From positions 21,897 through 85,896 of the forward strand of contig VXMO01000057.1 in assembly GCA_009841045.1 (NCBI GenBank): a stretch of DNA of 64,000 bases, read 5' to 3'. The DNA is from Dehalococcoidia bacterium (GTDB taxonomy: Bacteria > Chloroflexota > Dehalococcoidia > UBA6926). Positions 1 to 64,000 of this stretch are shown piece by piece. Each line of letters starts with the position of its first letter. Within the stretch, counting starts at the first letter, position 1. The position numbers were made by a program, and so were the translations under genes. Under the pieces are notes generated by a model that was not told the origin of the DNA, searched no databases, and saw only the letters and a program-made list of their open reading frames with translations.

Positions 1-1497
1 CACCGTGGCCCCGTCCACCACCGACTGCGGGATCGTGTATGAGTCGATCAGTGACCCGAAGCGGCGCATCGTGCTGCGCCTGAAACCCTTATCGATCGGC
101 GTACCCGTGAAGCCGATCAGCACGGCGTTGGGCAAGGCGCCAGACAAACGTCCTCCAAGGATGCCGTACTGCGTCCGGTGCGCCTCATCAACCATGACAA
201 CCACGTCCTCAGAGGCGTTGAGGACATCCAGCCTTCCGCCGGGCGCTTCCAACGCCTCTTCAAACTTCTGGATGGTGGTCATGATCGTGCGACCCGTCCC
301 CGATGTGAGCAGCCTGCGCAGGTCACGTGTTGAGTCAGCCTGCTCCGGCGCGGGGAAACCGCAGTTCCTGAACGTCTCGGTAATCTGACGGTCAAGCTGC
401 CGCCTATCCGTCACGATGACGATGGTCGGGTTCCTCAGGCGCGGCTCGCGGCGGAGCTTCGTCGCAAGCCACAGCATCGACAGCGACTTGCCGGAGCCCT
501 GTGTGTGCCAGACCACGCCGCCGCGTTCCTCCGGCTTGTCGTTCTTGAGCATCCGCTCCACTGCCGCGCCAACGGCCCGATACTGCTGGTAACGCGGCAG
601 CTTCTTGACCAGCCGACCGTGCTCCTGTTCAAACGCCACGTAGTCGCGCAGCACATCAAGCAGCGTGGACGGTGACAGCAGTCCGATGATCAACTGCGCC
701 TGCCCCATCGGCTCGACACCAAAGCGGTCACGAGTTTCCTGCTCCGAAAACGGCAGGATAGACTTCCACTGGAAATATGCGTTGAGGGGCGCGCCCACGC
801 CCGCGTACACGGCCGCCGCGCCGCAGTGCGCCACACACATCAGGTTGTAGTAGAAGAGTTCCGGCGCCCCTGTGCCGTGCCATTTCGGTTCCGCCTCCTG
901 GTAGCGGCGCAGCTGCTCCACGCCCTTCTCCATCCATGGCTGCGGATCAAACGGGGACATGGTCACACCCATGGCCATGAGCGACGGGGCCTTTGCCTCC
1001 ATGACGACGAGGGGGATGCCGTTCACGAACAGCACGAGATCCGGCTTGATGACGCGCGTGTCGTCCTCGTCAGGGGCGCGGTCATTGCCGCGGCGGACGC
1101 GGAACTGCGTCGTGACGACGTATTCGTTCAAGCCGTCCACCGGGTGGTCGAAATCGAAAAAGCGGACGATGCGCGTGTCTCGCCCGGACGAGCCGTCGAC
1201 GGTCAGCGGCATCCCGTGGGTCAGGTACTCATGGACGCGCCGGTTACGGGCCAGCCCTGTCTCGTTGACGTGTTCAAGGTCAAAGATGACGCGATCCGCC
1301 TGCGCCTCTGTCATCCACTGGTTGAGGCGGAGCAGGGCAGCGCGGAGCCGATCCTTAAGTAGAACCCCACGCTCGTTGTTGCGCTCTTTTGCGAGTGTCT
1401 CTCGCTCTACGTACTCCCAGCCAAGCTTCTCCAGCAACTCCCGAGCCGGCAATTCGGCGGCGTTGTATTCATTCAGCTTGGCAGGGAGGGTGGTCAT
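1..1497 (-). CDS. hsdR: Type I restriction enzyme R subunit (HsdR), 3' part runs off the left edge of the window
   Basis: Continuous minus frame from ATG 1497..1495 (MTTLPAKLNEYNAAELPARELLEKLGWEYVERE...) with PLVVMEAK, WHTQGSGKS (Walker A), TIVIVTDRRQLDRQ, VDEAHRTQYG and GFTGTPI helicase motifs. Not in the ORF track because it is truncated. Confidence 0.93.
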   Translation of the reverse strand, partial: MTTLPAKLNEYNAAELPARELLEKLGWEYVERETLAKERNNERGVLLKDRLRAALLRLNQWMTEAQADRVIFDLEHVNETGLARNRRVHEYLTHGMPLTVDGSSGRDTRIVRFFDFDHPVDGLNEYVVTTQFRVRRGNDRAPDEDDTRVIKPDLVLFVNGIPLVVMEAKAPSLMAMGVTMSPFDPQPWMEKGVEQLRRYQEAEPKWHGTGAPELFYYNLMCVAHCGAAAVYAGVGAPLNAYFQWKSILPFSEQETRDRFGVEPMGQAQLIIGLLSPSTLLDVLRDYVAFEQEHGRLVKKLPRYQQYRAVGAAVERMLKNDKPEERGGVVWHTQGSGKSLSMLWLATKLRREPRLRNPTIVIVTDRRQLDRQITETFRNCGFPAPEQADSTRDLRRLLTSGTGRTIMTTIQKFEEALEAPGGRLDVLNASEDVVVMVDEAHRTQYGILGGRLSGALPNAVLIGFTGTPIDKGFRRSTMRRFGSLIDSYTIPQSVVDGATV

Positions 1498-2411
1498 GGC
1501 GTGTCTTCAAAGAGCGGCTCTTGAATTGCGGGCTGTTGGTGTTCCAAGACACGGATAACGTTGCGCCTTGTGGATACTTGACCGTTGCGCTGAGTGTATT
1601 CACTCTGGACTACCCGACAGATCAAGATATCTCCTTTGCCGAAGCGCTCCTCTCCGCCCATGACGCGGTCCAAGAATTCCTCGTCACGGATGTAATAGGA
1701 ATCAGTATGCTTGCCGTCACTGAATCGCCAGCGGGCGTTCCGGTTTGCTAGATTGACGGCAACAACACTCAGGCTCTGGACTGGAAGTTCCATTTCCCGG
1801 TCCCCGTCCGCTCCGGTGTCACCATATTCGAATGCATCAATGTCGTTTCCATTCATGGAGAAGATGTCGTCCGGACCATCTCTGATCACTAGATTGTTGT
1901 TCGCGTTGCCGCGAAGCGGCGCGAAAACGCCAGCAGCAGACATCCGGACATCCCGGTCCATGGCTAAGTCGAAGATTCGCAATGGTATGGTTGCCCTCTT
2001 ATAGTCTGCGGTCTCTTCTATGATGATGGAGTCACCCTGCCGTTCGGTGTTGCTTGCCATACGCCCACGTAGCGCGGCAATCAGGCCCAAGACGCCCAAA
2101 GTGCCCCGTACTCCGAAAATCACTGCCCTAAGTGCGTCGGCCGTTAGGCGAATATCCGCTATGAGTGGCGCGGCGGCAATGTGAACACTGAGTTCGGAAA
2201 GAAACTCAAAAGACCCCGGCGGTTGCGAGCGTATCCGCAGCATCGGTGGGGCCTCAGGGTCGTTGGTTAGCGCATTGCATCGGACGACTAGACTCTGTAG
2301 CGCCCTTAGAGCGTCAGCCAATTCCAGCGCGCCGATTGAACCGTCTTCGAAACTCTCGCCCCGATATGACATGGTCCATGTGGATTGACTGATTCCATAC
2401 TGCGCTGTCAT
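1494..2411 (-). CDS. Conserved-looking hypothetical protein in the RM operon
   Basis: 305-aa ORF; its stop overlaps the hsdR start (ATGA at 1497..1494), implying translational coupling. No family recognised confidently. Confidence 0.7.
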   Translation of the reverse strand: MTAQYGISQSTWTMSYRGESFEDGSIGALELADALRALQSLVVRCNALTNDPEAPPMLRIRSQPPGSFEFLSELSVHIAAAPLIADIRLTADALRAVIFGVRGTLGVLGLIAALRGRMASNTERQGDSIIIEETADYKRATIPLRIFDLAMDRDVRMSAAGVFAPLRGNANNNLVIRDGPDDIFSMNGNDIDAFEYGDTGADGDREMELPVQSLSVVAVNLANRNARWRFSDGKHTDSYYIRDEEFLDRVMGGEERFGKGDILICRVVQSEYTQRNGQVSTRRNVIRVLEHQQPAIQEPLFEDTP

Positions 2412-2476
2412 AACACCTGCCCTTCAATTGCCGCCACCGCTTGATAGTGTCGAACACCCTGTCACAAGACTCCCAC

Positions 2477-2857
2477 CTATACAACCCCGGCCTTACGTGC
2501 AAGTTTCTGGAACTCCTCTTGTTGTTTTATGAGAGCCTCAACTTCTTTCATGCCCCTAGGTTTTTGGGGAAGGATCAGCCCGCCTGGAAACACTGTGCGA
2601 CATTGCGTACAAAACCAGTCCGTCGTTCCATATGTTGTTACGTACAGAGGCTGGATTTTAACGTCACCCTTCCCGTCATTGTCAGCCAGAGTCACCAAGT
2701 AATGAGGACACGCATTCATGAGGCGCACCTGCATCTTCTTGTCTTTACGTTCCTGCCACTTATTGAGGTCAAAGGTTGCGATAAATCTGAATGCGACAAG
2801 ACCGATCAGTACTACCCCGACGGCCCCGACAACATACAACAGGCCGCTCAAGTCCAC
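2477..2857 (-). CDS. Small membrane-anchored protein with putative CPxxC-like zinc site
   Basis: 126 aa; N-terminal TM helix (LLYVVGAVGVVLIGLVAFRFI), then ACPHYLV...WFCTQCRTVFPGG; located between hsdS and the 1494-2411 gene. Confidence 0.65.
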   Translation of the reverse strand: MDLSGLLYVVGAVGVVLIGLVAFRFIATFDLNKWQERKDKKMQVRLMNACPHYLVTLADNDGKGDVKIQPLYVTTYGTTDWFCTQCRTVFPGGLILPQKPRGMKEVEALIKQQEEFQKLARKAGVV

Positions 2858-2869
2858 TGTTCTCTCTCC

Positions 2870-4138
2870 CTACTTCCCGCGCACCCGCACTGTGCCCGTC
2901 AGCAACGCCTCCGCCGCTGACGCCTTGAGCGATCGTAGCGTATCCGCCTGCGCCTTACTCTGGGCTATCGACGCTTCCACCCCGTCAAGTGCCTCCGCAA
3001 TCTCTTCCTGCTCCGGAAGGGGTGGCAGGGCGACTCTAAGCGATCGGAGAAACTCCAAACTGAGATTCCTGAGCCCAGTCGATCCAGAAGTCGATTCTGT
3101 TATGGCCCGCTGAGGTCGCCATGAACTCAGAGAAAGGTCTAGGTACTTTGTGGCGACGCCTTTGAAGGGCTTGATGCCGATAAGGAAGGAGGCCATGACA
3201 TGACCAACCACCTCATTGTTGGCAAGGTACAGATTACCTACACGGTCGGGGTTTCCGTTTGATCCGACCATAATCAGGTGATTGTCGCTAATCTGGTGCC
3301 GTTCAAGCTCTTGTGATGAGACCCCCTTGATATGAAGAACGTCGTCCATCTTGAAGCCATCACGCTGTACGTTTCCTATGCGAACTACTGGAGTAGAGCC
3401 CTCTTCAGCAGCGGGCAACTCTTGGTCACGGGACCAACTCAGGCCGCGGTTTATGGTCGCCACCTCCCCCAGCTGTGCCGCCTCCCAACTGGCGGGGATT
3501 GTGCCGAGGACGGGGACATCGCGGTACTCGGAGTGTCGGCCGGGGACGCCGCGAGTCAGCAGCTCATGGAGCAGGGCATCGTGCAGCCGCTCCGTCGCGG
3601 CGATGATGGCCTCAGACCGCTCAATCGCCTCATCGATGGTGTCCAACACCGTGGCAATCCCACGCTGCTCCTCCAACGGCGGGAGAGGGATGGGCAGCGA
3701 GCGTAGAACGTCACTCCCTATAGCCGAGAAAGTGCTGCCCTGAGTAAGCCGATCCAGCTCATACTTGGCATGGTTGACGATGTGCCAACCAAAGGGCGTC
3801 TGAGAGTCGTTGAATCTGACTGCTGCCAGCCCGCGGCCAATAGCCAGCTCGCATTCCGCGCGGTTGGTTGCTCCTACGGGTGCGCGAACACTAAGTAACG
3901 TGTCTCCTGGCTCGGCAATTTTCAGTGGAGTTGCACACCACTTCACCGCAGTTGGAGATCTGGCACCAAATTCTGCATTGCCCTGGATAAAGGGCAGCCC
4001 GGGTTCTTCTTCTAACTCACCATCCCAATCTGATACGGTTGACCCAGGAGGCGATTGACCCATGATTATCTTGGCCACGTCCCCCAACGCCACCATGTGC
4101 CAGCCATCGGGGAGAGGGGTCTTTGGGTCAGTGGTCAT
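2870..4138 (-). CDS. hsdS: Type I restriction enzyme S subunit (HsdS), two target-recognition domains
   Basis: 422 aa with duplicated TRD plus helical repeats (IPLPPLEEQRGIATVLDTIDEAI... and VALPPLPEQEEIAEALDGVEASI...). Confidence 0.93.
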   Translation of the reverse strand: MTTDPKTPLPDGWHMVALGDVAKIIMGQSPPGSTVSDWDGELEEEPGLPFIQGNAEFGARSPTAVKWCATPLKIAEPGDTLLSVRAPVGATNRAECELAIGRGLAAVRFNDSQTPFGWHIVNHAKYELDRLTQGSTFSAIGSDVLRSLPIPLPPLEEQRGIATVLDTIDEAIERSEAIIAATERLHDALLHELLTRGVPGRHSEYRDVPVLGTIPASWEAAQLGEVATINRGLSWSRDQELPAAEEGSTPVVRIGNVQRDGFKMDDVLHIKGVSSQELERHQISDNHLIMVGSNGNPDRVGNLYLANNEVVGHVMASFLIGIKPFKGVATKYLDLSLSSWRPQRAITESTSGSTGLRNLSLEFLRSLRVALPPLPEQEEIAEALDGVEASIAQSKAQADTLRSLKASAAEALLTGTVRVRGK

Positions 4139-4148
4139 GATTGAGAAC

Positions 4149-4310
4149 CTAAGAATTGCCCTTCACGGCCACCACAAGCACTACCGCGCCAACGATTGCC
4201 ATGGCGACGCCGAACCCAAACATAACCCAGGTGAATGGTTCGTTCGCACCCAATGCGGCAAATACCAGCCCCAAAAGGAAGAGACCAAGCCCAACTACAA
4301 TGCCTGCCAT
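4149..4310 (-). CDS. Small two-TM membrane protein (53 aa)
   Basis: Hand-translated, below the track cutoff: MAGIVVGLGLFLLGLVFAALGANEPFTWVMFGFGVAMAIVGAVVLVVAVKGNS*. Hydrophobic, sits 10 bp upstream of hsdS in the same orientation. Confidence 0.5.
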   Translation of the reverse strand: MAGIVVGLGLFLLGLVFAALGANEPFTWVMFGFGVAMAIVGAVVLVVAVKGNS

Positions 4311-4485
4311 CTATGCGCCTCCATCTGGTGAGATTGTGCCGCCTGAATGGTTTGCGGGATTGGGAGAATCAGTGGCGGAATCATGAAGTTGAGTTGAAGG
4401 GAGGGTAGTCGGGAAGATGTTATTACAGGCGGACGGTGGGAGCTTAGGAAACCCTGCTAGGAATCTCTACACCTCGCCCAGAAGA

Positions 4486-4851
4486 TTATCCCTCTGTGGC
4501 CTTGCTGTGGGAGCGCTCATACGCTGTAAGCGCATCCAGAGTCAGCGGGCGCCCGGCTTTCTTGGCCTCAAGCCACTGGCTGAACGATTTGGCGTTCTCG
4601 CCGGATTTTCTGCCCGCTAGCAGGCCAACAATGCTGATGTCTTCGTCCAGGTCAGGCCAATGGATGCCTTGCCCGGCGCCATTCAAGCGCCAATTGTGGC
4701 GCTCCTCTTGGGTGGCGTGCGTCAACCTGGGGTACCAGGCGAGGGGAACGGAGATTGTACGTCCGTCATTCAACTCCGCCGTCAACTCAGCCTCAGTGAC
4801 AACAACGTTCGTTGCGTTTATGGAAGCGGCCTCAACTGCCAAATCTGTCAT
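4486..4851 (-). CDS. DUF2442 domain-containing protein
   Basis: 121 aa; ELNDGRTISVPLAWYPRLTHATQEERHNWRL...GIHWPDLDEDISIVGLL is typical of DUF2442. Confidence 0.85.
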   Translation of the reverse strand: MTDLAVEAASINATNVVVTEAELTAELNDGRTISVPLAWYPRLTHATQEERHNWRLNGAGQGIHWPDLDEDISIVGLLAGRKSGENAKSFSQWLEAKKAGRPLTLDALTAYERSHSKATEG

Positions 4852-5068
4852 GCCATTCTCCCAAGAAGTCTTCGACCCTTTGCTCTATGATACGCCTGAT
4901 CCGGTTCACCTCTACAGGCCGGAAGCCGCCGGCCGACTGGAGGCTGATGGGACTCAGCCAGAACTTGGCTTCGAGGTTGTCCCGTTCGACGTGGACGTGA
5001 GGCGGCTCCTGCCAATCGGAGACATAGAAGTGGAAACGGTACGGCCCTTCCCGATGGATTGTCGGCAT
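4832..5068 (-). CDS. DUF4160 domain-containing protein
   Basis: 78 aa; GPYRFHFYVSDWQEPPHVHVERDNLEAKFWLSP is typical of DUF4160; overlaps the DUF2442 gene. Confidence 0.85.
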   Translation of the reverse strand: MPTIHREGPYRFHFYVSDWQEPPHVHVERDNLEAKFWLSPISLQSAGGFRPVEVNRIRRIIEQRVEDFLGEWHDRFGS

Positions 5069-5079
5069 CGCCGGACGCC

Positions 5080-6609
5080 CTACCGCTTGTAGCCGAGTTC
5101 GGCCAACAGTCCGTCCATTTTGGCGACGGCCTCATCGCGCTTCTTCTCAGCTTCGGCCAATTCCGATAACGCGTCCTCCACGCTCATCACCTCTATCGGC
5201 TCCGTCGTGTCCACGTAGCGGCTAATGTTCAGGTTGAAGTCGTTGGACTCGATCTCCTGCATGTCCGCGACGTGCGCAAATCGATCCATGTCCTCAAATG
5301 CGGCGTACGCCTCGGCAATCTTCCGGATGTGCTCCTCGTCCAGGTGGTTCTGCGCCTTGCCCTGACGGAAATAGCCTTCCTGCGCGGCATCGATGAAGAG
5401 AACCTTGTCCCGGCGCTCCGCGGGCTTGTTCCTGTTCAGCACGCAGATGGCGACGGGGATGCTGGCACCAAAGAAGAGGTTGGGCGCGAGTCCGATGATG
5501 GCCTCAAACAGGTCCGCCTCGATGATGCCCTTGCGAATCTTGCCCTCCGCGCCACCCCGGAACAGGACGCCGTGTGGCATGACGACACCGACCATACCCT
5601 CGCCATTGGTGACGGACAGCATGTGCAGGAGGAAGGCGAGATCACCCCGCGTGCGCGGCGGCGTCGCTCCGTATCGGTCAAAGCGATGATGGGAATCGGT
5701 CGGAGCGAATTCGTGGCCCCAGTTCTTGAGGCTGAACGGCGGATTGGCGATAACGCGGTCATAGCCAAGCAGCCGCCCGGAATCGTCCACCAGTCGCGGC
5801 TCCGTGATCACGTCACCGGGCTCAAGGCGAGCGGAGCGGAGGCCATGTAACAGCAGGTTAAGCTTGCCGATGGCCAGCGTGCCTAGGTTCTTTTCCTGCC
5901 CGTGCAGGACGAGGTTGGCGCTGTTGCCGCCGTGCCTGTTCACATAGTCCGCGGCGTATATCAGCATCCCGCCGGATCCGGCCGTTGGATCGCAGATGCG
6001 CATGGCCTCCTGCGGCTTGAGCAGTTCGACGATGAGCTGAACCACGGAGCGCGGCGTGTAGAACTCGCCGCCCTTCTTGCCGGCATCGTCGGCGAACTGG
6101 TAGATCAGGTATTCATACGCATCACCAAGAACGTTCCCGATGCCGCTGGTATCGCCGCTGACATTGGCATCACGCAGGTCAAGATCGGAGAAATGGGCAA
6201 GCAGGCTTCGTATGATGCCCTCTCGGTTGGCCGGGCTGCCCAGCTTGGACTCATCGTTCCAGTTGGTATTGCCGATCACACCGTCAAGACGGGGCGCGTT
6301 CGCCTCTTCGATCTCTTGGCTGGCGGTGTTGAGCTTCTCGCCTTGGTTCATGCCCCCTGCCGAGAGGGCAGGCCATCGGGCTGATTCCGGCACAAAGAAC
6401 TCATGCTCGGTGGGATCAGTGAGAGCCACGTCACGCGGAACACCGGACGCAATGGCGCTTTCAACTTCCTCATTGAAGCGGTCAGACAACCTCTTAAGGA
6501 AGAGGATGGAGAAGATGTAGTTCTTGTAGTCGGCGGCGTCGATTTGGCCGCGGAGAATGTCGGCAGCCTGCCACAACTTGGACTCGAGTTCCTGTCTGGT
6601 CAGCGGCAT
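5080..6609 (-). CDS. hsdM: Type I restriction enzyme M subunit (HsdM), N6-adenine methyltransferase
   Basis: 509 aa; GEFYTPRSVVQLIVELLKPQ, DPTAGSGGML, VIANPPFSLKNW (NPPF) motifs. Confidence 0.96.
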   Translation of the reverse strand: MPLTRQELESKLWQAADILRGQIDAADYKNYIFSILFLKRLSDRFNEEVESAIASGVPRDVALTDPTEHEFFVPESARWPALSAGGMNQGEKLNTASQEIEEANAPRLDGVIGNTNWNDESKLGSPANREGIIRSLLAHFSDLDLRDANVSGDTSGIGNVLGDAYEYLIYQFADDAGKKGGEFYTPRSVVQLIVELLKPQEAMRICDPTAGSGGMLIYAADYVNRHGGNSANLVLHGQEKNLGTLAIGKLNLLLHGLRSARLEPGDVITEPRLVDDSGRLLGYDRVIANPPFSLKNWGHEFAPTDSHHRFDRYGATPPRTRGDLAFLLHMLSVTNGEGMVGVVMPHGVLFRGGAEGKIRKGIIEADLFEAIIGLAPNLFFGASIPVAICVLNRNKPAERRDKVLFIDAAQEGYFRQGKAQNHLDEEHIRKIAEAYAAFEDMDRFAHVADMQEIESNDFNLNISRYVDTTEPIEVMSVEDALSELAEAEKKRDEAVAKMDGLLAELGYKR

Positions 6610-7227
6610 TCAGATTCTCCTTATTCCGCCCGCTTCGTTCCTGCGGCGAATGTTCTCGATGAGTGAGTCGCGTACCGCTTCGCGCCGGATGCGGACGGCG
6701 TGCATGGCCTTAGTGTAAGCGTCCTCAGACGCCTCGACGAGACTGGCAATGCCGTCGAGCTCTCGCGGAGAGGGCACCGGAATCTCGATTTCTGCCACGC
6801 TACGGGCGGAGAGGGACGTGGTAGTGGAATTGACTGTCATGCGGCGAGAAAGTTGCTCACGGCCCTGCCCGGATGTGAGGAAGAACCAGATCCAATGACC
6901 CATGCCATGCCCGGGGTCTCTGGGGCGTATGACAAGCAGGGTGATGCCCGCCACCGTGCGCGTCACATCGGGGCGGACTAGCGCGACCTTGATTATACCG
7001 GTGCGGGCGGTGATGATGACGTCATATGGTCGCAAGACGTGCCTGTCTAGGAGGAGGCGTGACGAGACGCTGACTTTTCGAAGTCCATCCGTCTCGAGCC
7101 AGCCATCATCCTGGATGTCACCGCTTTCGGCCATGGTGACGGCCCACGACTCCGAATAGGACGAGGGCTCGGGACGCGCGCGCGCCAAACCCTGATAAGT
7201 ATCGGCGATTGAACCCAACATCATCAT
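6610..7227 (-). CDS. HsdS-like single target-recognition-domain protein
   Basis: 205 aa with one TRD-like unit (LGSIADTYQGLARAR...VIITARTGIIKVALVRPD...AEIEIPVPSPRELDGIASLVEASEDAYTKAM); abuts hsdM with no gap. Confidence 0.75.
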   Translation of the reverse strand: MMMLGSIADTYQGLARARPEPSSYSESWAVTMAESGDIQDDGWLETDGLRKVSVSSRLLLDRHVLRPYDVIITARTGIIKVALVRPDVTRTVAGITLLVIRPRDPGHGMGHWIWFFLTSGQGREQLSRRMTVNSTTTSLSARSVAEIEIPVPSPRELDGIASLVEASEDAYTKAMHAVRIRREAVRDSLIENIRRRNEAGGIRRI

Positions 7228-7278
7228 ATAAATACATTAGCCGCATTTTTTACAGAACGCAACACGGCCAATTGAGAT

Positions 7279-7307
7279 TTGACACTTACGTCTTTGATCG
7301 GTAGGAT
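7279..7307 (+). promoter_or_regulatory. Candidate sigma70-type promoter for the CD-NTase cassette
   Basis: TTGACA (7279-7284), 17-nt spacer, TAGGAT (7302-7307), about 50 bp upstream of the ATG; AGGAGG just before the start codon. Confidence 0.5.
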
Positions 7308-7354
7308 CAGGTCACGGGCGCGCGGGGGAGAGCAGGAGTGAATAGGAGGATCAG

Positions 7355-8392
7355 ATGCAAAACACTGCTTCATGCCTGAACGACGTTCACAGACAGTTGG
7401 CGCCATCTAATGAGACGCTGGCCGCCGCACGAGCACGGCGAGACGAAGTACTTGCTGCGGCCCGCGAATACGGTGGCGTATTGCGGACGTACATTTCAGG
7501 ATCGATCGCGCACAAGACCGCGAATCACGACACTGATGCGGACTGTGGAATCGTTCTGGATCGCCGCTCGTATCCAGCCCTGGGGCCAGATGGTGATGGT
7601 GAAGGGCCGGGTCAGGTTGTAGAGGAGGTTAGGCGGCTGGTGCGTGGCGATCTGAAGGAGGGTCACCCGGGAATAGCATTCCGAGTCACCAAGCGGGCCA
7701 TTCAGATCAAGTTCAATGAACCTCTGCCCGACGGGTCGGATCCTTCCGTTGACCTTATCGTTGCCTTGACTAGGAAGGGCGAAGGCCTATGGATTCCCAA
7801 TACCGAGATGGATCGCTGGGACGCATCTCATCCCGAATATCACACAGAAATCCTGACTGCTGACCCCGCTGAGCTTCGGCGAACGAGGGCGAAGATCATA
7901 CGGCTGGCAAAGGGTTGGAACTCTCAGTTCACGAAGCCCGGCCTATGCAGCTTCAACATTGAGGCGCTAGCGCTGGCCTGCATTACTGAGGAACACGGGG
8001 TTCCCGATGGACTCGCCGAACTGTTTCGGTTTGCGGCGAGCGAACTGAAGAATCACTTGACTCCTGATCCGGCCGACGTCTCAGGGCCCATCAAGCTGCT
8101 TCACGACAGGGACATCGTGGTCGGTCGCCTCGAACGTGCTGCCTCACTTATGGAGGAGGCGCTGGAAAACGACGCCGACAGGAACAAGGTGGAAGAGGCC
8201 ATCGGACAGCTCTACCCGAACTACGCCGAGGACTGGTCTGCAACAGACCGCAAGTCGCTCCTGGCGGCAGCACTGCGTGCAGACATGTCGCCCTTTGGCA
8301 TATCAGTCGGGCCGGCGATCTTGACGCCTCAGACGACGACTCCCTCAAAGTCTACGAGGTCATACGGCAGTGAGCCCTCGGCGGAGGTATAG
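7355..8392 (+). CDS. CD-NTase-like nucleotidyltransferase (putative CBASS cyclase)
   Basis: 345 aa; YISGSIAHKTANHDTDADCGIVLD (GS...DxD nucleotidyltransferase motif) and DPSVDLIVAL (third acidic residue); C-terminal helical region compatible with an OAS1-C-like domain. Confidence 0.8.
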   Translation: MQNTASCLNDVHRQLAPSNETLAAARARRDEVLAAAREYGGVLRTYISGSIAHKTANHDTDADCGIVLDRRSYPALGPDGDGEGPGQVVEEVRRLVRGDLKEGHPGIAFRVTKRAIQIKFNEPLPDGSDPSVDLIVALTRKGEGLWIPNTEMDRWDASHPEYHTEILTADPAELRRTRAKIIRLAKGWNSQFTKPGLCSFNIEALALACITEEHGVPDGLAELFRFAASELKNHLTPDPADVSGPIKLLHDRDIVVGRLERAASLMEEALENDADRNKVEEAIGQLYPNYAEDWSATDRKSLLAAALRADMSPFGISVGPAILTPQTTTPSKSTRSYGSEPSAEV

Positions 8393-8831
8393 TGGCCCGG
8401 CCAATCGTGACCGTCGACCCTGGTATGACAAACCAGTGGAGCGGCTGAATTTCGAGAAAGGCGTGCGTAACCAATATCCGGAGCTACGCTGCATCAAGAC
8501 TAAGGGCGCGTACGAATACCGATTGTTGCTGCCCATCCCTGAGTATGAAGAGCGCGCCGTGAAAATCCGGTTTGAGGGGCATTCGGATATACCGACAGTG
8601 TTTTCTGATGGCCCTGGGGATTCGCCTCATAGATACTCTGACAAGAGCCTGTGCATGTGGTATCCGCAGGATCCGGATGAACGTAAGTGGGTCTTTGGCG
8701 ATGGGTTGCTCATGCTCATCCTCATGACTACCATCCACTTGTTCCGGGAAGCTTGGTGGAGAGAGACGGGAGAATGGGTTGGCGAAGAAGTTCCTCATGG
8801 ATCAGAATCAAAGGATCCTGCACAAGCATGA
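8370..8831 (+). CDS. E2-like (ubiquitin-conjugating fold) protein of short type II CBASS, putative
   Basis: 153 aa, GTG start; HRYSDKSLCMWYPQDPDERKWVFGDGLLMLILMTTIHLFREAWWRETGEW with LC.WYP candidate catalytic Cys; overlaps the CD-NTase end by 23 bp. Confidence 0.7.
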   Translation: MSPRRRYSGPANRDRRPWYDKPVERLNFEKGVRNQYPELRCIKTKGAYEYRLLLPIPEYEERAVKIRFEGHSDIPTVFSDGPGDSPHRYSDKSLCMWYPQDPDERKWVFGDGLLMLILMTTIHLFREAWWRETGEWVGEEVPHGSESKDPAQA

Positions 8832-9352
8832 TTGATGTACAACAAGTCTCCATTCCGTGGCCCGTATTGGGGATGGGAGTCACAGCATCGGTCTCTGTTG
8901 TTCTATTTGTCTTGAGTAACTGGCTGAACAGCGTACGCAACCGGCATGACAGGAGTCGAGAGATATTTTCGCGGGCACTTGCCTCAATGCACGAATACAG
9001 AGAATTTCCTTACGTCATCAGACGGCGCAGGAAGACAGCGCCGGAGGAAGAACGAATCCGTATTTCGTCGGAATTGCAGAGAGTCCAAGCTGACCTAGCA
9101 TTCTACTCTGCGTGGTTGCAGACTGAATCCCCTCATGTTCACCGTAAGTTTGCTGAGCTCTTGGCGGAGCTTCGGCGTGTTGCAGGCAGTGCGATGAGGG
9201 AGGCATGGCTGGAACCAGCCCTTGATGAGGATTCAGCGATAGATATGCCTGATCTTGGGTACGATGCTCTGAAGTCACTTGAGGATGAATACCTCGAAGA
9301 AGTTATTCACCACCTGTCCGTTTGGCCACGTTGGCTCCGACGACTGATGTAG
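8828..9352 (+). CDS. Single-TM protein, putative membrane effector of the cassette
   Basis: 174 aa from ATG 8828, overlapping the E2 stop (ATGA). N-terminal TM VLGMGVTASVSVVLFVLSNWL, then a charged helical cytosolic region. The track start (8687) is too far upstream. Confidence 0.7.
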   Translation: MIDVQQVSIPWPVLGMGVTASVSVVLFVLSNWLNSVRNRHDRSREIFSRALASMHEYREFPYVIRRRRKTAPEEERIRISSELQRVQADLAFYSAWLQTESPHVHRKFAELLAELRRVAGSAMREAWLEPALDEDSAIDMPDLGYDALKSLEDEYLEEVIHHLSVWPRWLRRLM

Positions 9353-9512
9353 AAGAGGTCGAGACGTTGCTGCAAGCAGGACTTACTACGGAATGCGCTG
9401 GGAACTCTTCGCAGAAACCCACTACTAACCCGCTCACAACCCCACCTCCCAACGGAACGTTCGCAGCATCATCCCGTTAGGCCCATAGACGCCGACTCAC
9501 AGAGGTGCATTG

Positions 9513-11240
9513 ATGCGCGCCAATGATCACATACTCTACGAGCCGGATGAGAAGTCTCCTCCCCTTTTGACGCTTGGCGTTGCGCTCCAGGGCGCTTTGA
9601 TCGCGCTGTCCAACACGGTCACCTTTGTGACCATTTTTGCCGTGGCCGCCGACGGGGGCGACGATTTCCTGTCATGGTCGATGTTCGTCGCTATGGTCAT
9701 TGCCGGCATTGCCATTGCACTCCAAGCCGTCAGGTTTGGGCGCCTTGGATCGGGGCACATTCTTTTGATGGGTTCCGCAGCACCGTTCCTGGCGGTCTGC
9801 GTCCTAGCAGTGGCCGAAGGCGGGCTCCCGGTCATGTCGAGTCTCGTCGTCGCCGCGTCGTTGGTGCAGTTCGCGCTGTCACTCTGGCTGGCTCAGCTGC
9901 GCCGAATCATCACTCCGGTGGTCTCCGGTGTCGCTTTTATGCTATTGGCAGCCTCCGCTATGCCCATCGCCATTGCCAGGCTGGATGATGTGCCGAGCGG
10001 CTTGCCCATGGTGGCGGGTCCGGCAATAGGCGGGACAACTCTAATCATCGCCGCAATTCTCATACTGCGCTCCTCCGGACTGTATAGATTACTGGCAATT
10101 CCTATCACGATTCTTGCAGGCTGCCTTGCCGCCATTTTGCTGGGAGCGTACGACATTCAGGGAGCGCTTGATGCTCCATGGATCGATTTGCCGGAATTCT
10201 CAGCATGGCCCGGCCTGAGCCCGGTGACGAATGGGGATTTCCTGGAGCTTCTGCCGGTTTTCCTCATCGTGAGCGCAATAGTCGCTGTCAAGGCCAGTAG
10301 TGAAGGGGCGTCAATCCAACAAGTCTCCTGGCGGACACCCCGCGCCGTGGATTTTCGTGGTGTGCAAGGGATGCTGAATGCCGGAGGGATAGCCATACTG
10401 CTCTGCGGACTGGCAGGGACCCTGCCCATACTGGTCTATCTGCCTTCAACGATTGCGCTTATCAGCTTCACCGGCGTCTCGGCTAGGCGTGTGGCATTCA
10501 CTGTGGGAGTCACACTGATTGCTCTCGCCCTTCTGCCCAAGATTGTGGCGATTCTCCTGACGATACCCAGGCCGGTTACCGGCGCAGTCTCAATGGTCAT
10601 GATGGGTCTGCTCTTCATGGAAGGTGTGCGGACTATCCTGCAGGACGGACTGAATCCGCAGAAGGCTCTCATCGTTGGGCTATCGCTCTCGATCGGACTC
10701 GGCCTGCAGACTGAAAACATTCTCACAGACATCCTGGGTGATCCTTGGGGCGTCGCATTGGGGAACAGTGTTATTGTCGGAATCTCAGCTGCGCTCCTGA
10801 TGGGCCTGATTACGGGAGTGGGTGGTCGACGTCGCAGGCGGATGGAAACGAGCCTCGACGGTTCGGCTGCGCCCAGCATCGATGCATTCCTGCGGGAGCT
10901 TGGTTCCGGCATGGGATGGAATCCAAACTCCATCGAGCGGCTATGCGCCGCCGGTGAGGAGACGCTGTCCAGCATGCTGCAGTTGAGCGATGACTATGCG
11001 GGGCAACAAACCCCTCGTCTCATTCTCAATGCGCGACCTGGTGGCGGCACGGTTGAGATGGAGTTCCTGGCGCTCTTTACTGAGGAGAACATAGAAGACC
11101 GAATCACATACATGAGTGAGCAGGCCGAGACGCCGGACATCAGTGAGATTTCCTTCCGCCTGCTGCGGCACTACGCTTCATCCGTACGTCACCGGAAGTA
11201 TCACGGAATTGATATTGTTACAGTGCGGGTTGATGCGTAA
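9513..11240 (+). CDS. NCS2 (xanthine/uracil permease-like) transporter with C-terminal GHKL/RsbW-like domain
   Basis: About 12 hydrophobic segments, then 130 aa with SIERLCAAGEETLSSML...RLILNARPGGGTVEMEFLALF...EISFRLLRHYASSVRHRKYHGIDIVTVRV. ATG 9513 preferred over TTG 9510. Confidence 0.75.
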   Translation: MRANDHILYEPDEKSPPLLTLGVALQGALIALSNTVTFVTIFAVAADGGDDFLSWSMFVAMVIAGIAIALQAVRFGRLGSGHILLMGSAAPFLAVCVLAVAEGGLPVMSSLVVAASLVQFALSLWLAQLRRIITPVVSGVAFMLLAASAMPIAIARLDDVPSGLPMVAGPAIGGTTLIIAAILILRSSGLYRLLAIPITILAGCLAAILLGAYDIQGALDAPWIDLPEFSAWPGLSPVTNGDFLELLPVFLIVSAIVAVKASSEGASIQQVSWRTPRAVDFRGVQGMLNAGGIAILLCGLAGTLPILVYLPSTIALISFTGVSARRVAFTVGVTLIALALLPKIVAILLTIPRPVTGAVSMVMMGLLFMEGVRTILQDGLNPQKALIVGLSLSIGLGLQTENILTDILGDPWGVALGNSVIVGISAALLMGLITGVGGRRRRRMETSLDGSAAPSIDAFLRELGSGMGWNPNSIERLCAAGEETLSSMLQLSDDYAGQQTPRLILNARPGGGTVEMEFLALFTEENIEDRITYMSEQAETPDISEISFRLLRHYASSVRHRKYHGIDIVTVRVDA

Positions 11241-11285
11241 TGCTACTTGCATAGGGGATAGTTGAACGGGAGAGGAGTTACTGAC

Positions 11286-11573
11286 ATGGCGGCATACCTG
11301 ATTGCTGACAATGAGATTACGAATGAGGCCGAGTTTGCCGAATATGCGGGCCAAATCGTCGCGATAATGGAGGGGCACGGCGGCAAGTACCTGGCTCGTG
11401 GTGGGCCCGCTGAGATTGTCAGTGGTGACCGGACGCCTCATCGCGTTGTTATCGTGGAGTTCCCAAGCATGGAGCAGGCGCAAGCATGTGTTACCTCGGC
11501 TGAATATCTGGCAATTGCCGACATTCGGGACAAGAGCAGCATCACCACTACGATCCTCGTTGAAGGGATCTAA
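11286..11573 (+). CDS. DUF1330 domain-containing protein
   Basis: MAAYLIADNEITNEAEFAEYAGQIVAIMEGHGGKYLARGG...HRVVIVEFPSMEQAQACVTSAEY. Confidence 0.88.
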   Translation: MAAYLIADNEITNEAEFAEYAGQIVAIMEGHGGKYLARGGPAEIVSGDRTPHRVVIVEFPSMEQAQACVTSAEYLAIADIRDKSSITTTILVEGI

Positions 11574-11980
11574 ATCAGCAGATCGTCGTCAAGGAGGGCG
11601 CGGGCGTTTTCGTCATCGTCCGTCGTTACTGCGACGATGGCGTGCCCGGCTTGATGATGCACGATGTGGATAGTGCGGACGTTGAGGTTGGCGTCCATAA
11701 AGCGCCGGGCCACACTTGCCAAAGCGCCGGGCTGATCCGGTAGACGAAAGACAACAGCGTCTGAGGTGACAGCCCGTACTTCGGCTCTCAGCAGCGCTTG
11801 CAGCGCCGTGTCGTCATCGCTAGTGCGCAGCGTAATGACGCCGAACTCGCCTGCCAAATCCCCGTCGATGGATTCGATGTTCACTTTCGCATCGGCCAGA
11901 GTCTGCGCGACGAGCGCCAATGCGCCCGTCCCCTTGGAGGTAAACGCGATGATCCGGCGGTCCGGGTTATCTTCTTGCAT
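11570..11980 (-). CDS. Protein with two ACT-like domains
   Basis: RRIIAFTSKGTGALALVAQTLADAKVNIESIDGD... and VVFRLPDQPGALASVARRFMDANLNVRTIHIVHH; internal ATG at 11980 just after the upstream stop. Confidence 0.85.
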   Translation of the reverse strand: MQEDNPDRRIIAFTSKGTGALALVAQTLADAKVNIESIDGDLAGEFGVITLRTSDDDTALQALLRAEVRAVTSDAVVFRLPDQPGALASVARRFMDANLNVRTIHIVHHQAGHAIVAVTTDDDENARALLDDDLLI

Positions 11981-11982
11981 GC

Positions 11983-13104
11983 TTATGCCTGCTTCACCGG
12001 CCACTCCAGGCAGTCCTGGACAGTTTGGTCAATCATGTCACGGGTGACGTGAGGCATGGTGATGATGTGAGCGATGTCCCCGTACGGGGCGAGCTGCCAC
12101 ATGAAGAGCACATAGTCCGAGGGACGCGGGAAAACGACGATGGGGCTGTTCTCGCCGCGCCATGCGGGGATGCCGGCGTCGTTGAACTTCTGCACCGCGT
12201 ACTCGGCGTTGTCCAGCATCCTCCGCACCATCTCCCGGAAGCCATTCGGACCGTTCTTGTTCAGCCCGTACCAGATGATCATGGGTGTGATGGCGTTGCG
12301 GGAGCCCAGCAGCGTGGTGTCCAGAGCACCGACATACTCGATGGCGCGGCCGATCTGCGCGGTGTATTCCTTCCGTGTCACCACGACGCCGCAGGGGATG
12401 GGCGAGCCGATGAGCTTGTGGCCGGAGATAGCGATGCTATCGACGCCGCTGTCAAAGCCGAATGGCTGAGGGTTATCGACAAAGGGGAGAATCATGCCGT
12501 GGAGAGCGGCGTCAGCGTGGATATACGTGCGGGTCAATGCCAGGTCGTCGATGATTGCCCGGATCTTATCCAGGTCGTCGACTGCGCCTTTCATGGTGGT
12601 CCCGATATTGGCCACAATGAGCGCCGGCACGTCCCTGTTGATCCGTATGGACTCCCGCAGGTCGTCGTAGTCAATCTCGCCATTTTCCTGGCTGCGGACC
12701 ATGATGTTGCGGATGCCCAGAACGTGCAGGATCTTCAGCACGGAATAGTGGGTGTCCTGTGAGAAGTAGGCGATGGGGTTTCTGAGCAGCTCACGCCCCA
12801 CGTAGATGCCGTACATGTTGCCCTCGGTGCCACCAGCGGTGACATAGCCCCAGGCGTCGTCCGGGGGCAGCCTCATCAACTCGGCAATGGAATGTACCAC
12901 CTCCCGTTCCGTCTCGTGCGTGTTCGCCTGATAGCGGGAGTAGCTGAAAGGATCGCCTACATTGTTGGCGGCGAAACCCATCAACGGGTAGAGCGGCGAG
13001 TAGTCGAAGTCCTGGTTTACCGGATACCCCGCGAAGAAGGGGCTCAGCAACTTGAATTCCGAGATCAACTCATGGATGCGGTGATCAATGTCTGACTGGG
13101 TCAC
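11983..13104 (-). CDS. PLP-dependent histidine decarboxylase-like protein
   Basis: 373 aa; YVTAGGTEGNMYGIYVGRE, YIHADAALHGMILPF, ISGHKLIGSPIPCGVVV (PLP Lys). Confidence 0.87.
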   Translation of the reverse strand: MTQSDIDHRIHELISEFKLLSPFFAGYPVNQDFDYSPLYPLMGFAANNVGDPFSYSRYQANTHETEREVVHSIAELMRLPPDDAWGYVTAGGTEGNMYGIYVGRELLRNPIAYFSQDTHYSVLKILHVLGIRNIMVRSQENGEIDYDDLRESIRINRDVPALIVANIGTTMKGAVDDLDKIRAIIDDLALTRTYIHADAALHGMILPFVDNPQPFGFDSGVDSIAISGHKLIGSPIPCGVVVTRKEYTAQIGRAIEYVGALDTTLLGSRNAITPMIIWYGLNKNGPNGFREMVRRMLDNAEYAVQKFNDAGIPAWRGENSPIVVFPRPSDYVLFMWQLAPYGDIAHIITMPHVTRDMIDQTVQDCLEWPVKQA

Positions 13105-13246
13105 TGGCGTTCACCTGCGTTGGCTGAGGTAGGTATGGTTCACATCCTTAAGTTTACGCTAGACACAATTCCAGGCTGCCCTCCATTTGACGCGCAACAC
13201 GCTAAAGCTATTCAATGGCCCCAGTTCATAGAGACAGGGAGGCGGC

Positions 13247-13945
13247 ATGAAGCTTGAAGGACGGCGTGTCATTGTGACCGGGGGCAGCCGGGGGATCGGT
13301 TTCCGAATCAGTGAACTCTTTCTCGCTGAGGGCGCTCACGTTCTGGCCGTGTCGCGTAGTTCCGCAAAGCTTGAAGGGGCAAAGGCAGAACTTCCTTCGC
13401 TCTCCACTCTGGTTGCCGACGTGTCCGTTGCATCGGATGTTGACCGCATTGTCTCCTGGACTGAGAACGAGTGGGGTTCGCTCGACATCCTCGTGAACAA
13501 CGCCGGCATTTTCGACAATAGCGAGCCGGGCCTCACCGAGGAGCCGGACGACAATTTCCTAATGACGCTGCAGGTCAACGTTCACGGGGCGTATTTCTGC
13601 ACGAAGCGTCTGCTTCCATTGCTGCTCCAGTCGGACGATCCATACATCGTCAACGTTGGCTCGGATTCCGGGATCATGGGACCTGAAATGAAAGGGGCTT
13701 ATGGCGTGTCAAAGGCCGCTCTACACGCGCTCACGCTGGCTACTGCCAACGAATTGAAGGGCAAGGTGACGGTCAACGCGCTTGACCCAGGGTGGGTCAG
13801 GACGGACATGTCGCCGAATGGACCGGGAGACCCGAGGTGGTCGGCTGCGGGCGCGCTCTCGATAGTTACAAGGCCAGACAAGGTGACGGGCAGGCTGTTC
13901 AACGGCAAGCGCCTCCGTTCGTGGATGCCGCGCTCGGCCTCATAG
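13247..13945 (+). CDS. SDR-family oxidoreductase
   Basis: VIVTGGSRGIGFRISELF, LVNNAG, YGVSKAALHALT. Confidence 0.95.
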   Translation: MKLEGRRVIVTGGSRGIGFRISELFLAEGAHVLAVSRSSAKLEGAKAELPSLSTLVADVSVASDVDRIVSWTENEWGSLDILVNNAGIFDNSEPGLTEEPDDNFLMTLQVNVHGAYFCTKRLLPLLLQSDDPYIVNVGSDSGIMGPEMKGAYGVSKAALHALTLATANELKGKVTVNALDPGWVRTDMSPNGPGDPRWSAAGALSIVTRPDKVTGRLFNGKRLRSWMPRSAS

Positions 13946-13957
13946 GGAACTTCGCCC

Positions 13958-14422
13958 ATGCCAAAGACCATTTACCTTGCCAACCCGTACGGGTTTTCCG
14001 CCCAGCAGAAAGCGGAGCTGCTGCCACAACTGGTGTCTGCGCTTGAGGACCTTGGGCTGGAGGTGTGGGAGCCGTTCTCACGGAACAACCAGGTCGACTT
14101 CGCGGAGGCGGGGTGGGCGTATCGAATCGGGCAGGCAGATTTCCGTGACGTGGCGGACGCGGATGCCATTTTTGCGGTGGTCAACGGTATTCCACCCGAC
14201 GAGGGGGTCATGGTTGAGCTGGGTATGGCGATCGCCCTGGGGAAGCCCACGTTCTTGTTTCGGGACGACTTTCGGAGAATCGGGGAGAGCGACGAGTACC
14301 CCCTGAACCTGATGCTGTTCACTGGGCTTCCCGAGCAGGGTTGGGAGGAGTCCTACTATACGTCGATGGAGGAGATATCCTCGCCGGACAAGGCACTCGC
14401 TCGGTGGGCGAAAGGGCCATGA
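13958..14422 (+). CDS. Nucleoside 2-deoxyribosyltransferase family protein
   Basis: KTIYLANPYGFSAQQ...DADAIFAVVNGIPPDEGVMVELGMAIALGKPTFLFRDD. Confidence 0.88.
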   Translation: MPKTIYLANPYGFSAQQKAELLPQLVSALEDLGLEVWEPFSRNNQVDFAEAGWAYRIGQADFRDVADADAIFAVVNGIPPDEGVMVELGMAIALGKPTFLFRDDFRRIGESDEYPLNLMLFTGLPEQGWEESYYTSMEEISSPDKALARWAKGP

Positions 14423-14423
14423 G

Positions 14424-15833
14424 GTGCATCCGGCTAACACCGGGGTAAGGCGCATTGCCATTGTGGGGGCGGGTATCTCCGGGCTGGGCGCGGCATGGGG
14501 ATTGAGTCACCACCCTGACAAGTTCGACTTCAGAGTCTTTGAAGCGCGCGGCGAGATTGGCGGCAATGCCGTAACGGTGGATATGCCGCAGGATGACGGC
14601 AGTTCCGTGCCATTCGACATCTCCGTCACGGCCCTCATCCCGTCCGTTTACCAGCATGTGCTTCTCCTGATGCAGAAATTCGGCATTGACATGCTGGAGA
14701 CACGCTTCAGTTACAGCGTGAGGTACGGGGAGGGCATCTACGCGCACGACTTCGATTCTGATTTGAGACAGGAGCTCGCCAAAGACATCGCGAAGTTTCA
14801 GAGGCTGCTTCGTCATCTCCACCGTTTCGGGCGGTTGACCCGGGCGCGCTCCCGGCTCCTCAATGCGCTGAACCCGTACAACTACATCAGCATGGGCCGA
14901 GTGCTCAAGCTGGGCAGGTTCTCCGATGATTTCAAATACAAGATTCTCAAGCCGATGTTCGTCAATTTCCTGATGGCAACGGACGTGTTTGCCATGCCAG
15001 CGTCTCTCTTTGCCCGGTATCTTGAATTCTTCGATATCGAGAGGGCGACGACCATGCAGACCTGGGACCAGGGAACGCGCCGCATCTACGAGAATCTGTC
15101 CCTTGAGTTCCGCGACAAGATTTATCTGAATCGCCCTGTCCGAAAGGTGTATCGCCAGGCCGCTGGGGTTGTCATTGAGGACGAGAACGGCGTTCGGGAA
15201 GAGTTCGACGACGTGATTCTCGCCTGCAATGCGAATCAATCACTGGCGTTGCTCGACGATCCAACACGCCTTGAGCGGTACATCCTCTCGTCGATTCGCT
15301 ACGATACGGAGCTTCACCACAATGCCGTGGTCCACGCGGATTCCTCGGTGCTGCCGGACGATGCAATGAAGGCGCTGGATACGCGGAGCAACTACGTCGA
15401 GCAGTACGGCGAGAAACCGGACAATTACCAGATCACGTACATCATGCATAACCAGCAGCCGTGGGCACACGGTTCCGACAAACCCCTCCTCGTTACCTAC
15501 AACGCCGTACGCCCCATTGATAAAGACAAGATCGTCAAGGAGATGTCGTTCCAGCACATCATTCATGACGTGCGGCATATTGCCGTACTTGTTCAACTTT
15601 TCCGTTTCATCCAGGGCAAGAGGCGAACATGGCACTGCGGCGCGCACACGCTCGTCAACAGCCAGGAAACATGCTTTATCACGGGGCTTGCCGCTGCGCG
15701 CCAGCTGGGCGCCGACTATCCGTTCGACGATGAAGAGGCGAGGCAGGTGTTCAATTACTACGGAAGCATCATGTACGGCCGCCGGTTCAGAAAGGTCAGG
15801 CGCGGGGAGAGACGCGTTACACACAGCATCTAG
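14424..15833 (+). CDS. FAD-dependent oxidoreductase (amine-oxidase-like)
   Basis: IAIVGAGISGLGAAWGLS...FEARGEIGGNA; whole length resembles the predicted NAD/FAD-binding family. GTG start 2 nt after the previous stop. Confidence 0.88.
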   Translation: MHPANTGVRRIAIVGAGISGLGAAWGLSHHPDKFDFRVFEARGEIGGNAVTVDMPQDDGSSVPFDISVTALIPSVYQHVLLLMQKFGIDMLETRFSYSVRYGEGIYAHDFDSDLRQELAKDIAKFQRLLRHLHRFGRLTRARSRLLNALNPYNYISMGRVLKLGRFSDDFKYKILKPMFVNFLMATDVFAMPASLFARYLEFFDIERATTMQTWDQGTRRIYENLSLEFRDKIYLNRPVRKVYRQAAGVVIEDENGVREEFDDVILACNANQSLALLDDPTRLERYILSSIRYDTELHHNAVVHADSSVLPDDAMKALDTRSNYVEQYGEKPDNYQITYIMHNQQPWAHGSDKPLLVTYNAVRPIDKDKIVKEMSFQHIIHDVRHIAVLVQLFRFIQGKRRTWHCGAHTLVNSQETCFITGLAAARQLGADYPFDDEEARQVFNYYGSIMYGRRFRKVRRGERRVTHSI

Positions 15834-15923
15834 CTCATTTGTTGAGCCTATGCGCACCAACGTATACTGATAGGTGGCAATGAATCCTGTGTATAGCGCA
15901 ATGATTGTTGGAGATCATAGCCA

Positions 15924-17948
15924 ATGACAGTTTCTGCTGAAAGCGCGGCGACACAAACCCTCAGCCTGCCGGAAGAACTCATTCTGATTCTCCTCAATGA
16001 GGAGGACGGCTACTTTCACCAGGTGCCCGGCTGGAACCTGAACTGCGTGGTCATTGGCGCGGCTCTTGCGGAACTTTCTCTCCGGGGTCGCGTAGATACC
16101 GACATTGAGTCGCTCATCCTCGTCGACAAGACGGATACGGGCGACATTGCCCTCGATACCGTGCTTGATGAACTTGCCTCCGAAACTGAGCAGCGAAGCA
16201 CGACATATTGGATTGAGCGCCTCGCTCCGCTTGCAGAAACCATCATTGATGACACGCTTGCCCGTCTGGTGCGCATAGGTATCCTCCAACACCATGACGG
16301 CGATTTCTGGACGATGGCCCGCACATCGCGTGGCGTCGAATTTGGCGGCGGCGAGTGGAGAGACACGGCGGCCGAGTTCGTCAGGAACCGAATCGTCAGG
16401 GTCATTTTCAGCAATGAGATCCCTGAGCCGAGGGACATTATCCTCATCTGCCTCGTCAACACGTGTGACGTGTTTCGCTTCATCTTCCCCATTGAAGAGG
16501 AGGAGGAAGAGCGGATAGCGCAGATCTCCAGGATGGACGTCATTGGGCGATCTATCGCGGAGGCCGTTTCCCAGAACCTTGCCGGCCCTCTGTTGCGCCG
16601 TTCGGGGCTGGCCAAGAGGATACCGACCGTTCCGCTTCGGAAGCTGCTGTTCAACAAGCACCTAAGGAGCGGGAACATTCCGGCGTTGTTTGGAGAGCTG
16701 GCTGAGAATTATGGCCCTGTGTTCCAGATTAAACCCCCATTTGTGAAACCGCTGGTGTTCCTGGCGGGGGCCGCCACAAACAGGTGGGCGCATCGACAAG
16801 GGCGCATGTACCTGCGAGCCAGGGACTACTTCCATGGCTTTGAGAAGGAATATGGAGCGGCCGGTGTGCTGCCCTCACTGGACGGCGCGGATCACTTCCG
16901 CTTGCGGAAATCCCTGCAGCCCGCATATTCCCGCACCCGGCTTGAGGGTCAACTAGACAAGGTCTATGACAACGCGCGGGCGTTCATGTCGGACTGGAAA
17001 GTTGGGGACTCCCTGCCGGCAGCAGCAACGTCCCGAATGATGATCAATGCCCAGATTTCGCCACTCTTCGTGGGTGTCGATTCGCAGGATCTCATTGCTG
17101 ATCTTGCGACATACAAGGAACGGGTCCTCAGCGTTCACATCATCAAGGTCATGCCCAAGTTCATGCTGAAGACGCCGGGCATGAGGCGGCGAGCGAAGCT
17201 TGTTGACTTGCTGTTGGAGCGAGTACAGGGTGTGCATACCCCGGCGCAACGGGCGGGACAACCACGTGACCTCGTGGATGATTATCTCAGTCTCCACGTG
17301 AGTGATCCGCAGTTCTTGCCGGAATCCAATCTGCGTTTCGTCTTTACCGTGGCCCTGGTCGCCAGCGTTTATCTCGGCGACATGATGAGCTTCTGCCTCT
17401 ACGCCATGGCAACGAAGCCGGAAATGCATGCAGAGATTCGGCGGGAGGCTGATGCCCTGTTCGCAAACGGCGATCCCAAAGGCGACGACATTACTCCCGA
17501 AACCATCAATATCACCCATCGATTCATCATGGAATGCATGCGGCTCTATCCCATCGTTCCAATGTCGGTCCGCAACGTGATGAATACCTGTGTGGTTGAA
17601 GGATTCGAACTCCCCGTCGGAACGCGCGTGCATGTTGCGCAGAGCGCTGCGCATTACATGGACGAGGTCTTTCCGGAGGCGACCACGTTCGATATAGACC
17701 GCTACCTGCCGCCCCGCAATGAACACCATAGCCCCGGCTACGCGCCGTTCGGTCTGGGCACACACACCTGCCTGGGGAATCGGTGGATGGAGCTGCAGCT
17801 AACGCTCAACTTGCTGATGATTGCGCGCCACTTCACCTTTGATGTCTCCCCGGCGAAGTTCAAGGACAACCTGAAGATCAACGCGCTTCCGTCACTGAAA
17901 CCGCATAAGAAGCTCAAGCTTGTTGTGACGGAGAGACGCGAACTCTAG
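15924..17948 (+). CDS. Fusion of N-terminal GPP34-like domain and C-terminal cytochrome P450
   Basis: N-term LSLPEELILILLNEEDGYF...NCVVIGAALAELSLRGRVDTD...LILVDKTDTGDIALDTVLDELA (GPP34-like); C-term FIMECMRLYP (ExxR), FGLGTHTCLGNRW (heme-Cys loop). One uninterrupted 674-aa frame. Confidence 0.88.
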   Translation: MTVSAESAATQTLSLPEELILILLNEEDGYFHQVPGWNLNCVVIGAALAELSLRGRVDTDIESLILVDKTDTGDIALDTVLDELASETEQRSTTYWIERLAPLAETIIDDTLARLVRIGILQHHDGDFWTMARTSRGVEFGGGEWRDTAAEFVRNRIVRVIFSNEIPEPRDIILICLVNTCDVFRFIFPIEEEEEERIAQISRMDVIGRSIAEAVSQNLAGPLLRRSGLAKRIPTVPLRKLLFNKHLRSGNIPALFGELAENYGPVFQIKPPFVKPLVFLAGAATNRWAHRQGRMYLRARDYFHGFEKEYGAAGVLPSLDGADHFRLRKSLQPAYSRTRLEGQLDKVYDNARAFMSDWKVGDSLPAAATSRMMINAQISPLFVGVDSQDLIADLATYKERVLSVHIIKVMPKFMLKTPGMRRRAKLVDLLLERVQGVHTPAQRAGQPRDLVDDYLSLHVSDPQFLPESNLRFVFTVALVASVYLGDMMSFCLYAMATKPEMHAEIRREADALFANGDPKGDDITPETINITHRFIMECMRLYPIVPMSVRNVMNTCVVEGFELPVGTRVHVAQSAAHYMDEVFPEATTFDIDRYLPPRNEHHSPGYAPFGLGTHTCLGNRWMELQLTLNLLMIARHFTFDVSPAKFKDNLKINALPSLKPHKKLKLVVTERREL

Positions 17949-20419
17949 GCTCCCGCCTCGTGGCGGCGGTGGGTCGCGTCGATTTCCTCATCCAGTTCGT
18001 CCCATATCCTCTCGAGTTGGGAGCGCAGCCTCATATTCTGGAACGATCCCCAAACCACCATGGCGGGAAGCACCAGCACGACTGAGACGATCAGGGAATA
18101 GAGGATCGTGATGGTCGCCGTAATGCCGAACTGCACGGATGCGGTAAGCGGCGCGGCTATAAGCACACCGAATCCCAGCGCCGTGGTCATTGCAGAACCC
18201 AAGAGCGCCGAGCCCGTCGTCGACAAGGTTCGGATCGCCGCCTGTTCCGGGTTCCGCATTTGGGCATATTCCTCCCGATAACGGTGAATGATGTGGATTG
18301 TGTAATCCACGCCGATTCCGATTGATAACGCCGTGATGATGGACGTGATGAGGGAATAGGGGATCCCCAGCAGCCACATGGTGCCCAGCACGCAGATCAG
18401 GACGAATACGATTGGAACCACTGCGATGATGGCAAGCGCGGGCTGCCGCACCGTAATCCAGAAGAAGATTGCCAGGATGGTCAGAGCTACGGCGACCGTT
18501 GTTCCGATCGATTCTGATTGTCCACTTGTGATTTGATTGCCGACCTCCTGGGAGACGATGGCCAACGACGTCACGATGATCTTGTCGTCTTCGCCGAGCC
18601 ATAGACCTTCGAGTTCCGGCTGGAGAGTCCTCAACTGTTTCACGTCTTCGTTGAAGATGGGGAACTGGAGCAGCATCAGGTCCTCACCGTTCGGGTTGTT
18701 GACGAGGAATCCCGAAAGGTCCGGTTCTCTGAGCAGAAGTTGGTCAATGAACTCTTGCATCAGAACGGGATCGAGCTCCACGCCGGGGGACGCTTGCTCA
18801 AAGAGCGCCGCTAATTCCGGATCGTACTTGTCGCCGGGTTGGCCGCTGTCGTGCGTCCAGTCATCGACAAGGTCTTCAAGTGACCTCTGCACCGGGCCTG
18901 CGGCAGCGGCAGGACGCGTCTGCTCGTTCTCAAACGGAGTTGTCAGATCATGAAGATTCAGGAGCGTCCGGCTGTCGGTAGCTTCCGCCCGCACAAGCAG
19001 ACTGGCCAACTCCGTTGAGCCGCCCACAGCCGTGTCGAGCGTTTCCAGGTCCGCCAAAACGGCGCCGTTATTGGGCAGAACGTCACGGACACTGAATTCT
19101 GATTCCAGGTTCGTCGCGAAATATCCTAGGACGGCTGTGACAGCGAGGACGCTAATGATGTATGGAGCGGGCCGCCGTGTGACTTCCCTGCCCATAAACT
19201 CCGCGATTCGCGTGACGCCCGGCAATGCGTTCGAAACGGGGCGCGGCTGTCTCAGGGATCCTCGCGATTCTCGGCGGGCATCGATAATTGTCCGACCGGC
19301 CGGAAGCAATGTCAGCATGACGATGAGGCTCAGTCCGACTCCCAGTCCGGCGACGATGCCAAAGTCGCCAATGACCTCAATCGGCGAGAAGCGTGAAGCA
19401 AACATACCTGCCATCGTTGTGACGGCGGCCAGCGTGAGTGGGATTGTGACGTTCCGCAGCCCGATGCGCACCGCCTGTCTGACAGACTCGCCCTCAAGCC
19501 GCTGCTCCCTGTAGTGCGAGACGGACTGAATCGCATAGTCAACAGTGAGGCTGATGATGATCACGGGAACCAGCGCCGTGAGCGAGCTGGGCGGGCCTAT
19601 AAACCCCAGCGCCGACGGCCCAAGCCATCCCTCCATGCCGACAATCCACGTGATGGAGATGACGAGTCCCGCCAGCGAGAGCAGCATGTCCGCGGGAGAG
19701 CGAGTAAAAACAAGGAGCAGTACGGCGATAAGCACCAACGCCAGCATCATCAGGGGAGCCATCCCCTCTTCAGTCGCCTTCTCGTATTCGGCAACGATGA
19801 TTTCCGGTGAAAGCGATCTGGCGCTTAGTGGGCCTTCAGATTCCATTGCCAGTTCGTTGATTCGCGTCTCGGCGATGAGGACTCTATCGTCCCCGGTATT
19901 AACCAACTGGAAACTACCGACGGCAATCTGGGTCCCGTCCACATCGGTTCCGGTAACCGCGCCGAGGGTCTCGCCGATGCCAGGAGCGTTTCGCACGGAG
20001 TCAATCTGCGCCTGTGTGACAGTCCGCAGATCACTTACTTGCAGAACCGCCTTGAACAGAGAGGAGGGCGCGAAGAGCGGATCCACGGGCGTCAATATAT
20101 CGCCAATATCCGGGTGGCTCGCGATGTCGGCAAGCAGGGCATCCATCTGGACGAGTCCATCCGGCGTAAGCGCTTCCCCGCGGAATATGATGTTGCCGGC
20201 GATAAGCTCGCCCGAATCTCCGAAATGCTGCTCGATATCTTCTGCCGCGTCGCCCAGCGGGTGACCCGGTGGAAGGAAAGCAAGGCTGGCGCCTTCGGTT
20301 GGAGGCTCGCGATACGTCGCGCCGTAGCCCAGCGCAACCGTCAGCACAAGGAGCAAGGCGATGGTAATCCATGGCCGCGCAGTCACAACCCGACTGAAAG
20401 TGCCAATCACCATATTCAT
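17945..20419 (-). CDS. MMPL/RND-superfamily transporter (HAE3-like)
   Basis: 824 aa, two repeats each with large extracytoplasmic loop; SLTVDYAIQSVSHYRE and SIGIGVDYTIHIIHRYREE motifs. Confidence 0.93.
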   Translation of the reverse strand: MNMVIGTFSRVVTARPWITIALLLVLTVALGYGATYREPPTEGASLAFLPPGHPLGDAAEDIEQHFGDSGELIAGNIIFRGEALTPDGLVQMDALLADIASHPDIGDILTPVDPLFAPSSLFKAVLQVSDLRTVTQAQIDSVRNAPGIGETLGAVTGTDVDGTQIAVGSFQLVNTGDDRVLIAETRINELAMESEGPLSARSLSPEIIVAEYEKATEEGMAPLMMLALVLIAVLLLVFTRSPADMLLSLAGLVISITWIVGMEGWLGPSALGFIGPPSSLTALVPVIIISLTVDYAIQSVSHYREQRLEGESVRQAVRIGLRNVTIPLTLAAVTTMAGMFASRFSPIEVIGDFGIVAGLGVGLSLIVMLTLLPAGRTIIDARRESRGSLRQPRPVSNALPGVTRIAEFMGREVTRRPAPYIISVLAVTAVLGYFATNLESEFSVRDVLPNNGAVLADLETLDTAVGGSTELASLLVRAEATDSRTLLNLHDLTTPFENEQTRPAAAAGPVQRSLEDLVDDWTHDSGQPGDKYDPELAALFEQASPGVELDPVLMQEFIDQLLLREPDLSGFLVNNPNGEDLMLLQFPIFNEDVKQLRTLQPELEGLWLGEDDKIIVTSLAIVSQEVGNQITSGQSESIGTTVAVALTILAIFFWITVRQPALAIIAVVPIVFVLICVLGTMWLLGIPYSLITSIITALSIGIGVDYTIHIIHRYREEYAQMRNPEQAAIRTLSTTGSALLGSAMTTALGFGVLIAAPLTASVQFGITATITILYSLIVSVVLVLPAMVVWGSFQNMRLRSQLERIWDELDEEIDATHRRHEAGA

Positions 20420-20453
20420 GCGGTATATGCCCCCTCCCCGGGAGACTCAATAC

Positions 20454-21572
20454 TCAGATGCGTGTGGCCGATTGACTTGCGGCCGGAGTGACTGTCTGCT
20501 GTGCGGCCTCGCTTTCCGTTTCCGCCGATGCAGGTGTTGTTGCCTTCGTATTAGGGTAAAACTGCGCGCAATACCGGCGAAAGGGCATGATGTCCCCGTC
20601 AAGCCTGAACAGGCGCGGCCGTGAGCGGTACTTCTTGCGGTTCCAGATGATGACGTCCTTCTTAACATCTTGTATCTGGTTGGCTGCGATGAACTTGTTC
20701 ATAAGGGGGGCGCGGAACTTCTTCGGCAGGAATCCCAAACCCATCACGAACCGTTTGGGGTTTGTGATTTCCTTAACCTGTGAGAACAGCGTCATCTCTA
20801 TGTTGGTGCCATCGATTGGCGTCGCAAGAACCCATAGCCGCAGATCCATTCCTATGGAGCGCTCGCGGATTTCGACGTATGACACCCCCAAGCCGTACAC
20901 AAACGTCGCCGCGGATATGTCAAAGGTTATGCGTCCCAGTTTCGTGATTGGCTTTGTAGTCTGGAACTCAAACCGGCTCTCAAGTCGATGGCCCTCAATC
21001 ACCAGAGGGGCGGTACGGCTTACGTCGCCAAAACCATGCACGTAATTCAGGTGAGAATAGTCGACGGAGTTCTCGGTTGTTTCCTGCGGATGGCCGGCGA
21101 ATTTGACACTTCTGCGTTCGAGAGAACTCCAGCCTTCATTGTCCTCCGTTTCGTCGGGCATCGGCCATTGCGGAGGGCGCCGGTCGATCCCCCACCATCC
21201 GAAGATCAGGCCCATGCGCTCCTGTGTCTCGAACAGACGCAGCCGGGCGGTTGGAGGGGGATTGGTGTACGGGGTGGAGATGCATTGGCCGGTTGCATCG
21301 TACGCAAACCCGTGAAAGGGGCACACCAGCTGCCCATCAACCACTCGTCCGCCGACCTCAGGTGACAGGTTCGCCCCCAAGTGTGGGCAATGGGCTTCGG
21401 CAACACAGATTTGTCCGTGGTCGTCGATCCAGGCGATGATTTCCTCGCCCATCCACGTTTGGCTGACCAGTTTGGCTTTTTCGATGGCCTGGCGGGTTTC
21501 GATGAAATACCAGCCCTCAGGGAACGGCGGCAGTGGAACATCCTCCAGTTCCGTAAGCTGTGTGGTCGTCAT
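20454..21572 (-). CDS. Rieske non-heme iron oxygenase, KshA/cholesterol 7-desaturase (DAF-36)-like
   Basis: CPHLGANLSPEVGGRVVDGQLVCPFHGFAYD (Rieske), ENSVDYSHLNYVHGFG (mononuclear iron), C-term VIIWNRKKYRSRPRLFRLDGDIMPFRRYCAQFY. Confidence 0.88.
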   Translation of the reverse strand: MTTTQLTELEDVPLPPFPEGWYFIETRQAIEKAKLVSQTWMGEEIIAWIDDHGQICVAEAHCPHLGANLSPEVGGRVVDGQLVCPFHGFAYDATGQCISTPYTNPPPTARLRLFETQERMGLIFGWWGIDRRPPQWPMPDETEDNEGWSSLERRSVKFAGHPQETTENSVDYSHLNYVHGFGDVSRTAPLVIEGHRLESRFEFQTTKPITKLGRITFDISAATFVYGLGVSYVEIRERSIGMDLRLWVLATPIDGTNIEMTLFSQVKEITNPKRFVMGLGFLPKKFRAPLMNKFIAANQIQDVKKDVIIWNRKKYRSRPRLFRLDGDIMPFRRYCAQFYPNTKATTPASAETESEAAQQTVTPAASQSATRI

Positions 21573-21681
21573 CTGCCATCACTCCCTATTGCATGTCTCA
21601 GGGTGACAACGGATCGGCCAAGACGCCCGTTTGAGAGGGGTAGGACGACACGCTCGCCCCCTAGCCAAAAGCATATTCACT

Positions 21682-23178
21682 CTACCACGTTGGCGCTGCG
21701 TCTGACGGTTGTCCCGCTTGCCGCTCCGTTTCATCAACGTCTGCAACCCTCATCAGGAGCGCAGGCAGAATCGCTAACAAAGAAACGAATCCTGCAATCA
21801 TGAACAAGTTTTGGAATACGGTCACGCCCGCCTCGAGCAGCGGCGCTTGCGTCTCTTCAAACGACGCGCCGATTGTCACATCGGCAGTCAGGCTGTAGAA
21901 CCGCTCGATTCCCCACGCGGACAGGGCCGAAAGCCCAAGCGCCATGCCAACCATGCGCGCTGCCGTGACCAGTGAGGCGGCTGCGCCCCAATAGTGGCTT
22001 GGCGCGGCGCTCAGGGCGGTGACGCTGATGGGAGGCAGGACCAAGCCGAATCCGATTCCGGACAGCACAAGGGGCGCGGTTAACCTGAACTCCTCCACTT
22101 GCGTCTCCCATCCGCTCATGAACAACAGGCCGACGCCGATAAAGGCGAGACCGGTGACTGTCACGGGAATAACGCCCGTCCACCGCAAGATGTAGCCGCC
22201 CACAACCGCTCCCGGCGGGATGGCCGCCGTGAGCCGTACCAGATGTAGCGCGCTTTCCCAGTCCTCCTTTTCCATCACCGTGTTCGCCATTAAGGGAACG
22301 GCAACCAACGCAATAACCAGCGAGATTCCCACCATGAACTGCGTCACGTTGGCGGACACGAACGCGCGTGATTTGTAGAGAAATGAGGCGAATAAAGGCT
22401 GCTCTGTGCGGCGCTCAAAGACAATGACGACGGCGACTAAGGCGACTCCCAGCGCGAGGATTGCGTAAGGCAGGATGGCATCAAATGAGAAGATTGCGCG
22501 CTGGGATAATCCGATCGCCACAGTGGTAAGCGCCGCGCCCACGGTTACCGCGCCCACGTAGTCCATTCGCGCCTGTGGGTTGGCCTGGTTGCGCAGGATA
22601 GCCATCAGCGCGATAAGCAGCAGGCTCTGCGGCACATCCAGCCAGAAGATGAATCGCCAGCCAACCCACTCGATCAAGGCTCCACCATACAGCGGCCCCA
22701 GTACGGAACCCGCCTCTGCCGATGCTGCCACGAGTCCAAGTGTGACGCCCCGATGCTTGGGCTCCACCGCCGCCACCGCCATCGCCAGACCAATGGGAAC
22801 AGTCGCGCCGCCGCCAACAGCCTGGATCACCCGCGCGGATACGATCCACGCGAAGTTGGGCGCGACGGCTACGAATGCAGATCCAACCGCAAAGATGAGC
22901 AGGGCGATCTGGAACATCCTTACACGCCCATACACATCTGAGAGTCGGCCCGCCAACGGCATGGCAACGGTGTAGCTGACCAGGTAGCCCGTGATGATCC
23001 ATGAAGCGGTGTCAAGATCGGTCAGTGGAATCTCAAGCTCCAGCATGACCGTCGGCAGCGCCGCCACAACCACCGTCTGGTCAAGCGCCGTTGAAAAGAC
23101 GCCAAGGCAGATGATTGTGATGATGGCGGTCTGGGAAGAACCGAGGGCCGAGAGGCGGGACCGGGCGCTATTCACCAT
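21682..23178 (-). CDS. MFS transporter, DHA2/EmrB-like
   Basis: 498 aa; ALDQTVVVAALPTVMLEL, GYLVSYTVAMPLAGRLSDVYGRVRMF; about 14 TM segments. Confidence 0.93.
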   Translation of the reverse strand: MVNSARSRLSALGSSQTAIITIICLGVFSTALDQTVVVAALPTVMLELEIPLTDLDTASWIITGYLVSYTVAMPLAGRLSDVYGRVRMFQIALLIFAVGSAFVAVAPNFAWIVSARVIQAVGGGATVPIGLAMAVAAVEPKHRGVTLGLVAASAEAGSVLGPLYGGALIEWVGWRFIFWLDVPQSLLLIALMAILRNQANPQARMDYVGAVTVGAALTTVAIGLSQRAIFSFDAILPYAILALGVALVAVVIVFERRTEQPLFASFLYKSRAFVSANVTQFMVGISLVIALVAVPLMANTVMEKEDWESALHLVRLTAAIPPGAVVGGYILRWTGVIPVTVTGLAFIGVGLLFMSGWETQVEEFRLTAPLVLSGIGFGLVLPPISVTALSAAPSHYWGAAASLVTAARMVGMALGLSALSAWGIERFYSLTADVTIGASFEETQAPLLEAGVTVFQNLFMIAGFVSLLAILPALLMRVADVDETERQAGQPSDAAPTW

Positions 23179-23186
23179 CCGGTGGT

Positions 23187-23909
23187 CTAACCTGGGAGTT
23201 GAATGTCAACCGGTTCGTCGTATTCGGAGAGTATGATTAATCGGCTCGTGCCCGGCCCGTCGTCGTTGAACACGTTGCCCACTATCTTGATTTGCCGGAC
23301 GCTCTGGTCTTCCGCTCCGACCCAGACGGTGAGATCAATTGGATGGCCTGCATCCGCGGACGTGATGAGGTTTCCGAGGTCTTCAGAGACGAGATTCCCG
23401 TCAATCCTGATGGTCTCGATGCCGTTGACTGGCTCCCGTCCCGTGAGCTCAATGTTCTGGATCTTCGGCAGCAGATCGCTGAGCGTCATGCCCAAACCGA
23501 TGAAGTTAAACGGTACCTGGTCAAGCGGCAGGTCAGTCCACGGCGCGCCTGATGCGAACTGCATCATCGCCGAATCTCCCACCGCGATGATGCCGATCTC
23601 CAGGAATCCCAGGACGGGGGACTCCACATTTACGACCAAATCCGTGCGGTCCGGCGCCTGAACCTTCCCATCTACGCTCTTCAGTGTCTGTTCAAAGAAC
23701 TTCGCGCCGGATTCCATCTCATCGATCATCTGGAACCGCGCCGTTTGGAAAGAGAGAAGGTGCTCACTCGTGCGCTCAAGGACCTCCTCAAGCGTCAACT
23801 CAGGTTCGGGCGTTGGTGTAGTGGTCCCGCACCCGCCCGCGATAAGCAGCAGGCCAAGCGTCAACGCGGTGACTACCAACCCGCGGCGGATGATACCGAG
23901 ACGCTTCAT
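23187..23909 (-). CDS. LppX/LprAFG-like lipoprotein
   Basis: ATG 23909: MKRLGIIRRGLVVTALTLGLLLIAGGCGTT (lipobox); ALRTSEHLLSFQTARFQM-type N-term and DLTVWVGAEDQSVRQIKI region typical of LppX_LprAFG. The track start is over-extended. Confidence 0.82.
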   Translation of the reverse strand: MKRLGIIRRGLVVTALTLGLLLIAGGCGTTTPTPEPELTLEEVLERTSEHLLSFQTARFQMIDEMESGAKFFEQTLKSVDGKVQAPDRTDLVVNVESPVLGFLEIGIIAVGDSAMMQFASGAPWTDLPLDQVPFNFIGLGMTLSDLLPKIQNIELTGREPVNGIETIRIDGNLVSEDLGNLITSADAGHPIDLTVWVGAEDQSVRQIKIVGNVFNDDGPGTSRLIILSEYDEPVDIQLPG

Positions 23910-23992
23910 TGCCGTATCATAGCATTCGCAAAAAACCGGGCGATCCTTGCCATTTGCTCCGCTTGATATACTGCCGTCGTAGGTATCAAGGG

Positions 23993-25231
23993 ATGAAACC
24001 AACCGTAACTCTCCAGGACATCCACAAGGCGCAAAGCACCATCTTTCACCTAGTGCGCAGGACGCCAGCGATATCCGCGCATTCCCTGAGCGATTTGGCG
24101 GGCTGTGAACTTGTTTTCAAGGCCGAGAACCTGCAGAGAGCAGGCTCCTTCAAGGTCAGAGGCGCTTCAAACAGAATCGCTGCATTGAGCCCGAATCAAA
24201 AGGCCAGGGGCGTCATTACTGCCAGCGCAGGCAATCACGCGCAGGGAGTCGCTCTGGCGGCCGGCACTCAGGGCATACCCTGCACAGTTGTGATGCCAAT
24301 AGGGGCATCTCTTCCAAAGGTGGAGGCCACGCGCGGCTATGGCGCGACAGTTGTTCTTGCAGGCGATGACTTCGACCAGTCCAATGCTCATGCGCGGCAC
24401 ATCATGCGGGAGAACGATCTGACCTTTATCCATGCATTCGATGACCCGGCCATCATCGCGGGGCAAGGGACGATTGGGCTGGAGATACTCGACCAGGTGG
24501 ATGATCTCGATACGGTTGTCGTGCCGGTAGGCGGCGGAGGACTGATTTCCGGCATCGCTGTGGCGATAAAGGAAACCATGCCCAACGTCAGGGTGATTGG
24601 CGTGCAAGCCGCGGCATCCACGGCTGTTGTCGACTCGTACAAGGTCAACCGCAACTTTGCTGCAAGACAGGAGGCCACCGTCGCCGACGGCATTGCGGTT
24701 GGCACGCCCGGGGAGATTACCATCCCGCTGGTTAAGCGCTATGTGGATGACATGGTTGTGGTGGAAGAGGAAGAGATCACGCAGGCCATGCTACTCCTCC
24801 TGGAGAGGAGCAAGCTGCTTGTCGAAGGGGCCGGCGCGGTTGGCCTTGCTGCGGTGTTGGGAGAAAAGATCCAGAACGCCGGAAAGAAGGTCGCGGTGGT
24901 GCTCAGCGGGGGCAATGTTGATTCCCATCTCATCGCGCGCGTGGTTGAGCATGGACTGGCGCACGCGGGGCGCTACCTTGTGTTCAAGGTAATGGTGGAG
25001 GATCGTCCAGGCCAGTTGAATCGACTATTGAGCATCGTGTCCGAGAATGAGGTCAACGTGCTGGACATCGGGCATCTCAGGCATGCCCCGACGGTGCATA
25101 TGGGCCAAGTCGAGATTCAGCTGACACTTGAGACGAGGAACTCCGCTCACTCTGAGGAAGTACTGGCGAAGTTACGCGCCGCCGGTTACTCCCCTTACGA
25201 GAGCGAGTCCCGCGTCAGCTTCCTCGACTGA
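23993..25231 (+). CDS. ilvA: Threonine ammonia-lyase with C-terminal ACT domain
   Basis: SFKVRGASNRIAAL, TASAGNHAQGVALAA, VPVGGGGLISGIAVAIKE; ACT region DRPGQLNRLLSIVSENEVNVLDI. Confidence 0.93.
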   Translation: MKPTVTLQDIHKAQSTIFHLVRRTPAISAHSLSDLAGCELVFKAENLQRAGSFKVRGASNRIAALSPNQKARGVITASAGNHAQGVALAAGTQGIPCTVVMPIGASLPKVEATRGYGATVVLAGDDFDQSNAHARHIMRENDLTFIHAFDDPAIIAGQGTIGLEILDQVDDLDTVVVPVGGGGLISGIAVAIKETMPNVRVIGVQAAASTAVVDSYKVNRNFAARQEATVADGIAVGTPGEITIPLVKRYVDDMVVVEEEEITQAMLLLLERSKLLVEGAGAVGLAAVLGEKIQNAGKKVAVVLSGGNVDSHLIARVVEHGLAHAGRYLVFKVMVEDRPGQLNRLLSIVSENEVNVLDIGHLRHAPTVHMGQVEIQLTLETRNSAHSEEVLAKLRAAGYSPYESESRVSFLD

Positions 25232-25300
25232 GCGTTTGAAACCCTTGCCGTATGTTCGGAATCCAGATGTCCAAAGCCTGGCCGTGCTACGCGTCTCTCG

Positions 25301-27847
25301 TTACTCCAGAATCGGTTCTCGCGTCACCTCAATCTCTGCGCTACGAAGCCAAACCCCGGCAGGGATATCTGTGGACAAGTAGCGGATTTCAGGGATAATC
25401 GTCTCGCCGACGGCATCCATAAAGCCGATTTCCACGCGTCCGTCATCCAACCGGCGCGATCTAACCCTTCCGATCGGGTTTCCGTCTACTTCAACGTCGC
25501 TGCTGATCTGCCAGACGTCCGGAGGGGCGTCGGGTGAAAGGTGACGCCGGGACGGCAGTATCTGCTCCCCGCCGGAAAGTTCGACACCGTGCTCAATCCG
25601 ACCTTCCTCATCCAACATGGCGATGATTCGCAGTCGGTATGGTGGTAGAGCAACCGTCGTGGTTGTCGGCTGCTCGTAGCCGAACAGCTCAAGAATGTCA
25701 TTGTTGTCGGCAATTGCCAGACCCTGCAGGAACAGAGTGTTATGCCTATCTGCACCCGCCACCGCGCACAATACCGCGTCCTTCGCAAAACCGTAGGCCG
25801 GCAACGCTGCGCGCATTTCGGCGTCGAGCCTGAGCATTTCATCAAGGTCCGTCGTTTCCATCTCCTCGAGAACCTCACGCAGCCCGCTCCCGGGATTCCT
25901 GCACGATGCCTGCCCAGCAAGGTCGTCGAGCAATTCCTGGACACCGGCATCCTGCCAACCCAACTCGGCTGCCCGAGCTTCCTCTACGGCGCGCCCGGCT
26001 GCTACTGCGGGAGAGATGACCCTTTCGGCGTAGGCGAGATCGGAATAGAGGCTGAATGCGTTCTCGAAGGAGAGCACCTCGCCATTATTGATGGGGTCCC
26101 GGAGCGCGTTCCAGGATGCTGCCAGAGACACATACTCCATTGATGCCGATCTGGACAAGCTGAGCACGACATCTTCGATGTCCGCCGGGTTCAAGGCCTC
26201 CTTGGCCGCTAATACGGCAGGCAAACCGGACGCTGTGATTGCGCCTGTGTACCGGTCTGCAAATTGCTCCAACAGGGCGGTTGATGACGGATTCTCCACC
26301 GCGATCGATGCGGAGGCTCCCGTGGCTGACAGATCAGTAATTGCCGGACGCTCAAAGATTCCGTCTAGCACTTGTGTGTGGACGCCTGCTGCGTAGATTG
26401 CTTTCGCGCGCAGCGATGCGTCCACAGCTTCATCGGGGTCAACAACGGAGCTAACCGTGGTGGTAACCATCCCGTCCGAGTCGGCCTCGGCTTCGACTTG
26501 ATAGTCGGTTCCTTGCACGCTCACCGTGACCGCATCAAACGTTGTGCCGCTCAGCACCATCAGGTTGTGCCACTGACCATGGAATCCTCGTTCGTTCTCG
26601 TCCTCGTCGTCGGTGACGACCCCGACGAAGATCCATGAGGGACCGGGACTGCGGAGAGTCGCCTCAAACGGCGCGATCTCTCCCAGTTCGACGCTTGTCT
26701 CGCTCGCAGTCTGCGCGCCCGTATGGTAGGAAACGCCGGATGCCCAGCTGCCTTCTGACGTGTCTATCCGACCAGTGATATCAAACAATGGCCGCGGCCC
26801 CACCACGTAGACCCGCACGTTTCCATTGATATCCGCGAGGTCGCCGCCCCCCAGGTTGCCCACGCGATAGTGAATGTCAAATGGTTGCCCAGCGACCACC
26901 TGATTCGGCGTATGCACATCCTCGACTTTTAGCAGGAAGCTGGCCTGGTTCGCCTCCTCATCCACGCGGTGTACCACAAGCGTGAAGTCTGCCATCAAGG
27001 GTTGATAATCACGTTCCAGGTAGGTAGTTGCTTCCAACAGGTAGGTTCCCGGCGCGAGGTAGCGGTTGATGCGGGCATTGCGCGACTCTCCTCCGTCGTC
27101 GTTCGCGGCGATCAAGCCGTCGGTAGTAGATACGAGCGATAGCACAGAGTCGCCATTCTCAGACATCAGGTCCACGCGTACGTGGGCGGCCTGATCCAGA
27201 TTGAACAGGTAACTGTGGGCCGGGTGTTCCACAACGAAGCGCGAGCCGCATGTGTCAAGCGACCAGGATCCTGATGCTGTTAAATCAACACCGGTACGCA
27301 GGGTACCCAGGTGAACGGGATTACAACCCGCGGCACGGCTGATGGAAAGGGTGAAGTCGGCCGGACCGCGGCTGCGCCCGCCCACCGTGGTTGCCTCTAC
27401 GACGTAGATGCCCGGCGTCAGGTCACGCTCGATTCTCGCGTCCAGGCCGGCGCCACCGTCATCATTGTCGGTGAGTCGGCGTCCATCTTCAGTCATCAAA
27501 TAGAGGAACGAGTCCCCATCTGTGGAACCCAGATCGATCCTGATGCGCCCGCCCTCGACTACTTCAAAGCGATAGGTATGGGCATCACTGCCGGTCCGAA
27601 AGCGAGAATCGCAGTTATTGGTAGTCCAGCGCCCGGCGCCTGTCAACTCGCTATCCGCGTTGACGCCCAGTGTGCCGAGGTCAATTGCCTCACAAGCCGG
27701 TTGTCCCTGTGCCCATGCAGAGCCGCTCCAACCCAGGACCAGTAAGGTAACTGCGAGCGTAGCGAGAGCACCCGCTATTGCCAGTATTCGTATTCTAAAA
27801 CCGGCCGACGGCAAGGTGAGGGCCTGAACGTACTTGTGATGTTTCAC
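25301..27847 (-). CDS. Secreted protein with two PPC (pre-peptidase C-terminal)-type beta domains
   Basis: Signal peptide-like N-term; repeats HTYRFEVVEGGRIRIDLGSTDGDSFLYLMTEDGRRLTDNDDGG... and HSYLFNLDQAAHVRVDLMSENGDSVLSLVSTTDGLIAANDDGG. Confidence 0.8.
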   Translation of the reverse strand: MKHHKYVQALTLPSAGFRIRILAIAGALATLAVTLLVLGWSGSAWAQGQPACEAIDLGTLGVNADSELTGAGRWTTNNCDSRFRTGSDAHTYRFEVVEGGRIRIDLGSTDGDSFLYLMTEDGRRLTDNDDGGAGLDARIERDLTPGIYVVEATTVGGRSRGPADFTLSISRAAGCNPVHLGTLRTGVDLTASGSWSLDTCGSRFVVEHPAHSYLFNLDQAAHVRVDLMSENGDSVLSLVSTTDGLIAANDDGGESRNARINRYLAPGTYLLEATTYLERDYQPLMADFTLVVHRVDEEANQASFLLKVEDVHTPNQVVAGQPFDIHYRVGNLGGGDLADINGNVRVYVVGPRPLFDITGRIDTSEGSWASGVSYHTGAQTASETSVELGEIAPFEATLRSPGPSWIFVGVVTDDEDENERGFHGQWHNLMVLSGTTFDAVTVSVQGTDYQVEAEADSDGMVTTTVSSVVDPDEAVDASLRAKAIYAAGVHTQVLDGIFERPAITDLSATGASASIAVENPSSTALLEQFADRYTGAITASGLPAVLAAKEALNPADIEDVVLSLSRSASMEYVSLAASWNALRDPINNGEVLSFENAFSLYSDLAYAERVISPAVAAGRAVEEARAAELGWQDAGVQELLDDLAGQASCRNPGSGLREVLEEMETTDLDEMLRLDAEMRAALPAYGFAKDAVLCAVAGADRHNTLFLQGLAIADNNDILELFGYEQPTTTTVALPPYRLRIIAMLDEEGRIEHGVELSGGEQILPSRRHLSPDAPPDVWQISSDVEVDGNPIGRVRSRRLDDGRVEIGFMDAVGETIIPEIRYLSTDIPAGVWLRSAEIEVTREPILE

Positions 27848-27880
27848 GGGAACGATATCCTCCTGCTATCTGGGACCTGT

Positions 27881-29275
27881 CTAAATGCGTAGTTCCAACC
27901 TGGGTTTCAGCAAGCGGTCGGGCACTTCGTTTTCACGCATGAACTCAACGAGCAGTCGATGAATCTCCCGCGCCTCGTCCACGTGCCTGTCTATCATGTT
28001 GTGCAGTTGTTTGGGATCGGATGCCAGGTTGTAAAGGCGGGACACTCCCGGCTCAGGGCTGTAGAGCAGGCTCCACTGTCCCGCGGTGACGGTCGTGACC
28101 GGTGGGTCCTGAAGGTCGCGCAAGAAATTGTCCACGGATTGGACGGCATCGCCCGGATTGGCGAAAGGGATGCTGCTAATCACAAAGTCGCGGCCTGATT
28201 GCGTGGCGTCGCTCATGGCAGGCGCAAGTGAGCGGCCTTGAACGAAGTCGGGGATGTCCATGCCCAATAAATCCAGCACCGTAGGCATGACGTCGATGGC
28301 GGAACTCAAGCCGCCGTACGCGGCAGGAGATATGCCGGGGACACGCATCAGGAGCGGCAAGTGGACGATCTCTTCATATAGCGGGGAGTAGGCCCATTGC
28401 GAACCCGGTTCGTCATATGGCCGAAGCGTGCCGTCCGGGTATTTATCAGAGCTCATCTTGCCGAAGAGGCCACCATGCTCTCCGAAGTAGAAGCCATGGT
28501 CCGAGGTGAAGATGACTACCGTTTTTTCGGCAAGGCCCATGTTCTCGACAGCCTTCAGGAGGTAGCCCACCCACGTGTCGACCATCGTGATCTCACCGCA
28601 GTAGGCGGCGTGTCCCTTGCGCAGCTGCGCCTCGGTGTAGCCGGGCACATCATGCCAGTTGCCATAGACCGGGAGCACCAGCTCGCCGTCGTGGTCAGGC
28701 ATGTAGAGCTCCGTGTAGTAGGACGGGGCGTCCCAGGGCTCGTGCGGATCCCATGTGTCCACGTAGAGGAAGAAATCTTCCTTGTAGTGTTTCTCCAGCC
28801 ATTGCATGGCGGTCATGAATGTCTTCGGCGCGTTCCTGTCCGATTCAGAGCGCCATCTATCCCTGATGTCCAGGGCCTCATTGTGGTAGCCGGGCTCCGG
28901 AATCAGCGACCAGAGGGTGTCCTGTCCGGTGTTCATGAAGAACGTCTGAAAGCCACGATCGTAGTTCATCCCGTCCCGAAGGTAGTAGGGCGTGTCCACA
29001 GACGCGGCGGTGTGGAGGCCGTTCCGGGCCAGTATTTCTGCCAGAGTGGTTACGCCCCTGGGTAGTGGTTCCCAGCCCATAAAGGACATGGTCCATCGGC
29101 CTGTCTGGTGGTCTGCCCGCGTCGGCATGGTGGGGAAACCGGCGGCGTAGTGAGCGTCGAACTTGACGGACTCGGCGGCCAATGCGTCCAGGGCCGGTGT
29201 GCGTATGTGGGGATTTCCGTATGCGCCAATGTGATCTCTGCGGAAACTATCCGAAACGATCCAGATGACGTTCAT
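27881..29275 (-). CDS. Sulfatase-fold (alkaline phosphatase superfamily) hydrolase
   Basis: ATG 29275: MNVIWIVSDSFRRDHIGAYGN..., TSDHGFYFGEHG; nucleophile region GFPTMPTRADHQTGRW. Confidence 0.88.
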   Translation of the reverse strand: MNVIWIVSDSFRRDHIGAYGNPHIRTPALDALAAESVKFDAHYAAGFPTMPTRADHQTGRWTMSFMGWEPLPRGVTTLAEILARNGLHTAASVDTPYYLRDGMNYDRGFQTFFMNTGQDTLWSLIPEPGYHNEALDIRDRWRSESDRNAPKTFMTAMQWLEKHYKEDFFLYVDTWDPHEPWDAPSYYTELYMPDHDGELVLPVYGNWHDVPGYTEAQLRKGHAAYCGEITMVDTWVGYLLKAVENMGLAEKTVVIFTSDHGFYFGEHGGLFGKMSSDKYPDGTLRPYDEPGSQWAYSPLYEEIVHLPLLMRVPGISPAAYGGLSSAIDVMPTVLDLLGMDIPDFVQGRSLAPAMSDATQSGRDFVISSIPFANPGDAVQSVDNFLRDLQDPPVTTVTAGQWSLLYSPEPGVSRLYNLASDPKQLHNMIDRHVDEAREIHRLLVEFMRENEVPDRLLKPRLELRI

Positions 29276-29373
29276 TAAGGCCCTCCACGCAATGCTCCCG
29301 CTGAGCGAATGTATCACACGGAGAGGGACTCCAGAGGGCGTTGGATTGGCTGAAGATGACGATGCTCGGGATC

Positions 29374-32300
29374 CTAGCGCCGCCTTCTCCATACGAGAAT
29401 ACCGATAGCCGCCGCGAGAATGCCGATGACTGCAATTGCTAGCCCTTGACCAAACCCGATTCCGCTAGCGGATTCAGCAGTCGGCGTCCCCGCTGGCTCG
29501 GTTGAAGCATCGGGAGTCGATGTCGGATTCTCTTCGGTTGCTGAAACTGGCGTCTCCGCGGGTGTCGGAGTAGGGCTCGGCATTGGGGTAGGCGTCACCG
29601 TTGGGGTGGCCGTATTGGTAGGTATGGGTGTGGGCGATGGCGTTGGTGTCTCAGTCGGAGTTGCTGTTGGTATCGGCGTGGGTGTTGGCAAGGCGATGCC
29701 GCAGGCGCTGGCATCGTCGGCCAGGACAAAAGCCGGCGACCAATTGGAAATGGGTGTGCCGTCAACTCCCCCTTCGAGAATCCTGACCGTGAGCATTACT
29801 CTATCGGTATCTAAGTGCGACCAGAGCCCTTGCCAAAGGTCTCGCTGATTGAGTCGAATACTCGAATCGTCATTGCGCAAGAATTCTGACCGAAGATCAA
29901 GAAACTCTCTGTGGCGTGACCCTACTTTGCGAAACTCCAACGTGAGGCCACGGATGTCCTCCAGTCCCTCCAATTCAAGCTCCAGCGTTCTCTCGTAATC
30001 TCTCAATGACTCCCGGAAAAGGCAGTAGGGCGGTTCAGGATGAATCGATCGAATCGAGACAGGGTACGAGGGGAGAGGCGCATCGGAAATATCGGGTTGC
30101 TGCACCTCAGCCGCGGGCGTGTTGCCAAATGGATTTTTGTAAACCAGCACCCTGCCTCGATTGATATCGCCAACATAGAGGTTATCGTTTTCGTCGAATG
30201 TTGCCGTATAGGGCATCGAGGCAAAATCGTAGAGGAAGGACGAGGGGAGTGTGTCGGGGCCAAGGGGGTCGTCGTAAACGCCGACGAATCTGGGGCCCGC
30301 ATAGGCATTGTATCCGACGACCATCCTGTTGGTGCTATCGAAAGCAGTCTCCCACGTTGCCGCGGCAAGGTACCCTCTTGCCCGACCGTCGTATCTGCCA
30401 AAGATTTCATGGGGCTCCCAGGGGTCTGCCCAAAGGCTTGTCAGGCCCTCCACCGCGCGACTGAAAACCTTGGTGGCCGATGGGCTAAAGATGGGCTGTA
30501 CGTTGTCTGTTGGCAAGGATTCCCTGGAAAAAATCAGTAGCCGTCTATTGCCCTCTACCTCCAAAGCGTGATCTGACACATACAAGTTTCCCTCGTTGTC
30601 GATTGAAAGGGCGCCAGGGAAACAGAGGACATCCAGATTGCGGCGATTCTCTCTGTCAGGATTTCGGGCGGCCGGGAATCTGCCCCTGTTGCACTCAGTC
30701 GTTTCCGCGTCCGTCTGCCCCAGCACGATGTCCACTACCGGATCAGTCAAGGGATTGCGTATACGGACAACCCTGTGGTTGTCCGTATCGCTCAACCACA
30801 GGAATTCGCCCTTTCCAACAGGCGCAATACCATCAATGCTGTGCCCCAGTGACAAACGCTCCTCAGTTCCGAGAACCGGAAATATGGCTTGATCCTTCCA
30901 GACCGTGTGGAGTGGAACTGCGTATTCCGACAAGGGAAGTTTGTATACGTCAATGAAATGAATCCCTTCAAAGGCCAACACCCACAATCTGCCCGCATCG
31001 TCCGTTTTGATCCTGCCGCAGCAATAGTGCCATTCCCCCACTGCCGATTCGTCCCCGACGACCCCGTCCGCAGGCTGACCATTCGTCAGACTGTCCAAGC
31101 CGTTCCAGAACATCAACCTCCTGATGTCAGACACGATTAACTGGTCACCCCACGTCGCCACGCCTCTCGCGGAATGTATTCCCTTGTTGTCTCTCAAATT
31201 GTCTTCGAATGGCGGGTAGAAGAGCCGTCTATCCGGGTCGACCCCTTGTGTTGTCAGGGGCCGCTCAGGGGCTGTCGGGAAGCGGAAAACATCTGCTGCA
31301 TTGTGATAAACCGGAACAAGAACATTGCCGTGACCGTCGATCCCGATGCTCCCGCCGATTGGGCAGAGGCGAGTCCCACCGGGAACCCCCGCGAGCGGAT
31401 GGCCGCACACGCCGTCCGGCTCATAGGAACTCTTGCCCAATACTTTGAGTACCGATGTTCCTGTTTTGTCCCACAATTCCACCATGTAATTCCTGGCGTC
31501 TACAATCCATATCCCCCGATCCAAAGGGTCGATTTCAATTGAGGTCGGGTGGTGAAGCTGGGAACCAAACGTCATGTCGGCAGCGGCACCTGACTCAAAT
31601 GGAGGCTCGAAGACGAGGACCCTGCTGTTGGCGGCATCCGCTACATATAACCGGCCGTTCGGGTCGAATCTGACTGCCGATGGGGCATGGAATTGCCTGA
31701 TAGACCGTCCGGGTGCGCCTGTACGGAAACCGGATTGCCCCAAGACGAGGTCTGCGCGTTGTGCGATTTCCCCCGTAGCTGAATTCACAGGGAATCGCAG
31801 AACCCTGTTATTGCCAACGTCGGCGACCCACATGTTCCCTTCCGCATCAATCTCAACACCTGCTCCATAATGATTCAGTGCAAGGCGAACTGAGTCAGAC
31901 TGGAAGCAGAGGGATTCCGCTGTAGGCCGATCCAATCTGCCTCTGTTGCACACCATGCCTGAGAAGTCGGCCTGTCCCCAGACCTGGTCAGCGACCGAGT
32001 CTGTTTCGAAGGGATTCTCGTATTTCAGAATCCTGTGGTTGAAGAAATCGGGCAGGAACAAGCTACTGTCACTATCCACTGCCATCGTTACAAAGGAATA
32101 AGCCTCCCACGGACTTAGAGAGTGGTCTGGGTTGCCACACAGGGTTTTGGCAGTTGGTGAGGCTCGCATTGGGAAGTTCTGCACGCCATCGTCGCCATTG
32201 CATGCCGAGTGGTCATATCCGGACGGCTGGCCGATGATGATATCGGCGGAGCAGGCCCCGTCAATTTCATTGCACTTCCCCAGGTCAATTCCAAGAACGC

Positions 32301-32982
32301 GACTGTTGCCGGAATCCCAAACATACGCCCTGCCAGGTTCAACCGATCGGTCAACTAACACCCCGGTCGGGTTATAGACCTTGAAAGGAACGACGCTCTT
32401 GGGAGCTATCTGTGAGAAGTCCGGCTTTCCGATAATGACGTCTGCCCACAGGTCTCCCTCGAGGCCCCGTATCGGGGACGTGGGTGGGAATCTCGCGTCG
32501 GTTCCGCAATCCCTTCGATCTTGGGCAAAGATGAACTCCTCCGACCACGCCGAGACTAACTCTTCAGATTCATCTGAGATGACACGGACCTGGAGTCTCA
32601 GTTGCCCATCAGAATCAAATCTCAGGTCGACTCGCGACATGTCGATGGAGATCCGTCGCGGATCCTGCCAATTGATCTGCCGGCTGAACAACTCGGTCCG
32701 GGATCGGGAGCGCTCATCACGGAACTGAAGCCTGCCGTCGCTGCCGAACGCCGTAAGGTCTTGCCCTGTGATGGTCAGAAGCCGGTCGGTGTCCTCTGTC
32801 GAACGTTGAAGAACGCAATAGGGAGGAGCAGGATCGACTGTAGCTATCGTCGGCACAGAAGTCTGGCCGTAGGTCGTTCCCACCATGAAGAACCCTAGCG
32901 CCGCCGCTGCCAGCGCCGTAACGATCGCGATCCAGGCTAATGGGACCCGCCCCAGGGAGAAGCTCTTATCGACCATTATCAC
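29374..32982 (-). CDS. Large NHL/beta-propeller surface protein with TP-rich stalk and C-terminal TM anchor
   Basis: 1202 aa; repeated NNRVLRFPVNSATGEIAQ, ANSRVLVFEPPF, TDNHRVVRIRNPL motifs; C-term TPTPIPTATPTETPTPSPTP...GLAIAVIGILAAAIGILVWRRRR. Confidence 0.85.
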   Translation of the reverse strand: MIMVDKSFSLGRVPLAWIAIVTALAAAALGFFMVGTTYGQTSVPTIATVDPAPPYCVLQRSTEDTDRLLTITGQDLTAFGSDGRLQFRDERSRSRTELFSRQINWQDPRRISIDMSRVDLRFDSDGQLRLQVRVISDESEELVSAWSEEFIFAQDRRDCGTDARFPPTSPIRGLEGDLWADVIIGKPDFSQIAPKSVVPFKVYNPTGVLVDRSVEPGRAYVWDSGNSRVLGIDLGKCNEIDGACSADIIIGQPSGYDHSACNGDDGVQNFPMRASPTAKTLCGNPDHSLSPWEAYSFVTMAVDSDSSLFLPDFFNHRILKYENPFETDSVADQVWGQADFSGMVCNRGRLDRPTAESLCFQSDSVRLALNHYGAGVEIDAEGNMWVADVGNNRVLRFPVNSATGEIAQRADLVLGQSGFRTGAPGRSIRQFHAPSAVRFDPNGRLYVADAANSRVLVFEPPFESGAAADMTFGSQLHHPTSIEIDPLDRGIWIVDARNYMVELWDKTGTSVLKVLGKSSYEPDGVCGHPLAGVPGGTRLCPIGGSIGIDGHGNVLVPVYHNAADVFRFPTAPERPLTTQGVDPDRRLFYPPFEDNLRDNKGIHSARGVATWGDQLIVSDIRRLMFWNGLDSLTNGQPADGVVGDESAVGEWHYCCGRIKTDDAGRLWVLAFEGIHFIDVYKLPLSEYAVPLHTVWKDQAIFPVLGTEERLSLGHSIDGIAPVGKGEFLWLSDTDNHRVVRIRNPLTDPVVDIVLGQTDAETTECNRGRFPAARNPDRENRRNLDVLCFPGALSIDNEGNLYVSDHALEVEGNRRLLIFSRESLPTDNVQPIFSPSATKVFSRAVEGLTSLWADPWEPHEIFGRYDGRARGYLAAATWETAFDSTNRMVVGYNAYAGPRFVGVYDDPLGPDTLPSSFLYDFASMPYTATFDENDNLYVGDINRGRVLVYKNPFGNTPAAEVQQPDISDAPLPSYPVSIRSIHPEPPYCLFRESLRDYERTLELELEGLEDIRGLTLEFRKVGSRHREFLDLRSEFLRNDDSSIRLNQRDLWQGLWSHLDTDRVMLTVRILEGGVDGTPISNWSPAFVLADDASACGIALPTPTPIPTATPTETPTPSPTPIPTNTATPTVTPTPMPSPTPTPAETPVSATEENPTSTPDASTEPAGTPTAESASGIGFGQGLAIAVIGILAAAIGILVWRRRR

Positions 32983-33104
32983 TGCAATCGCACTAAGGGA
33001 TTATTGAGTGTCCGACTTCAGCACATTATAGAAGTTTCCTGTTGCAAGGGCCGGCTGGCGAAATCGAGTTGGAGTCCGCTTTTCGCAATACAGACAGGTC
33101 AAGT

Positions 33105-33176
33105 ACCCCTGGGCGGACTCGAACCGCCGACACTCGGTTTAGGAAACCGATGCTCTATCCTCTGAGCTACAGGGGC
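33105..33176 (-). tRNA. tRNA-Arg (anticodon CCT)
   Basis: Reverse complement GCCCCTGTAGCTCAGAGGATAGAGCATCGGTTTCCTAAACCGAGTGTCGGCGGTTCGAGTCCGCCCAGGGGT folds as a cloverleaf; loop TTCCTAA. Confidence 0.93.
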
Positions 33177-33244
33177 ATGTGATTAGTCTACGCGGAGGCT
33201 GCGCCTGCAGGCGCAGCCCAAGTCGCGGTTCTATCCGGAGGGGT

Positions 33245-34363
33245 CTAGCTTCGGGCAGCAGCCAGCCCTGCGGCGGCTCGCGCCTTGCTCTCCGCCGCCA
33301 CCAGGAGAGCGTCATACGCCTTGATGAATGCGATAACGCCCTCATCCAGGAGCTCAGCATGCACTTTCTGGAAATCGACGCCCAAGGCTGCTATGCCCGA
33401 GAGAACCTTCGCGGAACCCTCCGGGTCATCCCCAATCACGGATTGGACGTTGCTCACGTTGCGGAACGCGTCTACCGTCGCGGGCGGCATGGTGTTGACC
33501 GTGTTGGGTCCAACAAGCTCATCAACGTAGAGAGTCGCAGAGTAGTCGGGATTCTTCGTGCTCGTGCTTGCCCAGAGCAGCCGTTGTGGCCGTGCTCCGC
33601 GCGCTGCCTGTGCCTTGAACTCCGGCTCTTCGGCAAGTCGCAGCGAGAGCTGAAAGGCCTGCCGCGCATTCGCCACCGCCGCCTTGCCGCGCAGCGCAAG
33701 CGCCTGCTCGGTCCCGATTGCGTCCAGCAGCGCGTCCACCTTCGAGTCCACGCGGCTCACGAAGAAGGATGAAACGGACGCCGCGCGCGTTGGGTCTGCC
33801 AGCCGGGCCACGCCTCGCGTGTAGGCCCGCGCAGCGGCCTCATACTGCTCAAGGGAAAACATCAGCGTCACGTTGACATTGACACCCTGCGCGATTAGCT
33901 CTTCAACCGCAGGGAAACCCTGAGGCGCGGCAGGAACCTTGATCATCAGGTTCGGACGATTGACCTCGCCCCATAGCCGCAGCCCGTCGCTGATCGTCCC
34001 TTGCGTGTCGTAGGCCAAATGCGGTGACACCTCAAGGGAAACGAAGCCGTCCGCGCCGTCTGAGGCGTCGTAGACAGGTCGCAGCACGTCCGCAGCATCA
34101 CGAATGTCACGGATGCCGACATGCTCGAACAGGTCCTTGGCGGCGCTGCCGGGGTTGGCGGCCATGTAGGAAGACAGGGCGGCATCGTACGACGTGCTGC
34201 CCGTGACGGCCTTTTCAAAGATGCTTGGGTTGCTCGTCACGCCGCGCAGGCCGTCCTCGTCTACAAGGCGCTTAAGCCCCCCTGTATCGAGGAGATCCCT
34301 GTCGATGTAGTCAAGCCAGAAAGACTGTCCCAAATTGCGAAGGGCTTGCAGCGGATTAGCCAT
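33245..34363 (-). CDS. tal: Transaldolase
   Basis: MANPLQALRNLGQSFWLDYIDRDLL...GLRGVTSNPSIFEKAV, NLMIKVPAAPQGFPAVEEL, WASTSTKNPDYS. Confidence 0.95.
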   Translation of the reverse strand: MANPLQALRNLGQSFWLDYIDRDLLDTGGLKRLVDEDGLRGVTSNPSIFEKAVTGSTSYDAALSSYMAANPGSAAKDLFEHVGIRDIRDAADVLRPVYDASDGADGFVSLEVSPHLAYDTQGTISDGLRLWGEVNRPNLMIKVPAAPQGFPAVEELIAQGVNVNVTLMFSLEQYEAAARAYTRGVARLADPTRAASVSSFFVSRVDSKVDALLDAIGTEQALALRGKAAVANARQAFQLSLRLAEEPEFKAQAARGARPQRLLWASTSTKNPDYSATLYVDELVGPNTVNTMPPATVDAFRNVSNVQSVIGDDPEGSAKVLSGIAALGVDFQKVHAELLDEGVIAFIKAYDALLVAAESKARAAAGLAAARS

Positions 34364-34472
34364 GGTTCATCACCTCACCAGATTGTCAGTCTGACGTGTC
34401 CACCATCCGCCGATTTGCCCACTTAGTCAAGCGAGAGCAATGGTCCCCAAGCTGGAGAGGATGGATCAGCGG

Positions 34473-35708
34473 CTAGGAAGCTGTGAGTTCTGCGGTGGGA
34501 GCAGTAGCGTCTCGTCCGCTCCCGGATCTCTGGGAACGACGCTCCAACGCGCTGTGATAAACCTGTAGTATCTCGTCTGTCACGACGCCCCAATGGTAGC
34601 GAGCGACGGTCTCCGAACCGGTGTTGGCGATGGTGTTCCGCAGTTCTGCATCCCGCAGCAAGCGAATGAGCGTGGAGGCAAAGACCTCCTCGTTGCGTGG
34701 ATCGGCCAACAAGCCGTTGTGCTCATGGGCGACGACGGATCTGTGTCCTGCAATGTCAGACGCTACGACGGCCCTTCCTGCGGCCATTGCCTGGATGAGC
34801 ACGATTCCCATGCTCTCATTGCCCAACGCGGGGCTGCAGAAGATGTCTGCTGTCCGATAGTAGCGCGGGAGGTCATCGTTGGAGGCGTAGCCGATGAAAT
34901 GCACGTCTTCAAGTCCACGCTCTCCGATGACGCGCGCGCTCTCCCTGTCCATGTTGCCGGGCCCGACGACAAGCAGGCGGCAATTTGGGAACTGCCAGCG
35001 TATATGCGCATAGGCCCGGAGCATGTGAGGAAATCCTTTCCGCTTCTCCATGCGCCCCTGGAACAGGATGTTGAGCTTGCCGTCCCGGAACATGGGGAAT
35101 GGCGCGGCCTGCGCAAACGCCTGGGTGTCCACGCCGTTCGGGATTATCGAGTAGGAGCCGGGGAAATAGCGATTGGCAAATTCTCTTGCCGGCTCCGTCA
35201 CGGCTATGCGCTCATCCAGCCTCTGCACCCACCGCTGCAGCAACGGGCGTGAAAGCCCCAAGGCTCGCCGTCGCTCGGCATAGGCGTGAAACGTGCCAAC
35301 CAGCGCCGGGCCGTCCGCGAGGCGCAGGAACGTCAGCGGAAGGGTAGGGGTCATCGGTTCGTGCAGATGCACGACGTCGAAATTGCCCCGCTCAAGCAGT
35401 GGTTTCACGCGTTTGCCCAGTGTGAGGGACAGCGTGACTCTCGCGATGGAGCCGGCCGTCGGGACGGGAATGGGACGTCCGATGACGGCAAGGTTATCTG
35501 CGTCAATGTCGTCGCGCGGTCTGGATGACGGCGCGACGATGGTGACATCGTGCCCGCGCTGACGCAGTTCGTCGCTCAGGCCGGAGATATGATTCGTTAC
35601 CCCGCCCGGGTAGGCGAAATCGTATGGGGAGACAATGGCGATACGGAGTGGCCGCGACCCATCGGTCGCGGCCATGTCCAAAGCATCACTTTTGGCAATG
35701 GCACTCAT
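34473..35708 (-). CDS. GT4 glycosyltransferase, PimA-like
   Basis: RIAIVSPYDFAYPGGVTNHISGLSDELRQRGHDVTIVAPSS, IPNGVDTQAFAQ, SPALGNESMGIVLIQAMAAGRAVVASDIAGHR. Confidence 0.88.
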   Translation of the reverse strand: MSAIAKSDALDMAATDGSRPLRIAIVSPYDFAYPGGVTNHISGLSDELRQRGHDVTIVAPSSRPRDDIDADNLAVIGRPIPVPTAGSIARVTLSLTLGKRVKPLLERGNFDVVHLHEPMTPTLPLTFLRLADGPALVGTFHAYAERRRALGLSRPLLQRWVQRLDERIAVTEPAREFANRYFPGSYSIIPNGVDTQAFAQAAPFPMFRDGKLNILFQGRMEKRKGFPHMLRAYAHIRWQFPNCRLLVVGPGNMDRESARVIGERGLEDVHFIGYASNDDLPRYYRTADIFCSPALGNESMGIVLIQAMAAGRAVVASDIAGHRSVVAHEHNGLLADPRNEEVFASTLIRLLRDAELRNTIANTGSETVARYHWGVVTDEILQVYHSALERRSQRSGSGRDATAPTAELTAS

Positions 35709-35775
35709 TGATGTGACCGTCGCCTCATGCTATCACGATGGCCGTGCCGGTAGTGCCTGTTAAACCAGAAGCTGG

Positions 35776-36909
35776 TTACAGAACCGCCTCTCGGTCCCGT
35801 GAAACCTCAATGTGCGGGAGCGTGTCGTCAGGACCGCCCTCGTTGGCGATGAACTGCTCGAGACGACGTCTTGCCTCCTCGTCACGCATTTGCAGAGGCG
35901 GGGACTTCATAAAGTAGGAGGACGGCGGGACGAGCGCGCCGCTGATTCCGCGGTCCAGCGCGATCTTGGCGCAGCGAATGGCATCAATGACAACGCCGGC
36001 GGAGTTCGGGCTGTCCCAAACCTCAAGCTTGAGCTCAAGGTTTAAGGGCACGTCGCCGAATGTGCGCCCCTCCATGCGGATGTACGCCCACTTGCGGTCC
36101 AAGAGCCATGGCACGTAGTCGCTTGGGCCGACGTGGATGTTGTCCGGGTCCAGGTCGAAGTCCAATTGTGACAGTACTGAGTTGGTCTTGGACTCCTTCT
36201 TGGACGTGAGGCGTTCCCACTCCAGCATGTTGTAGAAATCCGTATTGCCGCCAAAGTTCAACTGGTACGTATTCTCCAGCTTGACGGCGCGGTCTCCAAA
36301 GAGCCGCGACAGAACCCGATGAACTATGGTTGAGCCGACTTGCGACTTGATGTCATCACCGATCACCGGCAGGCCCGCGTCGCGGAACCTCTTCTGCCAG
36401 TAGGGCTCTCGCGCGATGAAGACGGGTACACAGTTGATGACGGCGGTGCCGGCCGCAAGCGCCTGCTCCACGTACCACTTCGTCGCCATCTCGCTGCCGA
36501 CGGGCAGGTAGCTGATGAGAACGTCGACCTCGCGCTCCTTGAGGATATTGGCGATATCTGCGGTCTGCCCCTTGGCCTTCTCGATCTTCTGCGAGAGAAA
36601 CTCGCCGAGGCCGTCGTGCGTCATGCCGCGCTCAACGGGGACTCCCGTGGTTGGAACGTCCGTGAACTTATATGTGTTGTTGGGCTCAGCAAAGATGGCC
36701 TCGGCGAGGTCTTTGCCGACCTTTGTCGCTCCCACGTCAAACGCGGCGACGAAATTGATGTCCGAAATGTGATAAGGACCGAGCCGGGGGTGCATCAAGC
36801 CCGGGATCGACTCGGAATCGGACGCATTCTGATAGTAGTGGATGCCCTGAACCAGTGAGGATGCGCAGTTGCCGACCCCCACGATCGCCACATTTATCTT
36901 GTCTCCCAT
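35776..36909 (-). CDS. ino1: Inositol-3-phosphate synthase
   Basis: [29 protein letters not shown]...[22 protein letters not shown]...[17 protein letters not shown]. Confidence 0.93.
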
Positions 36910-37105
36910 AGATCCCTCCAATCCGGTGCGTCAGACTTTTGCGAAACTGAGGCGGAAATGACCCGCTCGCCCCCACAACGAGCACAAGTAAGTCACGTAA
37001 CCACATAACGCGTCTCGCGTCAAATCTCTTAGCATGCGCCTATCTAGTTGGACCTATTCTTGTCGGTTGTAGCGTTTCACAAGCGGATGCTAGGCTTTGT
37101 CAGCC

Positions 37106-37774
37106 ATGGTCTACGATTTCCAGACTCAATCCTTTCTGAGCGATGGCGTCCTTTCGCCCATTGAACTCATCCGCCGTGCCCACCATAACGGTTATGAAGC
37201 TATCGCGATCACGGATCACGTTGGAATGGGCGGCGTGGGGTCTCTGCTTGCGTCGCTATCTGAGGATTGTCGAATTGCTCGTGAAGAGTGGGGAATCGTG
37301 GCAATCCCCGGCGTGGAACTGACTCACCTCCCTCCGAATCGCATCGCTGAGGCGGCTGCTCGTGCCCGTGACGCGGGAGCCGGGCTTGTTCTTGTTCACG
37401 GCGAGACGCCCGTGGAGCCTGTGCTGCCCGGAACGAATCATGCGTCTGCATCCTGTCCTGAGGTGGACGTCCTAGGGCACCCGGGACTTATCACAGATGA
37501 AGATGCGGCGCTGGCCGCGGAAAACGGCGTCTATCTGGAACTATCGACCCGACGCGGTCATTCACTGGCCAACGGCCACGTTGCGCTGGCGGCGAAGCGT
37601 ATGGGCGCAAAACTGTTGGTCAATTCAGACGCACATGCGCCTGAGGATTTACTCACCGCAGAACGCTCGCTGACAGCAGCCCTAGGCGCCGGTCTGAGCC
37701 GCGAGGATGCCAGAATCGCAACGAACAACAATCCCCGCGCACTCCTGGAGGTCCTGACGAACCGACTAAAATAA
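37106..37774 (+). CDS. PHP-domain phosphoesterase (histidinol phosphatase-related)
   Basis: MVYDFQTQSFLSDGVLSPIELIRRAHHNGYEAIAITDHVG; LLVNSDAHAPEDL. Confidence 0.85.
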   Translation: MVYDFQTQSFLSDGVLSPIELIRRAHHNGYEAIAITDHVGMGGVGSLLASLSEDCRIAREEWGIVAIPGVELTHLPPNRIAEAAARARDAGAGLVLVHGETPVEPVLPGTNHASASCPEVDVLGHPGLITDEDAALAAENGVYLELSTRRGHSLANGHVALAAKRMGAKLLVNSDAHAPEDLLTAERSLTAALGAGLSREDARIATNNNPRALLEVLTNRLK

Positions 37775-37776
37775 AT

Positions 37777-37798
37777 CCTCCGCTGATGTCAGCGGAGG
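37777..37798 (-). terminator. Perfect hairpin, candidate terminator for 37806-38006
   Basis: CCTCCGCTGA-TG-TCAGCGGAGG; on the minus strand it is followed by ATTTATTTT. Confidence 0.6.
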
Positions 37799-37805
37799 AG
37801 GTTAT

Positions 37806-38006
37806 CTAATTCTTCTCTTCTTCCATTCCCGACGCCCGCAGCCTGTTGGCCTCTGCGTCGCTCAGAATTCGGAAAACCGAAGCGCTTGGATCTTCGTCTG
37901 CCACGCCACGAACGGCTGGGCGCCCGTTCTTCAGCGTCACCAACTTGGGATTGCGAATCACAACGCTCTTTCGGAGCTTTAGAGAGTAGGCTGTGAGCTC
38001 TTCCAT
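37806..38006 (-). CDS. Small hypothetical protein (66 aa)
   Basis: MEELTAYSLKLRKSVVIRNPKLVTLKNGRPAVRGVADEDPSASVFRILSDAEANRLRASGMEEEKN; followed by a hairpin terminator. Confidence 0.6.
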   Translation of the reverse strand: MEELTAYSLKLRKSVVIRNPKLVTLKNGRPAVRGVADEDPSASVFRILSDAEANRLRASGMEEEKN

Positions 38007-38150
38007 AACAATCTCCCTTGCGTAAAATGTACTGGATTGACTCTAGGGTTGACCTTGCGCCCATGTCAAGGTGTTGGCTCCCGTTTATTTGATTGTCCCA
38101 GACGCAATATTGGCAATCGGCAAGGAAGTTGGAGGAACGTCCCCGTTCCG

Positions 38151-39104
38151 TCACCCTCCAAAGACCGTATGCGGGTGCCACCTCCCGGAGGCGGTGCGCC
38201 GCAGCAGCGCAAGCAAAGAACCGTCCGGCGCCAACGCGACGGCGTTGCCCGTTTCCGGTCCCGGAGAAAAGACATCATCGGGTTCCCCGGGCACACTGAT
38301 CCAGTCCCCGGACGCGGCTGCAAGGTCCATGCCGGAGCGCACTCGTCCGGTGAAGCCCGAACGTACTTGCACGGCAGGCCAGCCCGGAAACACGAACTCA
38401 AGCGGAGAGAGCACCTCCGCTGCGTCTTCTCCCGCGAGCGCCTCTTCCGCCTGCTCCAAGCCCAGCGAGTTGAACTTATTGAATGGTCCTACCCGAACAC
38501 GCTGCAGGCCGTCCAATACGCCGCCGCATCCCAGTCGTTCGCCGATGTCCGCCGCGAGTGATCGCACATACATCCCACGCCCACACGCCACGGAAAGACG
38601 GATGCGGGGCAGGGCAAATGACTTCACGTCAACCCCGTAGACCATCACCGCCCTGGGCTCGCGCTGGATTTCCTCACCGCGACGGGCAATCTCATAGAGT
38701 CGTTCTCCCTGGTGTTTGAGAGCGCTGTACATTGGCGGCACCTGCTGGATCTCACCAATAAACTCCGGGATGACATGCCGAACGGCGTCCTCTGTCACGT
38801 CGTCTGTCGTGTTGGTCGCCAACACTGTGCCATCCATATCCAAGGTGTCCGTCACCGTGCCGAGCAGGATTTCTGCCTCATACCCCTTGGCCAGCTCTTC
38901 GATACGGCTACTGAGACGCGTTGCCTGTCCGAAAAGGATTGGAAGCACGCCCTCAGCCGCAGGGTCTAACGTGCCTCCATGACCCACACGCTTCACTCTG
39001 CTGGCGCGCCGCAGGCGCTTAACGACGTCAAATGACGTCATTCCTCGAGGCTTCCAGATTGAGAGAAAGCCGTGCAAGTTAGTGTTTGCCACGCTTTTCC
39101 CCAT
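38151..39104 (-). CDS. truB: tRNA pseudouridine(55) synthase
   Basis: GFLSIWKPRGMTSFDVVKRLRR...RVGHGGTLDPAAEGVLPI. Confidence 0.95.
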   Translation of the reverse strand: MGKSVANTNLHGFLSIWKPRGMTSFDVVKRLRRASRVKRVGHGGTLDPAAEGVLPILFGQATRLSSRIEELAKGYEAEILLGTVTDTLDMDGTVLATNTTDDVTEDAVRHVIPEFIGEIQQVPPMYSALKHQGERLYEIARRGEEIQREPRAVMVYGVDVKSFALPRIRLSVACGRGMYVRSLAADIGERLGCGGVLDGLQRVRVGPFNKFNSLGLEQAEEALAGEDAAEVLSPLEFVFPGWPAVQVRSGFTGRVRSGMDLAAASGDWISVPGEPDDVFSPGPETGNAVALAPDGSLLALLRRTASGRWHPHTVFGG

Positions 39105-39465
39105 TTGCTAATCCGGATGGCTGCTCACCTGGACTGACGCTGTCCAACAGTTGATTGATCCGGTCAGCCCTTGCGATTGTGTCGTCGATGACAAAGTTGA
39201 GTTCAGGGGTTCTCCGTAGCCCGAGTCTCATCAGGCCGCGCTGGAGGAAACCCGAAGCAGAACGCAATCCTTGCAAGGTGCGCTGCGCGTCCTCCTGCTC
39301 GCCCGCCACACTCACCCAAATTCGCGCATGGGCCAAATCCCGCGACGTTTCCACGGCCGTAATCGTAACGATCCCGTCTATGCGCGGGTCATTAATGTCA
39401 CGAGCTAATACCGTGCTGATGTGATCGCGAAGGAGCTCATTGACGCGTTCCGTGCGCCTTGACAT
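39079..39465 (-). CDS. rbfA: Ribosome-binding factor A
   Basis: MSRRTERVNELLRDHISTVLARDINDPRIDGIVTITAVETSRDLAHARIWVSV. Confidence 0.95.
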   Translation of the reverse strand: MSRRTERVNELLRDHISTVLARDINDPRIDGIVTITAVETSRDLAHARIWVSVAGEQEDAQRTLQGLRSASGFLQRGLMRLGLRRTPELNFVIDDTIARADRINQLLDSVSPGEQPSGLANGEKRGKH

Positions 39466-39511
39466 GGAGCCCTCCTATTGCGCCCACTGTAACTGCACGC
39501 CGAAGCGGGGG

Positions 39512-41287
39512 TTAGTAGGACGGCCGCTCCTGCTGCACGTACGTCATGATGACATCGCCCTCTTCGAAGTCCGAGAACCCTTCGATGCCGATGCCGCACT
39601 CCTGGCCCGCGTTCACTTCACGCGCCTCATCACGATAGCGGCGCAGGCTGGCGATGGGAGCGTCCGTGATGACTTCTCCGTCTCGAAGAACGCGCGCCAG
39701 TGACGTGCGGCGCACGCGTCCTTCCGTGACGAGACACCCTGCCACGCGGCCGCCACGGATATCAAAGACCTGCCGAACCTCTGCCCGGCCCTCTTCAACT
39801 TCTTGCAGCAGCGGCGCTGCCAGTCCGCGCAGAGCATTATCAAGATCGTCCAGCAACTGGTAGATGATGGCGTAGTTTCGGATCTCCACCCCGCGTGAGT
39901 CGGCAAGGCGGCGGGCTGCCGTTTCGATGCGGGAGTTGAATCCGAGGATGGTCGCGTCTGAGGCCGTGGCTAACAGAACGTCACCCTCCGTGATTGATCC
40001 AACGTCCGTGTGCAGGATCTTGCCGCGGGTCGACTCGTTACCCAAGCGGGCAATCGAGCTTCGCAGCGCCTCGAGGCTGCCCTGCGTGTCCGCTTTGATG
40101 ATCAGATTCAGGTCTCGAGCGTCTCCGCTGCCGATCTGTGAGGCGTACTGCTCAAGGCTTGACGGTTGTCGTCGGTCGACGGTCTCGGTTGCGTCTGCCC
40201 TTTCCGCGGCAGCCGCCCTCGCATCCTGATCAGACTCGGCAACCTGCAGTACATCACCGGCCCGCGGCACATCAGTCAGACCAAGGATTTCTACGGGCAT
40301 CGATGGCCCCGCCTCGTCAAGGCGATTGCCACGAAAGTCGGTCATCGCCCGAATACGGCCCCACGTTGCTCCCACGAGCACTGTTATTCCGGTCTTCAGT
40401 GTTCCGGACTGCACCAGAACGGTAGCAACCGGGCCGCGGTTCTGATCCAGGCGTGCCTCAATCACCGTTGCACGGGCCGAAACGTCAGGGTCGGCTGTTA
40501 GCTCGGAGATTTCAGCCACAAGCTGTAGAGATTCGAGCAGGTCATCCATGCCGTCGCCCGTTCGTGCAGATATCGGCACACTCAGAACGTCTCCGCCCCA
40601 ATCCTCCACCAACACTTCCTGTTCGGAAAGCTGACGCTTCACGCGCTCGGGATCGGCAGCCGGCACATCCATCTTGTTGATTGCCACAATGATCGGTACA
40701 TCGGCCGCCTTGACGTGGTTGATGGCTTCAATTGTTTGCGGCATTACACCATCGTCCGCCGCCACCACAAGCACGGCGATATCCGTGACGTTCGCTCCAC
40801 GGGCCCGGAGCGTCGTAAACGCTTCGTGGCCCGGTGTATCCAGGAAGGTGATCGGGGTTCCCTGGACATCCACCTGGTATGCGCCGATATGCTGCGTGAT
40901 ACCGCCTGCCTCTCCGTCCGCCACGTTGGTTTTTCGGACGGCGTCAAGGATGCTCGTTTTTCCGTGGTCAACATGGCCGAGGACCGTGACGACGGGAGGA
41001 CGCGGCTGGGCGTTTTCCGTCTTTTCCGCGTCCGCCATCCGCTCACCCAGAGCGGCGTCCGCAGCCTCTGCTTCCTTGACGTCAAAGCCGTAGAATTTCG
41101 CGATTGGCGTGGCGACATCAGCGTCGATGGCATCGTTCAGGCCCGCCATCACGCCCATGCGCATCAGATTCTTGATGACCTCAACGGGATTCGCGCCAAC
41201 GTGCTCCGCGAGTTCGCCCACGGTGATCCCACGGGACAACTCCAGCACCCGCTCTTCGGAGTCCGCCGCGCGTCGCTGTGTGGTCAT
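39512..41287 (-). CDS. infB: Translation initiation factor IF-2
   Basis: [45 protein letters not shown]. Confidence 0.97.
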
Positions 41288-41628
41288 GACGAGGTCACCT
41301 CGCCGCCCCGACGGCTCTCAATTACGGTTTGAGCCTCTTGATGGATGCGATTACGCTCCTCTGACGACAGAGGCGTCCCGATTAGCAGGCGATTTTCAAG
41401 ATATGGGCCGCGCAGGCCACGTTCCAGGCACTTATCGTTCGCGCAGAGATACGCGCCGCGTCCAGAGAGCTTGCCGGTGCCGTCAACCGAAACCACGCCG
41501 GAGATGCTACGAACAACCCGCACGAGCTCATGCTTGGCTCGTGTCTGCCGGCAGGCGATGCACGTCCTCTGTGGTTTGCGCCGCGCCTCCGTGCCCTGTC
41601 GCTGTCGCCCTCTTGTTTCTACCGTCAC
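41284..41628 (-). CDS. ylxR: YlxR-family (DUF448) protein
   Basis: RTCIACRQTRAKHELVRVVR...GRGAYLCANDKCLE; ATGA overlap with infB. Confidence 0.92.
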   Translation of the reverse strand: MTVETRGRQRQGTEARRKPQRTCIACRQTRAKHELVRVVRSISGVVSVDGTGKLSGRGAYLCANDKCLERGLRGPYLENRLLIGTPLSSEERNRIHQEAQTVIESRRGGEVTSS

Positions 41629-41630
41629 GT

Positions 41631-43277
41631 CTAGCGGTTGCCGCCTCTCCTCCCGCCGCGCCGTTCGTCTCGGCCGCCACGGAAACGCCCGCCGCGTTCC
41701 GGGAAAATATCCTCAGCGAATCGGATGCCACCGCTCGTCTCGCCCTGACGCTCTGACTGGTATTCCTGCAGGAATGCATCGAAGTCGAATGACGCCGATT
41801 CCTCGTCGCTCTCATCGGCCTCTTCGTCTTCGTCGTCCTCGTCAGATTCCGCCTCGGCCTCTTCAAGAGCGCGCAACAGCGCCTCTTCCTCTTCCTGCAG
41901 CTTACGAAGCTCTTCTTCGATATCCTCTTCGGTCTGGGAAGCCTCGGGAGCGGCAGCCTCAGTGGTCTGCGCCTCGTCGGTTGGCGAAACCTCGGCGGTA
42001 GCCACAGCTTCGAGCTCCTCAGCAGCTTCAACCTCGTTCTCGTCGGTCTCGGCTGACTCAACCGTTGTTGCGGCTGCAAGCGTCTCCTCTACCGGAGCTG
42101 CTTCCGCTGCCGCCTCGGCCTCAGCCTCTTCGGCCACGCTGACGGCCTCTGCCACGACGGCGTCAACCTCAGGCTCTTCCGTTTCAACGGATTGCTCAGC
42201 CACAGCAGCCTGCTCCGGCCCGCGCGCCGCGCGCTCCGCTTCTTCCGCCAATACCTCTGACGTGCTGCGGATGTCTATTCTCCAGCCGGTCAGGCGCGCC
42301 GCAAGCCGGGCATTAAGGCCCTCTCGGCCAATTGCAAGCGATAACTGCTGCTCCGGCACGACCACAAGCGCCGAACGATCACCCGTGATCTCCACGCGTG
42401 ACGTCTGCGCCGGACTCAATGCGTGCCCAATGTAAACGGATGGGTCTTCATTCCACGGAATGACGTCGATCTTCTCGCCGTGCAGTTCATTGACGATGTT
42501 CTGGATGCGCACGCCCCGCAAGCCGACGCACGAACCAACGGGGTCGACACCTTCCTGTCGTGCCTCGACGGCCACCTTGGAACGATAGCCGGGTTCTCGC
42601 GCGACGTTCCTGATGACAACTGTGCCGCTCATGATCTCCGGGACTTCCAGTTCAAATAGCCGACGAATCAGGTCACGATGAGCTCGTGATACCAGGATCC
42701 TTGGCCCGCGAATACCCTTTTCGACTTCCTGGATAAGGACACGGATGCGCTGGCGGGGATAGTATTGCTCGCTTGGCACCTGCTCTGTGTGCAGAAGAGT
42801 TGCCTCAGTCCGTCCTAGTCCGACGATGACCTGCCCCTGCTCAACCTTTTGCACCACACCGGTCATCAACTCATTGATGCGGCCGGCGTATTCGTCATAG
42901 ACCTGGTCTCGCTCGGCCTCACGGAGGCGCTGCATGACCACCTGCTTTGCAGTCTGCGCGGCGATGCGGCCTGCGTCCTCCGGGCTCTCCTCCACAGAGA
43001 TTACGTCGCCAATTTGGGCGCCGGGTTTGATCAGGCGAGCATCCTCGAGCGTGATCTCTTCGGCTGGTTGGTTAACTGTCTCGACGACGGCCTTGTTGAG
43101 GGTGACGATAATCTCGCCGGTCGTGGGCAGTATCTGCACCTCGATGTCATCGGTCTCGGTTCCATCGCGCTTGTACGCAGATCTCACCGCGTCCTCAATG
43201 GCTCCGAGAACGACATCACGAGGCAGTCGGCGTTCCGTCGCCAACTGCGTTACCGCGAGCAAGAAATCGCTCTTCAT
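41631..43277 (-). CDS. nusA: Transcription termination/antitermination protein NusA with long acidic and RGG-rich tail
   Basis: ATG 43277: [79 protein letters not shown]. Confidence 0.96.
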
Positions 43278-43483
43278 ACCTGCCTCATTTCCGTTGCCGG
43301 ACAGTCTCCTGCAACAATCGCCGCTAATAAAAAAAGTGGGATTGCCGCCCCACCTCTCAATACGCGCGGTTCTCGTTGCCTTACAGGGCAAAGTTTACCA
43401 TCCGAACCCCCGCGCGGCAATTTTTTGAGCCTTCTGCCCGCAGCGGAACGACGGCCAGTGTCATTCTGAGCGGGGCGATGGAT

Positions 43484-44890
43484 CTACCCCTGTTCGCCAT
43501 CTCCTGCAACAGGCAAACGCAGCGAGAAAACAGACCCTTGGCCGATGTCACTCTCGACATGCACCTCGCCTTGGTGAGCCTCCACGACTTGTCTTACGAT
43601 GGCGAGGCCCAATCCTCCTCCCCGCATCCCACTTTCGTCGCCTTGTCCAACGCGATTCATGAGCATTGAAATATCGTTCGGCGAAATGCCAATGCCCGTA
43701 TCCCTGACGCGGAGCCGCACGGAGGCGTTGCCGCTGTCCGCGGAGACGGTCACGCGCCCGCCGGCCGGTGTGAACTTGATGGCGTTATGCACAAGGTTGA
43801 CCATCGCCTGGTGGAGGCGACCCGGGTCTGCGTTGATTTCGGGCAGGCCGGGCTGCAGGTCAACAACCAACTCAATGTCGGCGCGCGACGCCATCGACGC
43901 CATCATTCCAACACAGCGGTCGATTATGTCTCCTACGTCAATTGGTTGCAGAGACAAACGCGTCCACCCCATCTCCATCCGTGACAGGTCAAGCAGACTC
44001 TCCACGAACGTGGTCAACCGCTGTACTTCAACAAGGGCGCTTGAAACGAAGGGTCTCGCCGCGTCCTGATCATCGATTGCCCCCAGGTCCAGAGTCTCAA
44101 GGGTTGCCTGGATTCCAGCGAGCGGCGTGCGGATCTCGTGTGACACATTCGCAAGAAACTCGTGACGCAGCCGTTGTGCCCGGTGCTCCTCAGACACGTC
44201 GTATGCCGCAAGTAGAACGCGTCGCTCTCTGCCTTCCCGATAGGGCGATGCAACGAGCCGCGTCGTGCGGGCGGGTTCGCCGCCGTGCGTTATTTCACCC
44301 ACCGCCGCTGCCTGTTCTCGCAGGGCGCTGCGCGCAATCTCCGCCGCCTCGTAGTCACGTACCAATCCAATGAGCGTGGTCGTCTCATCGACCTGCTGCG
44401 TGAAGGCGAACAACTGGGCCGCTGCCGGGTTCGCAAGCAGCACATGCTCATCCTCCGAAAGCACAATCACCCCAACGTTCAGGTTGTCCAGAATGGAAAC
44501 CAGCCGCGTTTGCTGGGTTTCCACGATGTTGGAAATGCCGCGTTCTTCCTGCATCAGCCGGCTGATCAGCAGCGCAATGTCACGCACCTGTGGAGTCGTA
44601 GTAGCAAAATCCTCAGGGACCGGTGGCTGACCGGCCCGAAGCGTTCGAGCGAGGCGCTGCAAGGGCGCCGCCATGCGCTGCCTCGTAACCACCAAGAGCA
44701 AGACGATGAGGATGCCCGCGGCAACTGATGAGGACAGGAGAAGCCGCCGATAGGGTTCAACGTCGGCTCCCCCGGCGTCCTCCCCGATCTGGCCAAGCTG
44801 GATCCAGGAGATGATCGCTAACGCGATGAGGCCAAGAATCAAGCTGCCCCACAGGGCCAACCCGATACGGCCCTGCATTATCCGGGGCAT
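43484..44890 (-). CDS. Sensor histidine kinase (PhoR-like)
   Basis: TM N-term, PAS-like region, FLANVSHEIRTPLAGIQATLETL (H-box), MVNLVHNAIKFTPAGG (N-box), GGGLGLAIVRQVVEAHQG. Confidence 0.94.
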   Translation of the reverse strand: MPRIMQGRIGLALWGSLILGLIALAIISWIQLGQIGEDAGGADVEPYRRLLLSSSVAAGILIVLLLVVTRQRMAAPLQRLARTLRAGQPPVPEDFATTTPQVRDIALLISRLMQEERGISNIVETQQTRLVSILDNLNVGVIVLSEDEHVLLANPAAAQLFAFTQQVDETTTLIGLVRDYEAAEIARSALREQAAAVGEITHGGEPARTTRLVASPYREGRERRVLLAAYDVSEEHRAQRLRHEFLANVSHEIRTPLAGIQATLETLDLGAIDDQDAARPFVSSALVEVQRLTTFVESLLDLSRMEMGWTRLSLQPIDVGDIIDRCVGMMASMASRADIELVVDLQPGLPEINADPGRLHQAMVNLVHNAIKFTPAGGRVTVSADSGNASVRLRVRDTGIGISPNDISMLMNRVGQGDESGMRGGGLGLAIVRQVVEAHQGEVHVESDIGQGSVFSLRLPVAGDGEQG

Positions 44891-45586
44891 TCACGCCTCC
44901 AGTTTGTAGCCGACGCCCCTCACCGTGAGGAGAATCTTCGGACGAGCCGGATCATCCTCTATTTTCTGCCGCAGCCATCGCATATGCACATCAACAGTGC
45001 GGCTTCCCTGGGGATACGAGTATTTCCAGACGCGATCCAGCAAGGTTTCACGGCTGAATACGATGCCGCGATTCTCGGCCAGGAATGACAGCATTTCGAA
45101 TTCAAGCGGTGTCAGTGTTATCTCCTCGCCCTTGTGGGTTACGCGATGCGCCAGGCGGTCGATGATTGTCTCACCGAACTCGACGGTATCCGTCTGTTTC
45201 GCATCAGCCTCTTGGGATGAGCGACGCAGGATGGCCTTGATACGGGCAAGTAGCTCACGCATGGAGAAAGGCTTGGTCATGTAATCATCGCCGCCCATCT
45301 CAAGCCCAACGATCTTGTCTACTTCGGACTGCCGTGCCGTCAACATCAGGATTGGCACGGAACTGCGGCTGCGGACTGTCCGGCACAACTCAAGGCCGTC
45401 CGCATCCGGTAGGCCGAGGTCGAGAACGATAAAGTTCGGCATCTGCCTGTCCATCCTGGCGAGCGCCTCCGCGGATGTGGCGGCGGAACTTACCGCATAC
45501 CCCTCACGGCTCAGAGAATAGGTCAGCGCTTCCCGCAACGCGGGCTCGTCATCAACGATCAGGATGGATGTCTCGGCGATTGTCAT
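44891..45586 (-). CDS. OmpR/PhoP-family response regulator
   Basis: ILIVDDEPALREAL...FIVLDLGLPDADGLELCR...MTKPFSMRELLARI; winged-helix SRTVDVHMRWLRQKIEDDP. Confidence 0.96.
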   Translation of the reverse strand: MTIAETSILIVDDEPALREALTYSLSREGYAVSSAATSAEALARMDRQMPNFIVLDLGLPDADGLELCRTVRSRSSVPILMLTARQSEVDKIVGLEMGGDDYMTKPFSMRELLARIKAILRRSSQEADAKQTDTVEFGETIIDRLAHRVTHKGEEITLTPLEFEMLSFLAENRGIVFSRETLLDRVWKYSYPQGSRTVDVHMRWLRQKIEDDPARPKILLTVRGVGYKLEA

Positions 45587-45686
45587 TTCGCCTTCCGTTC
45601 AGCGCCCTTCGTATTGTCATCATACAAGGACACGCACGACCCTAATGGTCACGTTAGTGTGATCAGTTTAGGACGCCGTAAAGAAT

Positions 45687-45710
45687 GAGGGGAGCCTGAT
45701 GGCTCCCCTC
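45687..45710 (-). terminator. Hairpin downstream of the A-type Fe-S protein gene
   Basis: GAGGGGAGCC-TGAT-GGCTCCCCTC; weak T-rich tail on minus strand. Confidence 0.45.
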
Positions 45711-45733
45711 GGTATTCGCGATTCCGCTGCGGA

Positions 45734-46180
45734 CTAATGAGCTTGGGTAGCTCCCGCCGTCTCCTCGGCGTGTTCCTCATGCCCGCATGCGCAGGCTCCT
45801 GCTCCAGCGCCGCCGCACGCGCACGCGCCGCCACCTGCTCCGTGACCGCCGCAACCGCAGGCTCCTCCGCCACCGCCACCACATGCGCAAGCTCCGCCGC
45901 CCATGTTGGGGTTGCGAATCGTGAAGCCTGTCCGCTCAAGGCTGTCAATGAAGTCAATCTCGGAGCCGATGACCCACGGAAGACTTTCCTCATCCACGAC
46001 GACCTTGACGCCGAAACTCTCAATCACCTCGTCCGCGTCGCTTGGGTCAGGCTCAATGGCCATGCCGTATGCGGGCTGTCCATTGTCATCGCCCTTGACG
46101 AATACTCGCAGAGCGGCACCCTCGGTCTCCTGCTCCTTGAACAGATCAAGAATCTTCTCGGCAGCCGACTCAGTAAGCAT
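45734..46180 (-). CDS. A-type iron-sulfur carrier-like (HesB/IscA/ErpA) protein with Gly/Cys-rich tail
   Basis: ATG 46180: MLTESAAEKILDLFKEQE...YGMAIEPDPSDADEVIESFGVKVVVDEESLPWVIGSEIDFIDSLERTGFTIRNPNMGGGACACGGGGGGACGCGG... Confidence 0.85.
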   Translation of the reverse strand: MLTESAAEKILDLFKEQETEGAALRVFVKGDDNGQPAYGMAIEPDPSDADEVIESFGVKVVVDEESLPWVIGSEIDFIDSLERTGFTIRNPNMGGGACACGGGGGGACGCGGHGAGGGACACGGAGAGACACGHEEHAEETAGATQAH

Positions 46181-46323
46181 AATCACGACTTCACCCTCCA
46201 AATGACGTGCGTATCGACAGAACGTCAATTTAGGGCAGTATACATGCAGGCCCGCAAAGGTGTCCACGCAGGATGTGCCGCCGGCCTAATGGGACCACCA
46301 ATCAAAGAGTGGGAGAAAAGGAC

Positions 46324-46704
46324 ATGAATCTCTATCCCGGTCGCTTCGTCATTTCCCGGTCAGATGAGGGGGACTTCTGGGCTGAAACGGCACCCGGCGG
46401 AGTCAACATCATGCGCGGGCAAGCCACGCGCCCCGACGAGGGGGAGATTATTCTCAATGTTCGCCCGGACCAGATCGAAAGACTCGATGCGTGGGCGCAC
46501 CAGGAAGGGTTAATTGTCTCGTTCAGCGGCGTGCTTGCCAAGCAGATTAAGGATTTGTCGAGGGAGGTTGGACTATCTCCCCAGAACTTCGTTCTCGAGG
46601 CGCTGAACGCCTTCATCCAGGCAGGCGAGATGGCTGCAAGCCACGGTCATGCCCACACCCCGCCGCCTGTCCAGAACATCGAGCTTGAGGGCCCGCGAAG
46701 CTAA
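46324..46704 (+). CDS. Hypothetical protein
   Basis: MNLYPGRFVISRSDEGDFWAETAPGGVNIMRGQATRPDEGEII... ORF downstream of a GAGAAAAGG region; 126 aa. Confidence 0.6.
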   Translation: MNLYPGRFVISRSDEGDFWAETAPGGVNIMRGQATRPDEGEIILNVRPDQIERLDAWAHQEGLIVSFSGVLAKQIKDLSREVGLSPQNFVLEALNAFIQAGEMAASHGHAHTPPPVQNIELEGPRS

Positions 46705-48035
46705 AGAAGCAGAAGTGACGGACGTTCCAGGATCCGCCGTATCTCGTTCATGAAACGCGCGCCCTCCGCGCCGTCTGTGGCCCGGTGATCCGCGGAGAGG
46801 GTCGCCGACATCATCTCCGCCACAACCACCTGACCATCTCGCGCAACAGGGGTGGACTGCACTGACCCTACGGCAATCGCGCCTGCGTTCGGTGGCGTGA
46901 TGATGGCTACAAAGTCCTTCACGTCATACATGCCCAGATTGGACACCGCGAATCCCACTCCGCTGACCTCGTTCGGACGCAGGCGTCCCTCGCGGGCCCG
47001 CCGCGACAAATCCCGTGAACGCGCCGCCGTTTCGATGAGGCTGGCGTCGCCAACATCCGGCATCGACGGCGCGATGAGGCCGCCCCCATCCGTAGCCACG
47101 GCGATGGACACATCAATGGTTGGATTCGGAATGATCCCCTCCGCCTGCACGGTTACGTTGAAATGGAGATGAGAGCGCAGCGCCGTGGCGACTGCCTTGA
47201 TGACGAGATCGTTTACCGTGACGCGGTTCTCCGCGTCCAGTTCCTCATTGATTTCCGCGCGCATTTGAACGGCGCGTGTCATGTCGATTTCTACTGTCAC
47301 GTAGTAATGGGGCGCGGTTAGCTTGCTGAGAGACATTCGCCGCGCGATGGCCTGTCGCATCGGTGGCAGGCCCGCCGGCACCACAATTCCTACCTGACCT
47401 GACGCGGGCGGCTCGGCGACGGTGATTCCATCGCCCGGCTCCGGAGCAGTCGGTTCAACCTGTGCCGGCGCTTGAGGAATGACAGGCTCCGACGCCGCAG
47501 CCCCTCTAGTCTCCAACCAGACTTCGATATCGCCGCGTGTGATTCGTCCGCGAGGACCGGTGCCGGTCACGTTGGCCTGCACCTCCGCCACGGAAACACC
47601 TGCCTGCTCCGCGATGCGGCGTGCCACGGGAGTTACCGGAGCGCTCGCGGACGGCGTCTCCTCTCTAGCGGTTTCAGCAGGTGCGGCAGCTTCGACCGGC
47701 TCCGGCGGTGCAGGGGGTGTGGGGGGTGTGGAATCTGCGGGTGGCGCTGCAGCACGTGGAGAGGGCGTGGGTGCCGCAACATCCGGGATGTCTTCCCCCG
47801 GCGCTGTGATCAGGCCTATCGTTTCGCCTACGGGCACCATGACGCCCTCGGGCACCAGGATTCGGGCCATGACGCCTGATTCGTATGCCTCAAGCTCAAC
47901 GGTCGCCTTATCCGTCTCGATTTCGGCGATGGTCTCACCGCGCGTGACCGCATCGCCCTCGTGCTTCAGCCACCGCACAACCATTCCTTCGGTCATGTCG
48001 AAGCCCATCTGCGGCATGATTACGTCACTTGCCAC
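46701..48035 (-). CDS. pdhC: Dihydrolipoamide acyltransferase (E2) of 2-oxoacid dehydrogenase complex
   Basis: Lipoyl domain EIETDKATVELEAYESG, E3-binding PVARRIAEQAGVSVAEVQ, catalytic LSADHRATDGAEGARF. Confidence 0.94.
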   Translation of the reverse strand: MASDVIMPQMGFDMTEGMVVRWLKHEGDAVTRGETIAEIETDKATVELEAYESGVMARILVPEGVMVPVGETIGLITAPGEDIPDVAAPTPSPRAAAPPADSTPPTPPAPPEPVEAAAPAETAREETPSASAPVTPVARRIAEQAGVSVAEVQANVTGTGPRGRITRGDIEVWLETRGAAASEPVIPQAPAQVEPTAPEPGDGITVAEPPASGQVGIVVPAGLPPMRQAIARRMSLSKLTAPHYYVTVEIDMTRAVQMRAEINEELDAENRVTVNDLVIKAVATALRSHLHFNVTVQAEGIIPNPTIDVSIAVATDGGGLIAPSMPDVGDASLIETAARSRDLSRRAREGRLRPNEVSGVGFAVSNLGMYDVKDFVAIITPPNAGAIAVGSVQSTPVARDGQVVVAEMMSATLSADHRATDGAEGARFMNEIRRILERPSLLLL

Positions 48036-48059
48036 GTCTGCCTCTCCCTTCGATGCGAC

Positions 48060-49031
48060 CTAGAACAGGCTCCGAACCTTATCCGCCACCATCTCCGGCG
48101 TCGGAATCGTCAGCAGCTCCAGAGGACGGGAATACGGCGTTGGCACATTTACCCCGCCGACCCGCAGCGCAGGTCCGTCCAGCGAGTCAAATGCCTTCTC
48201 ATTGATCTGGGCGATGATCTCGCCCGCGAATCCGCCGAACTCCCACGTTTCCTCGACGACAACCGCCCGATTGGTCTTGTGGACGGAATCGATGAATGTC
48301 TGCGTATCCAACGGCAATAGGGAGCGCAGGTCGATCACCTCGGCATCGATGCCGTCCTCCTCCAGCAGTTCTGCCGCTTGCAGGGCCACGGGCACCATCC
48401 TCAGGTAGGCAATGATGCTCACATCCGTCCCGCCGCGCGCCACGCGCGCCGAGCCGAAGGGTATCGTATAGTGCTCGTCCGGCACCTCTGAACGGCTCCC
48501 ATAGAGGAGGGAGTGCTCCACGTACATCACGGGGTTGGGATCAGCGACGGCGGTTCGCAACAGGCCCAGCGCGTCCGCTGCGTTGGACGGCGTCACCACC
48601 TTGAGTCCCGGTACACGCGCGTACCATGCCTCAAGGCTCTGCGAGTGGGTTGCGGCGAGCATGTTGCCTCCGCCGCTCACCGTTCGAATCACAATTGGCA
48701 CGCTGATTTGCCCGCCTGACATATAGCGAGCCTTGGCGGCGATGTGGACTATTTGATCCATGGCCAGCAGTGAGAAGTTGATCGTCATGATTTCGACAAT
48801 TGGGCTCATGCCCGCAATCGCCGCGCCGATGCCCGTGCCGACGAAACCGGATTCGGCAATCGGCGTGTCGATAATGCGCTCCTCGCCGTACTCCTCCATA
48901 AACCCCTTGGTCACGGCATAGGAGCCACCGTAGGCGCCCACGTCCTCACCCATGATGAACGTCTCAGGATTGGACTGAAGCGCCTCCTCCAGCCCGGCGC
49001 GGATTGCCTCACGGTACGTCAGTTGCGCCAC
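48060..49031 (-). CDS. pdhB: Pyruvate dehydrogenase E1 beta subunit
   Basis: AQLTYREAIRAGLEEAL...MGEDVGAYGGSYAVTKGF...RIIDTPIAESGFVGTGIGAA. Confidence 0.95.
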   Translation of the reverse strand: MAQLTYREAIRAGLEEALQSNPETFIMGEDVGAYGGSYAVTKGFMEEYGEERIIDTPIAESGFVGTGIGAAIAGMSPIVEIMTINFSLLAMDQIVHIAAKARYMSGGQISVPIVIRTVSGGGNMLAATHSQSLEAWYARVPGLKVVTPSNAADALGLLRTAVADPNPVMYVEHSLLYGSRSEVPDEHYTIPFGSARVARGGTDVSIIAYLRMVPVALQAAELLEEDGIDAEVIDLRSLLPLDTQTFIDSVHKTNRAVVVEETWEFGGFAGEIIAQINEKAFDSLDGPALRVGGVNVPTPYSRPLELLTIPTPEMVADKVRSLF

Positions 49032-49041
49032 GTCTGACTCC

Positions 49042-50022
49042 TCATGCGTAGATGTCCGTATAAAGTTCGTCCGGGGTAGGGAAGGGGGAGTCCAACGCGA
49101 ACTGAATCGCTTCGTTCACCTCGTTCTCCACATCCTCATCAATGGCGCCTACTTCGTCCTCTGTGGTCAGATTATTCTCAAGCAGTCGATCGGAAAGCAG
49201 TTTGATCGGGTCCAAGTCCAGCCACGGCTCGACTTCGTGCTGTTGGCGATACTCAATCGGGTCTGCCATGGAATGCCCGCGGAAGCGGTACGTCATGACC
49301 TCGAGGAAATAGGGCCCGTTACCGTCGCGGATGTACTCGATGGCGTCCAGCGTCGCTTGCCGTACCGCGAACACGTCCTGACCGTTCTCCTCACGGTGGC
49401 TGCGCACGTTGTGGCGGTCGGCAAGGCGATGAATGATCGGCTGGGCCGATGCTCGTTCCACTCGCGTGCCCATGCCGAATCCGTTGTTTTCCAACAGGAA
49501 CAGCACCGGCAGCTTCCATAGCGAGGCCAAGTTCATCGACTCATGGAACTCTCCCTCGTTGACGGCTCCGTCGCCGAGGAAACACACCACGAGGGAGTCC
49601 TCGCCGCGATAGCGATTGGCAAACGCCAGCCCAACGGCCAGAGGCAACTGACCGCCGACGATGGCATGCCCGCCCATAAATCCCTTTTCGACGTCGAAGA
49701 AATGCATGGAGCCGCCCTTGCCGCCACTCACGCCTGTTGACTTGCCGAAGAGCTCCGCCATGCATGCCGCGGTATCCATGCCACGTGCGAGCGCGTGACC
49801 ATGATCGCGGTAATGGGTGACGATCTTGTCGTCATCCCGAAGTGGTGAGATTACGCCGACGGCGACGGCCTCCTCGCCGATGTACAGGTGCAGAAAGCCG
49901 CCGATGTTTCCCCGGCCATAGTGCTCGGCGCTGCGCTCCTCAAACCGGCGGATCAGCTTCATCGTCCTGAGCATTGTCAGAAGCTCAGAACGCGGAAGCG
50001 TAGAGTCTATCGATGTGCTCAC
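49042..50022 (-). CDS. pdhA: Pyruvate dehydrogenase E1 alpha subunit
   Basis: RFEERSAEHYGRGNIGGFLHLYIGEEAVAVG...VVCFLGDGAVNEGEFHESMNLASLWKLPVLFLLENN (TPP motif). Confidence 0.95.
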   Translation of the reverse strand: MSTSIDSTLPRSELLTMLRTMKLIRRFEERSAEHYGRGNIGGFLHLYIGEEAVAVGVISPLRDDDKIVTHYRDHGHALARGMDTAACMAELFGKSTGVSGGKGGSMHFFDVEKGFMGGHAIVGGQLPLAVGLAFANRYRGEDSLVVCFLGDGAVNEGEFHESMNLASLWKLPVLFLLENNGFGMGTRVERASAQPIIHRLADRHNVRSHREENGQDVFAVRQATLDAIEYIRDGNGPYFLEVMTYRFRGHSMADPIEYRQQHEVEPWLDLDPIKLLSDRLLENNLTTEDEVGAIDEDVENEVNEAIQFALDSPFPTPDELYTDIYA

Positions 50023-50049
50023 GAGCTATTTCGCCTCCATACACAGAGT

Positions 50050-51426
50050 CTACATGTGTATGGCTTCGCCGAAAGCCGCAAGCGACGCCTCCATCAAAGT
50101 TTCGGAAAGCGTGGGGTGAGGATGAATGGCGCGCCCAATCTCCAGCGGCGTCGCCTCCAGCAGCTTCGCGACGGACAACTCACCGAGCAGTTCAGCGCAC
50201 TCCGGCCCGACCATCTGCGCGCCAAGCAGCGCTCCTGTTTCGGCGTCGCTGACGACCTTGATCATGCCTGCGTAATCGTTGAGGCTCAGCGCCTTTCCGT
50301 TTGCGCGATAGGGAAAGCGCCCGACGTTGACGGTGATGCCGCGTTCTTCTGCCTGCGCCTCCGTGATTCCCATGCTTGCCACTTGCGGGTGGCAGTACAC
50401 GGCCCGGGGTATGTCTTCCTTGATGAGCGGCTGGGTGTCATGGCCCGCGATAGTCTCTGCCGCCAATACTCCCTGAGCCATCGCCGCGTGGGCGAGGAGC
50501 GGCGGCCCCGTTACATCGCCGATTGCATACACGCCGGGGATATTAGTCTGCATAGTGTCGTCACACTCGATGTAACCGCCCGGCCCTGTTGCCACTCCTG
50601 CCGTCTCAAGACCCAGGCCTTCCGTTCGCCCCTGCATGCCCACGGCCACGAGCGCCATATCGAACGGAATGACGCGCGATGTGCCCGCAATGTCCAATTC
50701 CGCCCCGCCATCTGTCAGGCGATTCACACGGCTTTCCGTCAAGACCTCGATGCCCTGACGCGTTAGGGAATCTTGTAGCGCAGCCGTAATCTCCGCGTCC
50801 TCCCCCGGCAACAGGCTGGGCATCAACTCAACCAGCGTCACCGCGCTGCCGTATGAGCGGTAGAAATAGGCAAATTCACACCCCGTCGCGCCACCGCCTA
50901 TGATCAACACTCTTTCCGGCAGGTCGCGTCGATCCAGCGCATGCCTGCTTGTCACAACGGTTTCACCATTGATTTCAAGGCCGGGAAGTTCGCGTTCCTG
51001 TGCACCGGTTGCAATGACAATCGCCTTATTGGCCTCCAACGGCTCCGACTCCGTGTCCACCAGCACCCGGCGCGAGTCCAGCAAGACCCCGCGCCCATTC
51101 ACGACAGTGATGTTGTTTGAACGCAGGAGACTTGTAACTCCACGCACTAGCCGATGGACGACTCTGCGTGATCGTGTGATTGCCTCATCGAGGCTTGCGT
51201 CTACTGATCCAACCGTAATGCCGAAATCCGCGGCATTGTTGATCGTATTGAGCACGTCGGCATTGCGGAGCAAGGCCTTTGACGGGATGCACCCCCAATT
51301 GAGACACAGGCCACCGAGTTCTTCGGGTTCAACAATAGCTGCGCTCAGTCCCAGTTGCGCCGCTCGTATTGCGCAAACATATCCGCCGGGACCAGCCCCG
51401 AGAACAATTACATCAAAAGCTGCCAT
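50050..51426 (-). CDS. lpdA: Dihydrolipoyl dehydrogenase
   Basis: VIVLGAGPGGYVCAIRAAQLG, GGLCLNWGCIPSKALL, YAIGDVTGPPLLAHAAMAQG. Confidence 0.95.
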   Translation of the reverse strand: MAAFDVIVLGAGPGGYVCAIRAAQLGLSAAIVEPEELGGLCLNWGCIPSKALLRNADVLNTINNAADFGITVGSVDASLDEAITRSRRVVHRLVRGVTSLLRSNNITVVNGRGVLLDSRRVLVDTESEPLEANKAIVIATGAQERELPGLEINGETVVTSRHALDRRDLPERVLIIGGGATGCEFAYFYRSYGSAVTLVELMPSLLPGEDAEITAALQDSLTRQGIEVLTESRVNRLTDGGAELDIAGTSRVIPFDMALVAVGMQGRTEGLGLETAGVATGPGGYIECDDTMQTNIPGVYAIGDVTGPPLLAHAAMAQGVLAAETIAGHDTQPLIKEDIPRAVYCHPQVASMGITEAQAEERGITVNVGRFPYRANGKALSLNDYAGMIKVVSDAETGALLGAQMVGPECAELLGELSVAKLLEATPLEIGRAIHPHPTLSETLMEASLAAFGEAIHM

Positions 51427-51590
51427 TTTCCTGTTAGCCTCCAAGTGCCAAGTGTGTCACTAGTGCCATATGCTCATAGAACCAGCATAGGATTATGCTT
51501 GCAAGACGTGAAGTTACACCCTCTACAAAAGAGTGTATGCTGGTCGCAATGGGGCAAGTTGAGATGAATCTTCGGCACTAGGAGGCTGGC

Positions 51591-51902
51591 GTGCCTAATA
51601 CAATTACTGAAGAGCAAGTAGTCGATGTTTTGCGGACATGTTACGACCCTGAGATTCCGTTGAACATTTATGACCTTGGTCTCATTTACGACATAGATAT
51701 TCGAGATGACTGCGTCTACGTCACGATGACGCTTACTGCTCCGGGCTGCCCAATGGCCGGCACAGTTGGCCCCGAAGTGGAGAATCGCATTCTTGAACTC
51801 GAAGGTGTGAATGATTCACAGGTGGATATCGTTTGGGATCCGCCATGGACACCGGAGATGCTCAGGCCGGAGGCGAAAGAACTTCTCGCCGGCCTCATGT
51901 AA
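51591..51902 (+). CDS. MIP18/DUF59 metal-sulfur cluster assembly factor
   Basis: VLRTCYDPEIPLNIYDLGLIYDIDIRDDCVYVTMTLTAPGCPMAGTV; GTG start with AGGAGG. Confidence 0.93.
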   Translation: MPNTITEEQVVDVLRTCYDPEIPLNIYDLGLIYDIDIRDDCVYVTMTLTAPGCPMAGTVGPEVENRILELEGVNDSQVDIVWDPPWTPEMLRPEAKELLAGLM

Positions 51903-52080
51903 ATTCGAGTCGTTCGGGACAGAGTCACGTACGCGGCACTTCACGCACCGGTTAGGCCGCGCAAATTACCACTCTGATGCCAAACAAAGACTGCTGAGAA
52001 GCCTGACTTTGACGGAAAAGTGAAGACACCACACTACTAACTCTTCGGTGGGGCAAATCACGATAGGGGAGTGAGGGAAA

Positions 52081-52965
52081 GTGACAGGGTTACTTGGCGA
52101 GAATTCCTTGGGAATATCTCTTGATAGCAGGACTTCCGTTATTGTGGCGCTCGCGACGGCTGCGGCAGTTCGTGACGAGGCAACAATCAGGCAAGCTGTG
52201 TCTGATGCACTGGCAGACGGCATCAGCAACAATGAAATCCTCGATATCATGACCATAGCGGCCCGGATACAGCAAAGCGTCATCCTCCAGGGAATGCAGG
52301 GCGTTCCTGCCGGGACCTCCGTCGGAGCGGGCGCCGGAGCTCCTCGCCGCAGGCGTGGCCGCCCACCGGGAAGCAGATCAACCAGGTCTCAGGCCGCCCC
52401 GACAACTGAAACGGCGCCCGGGCCCTCGACCGAGGCAGAGGAGGTCGCGGCTGCTTTCTCCTCACGAGAGGATTTCTGGGACCAACTCGTTGCAAGTTTC
52501 CAGGCCAGAATGCCCGATGCGCGCCTCTCCCGCACAGAAGGGCCACGTGAGCGAATTGTCCGCATGGGCCGAGGCAAGATTGGCCTCAATTGGGCCTTCC
52601 GACGGCAGGGACGCTTCGCGGTCCAGATCATCCTCAATAACGAGTCCGTTCAGGACCCGGACCTTGAGGGAATACGGCAGACCGTCGCCGACTACACGGG
52701 CGAGACGGTTGAACTCGAAGGGCGAGGAGCAAACCACTCCACGATCGCTATCTATGGCCCTGAGCGAGAGCGCGACATGACGCAGGCCTCAGTGGACTGG
52801 GGCGCGGTTACGATGGGCCGTATCTATGAAGTGCTTCGGAGTATTGAGGGTCGGCGACGACGGCGTGGTCGCCGCCGCCGTCGTCCTGAAGAGGGCACTA
52901 TCGAATCGCAGCTCCTCGAGAGGCTCAGCATCTACGTGAGTCGCGGATCTTCATCCGCGGATTAG
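52081..52965 (+). CDS. CMD/AhpD-like N-terminus + AT-hook-like linker + DUF4268-like domain + Arg-rich tail
   Basis: [115 protein letters not shown]. Confidence 0.65.
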   Translation: MTGLLGENSLGISLDSRTSVIVALATAAAVRDEATIRQAVSDALADGISNNEILDIMTIAARIQQSVILQGMQGVPAGTSVGAGAGAPRRRRGRPPGSRSTRSQAAPTTETAPGPSTEAEEVAAAFSSREDFWDQLVASFQARMPDARLSRTEGPRERIVRMGRGKIGLNWAFRRQGRFAVQIILNNESVQDPDLEGIRQTVADYTGETVELEGRGANHSTIAIYGPERERDMTQASVDWGAVTMGRIYEVLRSIEGRRRRRGRRRRRPEEGTIESQLLERLSIYVSRGSSSAD

Positions 52966-53020
52966 AGTTATCCGTCAACGCGAAGGCCGACGGCTGCTTG
53001 TGTCGGCCCTATAAGATGCC

Positions 53021-53611
53021 GTGAGTCGTCTGTCCTTTTTCGCGGATGTCGTAGAGAAGATCCGCTCGCCCATCGTCCGTGTACTCGCGGAGGTCGGTGT
53101 TCGCCCAAACCACCTGACTGTCCTTGGCGCCCTTATCGCTGTGGGCGCGGGTTATTTGGCCAGCCAAGGCGCGCTGCTGCCTGCCGGACTTGTCTTTCTC
53201 GCCGGAAGCCTGATGGACGGTCTGGACGGCGCGCTCGCGCGTCACACGGATTCCGTGTCTCGTACCGGCGCTTTCCTGGATTCCGTGTTGGATAGGGTAG
53301 GAGAAGCGGCACTGCTTATCGGTCTGAGCTTCTACTTTGCGCAAGAAGATGACACTCTCGCAGTCGTGGCGACCGCAGCTGCGCTGGCTCTCTCAATGCT
53401 GGTGAGTTACGCGAGAGCACGCGCAGAAGGCCTGGGGCTGAATCGCGGTGGATTTATTCCTGCGCCGCGTTCGGTTCGAGTCGTCATCCTGTCTGTCGGG
53501 TTGATTGTTGCGCAGCCGTTGATCGGCGCCGTTGCCATTACCGCGCTTTCAGCCGTCAGCGCGATTCAGCGAATCATCGCGGGGATGGGCGGCGGCGAAG
53601 GAAGTGAATAG
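53021..53611 (+). CDS. CDP-alcohol phosphatidyltransferase family protein
   Basis: DGLDGALARHTDSVSRTGAFLDSVLDR matches DGxxDGxxAR...GxxxDxxxD; GTG start. Confidence 0.9.
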   Translation: MSRLSFFADVVEKIRSPIVRVLAEVGVRPNHLTVLGALIAVGAGYLASQGALLPAGLVFLAGSLMDGLDGALARHTDSVSRTGAFLDSVLDRVGEAALLIGLSFYFAQEDDTLAVVATAAALALSMLVSYARARAEGLGLNRGGFIPAPRSVRVVILSVGLIVAQPLIGAVAITALSAVSAIQRIIAGMGGGEGSE

Positions 53612-53629
53612 CCGCTGGGCTACCCGGGA

Positions 53630-54244
53630 CTACGCCGGGTCAATCGTTATAGTTTCGTAGAAGAACAGGATCGGCCCCGTCCACGCGCTGTACATCGACG
53701 AGGGCCCTGAGGAGACGATCATGAATGCCTCGCGGGCGTCACCCTCTCCGCGAAAGACGACGAGCGTCTCCCCCGTCGTTTCGGCATCCACGGCTCTCGA
53801 AACCCAATTCGCGTGATACGCGGGCGTTCCATCTGTTAAGGTAGTTTCTGTCTCTTCGACGATTTCAAGGCTGGGCTGCAGCTGCTGGAAAAACCTCATG
53901 CGCGCACTCCCGTATGAAATGAAGTCGATTTGCGGCGGCGGCAGATCCCGCTCGATGTCTACAGTGACCGTCCGCTCCGGTGACACGAGGGAAACGACGA
54001 TTCCCTCTGTGTCCTCGGGATCGCTGATCAGCCAGTCATCCTGATACCGGAAACTGAAACCCAACTCATCGTCGCGGTATTCGAGTTCTGACGTGCCCGG
54101 GATGAGAAACGGGTTCGGGGTTGGCGTCGGATCCTCCTGAAAGAAGCAGCCGGACATCACTGTCGCAGCGACAAGCATAATGAGTAAAACGGCAAAGGCG
54201 GCAAGCCATCGGTGTGTCTGGGACCTACCGAGCGACAACTGCAC
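53630..54244 (-). CDS. Lipoprotein of unknown function
   Basis: From GTG 54244: MQLSLGRSQTHRWLAAFAVLLIMLVAATVMSGCFFQ (lipobox). The track start lies inside prfB and is over-extended. Confidence 0.7.
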   Translation of the reverse strand: MQLSLGRSQTHRWLAAFAVLLIMLVAATVMSGCFFQEDPTPTPNPFLIPGTSELEYRDDELGFSFRYQDDWLISDPEDTEGIVVSLVSPERTVTVDIERDLPPPQIDFISYGSARMRFFQQLQPSLEIVEETETTLTDGTPAYHANWVSRAVDAETTGETLVVFRGEGDAREAFMIVSSGPSSMYSAWTGPILFFYETITIDPA

Positions 54245-54246
54245 GG

Positions 54247-55351
54247 TTATCCTTCCCTCCCCACGGACTCCCGCAGCCACGTGGTCAGGAATGGGTCCAA
54301 CTCTCCGGCCAGCACGGCGTCCGGATCCGACTCCTCGTGCCCCGTGCGATGATCCTTGACCATCTTGTAGGGGTGGAGGACGTAGGTGCGAATCTGGTTG
54401 CCCCACTCCGGCGCAACAAACTCACCGCGCAGCCGCATCTCTTCCTCGCGCCGCTTTGCCATCTCCCTCTCGACGAGCCGCGCCATCAGGATCCGCATTG
54501 CGATTTCTCGATTCCGTCCCTGCGAGCGCTCGTTCTGAACGCTAACCACGAGTCCGGTGGGGATATGCGTCAGTCTCACTGCCGTCTCGTTCTTCTGGAC
54601 GTTCTGCCCGCCCGCACCGCTGCTGCGGAAGGTGTCCACGCGCAGGTCTTCCGGGTTGATTGACACGTCAACGGCATCATCAACGACGGGCAGCACCTCT
54701 ACCAGCGCGAATGACGTGTGGCGCTGGTGCTGGTTGTCGAAAGGCGAGAGCCGAATCAAGCGATGCACTCCCGCTTCCCCTTTCAGGTATCCATACACGT
54801 TCGGTCCGTCGATCTCCAGATCCGCGCGTTTGATGCCCGCCTCGTCGCCGTCAGTCCAATCGAGAATTCGTGCCCTGTGACCGTGTGATTCGCCCCATCG
54901 CCGGAACATGGCGACCAGCATCTGCGCCCAGTCCTGCGAATCGATGCCGCCCGCTCCGGCCTGGAATGACACGATTGCGGAACGCCCATCATGCGGTCCG
55001 CTCAGCATCGCCTGAGCTTCGAGGCCCTCAAGAGCCTGCTGAACACCCTCAAGCTCAGCCTCAAGCTCAGATTCCAGTTCTGATGCGTCTTCCTTCAGCG
55101 CCAGATCGGCAAGGTCTACCAAACCTCGCGCACGTTTTTCGAGGGACTGCCATGTGGCAATTTCCTCACGCAGGGTTGACGCCTCCCTCAAGACGCTTTG
55201 CGCCCGCTGCGCGTCGTTCCAGAAGTCAGGTTTCGCGGACTCGACGTCCAATTGGGAGACACGAGATTCCTTGCCCGGCAAATCAAAGACGCTCCAGATA
55301 TGTCGCGATTCGATCAACCAGCTGTTGAGCGCTGTTCCTTACTTCCTGCAT
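54247..55351 (-). CDS. prfB: Peptide chain release factor 2 with programmed +1 frameshift
   Basis: Frame 0: ATG 55351 MQEVRNSAQQLVDRIATYLERL, then CTT TGA (TGA 55285..55283); +1 shift to GAT (55284) DLPGKESRVSQLDVESAKPDFWND...FRSSGAGGQNVQKNETAVRLTHIPTG. Confidence 0.93.
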
Positions 55352-55400
55352 CGATCCACTGGCTCCAGGTCAGTTAATGCCGTCTACATTGTGATTAATT

Positions 55401-56081
55401 TTACAGGAGAGATTCTCCTGCGGCGGCCCTATGCGCCAAGCGGGTTGGCACGGGCACGCGATAGCGTGGAGAACAGGCCAATGCCCATCTCACCGACGAA
55501 TCAAGATCGATATTGTTCCCGGGCGAAACATAGATGGGCCTCACGCCTGTCCGTGTGCGCACCACTGCCCCAATAGGTTCTCGGTGGTGCATGAGGTGCG
55601 TCCACGCGCCTTTCTCTTCGTCCGGTTCTTGATGATGCCCTACCAGCCGCGACTTTGCGCATCCAATCGTCGGCACGTCGATGGCCAACCCTAGGTGACA
55701 CGCCATCCCAAACTGACGGGGATGCGCCGTCCCCTGTCCGTCGACAAGAATCACATCAGGTTTGGTACGCAGTCCTGCCAAAGCCTCAAGGAGGATCGGC
55801 GCTTCTCTGAAAGAGAGTAATCCCGGCACGTACGGGAAATCTGCTATTCCCTCCGCCGTCGAGACCTCCACCACCTCAAGTGACGGCCATGCCACGACGA
55901 CGGCCGCCCCGTGAACGCGCCCGGACTCCGCGTCCGGCGGGGAGAGGTCCACGCCTGCAATCGTCCGGACTGCGTTTTCAGGCAAGCTCTGATCCAGCCT
56001 CAATTTCGCAGCCAATTGCCGCTGCAAGGCTACTGCCGCTGTCGGCGAAATGTCCCATTCATGCAATTGGCGAATAAGCAT
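55401..56081 (-). CDS. nfi: Endonuclease V
   Basis: TIAGVDLSPPD, FPYVPGLLSFREAPILLEAL, DVILVDGQGTAHPRQFGMACHLG, PTIGCAKSRLVG. Confidence 0.94.
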   Translation of the reverse strand: MLIRQLHEWDISPTAAVALQRQLAAKLRLDQSLPENAVRTIAGVDLSPPDAESGRVHGAAVVVAWPSLEVVEVSTAEGIADFPYVPGLLSFREAPILLEALAGLRTKPDVILVDGQGTAHPRQFGMACHLGLAIDVPTIGCAKSRLVGHHQEPDEEKGAWTHLMHHREPIGAVVRTRTGVRPIYVSPGNNIDLDSSVRWALACSPRYRVPVPTRLAHRAAAGESLL

Positions 56082-56155
56082 GCAACTATCCTACGTCGGC
56101 ATGCCCTCCGCTTGCGTCGCCATGTGCTTCACGCGTATTATGCGCAAACGTCGGT

Positions 56156-56232
56156 CGGGGTGTGGCGCAGCCCGGAAGCGCACCTGCATGGGGTGCAGGG
56201 GGCCCCCGGTTCAAATCCGGGCACCCCGACCA
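56156..56232 (+). tRNA. tRNA-Pro (anticodon GGG), CCA encoded
   Basis: CGGGGTGTGGCGCAGCCCGGAAGCGCACCTGCATGGGGTGCAGGGGGCCCCCGGTTCAAATCCGGGCACCCCGACCA cloverleaf. Confidence 0.95.
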
Positions 56233-56274
56233 TTGAATTGTTTTGAAGCGAATGACCCACGCTGAGGATCAACT

Positions 56275-56673
56275 ATGGATGTCGCCTTTGCTTTTATCTG
56301 TGATTACGCTGAAAACTCGTCCAAGCTGACTGCGGTTGGCATCGGTTTCGACACCATCTTCACTGAGGAAATTCCCCTGAATCATCCGGCCTTCTACGTT
56401 GTGGCCGCGTTCCGCTTCAAGGCCGTGGAGGCAGGATCAAAGACCGTCGAAGTTCATATCGTTGACGCTGATGGCGGGGATGTCGTCCCGGCTCTCAGGA
56501 CGCAGGTGGAGATCGCCCGACCGCAGCCCGGCTACACTCATCGGACCCACCGCATCGCTCTCGGTTTGCGTGGTGTCACGTTCCGTGCCTACGGCGACTA
56601 CGAAGTCTCCTGGCTCATCGACGGCCATGAATCAGCAGTGATTCCGCTCAAGATCGCTCCGCCTCCCAACTAG
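56275..56673 (+). CDS. Hypothetical protein, DUF6941-like
   Basis: MDVAFAFICDYAENSSKLTAVGIGFDTIFTEEIPLNHPAFYVVAAFRF; 132 aa, followed by a strong terminator. Confidence 0.75.
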   Translation: MDVAFAFICDYAENSSKLTAVGIGFDTIFTEEIPLNHPAFYVVAAFRFKAVEAGSKTVEVHIVDADGGDVVPALRTQVEIARPQPGYTHRTHRIALGLRGVTFRAYGDYEVSWLIDGHESAVIPLKIAPPPN

Positions 56674-56703
56674 CCCTTGTAACGCGAAAGGCTCCTTAAA
56701 CAG

Positions 56704-56734
56704 AAAACGCCGCCTGACGGGCGGCGTTTTGTTT
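56704..56734 (+). terminator. Rho-independent terminator
   Basis: AAAACGCCGCC-TGACG-GGCGGCGTTTT then GTTT. Confidence 0.85.
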
Positions 56735-56747
56735 CCTAAGCTCGAGT

Positions 56748-57131
56748 TTACATAGGAGAGATTGGAATCTGCTCGTGGTTGTTCATGTCGAACTCGAGCC
56801 ACGGCTGCTCGGCGGCCTCATGGGCCCACCAGAATCCGAAATCGTTGTCCTTTGCCGCGAGGTAATCGGTGTCACGATCCCCCATGTGGTAGTAAGCGTC
56901 CGCAGGATTCTCCCGCTTCACTTTGCCAAGCTGGTGCTTGGCTGAAACAAATGCGGGAGTTAGCTCCATATCCTCCCAGATCTTGCGCTGAACGCTCAGT
57001 GGCTTGTCCGAGCAACTGCCGATGATGAAACCCACCTCATGTGCCTTGCGGACCATCTCCGTTGTGACTCCGCCTGGCGGATCCCCAAGTTCGAGGGTTC
57101 CATCAATGTCAAAGCTCAGAAGTATCGCCAT
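56748..57131 (-). CDS. HAD-like hydrolase
   Basis: LLSFDIDGTLELGDPPGGVT...GSCSDKP...YYHMGDRDTDYLAAKDNDFGFWWAHEA. Confidence 0.82.
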   Translation of the reverse strand: MAILLSFDIDGTLELGDPPGGVTTEMVRKAHEVGFIIGSCSDKPLSVQRKIWEDMELTPAFVSAKHQLGKVKRENPADAYYHMGDRDTDYLAAKDNDFGFWWAHEAAEQPWLEFDMNNHEQIPISPM

Positions 57132-57161
57132 ACCTTACACCCCATGTGCTAGCTGTTAGTA

Positions 57162-57196
57162 ATGTAACTCCCTGCCAGCACGGCAGGGAGTTACAT
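57162..57196 (-). terminator. 15-bp perfect hairpin between 57225 and 57131 genes, possible terminator
   Basis: ATGTAACTCCCTGCC-AGCAC-GGCAGGGAGTTACAT. Confidence 0.5.
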
Positions 57197-57224
57197 CATG
57201 ACCTCCGTATTATGACAGAAGTTT

Positions 57225-58514
57225 TTAGTCGGGTGAAGTGGACATCACAACGGTGCCCGCCGTGATAGGCAGCACCCCGTGCGTCACTGCGACCTCAGCC
57301 TTTGTGGTGATCTGGCGATCACCCGCGCGGCCCTGCAGCTGCTCAAGCGGATCGGTAATGAACACGGTGCGCATGCGTCCCGTGCCCATATTGCCCCCGC
57401 CGGAGTTCAGCGGGTTCGGGCCCTTCAGGCTAATGTCGCCGGCGTAAAAGTCATGCGCCTCACCGCGCTTGACGCCGCGCCATCCAAACGCCTCAATGTA
57501 GTACTGCGTGAACACCGCGAAGCCGTCGTACGGCGCGAAGACATCAATGTCCTCGGGCTTCAGGCCGGAGCCGTTGTAGGACCGCTGGGCTTGGATATCC
57601 GTCCACTCTTCGGTGTCGTCAATGGTCTGCACCAGGCTGCGCGGAGTGAACTGGCTCTCCGTGTGATCCAGGATGTAGACCGGCTTCTGCTTCATGTCCT
57701 GGGCTTTCGCTGCCGTGGTCATGACATAGGCAGCGGCGGCGAGGACAGGGCGGTCGCAGTCGAAGATGCTGAGGTCGCGCGCGATCATGCGGCCGTTCAG
57801 GTAGTCCTCTTCCGTGAACTCGCCGGGCTCATGCTGCGCGTAGTAGCTGTGCTCCCAGAGGAGGCCGTTCTTGCGCTCCTGCACGACGAAGGGCGCCATG
57901 CGGTCATGGTTCGTGCCGTACTTCTGGCAGTACTGGTTGAACGTGAAACCCTGTCCGGAAAGACCCCAGCCCCACGTGTTTGGCCACACGGCAGGGCCGC
58001 GCGCCTCATTGGAGGGATCCTGGTGATACCGGCCCGGCAGGTTGCCGTTCGGGTATGTCACAACGACGGTCTCTGCGCGCCCGTCGGCGATGGCCTGCGC
58101 GGCCTGCCCGATCAGGTTCCATACGGGGTCGCCGTGGTTGTTGATGTAGCGAAGGTTCTTGAAGCCCATCTGCTGGCGGAGCCACTGGCCGGTGACATGA
58201 GTCAGGCCGTCCTCCGAGTCATAGGGCGCATCAAAGTACGGGCGAGGGCCCCAGACGTCGCTCAACGGCGCGCCGTTGCCCTGGCCGCCGGCCGAACCGA
58301 TGATGCCATCGACATCGTCCAGACCGATGCCGACGTCATCAAGCGCGTTCTGCACGGCAATCATCATGTACGCGCCGAGGGACTTCTCAAGCGTCTCGCC
58401 GTCCCAGCGGCGATCCGTTGGGGAGTGCCCGCGCCCGATGAGAACAGCCTTGCCACGGCCGTTCCAGATGCCGACGGGATCGTGATTTCGCTCCCAGTTG
58501 ACTTCACGTGCCAT
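57225..58514 (-). CDS. Thiolase-like protein (lipid-transfer/SCP2-thiolase type), copy A
   Basis: 429 aa; SLGAYMMIAVQNALDDVGIGLDDVDGIIG, LIGQAAQAIADGRAETVVVTYPNG, GPNPLNSGGGNMGTGRMRTVFITDPLEQLQG, ITAGTVVMS. Confidence 0.85.
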   Translation of the reverse strand: MAREVNWERNHDPVGIWNGRGKAVLIGRGHSPTDRRWDGETLEKSLGAYMMIAVQNALDDVGIGLDDVDGIIGSAGGQGNGAPLSDVWGPRPYFDAPYDSEDGLTHVTGQWLRQQMGFKNLRYINNHGDPVWNLIGQAAQAIADGRAETVVVTYPNGNLPGRYHQDPSNEARGPAVWPNTWGWGLSGQGFTFNQYCQKYGTNHDRMAPFVVQERKNGLLWEHSYYAQHEPGEFTEEDYLNGRMIARDLSIFDCDRPVLAAAAYVMTTAAKAQDMKQKPVYILDHTESQFTPRSLVQTIDDTEEWTDIQAQRSYNGSGLKPEDIDVFAPYDGFAVFTQYYIEAFGWRGVKRGEAHDFYAGDISLKGPNPLNSGGGNMGTGRMRTVFITDPLEQLQGRAGDRQITTKAEVAVTHGVLPITAGTVVMSTSPD

Positions 58515-58572
58515 CTGTGTGGTTTCCTTTCTTATTGACTCGCGTCGATTTCCTGACTGGAAACTGCCGCGC

Positions 58573-59004
58573 CTACTTGACGATCTTCCACTCCGGGATC
58601 ATGCGTCCCGGCGCGGCCTCAACGAACTGTACTTCGCAGGTTGCACCGATGGGAATATCGGGCTCCTCAGTCAGGTTTGTGCCAAAGTCATCGATAAGGT
58701 TCGTGTGGAAATTGATCACCGGGTCTTCTTCAAGTGCCACGATGACGTTAAGGAACGGCTGTAGCGGATGCCACTGAACAAGGCGGGAGTCATACGTGAT
58801 GGAGTAGCCGACAATCTTGGCACGGCCACTGGTCTCCTGCCAACTCAAGTGGAAATCGAAACCACAGTCGCGGCAAGTTGCCTCAGGCGGATACTGCCGT
58901 CGGTCACAAATCGAACAATACTGGACGATAAGCTTGCCTTCGTTGCATGCGTCCCAGAACGGCTGACTCACCGGATCCGGGACAGGTACGATCGGTCGTG
59001 CCAT
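58573..59004 (-). CDS. DUF35 Zn-ribbon/OB-fold protein, copy A
   Basis: MARPIVPVPDPVSQPFWDACNEGKLIVQYCSICDRRQYPPEATCRDCGF (two CxxC). Confidence 0.92.
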   Translation of the reverse strand: MARPIVPVPDPVSQPFWDACNEGKLIVQYCSICDRRQYPPEATCRDCGFDFHLSWQETSGRAKIVGYSITYDSRLVQWHPLQPFLNVIVALEEDPVINFHTNLIDDFGTNLTEEPDIPIGATCEVQFVEAAPGRMIPEWKIVK

Positions 59005-59046
59005 TATCTCCCCCCACTCTTCTACTGACACTAGTATGCCGTGCGG

Positions 59047-59076
59047 ACTGTAGCATGGCGTCAAAGCACATGTCAA
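59047..59076 (-). promoter_or_regulatory. Candidate promoter of copy A
   Basis: Minus strand TTGACA (59076..59071) - 18 nt - TACAGT (59052..59047). Confidence 0.4.
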
Positions 59077-59215
59077 CGGAACGCGTGGGCACGTGATTCA
59101 CAGGGAAAAATATCGGAATGCCCGTATATGTTTTCTATATTTGTCTATGTGTTCTTCTGACTACTTCAATGAATCGAGCATATTTAGTCAATTGAGAAAG
59201 AAGTCGATTAAAGGA

Positions 59216-59245
59216 AATAGCCCCCGCCATCTGGCGGGGGCTATT
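59216..59245 (-). terminator. Rho-independent terminator of copy B unit
   Basis: AATAGCCCCCGCC-ATCT-GGCGGGGGCTATT; minus-strand continuation TTCCTTTAATC. Confidence 0.8.
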
Positions 59246-59270
59246 GTAGCCTCTCGGATGCTCGCGAGAG

Positions 59271-60557
59271 TTAGCCGGGGTTTGTGCTCATTACAACGGT
59301 GCCTGCCGTGATTGGCAGTACGCCGTGACTGACCGCAATCTCGGCCCGGCCGGTGATCTGGCGTTCGCCTGCGCGGTTCTGCAGCTGCTCAAGCGGATCG
59401 GTGATGAACACGGTGCGCATTCGTCCCGTGCCCATGTTGCCGCCACCGGAGTTCAGCGGATTCGGGCCCTTCAGGCTGATGTCACCGGCGTAGAAGTCGT
59501 GCGACTCACCGCGCTTGACACCGCGCCAGCCCCACGCCTCGATGTAGTACTGCGTGAAGACCGCGAAGCCGTCATACGGCGCGAACACGTCGATGTCGTC
59601 CGCCGTGATACCGGAGCCGTTGTAGGACCGCTGGGCCTGGATGTCCGTCCACTCTTCGGTGTCATCAATGGTCTGAACCAGGCTGCGCGGGGAGAACAGG
59701 CTCTCTGTGTGATCCCAGATGTAGACCGGCGTCTGCTTCATGTCCTTGGCCTTCTCAGCCGTGGTCATGACGTACGCAGCGGCCGCGAGGACAGGGCGGT
59801 CGCAGTCGAAGATGCTCAAGTCGCGGGCAATCATGCGGCCGTTCAGGTAGTCCTCTTCCGTGAATTCGCCGGGCTCATGCTGCGCGTAGTAGCTGTGCTC
59901 CCAGAGCAGCCCATTCTTCCGCTCCTGCACGACGAAGGGCGCCATGCGGTCATGGTTCGTGCCGTACTTCTGGCAGTACTGGTTGAAGGTGAAGCCCTGT
60001 CCGGAGAGACCCCAGCCCCACGTGTTCGGCCACACGGCGCCGCCGCGCGCTTCATTGGAGGGGTCCTGGTGGTAGCGGCCCGGCAGGTTCCCATTCGGGT
60101 ACGTCACGACCACGGTTTCTGCGCGCCCATCGGCGATGGCCTGCGCGGCTTGCCCGATGAGGTTCCAGATCGGATCGCCATGGTTGTTGATGTACTTGAT
60201 GTTCTTGAAGCCCATCTGCTGCCGAAGCCATTGGCCGGTGACGTGTGTCAGGCCGTCTTCGGAATCGTAGGGTGGGTCGAAGTAGTCACGGGGACCCCAA
60301 ACGTCGCTCAACGGCGCGCCGTTCGGCTGCCCGCCTGCGGAACCGATGATGCCGTCAACGTCATCGACGGTGATGCCGGCGTCATCGAGGGCGTTCTGCA
60401 CGGCAATCATCATGTACGCGCCAAGGGACTTCTCGAGCGTCTCGCCGTCCCAGCGGCGATCCGTTGGGGAGTGCCCGCGCGCGATGAGAGCAGCCTTGCC
60501 ACGCCCGTTCCAGATGCCGACGGGATCGTGATTTCGTTCCCAATTCTCACGTGCCAT
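59271..60557 (-). CDS. Thiolase-like protein, copy B
   Basis: 428 aa; highly similar to 57225-58514 along the whole length (few substitutions, one residue shorter). Confidence 0.85.
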   Translation of the reverse strand: MARENWERNHDPVGIWNGRGKAALIARGHSPTDRRWDGETLEKSLGAYMMIAVQNALDDAGITVDDVDGIIGSAGGQPNGAPLSDVWGPRDYFDPPYDSEDGLTHVTGQWLRQQMGFKNIKYINNHGDPIWNLIGQAAQAIADGRAETVVVTYPNGNLPGRYHQDPSNEARGGAVWPNTWGWGLSGQGFTFNQYCQKYGTNHDRMAPFVVQERKNGLLWEHSYYAQHEPGEFTEEDYLNGRMIARDLSIFDCDRPVLAAAAYVMTTAEKAKDMKQTPVYIWDHTESLFSPRSLVQTIDDTEEWTDIQAQRSYNGSGITADDIDVFAPYDGFAVFTQYYIEAWGWRGVKRGESHDFYAGDISLKGPNPLNSGGGNMGTGRMRTVFITDPLEQLQNRAGERQITGRAEIAVSHGVLPITAGTVVMSTNPG

Positions 60558-60602
60558 CGAGTTAGCTTCCTTTCCTGTTTGACCTAAGTCCTGTGCGAAT
60601 CT

Positions 60603-61034
60603 CTACTTGACGATCTTCCACTCCGGAATCATGCGTCCCGGCGCGGCCTCAACGAACTGAACCTCGCACGTTGCGCCGATGGGAATGTCCGGTTCCTCAG
60701 TCAGGTTTGTGCCGAAGTCGTCGATAAGGTTCGTGTGGAAGTTGATCACAGGATCCTCCTCGAGCGCCACGATGACGTTGAGGAATGGCTGCAGTGGATG
60801 CCATTGAACGAGGCGGGAGTCATATGTGATGGAGTAGCCGACAATCTTGGCACGGCCACTGGTCTCCTGCCAGCTCAGGTGGAAATCGAAACCGCAGTCG
60901 CGGCAAGTTGCCTCGGGCGGATATTGCCTGCGGTCGCAAATCGAGCAGTACTGAACGATGAGCTTGCCTTCGTTGCAAGCGTCCCAGAACGGCTGACTCA
61001 CCGGGTCCGGAACGGGAACAATCGGTCGTGCCAT
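60603..61034 (-). CDS. DUF35 Zn-ribbon/OB-fold protein, copy B
   Basis: Track translation identical (143/143 aa) to copy A from its MARPIVP start. Confidence 0.92.
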   Translation of the reverse strand: MARPIVPVPDPVSQPFWDACNEGKLIVQYCSICDRRQYPPEATCRDCGFDFHLSWQETSGRAKIVGYSITYDSRLVQWHPLQPFLNVIVALEEDPVINFHTNLIDDFGTNLTEEPDIPIGATCEVQFVEAAPGRMIPEWKIVK

Positions 61035-61068
61035 TTCTACCCCCTTAGCACCGTTTTGTTGCCGTCGA

Positions 61069-61098
61069 AACGTAGCATCCGCGCTCTGCGCCTGTCAA
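61069..61098 (-). promoter_or_regulatory. Candidate promoter of copy B
   Basis: Minus strand TTGACA (61098..61093) - 18 nt - TACGTT (61074..61069), same geometry as copy A. Confidence 0.4.
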
Positions 61099-61107
61099 AC
61101 AAAAAGA

Positions 61108-61144
61108 CTGTGCCCGTTCCGCGATATGCACGGAACGGGCACAG
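61108..61144 (-). terminator. Rho-independent terminator of the 61246-61632 gene
   Basis: CTGTGCCCGTTCCG / CGGAACGGGCACAG stem; minus strand continues TCTTTTTGTTTG. Confidence 0.8.
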
Positions 61145-61245
61145 TTCCCTATTCCCGGTGCAATCGAGCCGAAAAGCAGTCTGCCAACTCCTTTTCCTCG
61201 GCAGTTTTGATTGCGAGCCGGGAATAACCCCCGCGCTCGCGCTCG

Positions 61246-61632
61246 TCAACTACTGGCATCCGCCTGCTGGATGAGAGCTGCGATCGAGGCAAGCTCGGCC
61301 ACATCGGTATCATCGGGGAGTAACCGACGCAGCCAGTGGGCGTATGCCTCGACCTCGCTCAGATTTCCTTCGCGCGCCCGGTAGCTATGGCGCAGGAGTT
61401 CGGCGAATTCAGTGCCCATGGCAGCGACCGCGTATCGTATTGGCGAGTCAGTGGACTGTGACATTGATGGGGTCGGCGTCGGGAAAACCTGAGACCCGGT
61501 GATGACGAGTGCCGTGGCAGCAGGCTGAGGGCTCATGGTTCCCTCCTCCTCTTGATCCATCATCGCCGCGCAACCGGTCGCGACGACGACCACGGACAGC
61601 GAGGCTAGTATCGCGATCCATCTTGTACACAT
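61246..61632 (-). CDS. Small lipoprotein
   Basis: ATG 61632: MCTRWIAILASLSVVVVATGCAAMMDQ (lipobox); 128 aa. The track start is over-extended. Confidence 0.65.
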   Translation of the reverse strand: MCTRWIAILASLSVVVVATGCAAMMDQEEEGTMSPQPAATALVITGSQVFPTPTPSMSQSTDSPIRYAVAAMGTEFAELLRHSYRAREGNLSEVEAYAHWLRRLLPDDTDVAELASIAALIQQADASS

Positions 61633-61722
61633 TTCTTGCGCCTCCTGTGTCACTGCCCCAGGCTCAGCCGCCGCCGACCCCGCAACCACAGTCGCGCCAA
61701 AGTGGGTACAATTCTGACTACA

Positions 61723-61752
61723 ACACTGTTTCATTCGTATTGAAACGAGTGT
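61723..61752. repeat. Inverted repeat just upstream of the HTH-TPR gene
   Basis: ACACTGTTTCA-TTCGTAT-TGAAACGAGTGT (one bulged base), ends 5 bp before ATG 61758. Confidence 0.6.
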
Positions 61753-61757
61753 CAGAA

Positions 61758-63791
61758 ATGTCGCATTCGCGCACCTTTGCCGATCTCCTGACGGAATACA
61801 TGGCGCGCACCGGCATCGGTGATGCCGAACTTGCGCGCCGCATCAACGTTAATCGCCTTACCCTCATTCGCTGGCGAGAGGGTGTTACCGAGCGTCCTCG
61901 CCACCGCGATGACGTTGCTCGTTGCGCTGATGTTCTCCGCCTGACGCCAGAGGAACGCGACGAGTTTCTGCTTGCGGCGGGTTTTGAGCCGGATAGCCCC
62001 GTGGCGGCGTCTCCGACCGGTGATGACAGCGATGGCGATGCCGTAGAGAAAGAGACGGGCGCGGATAGAGCTATCCAACCCTCAACCGCTCAATTCCCTC
62101 TCAATCAGAAGTGGACACTCGCAGTCGCCGCCGTGGCCGTGGTTGTGCTGCTGGGCGCAGGATTGGCTCTTGTTACAGACAACCTGAACCTTATCGATCC
62201 TGATCCGACGCCGATACCTGCCTCACCTACCGCCATCGCAACCTACACACCCGCCGCAACGCCAACTGCCACCGCTACTGTTCCGACGGCTACGCCTTTG
62301 CCCGCCACCGTTGCAAGGGATGGCGAATCCCTCATCCTGCTTGCGCCGTTCGCCAACTACACCGCCGGGGCGCAGGGGTACAACGTTTCAGGGCGGCTTC
62401 AGGAGCGGATTGATGCCGAGCTGCATCTTTCCGGGCTGGCAAACGCGCGCACATTCCTGTGGCCGGACACCATCCGAACAGAAGGCGAGGCGAGGAGCGT
62501 CACCGAGAGGTCCGGCGCGCTGCTCACAATCTGGGGCGAGTACGACAGCGGACGCGTTCTGGCCCGGTTCACGACTGCTCAAAGTCCGAGTGGAGCGGTC
62601 GGACAACCCGTCGTCAACATTGCATCCTCACCCTCGGAACTCCCGACGACCATCAATGTGAACCTGACCGGCGCTGTTCGGTATGTGGCTCTGATGACTT
62701 CAGGACGCGTCTACCTGGACCAGGGGGAATACGATCGTGCCAAAGCCGTCCTCAGGAGGGCGACTATCCCGCCACCCGAGGACCCCGCCGCATTGGCTGA
62801 CGTCCGCTACCTGCTAGGTATTGCCTACCTCAACGGTCAGCGATTCGACTACGACGAGTCCATCGCATGGTTCACTCTTGTCCTGGAAGTGGAGCCGCTA
62901 TCAGTCGACGCTTTGAATGGCCGTGCCGTTGCTTATATGCGACGAGACAGAGCGGGCGATGTCCAGTTGGCGCGGACAGACTTGTTCCGTGCAGAGTCCA
63001 TTGAGCCTGACCATGCCGAAACCCACTCAAACAGGGGCCGGGCGCACATGCTCCACGCCGGAAGTGATGATCTCAACCGCGCTATCGCCTCATTTTCACA
63101 GGCAATTGAACTTGTTCCGGACAACGGAATCGCCTACATCGACCGTGCCGGGGCGTACGTCGCCCGCGGCCAGGCATCGGATCTTACGCTGGCCCGAACT
63201 GATCTTGATCACGCGCTGGAGTTGGAGCCGAGCCTGGCAGAAGTCTTTGTCACTACCGGCCTGCTGTTTGTGGCACGCGGGGGGCGGGCGGAAGTGCTGC
63301 GCAGCATCGCTGAATATACCCAAGCCATCGAATTGGCACCCGAATCTCCGGATGCCTGGTTCCACCGAGGGCTTGCCAACTCGGAACTCGGCTTTCTGAC
63401 AGAATCAGCCGCCGACCTGGAGAAAGCGGCAGAGTTCGCGCCACACAGCCTCCGTTACCAGGACTCCACCTGTCGCGCGCTTGTTGTTGCGGGGGATGCC
63501 GGATCCGGGCTCCGCTACTGTGATCTGGCAGTGCAGGTGGGATATAGCCAGGCGCTTTATTCACGGGCGTTGGCGAAGGCGATGCTTGGTCTCGCCGATG
63601 ACGCGGAAAGTGATCTTGCCGACTACATGACATGGGCTGAGTCACTGTCGCCAGGTTCGTGCCGCACGGCTCTTCTGGATGCCGCCGTTCTGCTTGAAGC
63701 TCCCATCGCTACCGCACGCGGCGGAGCCGAGATGTGGGACCTGCTTGAATTCAGGCCACGACCGGTAATTCCCGGGCGGCCCGCTTGCTAG
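61758..63791 (+). CDS. HTH-domain transmembrane protein with TPR repeats
   Basis: ATG 61758: MSHSRTFADLLTEYMARTGIGDAELARRINVNRLTLIRWREGVTERPRHRDDVARCADVLRLTPEERDEFL (XRE-like HTH); TM LAVAAVAVVVLLGAGLALV; TP-rich linker; multiple TPRs. Confidence 0.85.
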   Translation: MSHSRTFADLLTEYMARTGIGDAELARRINVNRLTLIRWREGVTERPRHRDDVARCADVLRLTPEERDEFLLAAGFEPDSPVAASPTGDDSDGDAVEKETGADRAIQPSTAQFPLNQKWTLAVAAVAVVVLLGAGLALVTDNLNLIDPDPTPIPASPTAIATYTPAATPTATATVPTATPLPATVARDGESLILLAPFANYTAGAQGYNVSGRLQERIDAELHLSGLANARTFLWPDTIRTEGEARSVTERSGALLTIWGEYDSGRVLARFTTAQSPSGAVGQPVVNIASSPSELPTTINVNLTGAVRYVALMTSGRVYLDQGEYDRAKAVLRRATIPPPEDPAALADVRYLLGIAYLNGQRFDYDESIAWFTLVLEVEPLSVDALNGRAVAYMRRDRAGDVQLARTDLFRAESIEPDHAETHSNRGRAHMLHAGSDDLNRAIASFSQAIELVPDNGIAYIDRAGAYVARGQASDLTLARTDLDHALELEPSLAEVFVTTGLLFVARGGRAEVLRSIAEYTQAIELAPESPDAWFHRGLANSELGFLTESAADLEKAAEFAPHSLRYQDSTCRALVVAGDAGSGLRYCDLAVQVGYSQALYSRALAKAMLGLADDAESDLADYMTWAESLSPGSCRTALLDAAVLLEAPIATARGGAEMWDLLEFRPRPVIPGRPAC

Positions 63792-63800
63792 CACGCCTCT

Positions 63801-63835
63801 GCTCAAGTCCTTCGACAGGCTCAGGGTGAGCGGAG
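63801..63835. repeat. REP-like intergenic element
   Basis: GCTCAAGTCCTTCGACAGGCTCAGGGTGAGCGGAG, with GCTCA/TGAGC ends. Confidence 0.4.
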
Positions 63836-63844
63836 AACAAAAAG

Positions 63845-63874
63845 GGCCCGCCCTGCCGTTCGACAGGGCGGGCC
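63845..63874 (-). terminator. GC hairpin, candidate terminator for a minus-strand gene beyond the window
   Basis: GGCCCGCCCTG-CCGTTCGA-CAGGGCGGGCC; minus strand continues CTTTTTGTTC. Confidence 0.5.
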
Positions 63875-64000
63875 TCCCCCTCCCCCGCGGTTTGGGGGGT
63901 AAAGCAATCTTGTTGCTGTAACCCGATGACGGCCTTGCCGGGGGGTCGGGGAAGTCCCGGATCCTGTGGCTCAGCACATAGCGGAAGGGCCGGAATGACA

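Follow-up and report, generated by a model that had tools for sequence, protein, structure and literature searches.

Among the unusual sterols of sponges is the 24-isopropyl type, which serves as a very early animal biomarker; which organisms make these unusual sterols is an open question. In eukaryotes, sterol P450s carry an N-terminal transmembrane anchor. It was not until 2023 that bacterial sterol methyltransferases were demonstrated, from sponge symbionts and other uncultured bacteria, and three of them make 24-isopropyl side chains (Brown et al. 2023, PMC10070321); steroid gene clusters occur in Ircinia symbionts over 11 classes (PMC9531527). GOLPH3, a GPP34 protein, binds PI4P via W81, R90, R171, and R174 and inserts a hairpin (residues 190-201) in the membrane (PMC13408441). 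We found no described role for bacterial GPP34 in the literature, and no paper that we found (subscription journals and preprints lay outside our coverage) describes a GPP34-P450 fusion, in agreement with the preliminary description of this DNA, which was aware of no example.

We analyzed a 64,000-nucleotide stretch of a Dehalococcoidia genome (the window), which lies on contig C34 of a 1.95-Mb, 63-contig assembly (G000). On the forward strand, a single open frame running from an ATG at 15924 to a TAG at 17948 encodes a 674-residue GPP34-cytochrome P450 fusion. The GPP34/GOLPH3-like domain spans residues 15-216 (15966..16571) and scores 109.7 bits against PF05719, where the Pfam cut-off is 29.1; the P450 domain spans residues 248-652 (16665..17879) and scores 130 bits against PF00067 (cut-off 22.8). 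The ExxR motif (E537-C-M-R540; 17532..17543) and the heme-thiolate loop (F609-GLGTHTC616LG; 17748..17777) are both present, and E537, R540, and C616 are invariant in 60/60 aligned members. An AlphaFold model of the whole fusion, built with a 60-row homologue alignment, gave a mean pLDDT of 83.3 and a pTM of 0.70, and the GPP34 part modeled alone reached a pLDDT of 83.9. Foldseek matched the P450 part to P450s at a target-normalized TM of ~0.8, with CYP184A1, P450 BM3, and Methylococcus CYP51 among the top matches, and a profile search with this domain returned CYP51 first, with the sterol P450s CYP46A1 and CYP90B1 among the matches. The architecture read from the sequence in the preliminary description, a 674-residue frame with an N-terminal GPP34 domain and a P450 with ExxR and heme loop, is thus borne out by Pfam, the alignment, and the predicted folds; the degenerate helix I and the surrounding sterol module reported below were not part of it. 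We consider it probable that the protein acts on sterols as a heme-thiolate enzyme, docked on the membrane by its GPP34 domain and working with the sterol module.

In Foldseek, the GPP34 part matched GOLPH3 (9qpq, 3kn1) and Vps74 with a probability of 1.00, and nothing else fell below E 0.001, the next fold standing at E 0.4. The PI4P site is not conserved. In a profile alignment, W81, R90, R171, and R174 of GOLPH3 align with P35, I44, E105, and I108 of the fusion, and across the 60 members these positions are dominated by P, V/I, E/D, and I/V. W37 lies two residues off the W81 position, so a shifted tryptophan may have been retained, but none of the three arginines remains. Since the PI4P-binding basic residues are absent, we rejected the proposal that the domain tethers the P450 to an inositol lipid. 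The wider suggestion of a lipid link fared better and is well supported by gene context, with a sterol as the lipid.

In the region corresponding to the GOLPH3 membrane hairpin, the fusion has a tight H-H-D-G-D-F-W turn, modeled with strands at 121-124 and 128-131 (residues 121-131; 16284..16316, forward strand). Within its H124-x-G126-x-F128-W129 pattern, H124 and G126 are found in 60/60 members, F128 in 59/60, and W129 in 56/60. The retained fold and the conserved turn, which may itself enter the membrane, make tethering plausible. The domain would most simply place the enzyme at the membrane, as the N-terminal anchor does in eukaryotic sterol P450s. The main rival is partner-enzyme docking, in which GPP34 would be an adaptor that gathers the Rieske protein, FAD enzyme, methyltransferase, or transporter into one complex rather than a membrane anchor. 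It draws on the negatively charged groove with which GOLPH3 recognizes the basic tails of client enzymes (PMC13408441), on the loss of the PI4P residues from a fold that is kept, and on the joint travel of the module genes. The F-W turn conserved in the hairpin region, however, accords with membrane contact, and we regard the adaptor as unlikely, if worth serious attention. A stand-alone GPP34 gene, ~40% identical to the fused domain, is also present in the window's genome (L001:1456-2106, on G000:C5) and in sister species, including one (G001) that is without the fusion.

Three module genes neighbor the fusion in the window. An FAD-dependent amine-oxidase-like protein (NAD_binding_8/Amino_oxidase; nearest solved structure LkcE) is encoded upstream on the same strand (14424..15833). 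On the opposite strand lie a convergent RND/MMPL transporter of the HAE3 type with similarity to sterol-sensing domains (17945..20419) and a Rieske oxygenase with a KshA_C catalytic domain (20454..21572). Across 49 fusion loci with at least 9 kb of flank on each side, the Rieske gene recurs in 44, the FAD gene in 41, the RND gene in 32, and a methyltransferase-like gene in 21; five other neighbors of the window's fusion recur in 0-2 of the same 49. Order and orientation vary, from FAD-fusion-RND-Rieske in the window to a Rieske gene divergent from the fusion (L005/L097) and fusion-FAD-Rieske in Acidimicrobiia. In the window's genome the methyltransferase is on another contig (G000:C28). A short-chain dehydrogenase beside the module (13247-13945) possibly belongs to the same pathway, as its N-terminus is near-identical to that of L182:1466-2164, which is close to the sterol-methyltransferase gene on G000:C28.

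We examined co-occurrence in one draw of 393 genomes from a single class, covering 225 genera. Sterol_MT_C was found in 37 of the 38 fusion genomes and in 2 of the 355 others (39 in total; Fisher p ~2e-48, relatedness ignored). Because Fisher values ignore relatedness, the safer statement is made at genus level, where the fusion and the sterol methyltransferase are confined to an identical set of 10 genera out of 225. The exceptions are G058, with a fusion and no methyltransferase, and G221 and G328, with a methyltransferase and no fusion, the latter two both in carrier genera. The KshA_C Rieske domain is distributed similarly (35/38 versus 6/355; 41 in total). Five of the six KshA_C genomes without a fusion fall in one family (f17), and their Rieske genes probably form a different group, since in four of the five KshA_C scores 138-149 bits, far above the ~67-98 of the module proteins. 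An ERG4/ERG24-like reductase was present in 9/9 carrier genomes tested. The near-exact co-occurrence of fusion and sterol methyltransferase suggests that the fusion takes part in the synthesis or alteration of unusual sponge sterols.

Some carriers also have the genes for de novo synthesis. G024, G127, and G195 hold de novo sterol clusters with a CYP51-like P450 carrying AGQHTS; in G127 (contig C10), the module lies within ~15 kb of a cluster of ERG24, CYP51-like, squalene-epoxidase/oxidosqualene-cyclase, and SMT genes, and in G317 (contig C9) epoxidase, cyclase, fusion, and RND genes are adjacent. The epoxidase and cyclase are separate frames in G317. In one continuous frame of ~1115-1263 residues, they form an apparent bifunctional squalene-to-sterol enzyme at L175:7166-10957 (G024), L176:6229-9576 (G195), and L178:3213-6749 (G127). 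Among the carriers G000, G002, G331, G388, and G321, no match to squalene epoxidase was found and only G002 has a cyclase, and the fusion is the sole P450 in the first four; such absences are soft in genomes ~90-97% complete, and the pattern recurs over independent genomes. As several genomes without a detectable sterol cyclase keep only the fusion, it probably acts there on sponge-derived sterols.

Taken together, the gene context places the fusion in sterol metabolism. We propose that the GOLPH3-like domain would dock the P450 on the bacterial membrane at its cytoplasmic face, the presumed location of the sterol substrate, and that the P450 may act there with the Rieske oxygenase, the FAD oxidoreductase, and, in many loci, the sterol-methyltransferase-like enzyme, while the adjoining RND pump could move substrate or product. 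The most economical reading is sterol modification downstream of, or independent of, de novo synthesis; carriers that lack a cyclase would obtain the substrate from their sponge host.

The module might instead modify another membrane lipid, such as a hopanoid, another polycyclic triterpenoid, or a methyl-branched fatty acid, with the methyltransferase-like gene and the RND pump being features that such pathways would share. The module methyltransferase also matches cyclopropane/mycolic synthase models, and the RND gene resembles HpnN-type hopanoid transporters. In addition, a second, more distant GPP34-P450 subfamily (~33% identical; G461, G580, a two-frame copy in G614, and a frameshifted paralogue, L184) adjoins an acyltransferase-3 gene instead of the sterol module: its copies at L200:1272-4509, L201:8283-11485, and L199:9001-12238 (the last in two frames) each lie directly 5' of a gene from one shared family, recognized as acyltransferase-3 (PF01757) in L200 and L201. 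Against this, Sterol_MT_C scores above its cut-off in the module methyltransferase, the module adjoins de novo sterol genes in two genomes, sterol P450s rank highest in the P450 profile search, and SQHop_cyclase went undetected in four of nine fusion genomes tested, so that hopanoid synthesis was not detected there. We therefore judge a non-sterol lipid improbable. Within the sterol reading, the methyltransferase may still differ in substrate, as its Sterol_MT_C scores are lower (mostly 53-67 bits, versus 73-74 in the de novo clusters of G127 and G195 and up to 89 in other copies). The L184 paralogue (L184:1764-3793, in G204) is broken in two frames, by either pseudogenization or sequencing error.

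The P450 domain departs from its relatives in helix I, where a degenerate motif, A480-S-V-Y-L-G-D486 (17361..17381, forward strand), replaces AGx(D/E)T(T/S). Throughout the 60-member alignment the motif reads A-S-(V/M)-Y-(L/V)-G-D, with A480, Y483, and D486 in 60/60, the serine in 58/60, and the glycine in 59/60. The position of the helix-I Thr holds L, V, or M, with one G, and Thr in 0/60 members; between the invariant anchors A480 and F490, the segment is one residue shorter than in canonical relatives. The family thus lacks the (A/G)Gx(D/E)T oxygen-activation motif, which is usual but not universal in P450s. Helix I is canonical in the second subfamily (AGADTS in G461 and G580, AGLDTT in L184), and the GPP34-P450 architecture therefore comprises a canonical branch and one with a remodeled helix I. 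Neither the AG(Q/H)HT(S/T) motif nor orthology to CYP51 was found, and we rejected CYP51 sterol 14-alpha-demethylase as the identity of the fusion, because the full-pathway genomes have a separate CYP51-like P450, carrying AGQHTS in G024, G127, and G195.

A P450 half that is catalytically dead, serving as a sterol-binding or regulatory module, would accord with the loss of the helix-I motif in 60/60 members and with the one-residue deletion; yet all 60 members retain Cys616 and ExxR, a conservation not required of an inactive enzyme, and we consider this reading very unlikely. The sequence does not predict exactly which reaction is catalyzed by the active, sterol-modifying enzyme that we favor. 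Given a helix I without the usual oxygen-activating residues, the enzyme may run on peroxide, or may rearrange an already oxidized sterol, rather than carry out ordinary monooxygenation. Crystal structures of the P450 BM3 T268V mutant were among the Foldseek matches of the fusion, and it is the peroxide-driven activity that goes with this substitution that raises the peroxygenase or rearrangement reading. Monooxygenase activity persists in some P450s that lack the helix-I Thr, which weakens the step to altered chemistry. In its fullest form, which we find doubtful, the proposal would be that the fusion, without O2 activation, rearranges, dehydrates, or peroxide-oxidizes sterols pre-oxidized by the Rieske partner, helping to build unusual sponge sterols from host sterol at the membrane via the first GPP34 known to localize a bacterial enzyme.

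The window comes from a 63-contig assembly, as might be expected were the fusion two genes falsely joined in assembly or binning, a prospect that the preliminary description had raised for assembly; at least 80 full-length fusion loci from independent projects, one of them on a single-contig genome of 2,609,140 bases (OX638325.1 = G331:C1), refute this and leave its probability negligible. A scan of the collection gave 158 candidate relatives, the best 80 of which each match at least 644 of the 674 residues. A full-length fusion in a sister species is 91% identical (contig JAPOOK010000061, Chloroflexi isolate APA_bin_32), and those in another family of the same class are 53-56% identical. By record title, carriers belong to Chloroflexota/Dehalococcoidia, Acidimicrobiia, Alphaproteobacteria, Nitrospirales, Gemmatimonadetes, Latescibacterota, and Poribacteria. 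Judged from isolate prefixes, the named collections that could be traced come from sponges: APA, COS, RHO, and IRC, assigned from the prefixes alone, fit Aplysina aerophoba, Coscinoderma, Rhopaloeides, and Ircinia of PMC8163846.

A tree of 60 members has the Actinomycetota rows together on one side of a branch (100/99), with the other phyla intermixed. Transfer of the fusion between phyla is possible but not proven, because bins can hold foreign contigs. We rejected a phage origin, having found neither a PHROGs family nor a phage match to GPP34, and plasmid spread, since no plasmid match spans most of the fusion and those listed cover the P450 part only, at <30% identity. Among the shorter matches, we looked for a P450 of the window subfamily without GPP34 and found three candidates: the G231 match runs to a contig end and is without the N-terminus only, that in G242 begins at residue 89, and L184 is a divergent paralogue in which GPP34 is also present. 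Two or three tandem fusion copies in L071, L074, L067, L075, and L055 suggest duplication.

These results highlight a fusion family that flags almost all genomes of its class with a sterol methyltransferase and offers a defined P450 and Rieske pair suited to expression. The fusion ties bacterial GPP34 to a defined lipid enzyme and may represent a membrane-docking device unlike the transmembrane anchor of eukaryotic sterol P450s. GOLPH3 and Vps74 share its fold and the Pfam family (GPP34) for which it scores above cut-off, but these eukaryotic proteins stand alone, unfused to an enzyme, and their PI4P residues are not conserved in it. KshA (3-ketosteroid 9-alpha-hydroxylase) and SdmA (4-methylsterol monooxygenase) are the closest known counterparts of the module Rieske protein, which has a KshA_C domain yet scores only 42 bits against the SdmA equivalog (cut-off 600), and G024 has a separate SdmA-like gene (407 bits). 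Like the sponge-symbiont sterol clusters with SMT in PMC10070321, whose main text mentions neither P450 nor Rieske proteins, fusion carriers almost always have an SMT-like gene. The ERG24-CYP51-LSS-SMT clusters of Ircinia symbionts (PMC9531527) come from a similar set of bacterial classes, and G127 has one of this kind close to its fusion module; the main text of that paper mentions neither GPP34 nor Rieske proteins, and the module also occurs in genomes without a cyclase. The CYP51-ferredoxin of Methylococcus capsulatus (6mcw, 7snm) is likewise a bacterial sterol P450 fused to another domain, and it is the best PDB profile match of the fusion P450 and among its best fold matches. Its partner is a ferredoxin, in contrast to the N-terminal GPP34 here, and its CYP51 has the helix-I motif; the GPP34-P450 can be accompanied in its carriers by a separate CYP51-like P450 with AGQHTS.
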